A program made the translations under genes and the position numbers. From positions 1 to 20,780 of IMG/VR virus record IMGVR_UViG_3300003886_000062: a stretch of DNA of 20,780 nt. The stretch is one strand, 5' to 3'. Shown one piece after another: positions 1-20,780 of this stretch. The stretch comes from a virus. The notes under the pieces were generated by a model. The model saw only the letters and a program-made list of their open reading frames with translations. It was not told the DNA's origin and did not search any database. Numbering within the stretch: position 1 is the first letter of the stretch; the number at the start of each line of letters is the position of its first letter.

Positions 1-573
1 GGCGTAGACGTTGCGGTGTCGAATCCTGTGGCCATGAGCAGCCTGACAACTGCGGCAGCCGGACTCGGTGTTGTGTTCACCTTCCCCGGAGCGGTGTCCC
101 TGATCGCCGGACAGCAGTATTTTCTGGTTTTAGATCCGGACCCGTACTTTTCCCCCGCCTTTCCGGTTTCGGTGACATCTTTCATAGCGGCGCATCACTA
201 CAACGCCTTCCTGACGGACGGTCAGCTATACCATTACGGTGGGGGGCTCGGCTTCGATTGGCAGAACTACCCCGGTGCGACGGACTTAAACTTTGCAGTC
301 GTGTTTGCGGCAGATGACATTATACCGGGCGGTATTTCTTGGCCCATTGGGAACGTCGTTGTTGGTGTATTGGAAACGTCACCTGACCTCACTGCCTTGG
401 TCCAGGCACAAATTGACATGCCGAACTACACGGCGGACTCAGGCATCATCCTGACTTTGTCGAGGTCAACCTCCGTTGCAAACACGCGCATACTGAGTTC
501 CAACTACCATGCAACCTTTCCGGGTCCGGTGCTGCGTGTAGAATATAGACCACGACGATTAGGTGTCTGCTGA
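1..573 (+). CDS. Virion beta-sandwich protein, C-terminal part (5' end outside window)
   Basis: The reading frame is open from the first base of the window (GGC GTA GAC GTT GCG GTG...), so the GTG at 16 is probably internal and the gene starts upstream. The visible ~190 residues are rich in aromatic and beta-forming residues. They contain a pattern of the type VxFTFPxAVxLxAGQQYFLVL, followed by HHYNAF, GGGLGFDW and FAVVF, which resembles the jelly-roll/choice-of-anchor-like modules of phage structural proteins. There is no Cys until the last residue and no membrane segment. Its TGA overlaps the next ATG (TGATG at 571-575), so it belongs to the late structural operon. It lies upstream of the head-tail connector genes, where phages often place decoration or head-fibre genes. 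I infer a virion role from fold type and context only; the exact family is not recognised. Confidence 0.7.
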   Translation, partial: GVDVAVSNPVAMSSLTTAAAGLGVVFTFPGAVSLIAGQQYFLVLDPDPYFSPAFPVSVTSFIAAHHYNAFLTDGQLYHYGGGLGFDWQNYPGATDLNFAVVFAADDIIPGGISWPIGNVVVGVLETSPDLTALVQAQIDMPNYTADSGIILTLSRSTSVANTRILSSNYHATFPGPVLRVEYRPRRLGVC

Positions 574-1601
574 TGACCGATATACGAGCTCATTTCACCA
601 ATAATTCAGTGCCGCTGGTTACGCCTGCCGTCGCACCGACAATAACGATTCGTAGAAACGACACGCAGGCGATCGTCGTGGCTGCAAGCAACATGACGGA
701 GATCGGAGATGGCAACTTTATCTTTGCGTTTGCTCCTCTTGCATCTCTCGAATACAGCATACGCGCAGACGGTGATCCAACTGCCGTCAACCAGGTAACG
801 CCTGCAGAGCGGTATCAATTCGGATCACTGAGCGGCGTCGCGGAAGCACAACTCGCGCTTATCGCAAATCTGGATGCGACAATTTCTTCACGCGCTACAC
901 AGGCATCTGTAGACGCGATTCAAAACAACACCCGGTTTGTGGCCATCGTTCCGCCGATCCTAAAGCTGCCGACCGCCGGCACGAAGGATTATCGATTCTT
1001 CGGTCGTTTGTTTGACACGGCCGGCAGTCCGGAGGATCCAGACGCCAACACGATGAGCCTGAGAATTGAAACGGTCGCTGGCGCTATCCTAGTTGCGACG
1101 GTGGCAATGACTCGTACGGGCATAGGCCTATATCAGTTCGATTACACGGTCAATTTCAACGACACTGAGCAGCCACTAAACGTCTTCTTTGAATACGCCG
1201 AAAATGCTGCCGCCTTCCAGCATGTTCGTGTTACTGAGGTCAGCGAGTTCGAGTCGCGGCTCGACATTATCCAGAATGCGGTGGTAACAGATATCCCAGC
1301 GCAAATAAGCGCACTGAACGACTTATCAGTTGGCGATATCCTTACCGCAATACTCGGATCCGGAAACACTGTCGATGCAGAGCTGTCGGCAATGCTATTG
1401 ATGCGAGATTTCCTCGAAGGTGGCCGTGAGATAGACTTCGTGGGTAACGACGCGCTTGGGTGGCAGCGAATTGAGCGGGACGTTGGTGGCACACTTCTGC
1501 GTCGTTACAACCTGTTCGATGAGGCCGGCGCGCGCATCAACGAGACTGTCGCATCGTTCATTGCCAGGCAGGGCATGATCAGCGCGGAGGTCGCAATCTA
1601 A
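573..1601 (+). CDS. Structural protein with two tandem Ig/BppU-like modules
   Basis: A 342-residue protein without signal peptide or membrane span. Residues ~5-85 form a beta-rich module containing IGDGNFIFAF. Residues ~123-225 form a second module of the same plan, containing RTGIGLYQFDYTV and ending in VFFEYAEN. The order in both (polar strand, Gly-turn, aromatic strand) resembles BppU-N/Ig-like domains of phage baseplate and fibre proteins. The modules are joined by a helical linker (~88-118, with SRATQASVDAIQ), a segment type common in oligomeric phage fibres. A second helix-prone stretch (~226-285) precedes a C-terminal part with GWQRIERD and LLRRYNLFDE. The start ATG overlaps the previous stop (TGATG) and the stop overlaps the next start (TAATG), so it is translationally coupled. 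A head decoration or fibre subunit is inferred; the gene is clearly real. Confidence 0.82.
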   Translation: MTDIRAHFTNNSVPLVTPAVAPTITIRRNDTQAIVVAASNMTEIGDGNFIFAFAPLASLEYSIRADGDPTAVNQVTPAERYQFGSLSGVAEAQLALIANLDATISSRATQASVDAIQNNTRFVAIVPPILKLPTAGTKDYRFFGRLFDTAGSPEDPDANTMSLRIETVAGAILVATVAMTRTGIGLYQFDYTVNFNDTEQPLNVFFEYAENAAAFQHVRVTEVSEFESRLDIIQNAVVTDIPAQISALNDLSVGDILTAILGSGNTVDAELSAMLLMRDFLEGGREIDFVGNDALGWQRIERDVGGTLLRRYNLFDEAGARINETVASFIARQGMISAEVAI

Positions 1602-1903
1602 TGCTCGGCCCGATCCCAAATAGCCTCGGCGCCGGCGCTTATAACGGCAGCTTCATTCCGCATGGACTGGTGACATTCTCGCCGAGGGGCGTAGTGCTGA
1701 TTGTCGTTGTGTTTCAGGAGGTATGCCTCGACGCGTTCTTACATCCGAGCGTGCAGGCGGACGCACGACTGGATCCGGTAGCCGCCGTGATCAGCACTTT
1801 GCATACGCTTTTTGCTACTAACGCCGTGGTGCACGATACTGTCGACGTTAATTCCAACCTGCACGATACGATCGCGCTTGCCGCTCAAATTGAGGACTGC
1901 TGA
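1601..1903 (+). CDS. Small hypothetical structural-operon protein
   Basis: A 100-residue protein I do not recognise. It begins with a Gly/Ala/Asn turn-rich stretch and has a hydrophobic patch at ~30-42 (VVLIVVVF) that is too short and beta-like to be a confident membrane helix. It ends with a polar segment holding two similar HDT motifs, VVHDTVDV and LHDTIALAA. Both ends overlap neighbours in the TAATG and TGATG forms, so it is co-translated with the two Ig-module genes on either side. That position suggests a small accessory of the same virion appendage, but nothing in the sequence proves it. Confidence 0.7.
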   Translation: MLGPIPNSLGAGAYNGSFIPHGLVTFSPRGVVLIVVVFQEVCLDAFLHPSVQADARLDPVAAVISTLHTLFATNAVVHDTVDVNSNLHDTIALAAQIEDC

Positions 1904-2274
1904 TGCCCAACCAGGTAACGATCGGCCAATCACCCGTCTATAAGCAGGGCGATGCGCTGCTTATCCAGTACACATTCAGAGATTCCGCCGGCGCTGTTCT
2001 GGATTTGACGACGCTGCCGCTGTCTCAGATCACATGGGTGTTGGCTAGCAAAGAGGGTGGCACACCGCAGCTTACGAAAACCTTGACCGGGAATCCTACC
2101 GAGGTCGTGCTGACCAACGGCACGGGATCGGACGGTCGGGTCGACGTCACGCTGACGAATGCGGAGATGGCTGATTTCAAGGGAACCAGGTATCACGAAA
2201 TTCAAGCAGAACCCGGGCCGCTTACGGGTGCATACGGCGACTTCATCATCACCGCGGCGTCGGCGCCACCATAG
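1903..2274 (+). CDS. Single Ig/BppU-N-like domain structural protein
   Basis: A 123-residue protein made essentially of one beta-sandwich. It begins with VYKQGDALLIQYTFRD, continues with ITWVLASKEGG and a variable loop, and closes with VDVTLTNAEM, GTRYHEIQA and GAYGDFIITA. This is the typical order of BppU-N-like domains (a 'usefully linear' strand, then 'W/L xxx', a Gly-rich turn, then a Y-H/E strand). These domains occur in phage baseplate, fibre and decoration proteins. Its start overlaps the previous stop (TGATG at 1901-1905). It is followed by a 9-nt gap that carries the AGGAG ribosome site of the connector gene. A small decoration or fibre-anchoring protein is the likely role; head versus tail location cannot be told from sequence. 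Confidence 0.78.
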   Translation: MPNQVTIGQSPVYKQGDALLIQYTFRDSAGAVLDLTTLPLSQITWVLASKEGGTPQLTKTLTGNPTEVVLTNGTGSDGRVDVTLTNAEMADFKGTRYHEIQAEPGPLTGAYGDFIITAASAPP

Positions 2275-2283
2275 GAGTACGGA

Positions 2284-2814
2284 ATGGCTTTCTTAGTACA
2301 GGTGGATAACGGCACGACGGTAGACGCGAATGCGTACATCACAACTGCCTTCGCCGATGCGTACCACGTCGATCGAGGTGATGAGGATTGGGCGGGCGCG
2401 AGCACCGCCGAGAAGCAATCGGCGATTATTCTGGCGACCGACTATTTGGACTTTCGCTACACGTATATCGGCGAGCGTCATACCCAGGACCAGACAACCG
2501 AGTGGCCGCGGGCAAACATCATTGACGAGGCGCGCAGGATCCGCGATACGGAGATCGTGCCAAAGATCAAGGAGGCCACGGCCATCCTCGCGCTGAAAGT
2601 TATCCAGGGGACGGCATTGTTCCCTGACGAGGACTTCGACAGTACCGGGGTCGTTACCGAGAGGAGCGAGAAGGTCGACGTCCTCGCCGAATCCGTTAAA
2701 TATGCGAACAGTGGCGGCAGCAACTTTGGCCGCACGCCGTCGTTCCCGAAGATCGACCGCATGCTCCGTGAATTCATCACCGAGAATCAGGGACGGGTGT
2801 TTCGGAGCAGCTAA
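2284..2814 (+). CDS. Head-tail connector/adaptor protein (DnaT-like PF20557 type)
   Basis: A 176-residue mostly helical protein. It starts with a VDNGTTVDANAYIT segment, followed by FADAYH, then a helix with STAEKQSAIILATDYLD, then a DQTTEWPRAN motif and a long helix ending in ILALKVIQG. The C-terminal part (SEKVDVLAESVKYAN... PSFPKIDRMLREF) fits the same family. The layout matches 'putative DnaT-like' proteins that sit after the capsid genes of siphoviruses and act as connector adaptors, forming a ring between the portal and the head-closure protein. Despite the family name I see no evidence for replication. AGGAG lies at 2273-2277, six bases before the ATG, which fixes the start. The stop overlaps the next ATG (TAATG). 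Confidence 0.82.
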   Translation: MAFLVQVDNGTTVDANAYITTAFADAYHVDRGDEDWAGASTAEKQSAIILATDYLDFRYTYIGERHTQDQTTEWPRANIIDEARRIRDTEIVPKIKEATAILALKVIQGTALFPDEDFDSTGVVTERSEKVDVLAESVKYANSGGSNFGRTPSFPKIDRMLREFITENQGRVFRSS

Positions 2815-3209
2815 TGGCCGGTCGCACTTTCACATCGCAGCGCGCCCTGGCGCAACGACTCATTCAGAAATCTGGGAGGTTTGTCAATGTCATCCGAGAA
2901 AATGAAACACCGGCCCAAGCGTCGCGGCCGTGGGAAGGGCCCGGCCAAACGGCGCAAGCGACTGTCCTAGCGGCAAACGTTGATGCCGTGTTTACCGAGT
3001 ACACGCCTGCGCAGGCCGCATTGCTCAATGTCCAGCGCGGTGATCGCAGATGCCTGATAGCGGCTGACGATCTGCCAACAGGATTTGTTCTCGACACGAC
3101 GATGAAAATAGTCGATTCACGCGACGGCAATTCCCTCGATATCATTGCTCTCGAGGTAGTACAGCCTGGTGAGCCGGTTATTCTGTACAAAGCTCAGGTG
3201 CGGGCATGA
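2814..3209 (+). CDS. Head-closure/stopper-like neck protein
   Basis: A 131-residue protein with an N-terminal helix (residues ~7-20, QRALAQRLIQKSGR) followed by small beta strands. The central part contains RPWEGPGQT and an AVFTEYTP segment. Later come GDRRCLIAADDLPTGFVLDT and a C-terminal pair of strands with IIALEVVQPGEPVILYKAQV. This SPP1 gp16/lambda FII-like small beta-barrel layout, with a VxRGDRxxLIAADxL-type motif, is typical of the short protein encoded between the connector and the HK97 gp10-like gene. It would seal the filled head and provide the docking face for the tail. It overlaps both neighbours (TAATG at 2812-2816; ATGA at 3206-3209). Assignment rests mostly on gene order and on fold impression. 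Confidence 0.76.
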   Translation: MAGRTFTSQRALAQRLIQKSGRFVNVIRENETPAQASRPWEGPGQTAQATVLAANVDAVFTEYTPAQAALLNVQRGDRRCLIAADDLPTGFVLDTTMKIVDSRDGNSLDIIALEVVQPGEPVILYKAQVRA

Positions 3210-3658
3210 TCGAATTCGATGCAGATGAAATAGCGCGATCGCTGGACGTGTCCTACACCCAGGTCATTCGCGAGACGGCGCTGTTATTCCTGCAGTCGGT
3301 CACTATTGCCACACCCGTGGGCAACCCGAGTCGCTGGGCTCCTCAGTCGTTACCTCCACCGCCCGGGTATGTCGGAGGCCGCGCCCGTGGCAATTGGCAG
3401 GTATCGATTGGGGGCCCGGAGACATCAGAGTTGGACGTTATCGACAAGTCCGGTGGTCCGACAATCGCCAGGGGCAACACCCGCATCAAGGCCTACCGCA
3501 AGGGCAGCCGGTTTACGTCAATTTTCATTCAGAACAATGTGCCGTACATCAATCGCTTAAATAACGGACATTCGAAGGCGATGGCGGCAGGTTTTGTCGA
3601 GCGAGCAGCGGCTGTAGCGGCGCGCGGCGCCCGCTTAAGCGGAAGGTCGGAGCTCTAA
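3206..3658 (+). CDS. Neck/tail completion protein, HK97 gp10-like
   Basis: A 150-residue protein with an N-terminal helix (~10-30, VIRETALLFLQSVTI). A Pro-rich segment with TPVGNPSRW and LPPPPGYVGGRARGNWQVSIG follows. The middle carries KAYRKGSRFTSIFIQN, then VPYINRLNNGHSKAMAAGFVERA and a helical tail. The combination TPVGxP...G..R.NW and PYxxRLNxGHSxQApxGfVe is the hallmark of the HK97 gp10 family. These proteins bridge the head-closure complex and the tail terminator, or help complete the tail. The start codon is embedded in the previous stop (ATGA at 3206-3209), and the stop gives TAATG with the next gene. Family call is strong; exact mechanical role is inferred from relatives. Confidence 0.86.
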   Translation: MIEFDADEIARSLDVSYTQVIRETALLFLQSVTIATPVGNPSRWAPQSLPPPPGYVGGRARGNWQVSIGGPETSELDVIDKSGGPTIARGNTRIKAYRKGSRFTSIFIQNNVPYINRLNNGHSKAMAAGFVERAAAVAARGARLSGRSEL

Positions 3659-4065
3659 TGACCACGCTGCAGGAGGCCCGCGCCGAGACCAACTCGCTCT
3701 TCCTCACAGCGTGGGGAGGTGTAGGCTCTGAAATTACCCGCATTTTCTGGGACAATATCCCGGGAGACGGAGAAGAACCCGATGAATACGTTATTGCACA
3801 ATTCCAGTCGAGCGGCGGCGAGATACAGGCGCTTGGCCCAACTGAGTTCGTGCAGCGCGGCATTTTCATTGCTCAGATATTTACTCAATCTGACAAGGGA
3901 TCGTTGCGGAACGATACATTGGCCCAAACAGCGATCAACGCGTTTCAGTCCGCGCCTCCCGGATCTGTTCGCTACCTCAACCCGTCGATTATCCATGTGG
4001 GTAACGATGGCAAGTTTTTCCAGACCAATATCAGCATCGAGTTTGAATACAGGCATTTTGTCTAG
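3658..4065 (+). CDS. Tail terminator protein (DUF4128-like)
   Basis: A 135-residue alpha/beta protein. The N-terminal helix is followed by a tryptophan-bearing strand (ITRIFWDN), then EYVIAQFQSSGGEIQALG, VQRGIFIAQIFT, a helix with RNDTLAQTAINAFQS, and a closing strand pair with KFFQTNISIEFEYRH. This is the order seen in lambda gpU/DUF4128 tail terminators, which form the hexameric ring that stops tail tube growth and joins the tail to the neck. Its place directly before the tail tube gene agrees. It starts at TAATG (3656-3660). Its stop codon TAG lies inside the AGGAGGT ribosome site of the tail tube gene, so the two are tightly coupled. Confidence 0.82.
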   Translation: MTTLQEARAETNSLFLTAWGGVGSEITRIFWDNIPGDGEEPDEYVIAQFQSSGGEIQALGPTEFVQRGIFIAQIFTQSDKGSLRNDTLAQTAINAFQSAPPGSVRYLNPSIIHVGNDGKFFQTNISIEFEYRHFV

Positions 4066-4080
4066 GAGGTTATTCCCATT
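4064..4080 (+). promoter_or_regulatory. Shine-Dalgarno site with ATT start codon for the tail tube gene
   Basis: A perfect AGGAGGT occupies 4064-4070 and overlaps the stop codon of the terminator gene. Seven bases later is ATT (4078-4080), which opens a frame encoding ISDSNRTQVA and continues without stop into the tail tube. No ATG, GTG or TTG occurs in that frame between the TAG at 4063-4065 and the ATG at 4297. The ideal spacing and the family-typical residues after it make ATT the likely initiator. Confidence 0.82.
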
Positions 4081-5664
4081 AGCGACTCAAACAGAACACA
4101 GGTAGCAATCCTGCGGTCCAGCGCGCGCAACATTCCGCTCGTAGCGCCACAGGCATTCGACCTGCTACGTTTTACCGGCACGCCGAATCTGGCGTTTGAG
4201 CCCAACACGATCGTTTCGAACGAGATCCGGCCTGATCGTCAAATAGGCGACCTGATTCTTGTCGGCGCGGAGGCCGGCGGAGATATCGGCTTCGAGATGT
4301 CGTTTCGCGCGTTTGACCTGTTGTTCGAGTCGGCGCTTTTCACGACGTTTGCCGCCAATCCTCTAACCCCGGTTCGCGCCGGCGCCGTGCAGGTCACCGA
4401 CATTAACCCTGGCGTCATCGAGGTCGACTCGACAACCGAGTTTGTGATCGGCCATACCGTTAGGCTATCGGGTATAGACGCGCTTAACGGCGACGCTCTT
4501 CGCGACGGTGTCTATGAGATTTCGGCTATCCCAAATGCCACGGATCTGACGGTTATCCAGCACAATGGACCAGCCGCTCTAATCGACCTGGTGGGCGGCG
4601 TGTTTACCAATGCCGAGGTCAAGGTAGCGGGAATAATTGCCCAGGCAGATGGCGAGATCGTCGCGAATGCACCTGTTGGCAGTATTGCCTCGATTACGTT
4701 CGCAGGAGCGGCCCTGACGGCCCTCCAGGAGGCGATGGGCTCAGGACCCGACACACTGAATCCCGGACAGGTCATCAAGCTGGGACACACCCGCACGGAC
4801 GCCCCGGTGGCAACTCAGGCCTTCGTCGGGACTCCTGCCAACAATATCAGCGCACGGATCATAAGCGTGGACACGACAGGCGGTGTTGTCACGTTTATCG
4901 AGCCAACCGGATGGGCGGCGGATGCGGCCGCGACAGAGCAGGTTGCGGTGTACTTTGCCGATTTCATGCCGAACCCTACAACGCCTGATTTGCTGACAGC
5001 TCATCAGTTCGCCATCGAGCGGTCGTTCCTCGATCACGTACCGATAACGCGTGAGCTATTTTTGGGCATGGCGATCAATACGCTATCGCTCAATCTGCAG
5101 CCACAGGCGATCGCGACGGCCTCTGCCACGTTCTTCGGCTTTAATAGCCAGGTGCGTGACGAGACGCAGATCACTGAGCTCTATGCAGGCGGTGTACCGA
5201 CTCGAGCAGCTGCTCCGCAAAACGACGTCTATAACACGTCGAACAACATCGGGTATCTGAACTTAGACGGTCAGAACATCTGTAACGACTCGATCAATTT
5301 GATCACTGAGCTTACGATCGAGATAAACAACAATCTGCGACGTCGAAATGCGGTCTGTGTGTTTGGCGCAGCATCTATCGGATCCGGCGAGTTGAGCGTA
5401 TCCGGAACGATGAACCGATATTTCGACAACAAGGACGACCTCGATCGTGTTCTCAACAACACCGAGTTCAGCTTCGGCACCGGGCTGCGCGATACAACCG
5501 GACGACAGGTCGTGTTCGACATGCCTCGTGCGAAGTACTCCGGCGGCGCACCGGATATCCCTGGCAAGAATCAGGACGTCACGATTCCTCTCACGTATCA
5601 GTCAATTTTAGACCCAACGCTGGGCTACACCATCTCGATCCAGCGGTTCACATTTGTAGGATAA
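4078..5664 (+). CDS. Major tail tube protein with inserted domains
   Basis: 528 residues when read from the ATT at 4078. Family members begin M-S/A-D-S-N-R-T/V-Q, and here the codons after ATT give SDSNRTQ. Residues ~48-72 carry SNEIRPDRQIGDLILVGAEA and GGDIGFEMS, the strongest signature of the phage tail tube family. The conserved core resumes at ~311 (FAIERSFLDH) and ends with TIPLTYQSILD and a terminal strand. Between them (~100-295) lie two beta modules, with IGHTVRLSGI and with PGQVIKLGHT, which make the protein clearly longer than the common ~300-residue form. Hundreds of copies stack as hexamers to build the tube. The ATG at 4297 would delete the whole signature and is rejected as start. 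The ATT codon may hold initiation below that of an AUG despite the perfect ribosome site. Confidence 0.88.
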   Translation: MSDSNRTQVAILRSSARNIPLVAPQAFDLLRFTGTPNLAFEPNTIVSNEIRPDRQIGDLILVGAEAGGDIGFEMSFRAFDLLFESALFTTFAANPLTPVRAGAVQVTDINPGVIEVDSTTEFVIGHTVRLSGIDALNGDALRDGVYEISAIPNATDLTVIQHNGPAALIDLVGGVFTNAEVKVAGIIAQADGEIVANAPVGSIASITFAGAALTALQEAMGSGPDTLNPGQVIKLGHTRTDAPVATQAFVGTPANNISARIISVDTTGGVVTFIEPTGWAADAAATEQVAVYFADFMPNPTTPDLLTAHQFAIERSFLDHVPITRELFLGMAINTLSLNLQPQAIATASATFFGFNSQVRDETQITELYAGGVPTRAAAPQNDVYNTSNNIGYLNLDGQNICNDSINLITELTIEINNNLRRRNAVCVFGAASIGSGELSVSGTMNRYFDNKDDLDRVLNNTEFSFGTGLRDTTGRQVVFDMPRAKYSGGAPDIPGKNQDVTIPLTYQSILDPTLGYTISIQRFTFVG

Positions 5665-5691
5665 TTTTCTAACGATAGGAGAAAAAACAAC

Positions 5692-6096
5692 ATGGCCTCC
5701 CCTTATCAATTATTCGGAACCTCGAAAGAGTCCGAGATCGAAGGCGTCGAGCTCGACTACGGCGACTTCATAATCAAAGCACGGCGTGCAGGCGGTGAGA
5801 ACAAAGAGTTCGGTCGACAGATCAGGAAATACCTGAAGAAGCACAAGAAAGCTGTCGCCCTGGACGCTGAGTTAACCGACCAGCAGCGTAAGGAGTTGAT
5901 TAAAGTCTATGTCGACACGGTGATTGTTGGCTGGAAGAATGTAGTGGATGCCGATGGCAAGAAAATGTCGTTCAGTAGAACGAGCGCCACGACTTTGCTG
6001 ACCGACCTGCCTGATCTGTTCGCAGACATCAGGGAGTCGGTAACCGACTTTCAGAACTTCCGCGAAGAAGCGATCGCAACGACGGTAAAAACCTAA
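5692..6096 (+). CDS. Tail assembly chaperone, short form (lambda gpG-like)
   Basis: A 134-residue acidic/basic, mainly helical protein. After an N-terminal strand segment (GVELDYGDFIIKARRAGG) come a Lys-rich helix (FGRQIRKYLKKHKKAV), a helical stretch with KELIKVYVDTVIVGWKNV, and a C-terminal helix rich in LPDLFADIRE and FQNFREEA. The layout NKEFxxxxxxxxKP-like, then xxxxYAxxVVxGWKNV, then LxxLPDLFxxI is typical of G-type chaperones encoded before the tape measure. It would bind the tape measure during tail assembly and not be found in the finished virion. A strong ribosome site (AGGAG, 5677-5681) precedes the ATG. Ribosomes that slip near the stop make the longer G-T fusion (see 6090-6500). 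Confidence 0.85.
   Translation: MASPYQLFGTSKESEIEGVELDYGDFIIKARRAGGENKEFGRQIRKYLKKHKKAVALDAELTDQQRKELIKVYVDTVIVGWKNVVDADGKKMSFSRTSATTLLTDLPDLFADIRESVTDFQNFREEAIATTVKT
6085..6096 (+). other. Probable -1 ribosomal frameshift site
   Basis: The short chaperone ends ACG GTA AAA ACC TAA. The run of five A at 6087-6091 lets the Lys tRNA on AAA (6088-6090) slip back one base onto AAA (6087-6089). Reading then resumes as AAC CTA ACG and stays open to 6498. The -1 frame is open both before and well past the stop. The heptamer is not a classic XXXYYYZ, so the exact slip codon is inferred; the direction (-1) follows from the frame arithmetic. Confidence 0.68.
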
Positions 6097-6500
6097 CGAC
6101 CCTCCTGGAATGGCGTCTCGGACCTGGTAAAACGCACGACGACGGTACTACCGAAGCCGAGCGAATCCGGAACGCCATGGAGGAGTCGGGTATTACACCG
6201 CCTGAGCGTCTCTACGAGCCACAGCTTGATCCCGGCGATCTAGTCTTTCAAATGGCTTATGACGACCTCGCTACATGCCGCACAGGTAACATCAATGGTC
6301 TCGGCCAGATACCGTGGACCTCTATCCATCAGTATTCGCTCGAGATGGGATTTTATGACCTTGAGGAACTCAAGGCTATCGTCTGGGGCGTCGACGCGGC
6401 GTTACGTGCCTGGGTCGATACCGAGCGCGCGATCGCGCGGGCAAAGGCCGATGCGAACGCCCAGGCAGTGCATGACAATTCAGCGGAGAGCCCACAGTGA
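6090..6500 (+). CDS. Tail assembly chaperone, frameshift extension (gpT-like part of G-T fusion)
   Basis: This is the downstream half of a G-T fusion that runs 5692-6090 and then 6090-6500 after a -1 shift, giving about 269 residues. The first codons after the shift read NLTTLLEWRLGPG, followed by TEAERIRNAMEESGITPPERL and LDPGDLVFQMAYDDLATCR. The LLxWRxG...G...P...P.L......AFxxLxxxR layout is that of T-type chaperones that contact the tape measure and tail tube subunits. An ATG exists at 6177, but it lies inside the conserved part, has no ribosome site, and would drop the LLEWRLG segment. Translation as a fusion is therefore preferred. The C-terminus is an Ala-rich charged helix. The stop overlaps the GTG start of the tape measure (GTGA at 6497-6500). 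Confidence 0.78.
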   Translation, partial: NLTTLLEWRLGPGKTHDDGTTEAERIRNAMEESGITPPERLYEPQLDPGDLVFQMAYDDLATCRTGNINGLGQIPWTSIHQYSLEMGFYDLEELKAIVWGVDAALRAWVDTERAIARAKADANAQAVHDNSAESPQ

Positions 6501-8659
6501 CGACTAGAGTTATTCGAGTAATCGTAGATCCCTCTGGCGTCACGACAGGCGGGCGACGTGTCAATCGTACATTGACCGGCATGGACCGCAATGTCGGTCG
6601 GTTGCAATCAGGCTTCTCATCTCTGGCGAGAGTGGCCGGTGGATTCATCGCGGCGATAAGCGTCGGGCAGATCATTAGAACCGCAAACACGTTCCAGCAA
6701 CTTCAAAACTCTTTACGTGTAGTCACCGACTCAACCGATGAGCTCACGTCGGCAAACGAACGATTATTCGCGATCGCACAGGCAACCAGGACGCCGATCG
6801 AGGCGACTGTGCAGTTATTCTCCCGTGCGTCAATCGCGGCAGACGAGCTGGGCGCCAGCCAGGAAGAACTCTTCAGGCTCACAGAAATCACTGGTCAGGC
6901 GCTTGCCGTCCAGGGTGGTGCGGCGTCCGAGGCATCAGGTGCGCTGCGACAACTATCACAGTCGTTTTCGTCCGGAATAGTTCGCGCTGAAGAATTCAAC
7001 TCTATCCTCGAGGGTGCGTTCCCGCTCGCGCAGGCAGCGGCCCGAGGCATTGATGAGGCCGGCGGATCGGTGGGACGCTTGCGCAACCTTATTGTTGAAG
7101 GAGAAATTACAAGCCAGGAGTTCTTTCGTGGAATTCTCGAAGGTGGAGAGGCTTTGGAGGAGCAATTTGCGCAAACAGTGCCGACAGTTTCGCAAGCGAT
7201 TACAAATCTCCAAACGTCATTCATCGGTTTTATCGGTGAGCTTGATACAGCAACAGGATTGTCGTCAATCCTCGCACAGACAATTCTCGATCTGGCTGGC
7301 GGATTGTCAACCCTTGGCGGTGCGTTGACCGGCAACTTACGCCCAACAGAAGAACTCAGCACCAACATGGAAAGATTCGCTATTACAATTATCGCAGCCG
7401 GGTCTTCACTTTCTGCGCTGTTCGGCATACTAGGAGTTGGCAGAGATTTCTTTGTTTCTTTTGGTGAGGGACTTGGCGGCGTCGCCGCAGGAATATCCCA
7501 GCTCGCTCAGGGCAATTTCGAGGAAGCGGGCCGTATTTTCAACGACACAACGGCGTTCGACAATGCACGAGCATCGACGACTGATTTCTTCGAGAGCTTT
7601 GGTCAGAACATCGACGATGCGAGTTTAAGGATATCGCAGATATTATTGCCATCGTTCAGGGACATTCAGGTTGAGACCGCAAGAATAAAGGAAGAAGAGG
7701 GCATACTCGATCCGATTATCGAAGAGACCGACACGGCTACGATGGCGTTGGATAGATTACTTACTCAATTGCAACAGCAAACGCAGGAGCTCGCGCTGCA
7801 AACGGCACTCGGTGACAGCGCTGCCGAGGCCATCCAGCGCTATCGGATTGAGGTCGCTTTAGCAGCTGTTGATGGCGGAGAGCTTGGGGCGAGTATACGT
7901 GCGGCGAACGAGGCACTTATCGAGCAGCAGCAGATTGCGGCGGTTGCGGCCGATCGGCAGAGCAACACGGCGGTTGTCGAGGCCCTGCAGCTGGAGTTCG
8001 AGCTTATCGGACTGACCAACCAGGAGCGCGCGATAGAGATCGAATTGCGCCAATTAAACGGCGAGGCTACAGATGAGCAGATCGCTAGAGTCCGTGAACT
8101 AACCGAGGCGATACAGGCGGAACAGGACCAGATCGATGCACTTGGCGACTTCTTCACCAGGGCGCGCGAGAACGCACAAGACACGCTGGCAGGTTTCCTC
8201 GCCGATCCACTGGCCGAGGGGCTGGACGAGCTACCCGCGAAGTTTGCGGCGACCCTGCAGAGGTTAGCGGCCGATGCACTGGCCTCTGAGTTGTTTTCCA
8301 TTTTGGCAGGCCTCGGTGGCGGCGGCGGAGGAGGTGGCGTCCTTGGCTTCCTCGGAGGTCTATTTGGTGGCCGTCAAAACGGCGGATCGTTTAACGCAGG
8401 CCAACCGTTTATCGCCGGCGAAGGCGGCCCGGGCTCGAAGCCTGAGCTCGTCGTCCCAACGACACCAGGTCGCGTATTCCCAGCGGGTCAAACCGCAGGT
8501 ATGCTCGGCGCCGGCGCACCACCGACTGTTAATCTGACAACGATCGTCGTCACAGACCCGAACGAGATTCCATCAGGAATCGAGAGTCCGGACGGCGAAC
8601 GAGCTGTGATGAATGTTATCCAACGCAACCCGCAGGCCCTGCGCCGTATAGCGGGTTAG
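6497..8659 (+). CDS. Tail tape measure protein
   Basis: 720 residues from a GTG start that overlaps the chaperone stop. Residues ~55-270 fit the TIGR02675/PF20155 tape measure domain: a helical repeat with ANTFQQLQNSLRVVT, LFSRASIAADELGAS, FSSGIVRAEEFNSILEGAFP and IVEGEITSQEFFRGI. A hydrophobic patch follows at ~293-320. Residues ~385-560 are charged and Gln-rich helical, probably coiled coil. Near the C-terminus a Gly-run (~604-626) precedes the usual FNAGQPFIAGEGGP...PELVVP...GRVFPAG segment. The protein sets tail length and is ejected with or ahead of the DNA. Using the common rule of ~1.5 angstrom per residue, the tail would be roughly 105-110 nm long. No lysozyme or peptidase motif is visible in it. 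Confidence 0.92.
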   Translation: MTTRVIRVIVDPSGVTTGGRRVNRTLTGMDRNVGRLQSGFSSLARVAGGFIAAISVGQIIRTANTFQQLQNSLRVVTDSTDELTSANERLFAIAQATRTPIEATVQLFSRASIAADELGASQEELFRLTEITGQALAVQGGAASEASGALRQLSQSFSSGIVRAEEFNSILEGAFPLAQAAARGIDEAGGSVGRLRNLIVEGEITSQEFFRGILEGGEALEEQFAQTVPTVSQAITNLQTSFIGFIGELDTATGLSSILAQTILDLAGGLSTLGGALTGNLRPTEELSTNMERFAITIIAAGSSLSALFGILGVGRDFFVSFGEGLGGVAAGISQLAQGNFEEAGRIFNDTTAFDNARASTTDFFESFGQNIDDASLRISQILLPSFRDIQVETARIKEEEGILDPIIEETDTATMALDRLLTQLQQQTQELALQTALGDSAAEAIQRYRIEVALAAVDGGELGASIRAANEALIEQQQIAAVAADRQSNTAVVEALQLEFELIGLTNQERAIEIELRQLNGEATDEQIARVRELTEAIQAEQDQIDALGDFFTRARENAQDTLAGFLADPLAEGLDELPAKFAATLQRLAADALASELFSILAGLGGGGGGGGVLGFLGGLFGGRQNGGSFNAGQPFIAGEGGPGSKPELVVPTTPGRVFPAGQTAGMLGAGAPPTVNLTTIVVTDPNEIPSGIESPDGERAVMNVIQRNPQALRRIAG

Positions 8660-8668
8660 GAGTATTTA

Positions 8669-10033
8669 GTGAGTCAAAACCATAATGTTACAGTCGCCGA
8701 TTACGATGCGGCCCTGCTCCGTCTCATAGACCTTGCTCAGAACGACAATGTTATATCGGCAGCCATCGTTGCCGGCGGCACAGGCTATACGGTCGGTGAT
8801 GTTGTTACCGTGGGCGTCGGTGCCGGAACGGTGGTTTCGGCATTAAATGCAACGCTTGAGGTCACCAGTGTTGCCGCTGGTGTGATTGACGGCATTCGGG
8901 TATTTAGCTGCGGCGCATACTCTACGCAGCCGGCTAACCCTGTCGGAGTCACCGGCGGCACAGGCGGCGATGACGCGACGTTCAACCTCACGTTCGAAAC
9001 CCAGAATTGGGTTGTTGAACGCAACGTGCCGGCGTCTACAAGCACACTGGACTTCAACGCCGTGCAAGGTGGCGGCAGTGCGCAGATTCTTGAGCGCGAG
9101 ATTATACTTCGTGGACCTGGATCTGCGGGCGCTGACGAGATCTACATTGGAATTCTCGAGGTCCGCGATACCGGATCAAATAGTTTTAATTGGCTGATTT
9201 CAGGCATGACCGGTTTTAATGCGTTAAACGAGTTTGAGGACCAGCCAGGATTTTCATACACGTCGCCGCAGGAGATTGCATCGTTTGTCCCTTTGTCGAG
9301 CGGGTCAATTGAGTGCTGGTTCCACGTACATCCAAGATATCTGATGGGCGTATGCCGTATTTCGACCACCTACCAGAACTTTTTTGCAGGGTTTTTGAAC
9401 CAGTACGCACCGCCAGGTGACTTCCCCTATCCGCTCTATATTAGTGGCTGCTCTACAAAATGGGATGAGATATTCGGCACAGGTGGCAGTTTGCAATCAG
9501 GGCTTTGTGATCCAGGAGCCAACACAAACACAGGCGGCAATAATCGCGGTCCGGCTGGCCTGCGAACGTTTGATGGATCATGGCAGCCATTTTTGAATTG
9601 GACACGCGATAGCAACAGCCGCGATTTACAGGATGATCGTTGTGTTTACCCATGTGGCCTGTGGCTAACTGGCAGTCAAACATTTCCAGCTGAAGATGAG
9701 ATTTATTTCCACAACAGTTTTTCCGCTGCGCAGCGTTGGGGAGAGGTCATACCGCAATCGGGATTGCCTGGGGCCGTCATCGCGAATGTATTCCCTAGCC
9801 AAGACAGTGGCGGCGACCTAACTAACCTTTTTGAGACTGTTTTAATTCAAGGCCCATCTGTTGGGAGTGCTCAAATATACGGAGAGATCCCGGATGTTTT
9901 TTGGGGCCAGACAATCGGTAATAGCATCCAAACTGAGGACCGTATCGTCATTGGCGGCATTTACTACCGGGCGTTTCAGAATAGCAATCGGACAGAGACC
10001 TTCGGATTTGTGTTCTTGAGGGAAGATAACTAA
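8669..10033 (+). CDS. Virion structural protein with GGTGY-type beta module
   Basis: A 454-residue protein starting at GTG 8669, fixed by AGGAG at 8658-8662 six bases upstream. Residues ~30-112 form a Gly/Val-rich module (IVAGGTGYTVGDVVTV... ATLEVTSVAAGVIDGIRV... GVTGGTGGDDATFNLTF) that is found in many phage tail and fibre proteins. The rest (~113-454) is an aromatic-rich domain with IECWFHVHPRYLMG, FFAGFLNQYAPPGDFPYPLYISG, GPAGLRTFDGSWQPFLNW and a late FWGQTIG. Cys residues are present but show no zinc pattern. The gene sits between the tape measure and tail tip genes and its stop overlaps the next start (TAATG), so a tail-associated role is likely. The next protein looks like a functional partner. 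Confidence 0.82.
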   Translation: MSQNHNVTVADYDAALLRLIDLAQNDNVISAAIVAGGTGYTVGDVVTVGVGAGTVVSALNATLEVTSVAAGVIDGIRVFSCGAYSTQPANPVGVTGGTGGDDATFNLTFETQNWVVERNVPASTSTLDFNAVQGGGSAQILEREIILRGPGSAGADEIYIGILEVRDTGSNSFNWLISGMTGFNALNEFEDQPGFSYTSPQEIASFVPLSSGSIECWFHVHPRYLMGVCRISTTYQNFFAGFLNQYAPPGDFPYPLYISGCSTKWDEIFGTGGSLQSGLCDPGANTNTGGNNRGPAGLRTFDGSWQPFLNWTRDSNSRDLQDDRCVYPCGLWLTGSQTFPAEDEIYFHNSFSAAQRWGEVIPQSGLPGAVIANVFPSQDSGGDLTNLFETVLIQGPSVGSAQIYGEIPDVFWGQTIGNSIQTEDRIVIGGIYYRAFQNSNRTETFGFVFLREDN

Positions 10034-11040
10034 TGGCATTCCAAACAGGCGTGAGCACTACGATCGAAAACCTGCTGCAGGCGTTGTCGACCTTTTTGAC
10101 GGCCAATGGCTGGACAGAGTCCTATGCCAACACCGGCGACCCCGGCACGATTGCATTTACGAAGAACAGCGTTTTTGTGGCCTTCCAGTATTCGGAGACT
10201 GCTGAGGGCGGTGACGGAACAATGGCGATGTATCAGTCAACAGCGCACGACGCCATCCCGACGACGGACCCCTGGACGTCAACCGGAGATAGTGGCAACG
10301 GTGAAGATAGCAACACAATTAACAGTTTCGACACGCAGCGATGTGTGAATGTCGTCGCCGGACCTCATACCGCTTACTGGTTTTTCGAGAATGATGCCGG
10401 CCCCGCGTACTGCCATATTGTTGTCGAGGTTGACGCCGGCCGTTTCCGTCACTTTGGATTCGGAGAAATAGACAAAATTGGCGATTGGGTTGGTGGCGAA
10501 TATGTATACGGTCATTTTTGGAATCAAGCGGTTTCTGATCTTGATAATCCAAACGATTCTTTTCACAGCATCGCATTTGACAGTCACGTCGGCACCGCGG
10601 TCCAGGGTGCGACGATGCGCGTTGAGGGGCATGCCGGAGAGCCAGAGGCCGCAACTGTTTATGCTACCTGGACTCGATCCACCAACCCCGGCACAGACAG
10701 GGCTGGCAATCTGCGCTGGAAGGGGTCGAGCGGCTGGCGTGGAGGTCGTGAATATATGCTGTTCCAGAATTTCAGAATATCGGAAGCAACCGGATTTAAA
10801 CCGATGGTCCCGGTATCTTTAGAGATATCAGACACAAGCATTACCCCGGACAGCGTGTGGCGCATTGGCTACCAGGCCGATGTTCGCTTGTGCAATATCG
10901 GGAACCTTGCAGACGGGCAGATCATCAATATTGCCGGCGACAACTGGTATTTTTTCCCGGTCGTAAGAAAGCAATTTCTGCAAAACGACACTGAGGAAAC
11001 AAGGAACGCGGGCATCGCATATCGTCGGATCGACGCGTAA
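10033..11040 (+). CDS. Virion structural protein, partner of the preceding gene
   Basis: 335 residues, with an N-terminal helix-strand segment typical of this phage family (TTIENLLQALSTFLTANGWTE... GTIAFTKNSVFVAFQY). The middle contains AYWFFENDAGPAYCHIVVEV followed by GRFRHFGFGEIDKIGDWVGG and EYVYGHFWNQ, a conserved block seen in many phages between tape measure and tip genes. The last third carries NLRWKGSSGW and DNWYFFPVVRKQ, ending in GIAYRRI. No catalytic motif or membrane segment is seen. Its ATG overlaps the previous stop (TAATG at 10031-10035). A role in the tail tip or in capping the tail is inferred from position; the molecular function of the family is unknown to me. Confidence 0.83.
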   Translation: MAFQTGVSTTIENLLQALSTFLTANGWTESYANTGDPGTIAFTKNSVFVAFQYSETAEGGDGTMAMYQSTAHDAIPTTDPWTSTGDSGNGEDSNTINSFDTQRCVNVVAGPHTAYWFFENDAGPAYCHIVVEVDAGRFRHFGFGEIDKIGDWVGGEYVYGHFWNQAVSDLDNPNDSFHSIAFDSHVGTAVQGATMRVEGHAGEPEAATVYATWTRSTNPGTDRAGNLRWKGSSGWRGGREYMLFQNFRISEATGFKPMVPVSLEISDTSITPDSVWRIGYQADVRLCNIGNLADGQIINIAGDNWYFFPVVRKQFLQNDTEETRNAGIAYRRIDA

Positions 11041-11046
11041 CGCGGC

Positions 11047-12885
11047 ATGGCAGATTTTCCCGGATCAATAGCTCGCGGTTTATTCGCGCCACCATTCCCC
11101 GATGCCGCCGCCGGTCAGCCTGTCGCGACTGGCTTAAGTCCGCAGGCGTATCCCACGGGGCCGTACAACCCTGTTGGTGTGACACCAAGCGTATCGCCTT
11201 ATGAGCGTGTCGGCGGGCAGGGCTTAGGCGCCTTTGGTGTTGATCCGTTTAACCCAGACATCAAGAACGATGCGCAAAACGCGAGCGCGATCGCGGGCAC
11301 ATTTCTCAAAACAACGGGCAAGAACCCATCGCTAACATCTGTTACCCATCGTGGCACGATAGCCCGGCACTTTGCGCAGGACTGGTTTGAAAAATGGCAT
11401 GTATTTCCGGGTTCTTTGGCTCTTGGGAATGTGCTCACAAGCCAGATCCGCAATTTAGAGATCTTCAATGCTTTCCGACGCGAGTCCAGGAATTGGACGT
11501 CGTTTACGAACAATGCAGGCGCTGGCATCGCGGCAACGAACCTGCCGGGCCTCCCACTGCTATTGGCGTCGCTCACGTCATTTGTGCTCGACATACAGGT
11601 TTCAACAACGGGCCCACCGACCATTAACGGAACACTGGACTTCGGCGTTGATCTGTTACCGCCTGGAACGATTCAAATTAATGTTACCGGCAACAGGATT
11701 ACAATATTTCCGTATCATCCGCAGGCGCCTGTCCGAGAGACACTGGAATTCTTAAGCGACATTATTCCTCATGACGATGGCAGCGAACAACGCAGTTCGC
11801 TTCGCGAGGCGCCGCGTCAACTATTCAGTTTCACTATTCGCACGGACGACGATCGCACGCGTGATTCGATCAATGCCGTTATCACCGACTGGCAGAGCCG
11901 GGTGTTCGGTGTTCCCCTTTGGCATGAACAGCGTCCGTTACTCGGCGACGTTGCAATCAATGCGACAACGATACTCGTGGACACGACGTTCTCCGACTAC
12001 CGTGTCGGTAGCCTGGTGATGCTATACGTCAGCGATTTCGTAAACGAAGCGCTCGAGATCACTGCGGTTAACCCAGGCGACATCGAGGTCCAGTCGGGGC
12101 CTGCACAGGCGTTTATCGTGCAGGACACTGTAGTGATGCCCACGCGGACCGCTTATACACGGCCTTCGCTCAACCAGAATCGCGTAGCGATCGGCCCGAC
12201 GGACTTCAATCTATTATTCGAGACGCTCGATAACATCGATCTGTCCGACGCCGCTGCCTTCCCAACATTCATGGGCGTGGGTCAGACTGTCGCCAAGCCT
12301 GTTATCGACCGGCTGAATTTTATGAACGGTAGTCGCATTGCAGAGGGCTATCGCCGTGATGTTGCTATCATCGATCATGAAACCGGACCACCGTTGCAGT
12401 TCAGTCCGTGGTCAAAGTCGAAGCCGACCTACGAGTACGGTTTTGAAAGCGATAGCCGGCAGTCAATGTGGGAGCTGCGGCAGCTGGTACACTTCCTTCG
12501 CGGCTCGCAGATATCGTTTTACGTGGGAACCGGCCGGTCCGACTTCAAACCGAACCTGGACATTAGCGACACCTCGACGTCATTCGATATGCCAAATATC
12601 GGATTTACACAATTCTATCAGCAGGTCACGCCGCGATCGGACCTTCGGGTAACACGCACCGACGGCACGACGTCCCTGCACACCATCGTTGGGTCGAGCG
12701 TGGTTTCGAACGCTGTCGAGCGCATTGACTTTAGTCCGGGTATTTCGCCTGCTTTGCCGCTTGCACAACTCGATAAGGTTGAGTTCCTGACCCTCAGCCG
12801 CATCGCCGATGATAGGGTCTCGTTCGTGCACGATCGTCCGGATCAGTCGCGCGTATCACTTAAACTCCTTGGAGTGCCGGCATGA
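11047..12885 (+). CDS. Distal tail/tail tip protein
   Basis: 612 residues. The N-terminal ~80 residues are Pro/Gly/Asn-rich and probably extended. Residues ~220-320 contain RETLEFLSDIIPHDDGSEQRSSLREAPRQLFSF and INAVITDWQSRVFGVPLWHEQ, a block widespread in tail proteins of proteobacterial phages. A beta module (~300-355, with VGSLVMLYVSD and LEITAVNPGDIEV) follows. The C-terminal part contains SKPTYEYGFESDSRQSMWELRQLVHFLRGSQISFYVGT and resembles the distal-tail (DUF2460-like) core. It would connect the tube end to the hub encoded next. The ATG at 11047 has only a weak ribosome site, but the previous stop is 6 nt upstream, so coupling is likely. It overlaps the next gene by 4 nt (ATGA at 12882). 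Confidence 0.83.
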   Translation: MADFPGSIARGLFAPPFPDAAAGQPVATGLSPQAYPTGPYNPVGVTPSVSPYERVGGQGLGAFGVDPFNPDIKNDAQNASAIAGTFLKTTGKNPSLTSVTHRGTIARHFAQDWFEKWHVFPGSLALGNVLTSQIRNLEIFNAFRRESRNWTSFTNNAGAGIAATNLPGLPLLLASLTSFVLDIQVSTTGPPTINGTLDFGVDLLPPGTIQINVTGNRITIFPYHPQAPVRETLEFLSDIIPHDDGSEQRSSLREAPRQLFSFTIRTDDDRTRDSINAVITDWQSRVFGVPLWHEQRPLLGDVAINATTILVDTTFSDYRVGSLVMLYVSDFVNEALEITAVNPGDIEVQSGPAQAFIVQDTVVMPTRTAYTRPSLNQNRVAIGPTDFNLLFETLDNIDLSDAAAFPTFMGVGQTVAKPVIDRLNFMNGSRIAEGYRRDVAIIDHETGPPLQFSPWSKSKPTYEYGFESDSRQSMWELRQLVHFLRGSQISFYVGTGRSDFKPNLDISDTSTSFDMPNIGFTQFYQQVTPRSDLRVTRTDGTTSLHTIVGSSVVSNAVERIDFSPGISPALPLAQLDKVEFLTLSRIADDRVSFVHDRPDQSRVSLKLLGVPA

Positions 12886-13706
12886 GCTTCGACGCACAAG
12901 AATCCAGTATTGAGTCTGGTCAACCGATTGAGTTCTATGTGTTCACGTTTGGCGTCGATATCATTCGTCTGACCTCGAACAACAGCGACATTACATTCAG
13001 CGGCGTTAGCTATACGGCGACACAGATCAAGCGAAGTTCGCTGCAGGCTAGCGCGGAGGATGCCATCAACCGTCTGACCGTCAACATGCCGCTGGACAAT
13101 ACTGTGGTTCAGCGATTCATCGGAAACGTCCCGGGAACACGTGCAACAGTTCAGCTATTGCGAGGCCACAGGAACGACGGCATCGAGGAGGCTGTGCTGA
13201 TGTTCGACGGGTTCATCACGAACGTCGAGATGGACGGCAAGCTTAATGCGAAGATCATTTGCAAACCGCAGACCGCCGTCTTTAATCGCAGCGGGCCGCT
13301 GATCTCCTATCAGGGGCTATGTAACCATGTGCTGTACGATGTGCGCTGCAAGATCGCCAGAGGCGCGTTCACGTACACGGGCCTGGCGTCAGCGGTAGTC
13401 GGATCAGTGGTCACCGTAAACGGCCTGTCCGTCAACGGCGTAGATTGGGCTGTCGGCGGCATCCTGCAGGCACCGACCGCGGCACCCGAGGACAGACGGC
13501 TGATCGTGGCGCAGTCCGGTGACGACGTAACGCTGCTACTGCCGATTAGTTTCGCGATCTTGGGGTCGACCGTTGACGTCCTTGCAGGTTGCGATCATTC
13601 GCTGTCGATTTGCGACTCGAAGTTTGCCAATGTAATCAACTACGGCGGCTTCCCGTTCGTGCCAACAAAGAACCCATTTAACTCCAATATTCGCGGTGGC
13701 AGCTGA
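12882..13706 (+). CDS. Tail hub protein, DUF2163/BR0599 type, possible Fe-S ligand Cys
   Basis: 274 residues. The N-terminal two-thirds is the DUF2163 core, with IEFYVFTFG, YTATQIKRSS, INRLTVNMPLDN and a VLMFDGFITNVEMDG segment. The C-terminal domain matches phage BR0599-like proteins, with CNHVLYDVRC and a terminal FANVINYGGFPFVPTKNPF. Cys at 147, 156, 237 and 244 pair up as in the C-terminal domains of lambda gpL and of the gene-transfer-agent hub, where four Cys hold an iron-sulfur cluster. Whether a cluster forms here is inferred. The protein would form the trimeric hub below the distal tail ring. It overlaps both neighbours (ATGA at 12882-12885; TGATG at 13704-13708). Confidence 0.86.
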   Translation: MSFDAQESSIESGQPIEFYVFTFGVDIIRLTSNNSDITFSGVSYTATQIKRSSLQASAEDAINRLTVNMPLDNTVVQRFIGNVPGTRATVQLLRGHRNDGIEEAVLMFDGFITNVEMDGKLNAKIICKPQTAVFNRSGPLISYQGLCNHVLYDVRCKIARGAFTYTGLASAVVGSVVTVNGLSVNGVDWAVGGILQAPTAAPEDRRLIVAQSGDDVTLLLPISFAILGSTVDVLAGCDHSLSICDSKFANVINYGGFPFVPTKNPFNSNIRGGS

Positions 13707-16171
13707 TGCCATTTCTTACGTTCCTGCTTACCTACCTCGGCACATTCCTGCTCGGCGAATTGCTGCGGCCAAAGCCTCGCCTGGAGAATGCAAAGCCGGC
13801 CGGCCTCGGCGATTTTAGCGTACCGACAGCAACCGAAGGCCGGGTCGTGCCGATCATCTGGGGACGGGTATTGCTCAAGGGGACGAACGTCGTATGGTAC
13901 GGCGATCTCGGGAACGATCCGATTACCCAAAAGGTCAAGACCGGTCTCTTCTCGAGCGAACGACAAACGATCGGGTTTCGCTACAAAATCGGCCTGCAGA
14001 TGGCGCTGTGCAGGGGCAACCCAGGCAGTGAGGCGCCGACGCTACGCAATATTCGCATTGATGAGTCCGCGGCCTGGGGTGCAGACGCATCAACGGCCGA
14101 CGCAGCAATAGTCCCGGTCGACGCCGGATCGGTTTACACGATCAATCAGCCGGAGTTCTTCGGCGGCGAGGACGCGGGCGGTGGCGGCGGGATAATCGGC
14201 AGTGGCCGTGTGTACCCGGGAACAGAGACCCAGGCCGTTAGCGCATACCTGACGCCGTTCCAGAGCCCACAGCCGGCCTACCGTGGAACGTACTACCTGA
14301 CGTGGGACCAGGGCGAGATCGGTCTCTCCCCGCAGCTAAGGCCCTGGGAGTTCGAGATCGAGCGCTATCCGGACGGCCTCGACCTTGCCAGCCTACAGCC
14401 AGGTGATGAGATCGTCGACGAGGGTGCAAACCCGATGAACGTGATCTACGAGGCGCTGACGGACGACGAGTGGGGTCTAAAGCAGGCCGCGGTGACGGTT
14501 AATGTCGTGTCGCTGCGAGCGTCTGCCGCCATTATGAAAGTCGAGGGCCAGGGGTTCGCGTTCATTTGGGACCGCACGCTTGACGTGAAGGAGATCATTA
14601 GTACGATCGAGGAGCAGGTCGACGGCATCCTGATCCAGGACCCAGCGACCGGGGTCTACGATTTCAAACTGATCCGATTTGACTATATTCCTGCGAACCT
14701 CGAGGTGCTGGACAACACCAACACCAGGGAAATAACGCGGTTCGCGCGCCCATCATGGGATGAGACGCAGAATTATTTGACTGCGGAGTTCGTCGATCGC
14801 CGTAAGAACTACAACACGAGCTTTGCACTCGCGCAGGACATGGCGAACGTCGACATCGTAGGTGCATCGAACAAGTCGACGATAAGATTCCCAGGTGTAA
14901 AGAGCGCGGCTCTCGCAAACTCACTTGCCTGGCGTGAAATTCGACAACTGTCATTCCCTGCCGCGACCGGTGCGTCCGTTGTCGATCGATCGCAGCACGA
15001 CATTGTGCCGGGCGATGTTCGCGCGCTTACCTGGCCGCGCCTTGGTATTTCCGCCCTGCCAATTCGCATCACGAAGGTGGACCGTGGGGATCTGCTGAAT
15101 AACCGTATTCAGATCGACTGGACGCAAGACATTTTCGCGTTCAATCCAGGCTCGTTCAGCGACCCTATTGATACCGGTTGGATTCCGCCCAACGTCGACC
15201 CGCAAGCAGCACTCTACGAGCGACTCTGGGAGATACCGTTTCAGATGTCGCCGACCGCCGAGACCTACGTCGCAGCCCTTGGATCACGCGATGGATCGGA
15301 GCACCTGAGCTATGACGTCGTGACCGACTTAGCCGGTGGCATTACGTATGTATTGACCGCGAACAACAGACTGTGGACGCCGGTTGGTCTGCTGCAGGGA
15401 GCGCTGGACAAGGACTTAAACGGACCGCCGCATTACCAGACAACGATCGTGGTCGACAACTTAAACGACGCGACGACAGCGGCGATCGCGGCATTGGCCG
15501 ATGCCACGGTCAACCCCGTGGATCCGCAAAACGTGATACTCATTAACGATGAGCTCATGTGGTTCCAGGCTGCGGTCGATAACCTCGACGGTACTGTTGA
15601 CCTTACGGTTAATCGCGGATCGTTCGACACCATCCCCGTGGACCACATCGACAATTCGGAGGTCTGGTTTATCGGCGTCGAGGCCGCACTGCTCAGGGAC
15701 ACACCGCTTCCCGCTGGCCTGGGGGCGATCACCGCCAAGATACTGCCGACGACGATCAGCGGCACGTTTGCCGAGGGCTTGGCGGCACAGCTCGCGCTCA
15801 CAACTATCGATCGTTTTGACGGGGCTATACCGCCGAACAATCCCGACCTCAACGGCAATCTATTTGTCGATGAGAACTGGAACTCGCTGACGAACCCTGT
15901 AACGCTAACCTGGCTGCGTCGCAATCGCACGACCCAATCATTCGATACGCTACAGGATGATGCGGACATCACACCGGAGGCGGGTACCACATACGACTTT
16001 GAGGCGCGACGGGTTTCCGACGACGTACTGGTCGACTCCGGATCCCTGACAGGAACCTCGGTGGTGATTAACAACATGCTATCGGCGATCGCCTACTACG
16101 TATTGTTCAAAGCTGTGCGCAATGGCGTCGACTCTCAGGAATGGCGCTCAAACGATTTTACGATGACTTAG
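13706..16171 (+). CDS. Tail tip attachment protein (PF13550 type)
   Basis: 821 residues. The N-terminus has a hydrophobic stretch (2-20, FLTFLLTYLGTFLLGELL) followed by RPKP, as in many J-like/megatron tail proteins; it may insert in or contact a membrane during DNA delivery. Residues ~25-90 carry VPTATEGRVVPIIWGRVLLKG. The central part (~235-480) fits the PF13550 tip attachment domain, with NPMNVIYEALTDDEWGL, FAFIWDRTLDVKEIISTI, GVYDFKLIRFDY and ITRFARPSWDETQNYLTAEF. The C-terminal ~90 residues (TLTWLRRNR... YYVLFKAVRNGVDS) resemble a fibronectin type III module. Such proteins form the tail tip and commonly determine receptor contact. It is the last gene of the plus-strand operon in this window. 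Confidence 0.86.
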   Translation: MPFLTFLLTYLGTFLLGELLRPKPRLENAKPAGLGDFSVPTATEGRVVPIIWGRVLLKGTNVVWYGDLGNDPITQKVKTGLFSSERQTIGFRYKIGLQMALCRGNPGSEAPTLRNIRIDESAAWGADASTADAAIVPVDAGSVYTINQPEFFGGEDAGGGGGIIGSGRVYPGTETQAVSAYLTPFQSPQPAYRGTYYLTWDQGEIGLSPQLRPWEFEIERYPDGLDLASLQPGDEIVDEGANPMNVIYEALTDDEWGLKQAAVTVNVVSLRASAAIMKVEGQGFAFIWDRTLDVKEIISTIEEQVDGILIQDPATGVYDFKLIRFDYIPANLEVLDNTNTREITRFARPSWDETQNYLTAEFVDRRKNYNTSFALAQDMANVDIVGASNKSTIRFPGVKSAALANSLAWREIRQLSFPAATGASVVDRSQHDIVPGDVRALTWPRLGISALPIRITKVDRGDLLNNRIQIDWTQDIFAFNPGSFSDPIDTGWIPPNVDPQAALYERLWEIPFQMSPTAETYVAALGSRDGSEHLSYDVVTDLAGGITYVLTANNRLWTPVGLLQGALDKDLNGPPHYQTTIVVDNLNDATTAAIAALADATVNPVDPQNVILINDELMWFQAAVDNLDGTVDLTVNRGSFDTIPVDHIDNSEVWFIGVEAALLRDTPLPAGLGAITAKILPTTISGTFAEGLAAQLALTTIDRFDGAIPPNNPDLNGNLFVDENWNSLTNPVTLTWLRRNRTTQSFDTLQDDADITPEAGTTYDFEARRVSDDVLVDSGSLTGTSVVINNMLSAIAYYVLFKAVRNGVDSQEWRSNDFTMT

Positions 16172-16219
16172 TTCGGCTGCGTCGTGATCGCTTATATACC
16201 TGTCGTGTGTCAGTTGTAG
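16172..16219. other. Convergent intergenic gap
   Basis: The plus-strand late operon and the minus-strand operon converge here, separated by only 48 bases. I see no convincing GC-rich hairpin followed by a T-run on either strand, so transcription termination here is either rho-dependent or lies elsewhere. Confidence 0.55.
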
Positions 16220-16321
16220 TCATACGCCATAAAATGCCTTCGCGACCATGAATCCACCGAAAAACGCGAATACCATTAGGCCAATGATGATTCGCAAAGA
16301 CCGTGCTTCATTTTTGGTCAT
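16220..16321 (-). CDS. Small single-span membrane protein (33 aa)
   Basis: A 33-codon frame with ATG at 16321-16319 and TGA at 16222-16220. The product is a short charged head (MTKNEARSLR), one hydrophobic segment of about 18 residues (IIIGLMVFAFFGGFMVAK), and a short tail AFYGV. The positive residues before the span suggest the N-terminus stays inside, though Lys28 at the other end makes topology uncertain. AGGGGA lies six bases upstream of the ATG, inside the end of the preceding gene, with which it overlaps by 14 nt. It is the last gene of the minus-strand operon. Small phage membrane proteins of this shape can be holin-like, superinfection-related or envelope-modulating. Nothing here selects among these. 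Confidence 0.6.
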   Translation of the reverse strand: MTKNEARSLRIIIGLMVFAFFGGFMVAKAFYGV

Positions 16322-16673
16322 CGTCATTCCCCTGTTGTCGTGCGACTACGGTAAGGGCTGCTCTGGCGTAATCGCCTATTTGGTATGCTGATAAATCGCA
16401 ATTATCTAATTCGTGCATAAATTCCATTGCTGTTTCATAAAGCAAGCCGTCGTCATTGGTATAGTCGCTGGACTGGAGCCTCATCCACTCCAATACCGCA
16501 TAGTCGTCCTTGGCGCTGGTAAAGGGGTCTGGTAGGCTTGATGGCGCACGATCATTACCGGCAGGGTCTATCCATCGTTGTGCTGATATTGGTCGTCCCA
16601 TAACAACAACCGTGTGAACCTCGCCGCGCTCCCACCCCATAGCCTCGGCCAACTTGATGCGCCCCTCATCCAT
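16308..16673 (-). CDS. Phage ABA-sandwich-like hypothetical protein
   Basis: 121 residues. The beginning, RIKLAEAMGWERGE, followed by a strand and loop with DPAGNDRAPSSLPDPFTSAKDDYAVLEWMR, has the layout of the phage ABA-sandwich/BC1872-like family: an initial 'IAEAMGW' helix, a variable loop, then 'LPDFTxDxxAxxxV'. A second half with ETAMEFMHEL and YQIGDYARAALTVVA follows, where relatives have 'ALCRAALXA'. The function of this family is unknown. The ATG has no strong ribosome site and lies 105 nt inside the preceding frame, which is unusual for this operon. The family-like N-terminus nevertheless supports it. Its end overlaps the 33-aa membrane ORF. Confidence 0.68.
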   Translation of the reverse strand: MDEGRIKLAEAMGWERGEVHTVVVMGRPISAQRWIDPAGNDRAPSSLPDPFTSAKDDYAVLEWMRLQSSDYTNDDGLLYETAMEFMHELDNCDLSAYQIGDYARAALTVVARQQGNDDDQK

Positions 16674-16927
16674 CGCGATTTTGTCCGTCGTGCTATTTCG
16701 ATAGCGTTGTGCAGCCCGTAGTTATCTTCATCCATCTGCGCAATATGTTCGAGCACCCACCGGAATGCCGATGCCTCCGTATACAATTTTTCAATCTCGT
16801 GTGCAGCCTGTGGAAGTCGGTGGAATCGACCATCAATGCACGTCCACGCTAAGTTATTGGCATTGCGCTCTAAGTCGCGGTGCATTTCGCGAAGAATACG
16901 GGGTAAGGCTATTGGCGCTCTACGCAT
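16568..16927 (-). CDS. Hypothetical helical protein, C-terminus overlapping next gene
   Basis: 119 residues. The first ~85 (PRILREMHRDLERNANNLAW... TEASAFRWVLEHIAQMDEDN) read as a natural, amphipathic helical protein with a WTCIDG turn. The last ~35 (SRWMRGASSWPRLWGGS...) are Arg/Trp/Ser-rich and are read out of frame through the start of the next gene. That tail looks like an unselected read-through extension, so the ancestral stop may have been lost or a frameshift may be present. The start is supported by an 8-nt overlap with the upstream stop (ATGCGTAG, 16927-16920) and by AAAGG upstream. Function is not recognised. Confidence 0.65.
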   Translation of the reverse strand: MRRAPIALPRILREMHRDLERNANNLAWTCIDGRFHRLPQAAHEIEKLYTEASAFRWVLEHIAQMDEDNYGLHNAIEIARRTKSRWMRGASSWPRLWGGSAARFTRLLLWDDQYQHNDG

Positions 16928-17690
16928 CCGCCTGACCTTTACCGTCTGCGTCGTGGTCAGAAGCGGCCCAATTCAATAACTGAAGAACCTGCGCCGGAGT
17001 GCTTCGATTGCTCACCGTGTCGCCACTCTCCATGAAGTCAGGCAGCATCAGCAGCTCGCCGTTGTTCGGCCCCCACACCCCACACTCAGCCGCCGAGCTG
17101 CCATCAGATCCGGACGATTCTTCATCGCGTCCGATGCGGCGATCATAGTTATCGCAGTAGTTACCTGGACCGAATTGCACCGACACGGTGTAGCCGTTAG
17201 CAAATGTGATGTGAAAGCCCTTTTTTCCTGTGATTTTAAACATTGGGTTTCTGTCCTTTCTCGACAAACTTCGCCATCGCACAATTACATTGTCGATCTG
17301 TCCAATAGCGGCACTTCTCGTCATGTACTCGACCGGGATGTCGGCACACGTACACTCGCCGTCTTCTACGCGATGTAGAGGGCATGTCGGATCGTGGTTC
17401 CACGGTGCTTTGGGATCATCAAGAACAGACTCGATTGCCTCCCGATCCGTTTGACTACCTGAGTCTGAATACAAATTGTCAAACTCTGCCTGCACCAATT
17501 CCATTGTTTCTGGAAGTTCGACAGAAAGACCCTTAATCATGGACGCAATAAAACCTTGTAGTACCGAGACTTCAGCATTCAGGCGATCTATCTCTACTTT
17601 TGCTTCTCGCATAAAGTTGGATCCGCCGCATGGCCTGCCGGGGATGCAAGTCCATCCGTCCCATTGGTCACTGTCTGGTTGGTTACTCAT
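16920..17690 (-). CDS. Two-part hypothetical phage protein with possible internal start
   Basis: 256 residues from ATG at 17690, which overlaps the upstream stop by 8 nt (ATGAGTAA). A longer frame to 17786 is open but would run deep into the preceding gene. The N-terminal half has a helix (~26-55), then a Cys/His cluster HDPTCPLHRVEDGECTC (~99-115) that could bind zinc. From M150 the sequence MFKITGKKGFHITF...VSVQFGPGNYCDNYD...LNWAAS matches a stand-alone phage protein family of about 100 residues that normally starts with this Met. Thus the gene looks like an in-frame fusion of two families, or two proteins are made from one frame (see 17241-17259). Function of either part is unknown. Confidence 0.74.
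   Translation of the reverse strand: MSNQPDSDQWDGWTCIPGRPCGGSNFMREAKVEIDRLNAEVSVLQGFIASMIKGLSVELPETMELVQAEFDNLYSDSGSQTDREAIESVLDDPKAPWNHDPTCPLHRVEDGECTCADIPVEYMTRSAAIGQIDNVIVRWRSLSRKDRNPMFKITGKKGFHITFANGYTVSVQFGPGNYCDNYDRRIGRDEESSGSDGSSAAECGVWGPNNGELLMLPDFMESGDTVSNRSTPAQVLQLLNWAASDHDADGKGQADA
17241..17259 (-). promoter_or_regulatory. Internal ribosome binding site and ATG (in-frame second start)
   Basis: On the minus strand AAAGGA (17259-17254) precedes ATG (17243-17241) by ten bases. This ATG is in frame with the larger gene and opens a 107-codon product that begins exactly where a separate phage protein family begins (MFKITGKKG). This suggests either independent translation of the C-terminal domain or a recent fusion. 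Confidence 0.5.
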
Positions 17691-17721
17691 CAGATTGCAC
17701 CTGTTTATTCTCCTCAGCAGC
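17683..17721 (-). repeat. Gene-junction repeat, copy 1
   Basis: On the minus strand this segment contains GCTGCTGAGGA, then ACAGGTGCAA, three variable bases and GATGAGTAA. It closely matches 18176-18211 (GCTGCCGAGGA ... ACAGGTGCAA ... GATGGGTAA), with one three-base length difference. It encodes the end of one protein (AAEENKQVQSDE-stop) and the start codon of the next, with GAGGA as a possible ribosome site. Confidence 0.65.
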
Positions 17722-18183
17722 GGCCAGCATCGCAGCGAAATCTGTTGGGCTAATGTGTTCGCACTCAAGCCATCCTCTCTGCTCACATTTAGGGCAGACT
17801 TTTTTCATCACGGGGACCGCTCTGGGCAGAGCGGCGGCGGCCTTATCGATCATTTCGGACATTGCTGTTTCGGTAGCGGCGCTCATCAAATCGGCTTGCT
17901 TGGGGCTACCTGAATCCCCGGTAACAGCCCAAACCGGACATTCCTTATCATGCTCAGCGTCGAAGTGTTGATCGCAATGAGGGCAGTATTCATGATTATT
18001 CAGAACACCAATCGCCGTCTCGTAGTTTTCTTCTTTCCTGCGAAGCAGGTTCTTGTCGCTGCGCAATAGGGCGTTGAGCATTTCGAGTTTCGTGACTTCA
18101 GCAGCCAGTCGCCCGATTTCTTTCTGTTGCTCAGCCATCCGAGCCAAAGTCTCCTCGTCAGCGCCATCGTAAAATTTACCCAT
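17683..18183 (-). CDS. Coiled-coil protein with two Cys/His zinc-binding-like motifs
   Basis: 166 residues from ATG 18183, which overlaps the upstream stop by 8 nt (ATGGGTAA). The frame is open further upstream, but that part lies within the preceding gene and is basic and unlike the rest. Residues ~11-58 form a heptad-rich coiled coil (AEQQKEIGRLAAEVTKLEMLNALL). C67-x2-C70, H78 and C82 (YCPHCDQHF... HDKECPVW) form a C2HC-like knuckle, and C130-x2-C133, C141, H143 (VCPKCEQRGWLECEH) a second one. Between them is a GDSGSPKQAD linker. Such small Cys-rich phage proteins often act as host-factor or nucleic-acid binders, but no function can be assigned here. Confidence 0.75.
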   Translation of the reverse strand: MGKFYDGADEETLARMAEQQKEIGRLAAEVTKLEMLNALLRSDKNLLRRKEENYETAIGVLNNHEYCPHCDQHFDAEHDKECPVWAVTGDSGSPKQADLMSAATETAMSEMIDKAAAALPRAVPVMKKVCPKCEQRGWLECEHISPTDFAAMLAAAEENKQVQSDE

Positions 18184-18211
18184 CGTCTTGCACCTGTCTG
18201 TCCTCGGCAGC
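18176..18211 (-). repeat. Gene-junction repeat, copy 2
   Basis: Second copy of the junction described at 17683-17721. Here it encodes AAEDRQVQDDG-stop and the start of the 166-residue gene. The encoded tails of the two upstream proteins are alike (AAE-acidic-...-QVQ-x-D-x), although the rest of those proteins differ. Confidence 0.65.
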
Positions 18212-18421
18212 GATTTCGGCAATCGACAACGCAATTTCGCGTAGGGCTTTGGCCTCAACTTCTCGCTCTGCAAGAAATAGCGCGGCAGCTCGTTCGCGAA
18301 CAATGACTGCGGCCGTCATCATGCCGTCCTTGTGCCCGCACGCCCTACCTTCGTTGTAGCCTTCCTGATTTGCTTCGGCCAACTCATCAGGGTCGGCGGC
18401 TCTGTGTTCAACATCGGTCAC
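18176..18421 (-). CDS. Small Ala/Glu-rich helical protein
   Basis: 81 residues from a GTG start at 18421. GGAG eight bases upstream and a 12-nt gap from the previous stop support this start. The N-terminus is acidic (DVEHRAADPDELAEAN), then EGYNEGRACGHKDG, and the rest is one long Ala/Glu/Arg helix (MMTAAVIVRERAAALFLAEREVEAKALREIALSIAEI) that may be amphipathic or coiled coil. The family is not recognised. The C-terminus (RQVQDDG) is shared in style with the next protein's C-terminus. It lies mid-operon, so it may be an accessory or regulatory factor. Confidence 0.68.
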   Translation of the reverse strand: MTDVEHRAADPDELAEANQEGYNEGRACGHKDGMMTAAVIVRERAAALFLAEREVEAKALREIALSIAEIAAEDRQVQDDG

Positions 18422-18433
18422 TGTTTATCTCCG

Positions 18434-18721
18434 TCAGTGCTTCGCCACGACTTGCGGCGTTGACATGTGGGCGAATAGGGTCGCGAGCGTATCGAGGGCG
18501 AATTTCGCCTGCTCTCGCATTTCCGGCGCTGGAATTTTTGAAAAGAGCTCATTGATTCCTTGCATCATGAGGTCGGCCGTTGCTTCGGCCTCATCCTTCG
18601 TCTCGAAGATCGCGCCGCTTTCGACCTCGAACTCGCCGAAATCGATGACGAGGTGAACACCATGTTTACAGCTCCAGGTCGCTGAAACGGGTACGGTCAT
18701 AGTTCCGTTGAGTTCACCCAC
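18434..18721 (-). CDS. Small hypothetical protein
   Basis: 95 residues from GTG 18721, which overlaps the upstream stop by 8 nt (GTGGGTGA) and follows CGGAG by eight bases. A start at the ATG 21 nt further in (MTVPV) cannot be excluded. The N-terminal half is beta (VSATWSCKHGVHLVIDFGEFEVESGAIFETKDEAEA), and the C-terminal half is helical (ATADLMMQGINELFSKI... MREQAKFALDTLATLFAHM). The family is not recognised and there is no catalytic motif. The codon pattern is regular and the reading frame is flanked by tightly packed genes, so it is probably real. Confidence 0.72.
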   Translation of the reverse strand: MGELNGTMTVPVSATWSCKHGVHLVIDFGEFEVESGAIFETKDEAEATADLMMQGINELFSKIPAPEMREQAKFALDTLATLFAHMSTPQVVAKH

Positions 18722-18995
18722 TTGGGTCTCCGGTGGACAGTGGTTCGTCGAATGCCTTTCCGGACCACGCCAATTGCTTGATTCGCTCTAATCCCGATAC
18801 GGACCAACGATTGATGATTGCAATATTGATTGCCTTCCAGTCCACATGATTTTCCGAGCGCAGGGCAAGCGCGTAGGTTTGGGCTATCTGCTTCTGAGTA
18901 CAGCACTGGTTGATTTCATTCTGGATGACCATGTCGGCGCACATCAGGTTGAGCGTATAGCCGTCGCCTAGATCAATCGGTCGTTGAATGCTCAC
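18714..18995 (-). CDS. Hypothetical phage protein (93 aa)
   Basis: The start GTG at 18995 forms GTGA with the preceding stop and has GGAGG and AGGA upstream. The ATG at 19025 would extend into the upstream gene and is less likely. The product starts SIQRPIDLGDGYTLNLMCADMVIQNEINQCC and continues TYALALRSENHVDWKAINIAIINRWSVSGLERIKQLAW. The latter half (helix, DW, IN..I..RWS, LERIK..AW) is a block I recall from small phage proteins of unknown role. Cys pairs are present but no clear metal site. The protein ends in STGDPSG, a tail similar in style to other genes in this operon. Confidence 0.7.
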   Translation of the reverse strand: MSIQRPIDLGDGYTLNLMCADMVIQNEINQCCTQKQIAQTYALALRSENHVDWKAINIAIINRWSVSGLERIKQLAWSGKAFDEPLSTGDPSG

Positions 18996-19195
18996 TGTCC
19001 TGAGTCCTCCACGGACTCGATCCACTCACAATCGTCGAGTCCATATTTGCGAAGCTGTTGGTGTAATTGATTGCAGGCGAGTATTGCTGACTGAGCTTCC
19101 ATTGCGATGGAATAGTCTTCGCTGGAATTTAAGGTTCCAACGATTCTCGTCAAGTCACTAACGATACAATTCAGTCGGTCGCCTATAGTGCTCAC
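18992..19195 (-). CDS. Small hypothetical helical protein (67 aa)
   Basis: Start GTG at 19195 overlaps the previous stop (GTGA, 19195-19192). The sequence is a helical protein (IGDRLNCIVSDLTRIVGTLN... YSIAMEAQSAILACNQLHQQLRKYG) with an acidic end (CEWIESVEDSGQ). There is no recognisable domain. Support comes from the tight 4-nt overlaps at both ends (next gene GTG at 18995) and from regular codon use. Expression is probably coupled to the gene upstream, as no strong ribosome site of its own is seen. Confidence 0.65.
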   Translation of the reverse strand: MSTIGDRLNCIVSDLTRIVGTLNSSEDYSIAMEAQSAILACNQLHQQLRKYGLDDCEWIESVEDSGQ

Positions 19196-19479
19196 GATCC
19201 ACTGTCCCCGGCGGACCCAAGCGCCTCTATCTTTTGCTCTAGCATCTGTAGGTCTTTCTCCGTGCCATCGTCTCGATATTTAACAACTTTACGTGCTGCT
19301 TCTACTATTTCCTCTAACTTTTCGATGCGCTCGTTTAGACTGCGCTCTCCGCGTAGCCCAACATCGATGCGCTCGTTCGCCTGTTCCAGTGCGTCAGCAC
19401 ACCTACTGGCCATGCGCTGGTCGTTCTCGCCATCGTCGAAGCACCGCAGCCAGGCGATTAAGATTTCCTGTGAGTTCAC
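19192..19479 (-). CDS. Small coiled-coil protein (95 aa)
   Basis: Start GTG at 19479 overlaps the upstream stop (GTGA), with AAGGA upstream. The N-terminus has a helix (SQEILIAWLRCFDDGENDQ), followed by a long charged coiled-coil region (MASRCADALEQANERIDVGLRGERSLNERIEKLEEIVEAARKVV) and a second helix (DLQMLEQKIEAL) before the tail GSAGDSGS. The GDSGS-type tail also occurs as a linker in the 166- and 256-residue proteins of the same operon. Function is unknown. Confidence 0.68.
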   Translation of the reverse strand: MNSQEILIAWLRCFDDGENDQRMASRCADALEQANERIDVGLRGERSLNERIEKLEEIVEAARKVVKYRDDGTEKDLQMLEQKIEALGSAGDSGS

Positions 19480-19661
19480 TGTTTGTCCTTAACGCCTGCC
19501 GTGGTGTGGCTCGAGTCTTCCCACTCCTTGGGCGATAGCCAGGTCCGGGCATCACACTCCGAACACAGCACATGCATTACGCGCGAGCCGTATAGGATTC
19601 GGAATATCGGAGTCCCACCGACGCCGCTATTGCTATGCCAAAAGTGGGCGCACGCGGTCAT
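19476..19661 (-). CDS. Small Cys/His protein (61 aa)
   Basis: A 61-residue product starting at ATG 19661, which overlaps the TGA of the upstream gene (ATGA). Two upstream in-frame Met codons (the nearest at 19673) and a much longer open frame exist, but they lie within the exported protein gene. C4, H6 and H9 (ACAHFWH) and C33-x2-C36 (LCSECDART) could form a small zinc site, in the manner of a zinc ribbon. A central RILYGSRVMHVL strand pair supports that fold. The ending KEWEDSSHTTAGVKDKQ is polar. The function cannot be told; phage zinc-ribbon mini-proteins are common in such operons. Confidence 0.62.
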   Translation of the reverse strand: MTACAHFWHSNSGVGGTPIFRILYGSRVMHVLCSECDARTWLSPKEWEDSSHTTAGVKDKQ

Positions 19662-20410
19662 TTCTGCAGGCATACGAGGTACGCTTCGGTGGCGCGCTCG
19701 TTTCTGATGCGGCAGGTTGAAAGCTTCTCGATCGTCGTATCCCGATCGGTAGCGACCTCGAGCAGCGTTTGCTCGAGTCGATCGATCTCTTGAAGTAACA
19801 GGAGGCTTTGGGCGGCGGCATCGTCGTGCGCTATTTGGCGCCGGTATTCGTCTGTCACGATTGTGATGCAGTCGGCCTGCCTGGTATTGCGAGGGCTGTC
19901 GAAGGCCACGGCATTTCGATATTGCTTGCCGCCGCAGTTCAGTCGGGCCTTGATCATTACGCTGCGCTCCATTTCCGCGAGGTAGGACGCCCAGCACTCA
20001 TTGTTCAGGATATGGATCCCGAGAAATCCGCCGCCGCTACTGCCTGCGCCACCGCCATCGGCGCCGCCCCAGCACCCACTCGCGCCAGGCTGAGATCGCG
20101 ACAGGGCGAAGAAGCTGCTGTTGTAGGACGTCGTACTTGATGCCCCGGTAGCGTCCCCACCAGTTGCGTCTGAGGATCCCCCTGTTGCGTCCGCCGCACC
20201 TCCCGCTGCATCGGCCTGGCCGCCGGTTGCGTTGGAGTTTGCGTCTGCGGCCGCGTCGGCCTCAGCGCCGGCATGCGCCCCAGCCGTAGCGTCTGCATCC
20301 GATATCGTTACAGGCGGCGGCTCAGGCGACGGTGGTGGAGGTTTCTTGACGCCGGCGAGTGCGGACGTGGATATCAGGGCTAAAAGCAGTCCCAGAAGTC
20401 GATGTTTCAT
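19658..20410 (-). CDS. Exported Ala/Gly-rich protein with disulfide-type Cys and C-terminal helix
   Basis: 250 residues. A signal peptide is clear: MKHR, a hydrophobic core LLGLLLALIST, then SALA with likely cleavage after A19. Next is a Pro-rich stretch (KKPPPPSPEPPP), then a low-complexity region of degenerate DATGG/ADA repeats (~38-92). The C-terminal domain has C113, C139, C159, C181, C233 and C247, which suggests disulfide bonds in the periplasm. It contains GFLGIHILNNECWASYLAEMER and a helix (QSLLLLQEIDRLEQTLLEVATDRD) that may be coiled coil. Phages carry a family of exported proteins with SASA/ATGG-type spacers and a Cys-bearing end, of unknown function; this looks like a divergent member. 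GGGAG precedes the ATG by six bases. No lipobox is visible, so a spanin role is not supported. Confidence 0.8.
   Translation of the reverse strand: MKHRLLGLLLALISTSALAGVKKPPPPSPEPPPVTISDADATAGAHAGAEADAAADANSNATGGQADAAGGAADATGGSSDATGGDATGASSTTSYNSSFFALSRSQPGASGCWGGADGGGAGSSGGGFLGIHILNNECWASYLAEMERSVMIKARLNCGGKQYRNAVAFDSPRNTRQADCITIVTDEYRRQIAHDDAAAQSLLLLQEIDRLEQTLLEVATDRDTTIEKLSTCRIRNERATEAYLVCLQK
20135..20299 (-). repeat. Degenerate DATGG-type coding repeat
   Basis: Within the exported protein, residues ~38-92 are an array of Ala/Asp/Gly/Thr units such as NATGG, DAAGG, DATGG, DATGG and DATGA. The bases are correspondingly GC-rich and repetitive. It is probably a flexible periplasmic spacer and a site prone to length change. 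Confidence 0.7.
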
Positions 20411-20431
20411 GGTTTTCTCCCAACTAGTCGA

Positions 20432-20780
20432 TTATTTTTCGAGTTTGATAAGTGGTGTGCCCTTCAGCGCCTTACGCGCTGCAGGCGTGTCCTCGAATAT
20501 TCGATGCAGCTCAAACAAGCGCCTGGCGTTGTTGTCCAGCGGCTCAGGGTCGCCGACGATGCGTGCGACGCACGTAACATTGTCGTCCTCGACACGACAG
20601 CCCTGCATGCCGTAGAGCATCGCGTTACTTTCGAGCGCCTCAAGCGCTGCGTCGTAGCCGTCCTTTGTCGCCCTGAACACCGGGTCCATCGCGACCGGCT
20701 CACGCACGTATCGAACACTCGAGTCTTTTTGGATAAAGCCGTAAAGCTCCGTGATCACAAAGCCGCTGACATCGAGGTCC
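20432..20780 (-). CDS. Hypothetical protein, N-terminus outside window
   Basis: At least 116 residues are visible. The frame is open to the window edge (codons GAC CTC GAT GTC AGC GGC TTT precede the GTG at 20758), so that GTG is probably internal and the real start lies beyond 20780. The sequence runs ITELYGFIQKDSSVRYVREP, DGYDAALEALESNAMLYG, then CRVEDDNVTCVARIVGD with a Cys pair nine residues apart, and a helix NARRLFELHRIFEDTP ending at LIKLEK. It is separated from the exported protein by 21 bp that hold only that gene's ribosome site. No family is recognised; if the missing N-terminus is a signal peptide, the Cys pair could form a disulfide. Confidence 0.65.
   Translation of the reverse strand, partial: DLDVSGFVITELYGFIQKDSSVRYVREPVAMDPVFRATKDGYDAALEALESNAMLYGMQGCRVEDDNVTCVARIVGDPEPLDNNARRLFELHRIFEDTPAARKALKGTPLIKLEK

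Follow-up and report, generated by a model that had tools for sequence, protein, structure and literature searches.

The tail tube locus and its genes

The window, which is the whole stretch of DNA analysed, comprises 20,780 bases of one strand (IMGVR_UViG_3300003886_000062, positions 1 to 20,780). The closest relative found is L001 (IMG/VR contig 3300003886_000078, 13,331 bases). The tail operon is on the plus strand, and the following features are relevant here:

3658-4065, plus strand: tail terminator gene with ATG start and TAG stop (phrog_179, 2.1e-18; 74% identical to L001)
4064-4070, plus strand: Shine-Dalgarno sequence AGGAGGT, seen in the sequence, which overlaps the TAG of the tail terminator gene
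4071-4077, plus strand: spacer of 7 nt between AGGAGGT and ATT, seen in the sequence
4072-4074, plus strand: second in-frame ATT from the codon list, an unlikely start at 2 nt from AGGAGG
4078-4080, plus strand: ATT, inferred start codon of the tail tube gene by alignment with TTG in L001 and ATG, TTG or GTG in other homologues
4078-5664, plus strand: tail tube protein gene, 528 codons, TAA stop (PF18906, phrog_290)
4297, plus strand: ATG, the first in-frame ATG, GTG or TTG in a codon scan
5692-6096, plus strand: tail assembly chaperone gene (phrog_313, 1.2e-23), 3′ of the tail tube gene (synteny)

The sequence-only reading had taken the gene at 4078 for a tail tube gene, and this identification is borne out. 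The product matches Pfam family PF18906 (Phage_tube_2; 2.8e-39, 135.8 bits at a cut-off of 27) and phrog_290 (1.3e-61) over its full length. Tape measure families are also encoded downstream, and the gene thus lies between the tail terminator gene and the chaperone and tape measure genes, as is usual for its family. No tRNA and no Rfam family was found in the window.

The letters of the start region were likewise as described: AGGAGGT precedes the ATT by seven bases, the frame from this ATT reads ISDSNRTQVA and runs to the TAA at 5664, and a scan from the upstream stop finds no ATG, GTG or TTG in frame before 4297. From the in-frame stop at 4063, the codons are TAG GAG GTT ATT CCC ATT AGC GAC TCA. 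It had not been mentioned that this stop is the TAG of the tail terminator gene (4063-4065), that the two genes share a frame, and that the AG of the TAG provides the first letters of AGGAGGT.

As the upstream gene shares the frame and its stop is just 12 nt from the ATT, readthrough of the TAG could produce a fusion of tail terminator and tail tube via GAG GTT ATT CCC ATT. However, the arrangement is not conserved, as in L001 a TAA in a different frame closes the tail terminator gene, and the tail tube gene has a TTG of its own. In addition, a strong Shine-Dalgarno sequence would be pointless for a fusion, and two separate genes are present in the annotated homologous regions examined. We consider readthrough very improbable. 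Reassignment of TAG as a sense codon was rejected: two other genes of the window end in TAG (2274, 8659), with the next gene ten bases on, and the L001 terminator gene uses TAA.

Two side observations concern other genes of the window. The tail assembly chaperone frames (5692-6096 and 6177-6500) seem to be connected through -1 frameshifting at about GGTAAAA, just ahead of the TAA at 6096, which is a known kind of event in tailed phages. The second of these frames is open from position 6015 and is conserved with L001 (LLEWRLGxGKTH...) well ahead of its first ATG at 6177. Furthermore, start codons differ between the window and L001 at 6177 (ATG versus TTG), 6497 (GTG versus ATG) and 8669 (GTG versus TTG), so start-codon turnover is common in this phage group. 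Position 6177 may be no true start because of the chaperone frameshift.

The N-terminal boundary and the start codons of relatives

The tail tube proteins of the window and L001 are 88% identical over residues 1-528. Within codons 2-73, the differing codons are synonymous in 28 cases and non-synonymous in 6, with 5, 3 and 31 changes at codon positions 1, 2 and 3, respectively. This pattern points to purifying selection on the protein sequence, so that the stretch before 4297 is translated and the protein start is to be placed at or very near the ATT at 4078. The start position claimed in the sequence-only reading is supported also by the homologues, which begin at the same residue (MSDSNR, MSDTNR, MTDSNRTQ or similar). 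L001 has the NEIRPDRQ stretch unchanged, and variants of it such as EIRADR or IIPDRQ occur elsewhere.

The ATG at 4297, as the first canonical codon, would be the choice of ordinary ORF calling, leaving 4078-4296 untranslated. Such a start is hardly credible, as codons 2-73 are under strong purifying selection and the homology extends from the first residue onwards. The same applies to another near-cognate start such as the ATT at 4072, as 2 nt to AGGAGG is too short for normal Shine-Dalgarno spacing.

In L001, the AGGAGG is kept and the aligned first codon is a TTG located 8 nt after it, which is also the distance of the ATT in the window; the intergenic region is 10 nt shorter in the window than in L001. 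To extend the comparison, homologues were drawn from IMG/VR, GTDB genomes and isolated phages, and identical start regions were removed. Among the 33 distinct homologues, 29 start with ATG, three with TTG, one with GTG and none with ATT; these starts were assigned from the place in the alignment together with the closest canonical codon in frame, and not taken from annotation, so a homologue with a non-canonical start further away could be miscounted. The proposed check by alignment with related phages thus returned no second ATT, while L001, with its TTG, does not have the ATG that an error at this position would have suggested. It had also been considered that the ATT could serve to tune expression relative to the perfect ribosome site. 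With relatives using ATG, TTG and GTG, this finds no support in conservation, and tail-tube dose tuning by ATT is not supported by the comparison.

The prevalence of ATG bears on the alternative that a working phage has a canonical start and that the ATT stems from an error of sequencing or assembly, or from a defective minority variant, through a one-base change such as G to T at 4080. ATG, the commonest start of the family, is one base away from ATT, and codons 2-4 of the window (AGC GAC TCA) resemble those of ATG-started homologues such as L042 (ATGAGCGATAGC). A second copy did not turn up: a search of IMG/VR for the exact pattern with any base at 4080 and peptide-based searches returned only L001, in a searched set from which near-identical records may be missing, and a nucleotide search of phages gave no matches. 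However, each of the 14 genes common to the window and L001 aligns in one match, with neither a frameshift nor an internal stop, so that the contig shows no excess of errors and no other damage in these genes. Moreover, the nearest relative is also devoid of an ATG, and a random error might have produced any of several codons, but the one present, ATT, belongs to the weak starts that have been documented. We take an error or a defective variant seriously, as the main alternative, but consider it less likely than a genuine ATT start.

Shine-Dalgarno strength and probable use of the ATT

Pairing with the 16S anti-Shine-Dalgarno was predicted for the 20 bases upstream of each start. At -11.4 kcal/mol, the tail tube site is the strongest of the 17 plus-strand genes of the window that were checked, followed by the gene at 1601 (-10.7), with the remaining genes at -7.6 or weaker. 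The predicted RNA fold of 4038-4117 shows nothing unusual (z 0.11). Within the tail tube family, non-ATG starts (n=5, including the window) have stronger Shine-Dalgarno sequences than ATG starts (n=29; one-sided Mann-Whitney p=0.037, in a small sample uncorrected for kinship). This trend agrees with the compensation of weak start codons by Shine-Dalgarno strength (PMC5622118).

We conclude that the tail tube gene is probably initiated at the AUU itself, with reduced efficiency. Support comes from the nearest relative, which already has a non-ATG start (TTG) after the same AGGAGG; a single contig, the lack of ATT among the homologues and an ATG one base away speak against it. The weights that we give to AUU use and to an error or defective variant are judgements and not computed values. 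For the ATT as a start, as originally proposed, gene identity, start position and absence of a canonical alternative have stood, while actual use of the codon is the best reading of a single contig.

The AUU at 4078-4080 would be decoded by the initiator fMet-tRNA with a mismatch at the third position, giving a protein that begins Met-Ser-Asp-Ser, from which the Met may be removed. The 7-nt Shine-Dalgarno sequence, at ideal spacing, would hold the 30S subunit on the AUU. As stop and start are only 12 nt apart, re-initiation is plausible, and ribosomes finishing the tail terminator gene may contribute in this way. Output is expected to be well below that of an AUG. We infer that the contig gives this base correctly, that ribosomes use the AUU and that re-initiation has some share.

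It also speaks against AUU use that so inefficient a start would be unexpected for a protein abundant in the virion. Most likely, the lineage drifted from ATG or TTG rather than having been selected for low dose, and the ATT may be tolerated because the Shine-Dalgarno sequence is strong. More tentatively, and with somewhat more doubt than confidence, we suggest that most initiation on this major structural gene of the virion takes place at AUU, the strong Shine-Dalgarno sequence and re-initiation from the overlapping upstream stop providing enough output. If so, abundant phage proteins can have near-cognate starts, which gene callers overlook: callers restricted to ATG, GTG and TTG would lose 73 conserved N-terminal residues of the tail tube protein. 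A naturally occurring AUU start in the gene for so abundant a virion protein would, if real, also test how far a strong Shine-Dalgarno sequence can make up for a poor codon.

A Cas4-like phage gene and genes with AUU starts

IMG/VR was scanned for AGGAGG followed by 5-9 bases, ATT and a tail-tube-like N-terminus, and none of the 14 matches is recognisable as a tail tube gene. One match led to a gene which, in several phages, is located directly 3′ of a DEDDh exonuclease gene and is assigned to phrog_1706 ('CRISPR/Cas system associated', 1.7e-55). A Pfam search of its product gave no match, and the name Cas4-like is taken from the phrog_1706 label alone.

In eight contigs (L186 (998-1003), L187, L188, L190, L191, L192, L193 and L198), this gene has GGAGGCGGTTTAA followed by ATT. 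The ATT is preceded by GGAGG, and the TAA in GGAGGCGGTTTAA is a stop directly before the ATT in the same frame. An ATT directly after an in-frame TAA is found in L200 as well. Other relatives have CTG (L196, L197, L214) or TTG (L194, L201-L203, L205), and ATG is found in at least one distant relative (Sporosarcina phage Lietuvens; L183). In L189, L195 and the Paenibacillus phages Unity and Tripp (L181, L184), no canonical codon occurs before the conserved N-terminus, and ATC is present. The annotated starts in Unity and Tripp (L181 946, L184 1057) fall within the conserved protein, at different points in the two records, and are probably too late.

Six of the Cas4-like records have AGGAGG followed by ATG at normal spacing at many other places, so that the ATT looks specific to this gene. 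The Cas4-like gene possibly has a conserved near-cognate start, though readthrough of the adjacent in-frame stop may occur instead. The contigs are related and do not represent independent trials. As far as their letters go, they show that a strong Shine-Dalgarno sequence together with ATT can be kept in phages, in a different gene and in different phages from the tail tube case. The Cas4-like case may be stronger than the tail tube finding and suggests that near-cognate starts are under-annotated in phages.

A literature search joining phages with rare AUU starts found no paper. In Escherichia coli, infC reportedly starts with AUU (Sacerdot 1996), and so does pcnB, which is said to be translationally limited (Binns & Masters 2002); infC is autoregulated by its own product, IF3. 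AUU starts have also been described for cvfC1 of Staphylococcus aureus, where AUU with an extended Shine-Dalgarno sequence yields about 10% of the AUG reporter output (PMC13009471), and for RcsD-Hpt of Yersinia pestis, where the AUU start works (PMC10191623). The view that ATT starts are known mainly for infC-type genes is therefore too narrow. Switches from AUG to AUU are nevertheless very rare, with one among 61,358 ancestral AUG starts in 36 groups of genomes (PMC5622118), and this rarity weighs against an AUU start in the tail tube gene.

The tail tube gene differs from each of these. Its product is a tail tube protein and not a translation factor such as IF3, which separates it from the autoregulated infC class; unlike the translationally limited pcnB, it codes for an abundant structural protein, and its AUU is not conserved. 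The AUU of cvfC1 is conserved among staphylococci and has been mapped experimentally (PMC13009471), whereas the AUU described here is a putative start in one sequence; conservation among relatives, as found for regulatory starts of the cvfC1 type, is not seen. The PF18906/phrog_290 tail tube genes agree with it in protein family, operon order and start position but begin with ATG, TTG or GTG. The gene nevertheless has the hallmarks of an AUU-start gene, with no canonical in-frame start near the conserved N-terminus and an AUU at Shine-Dalgarno spacing. As in infC and pcnB, AUU replaces AUG at an otherwise normal gene start, and, as in cvfC1, it is combined with a strong, extended Shine-Dalgarno sequence.
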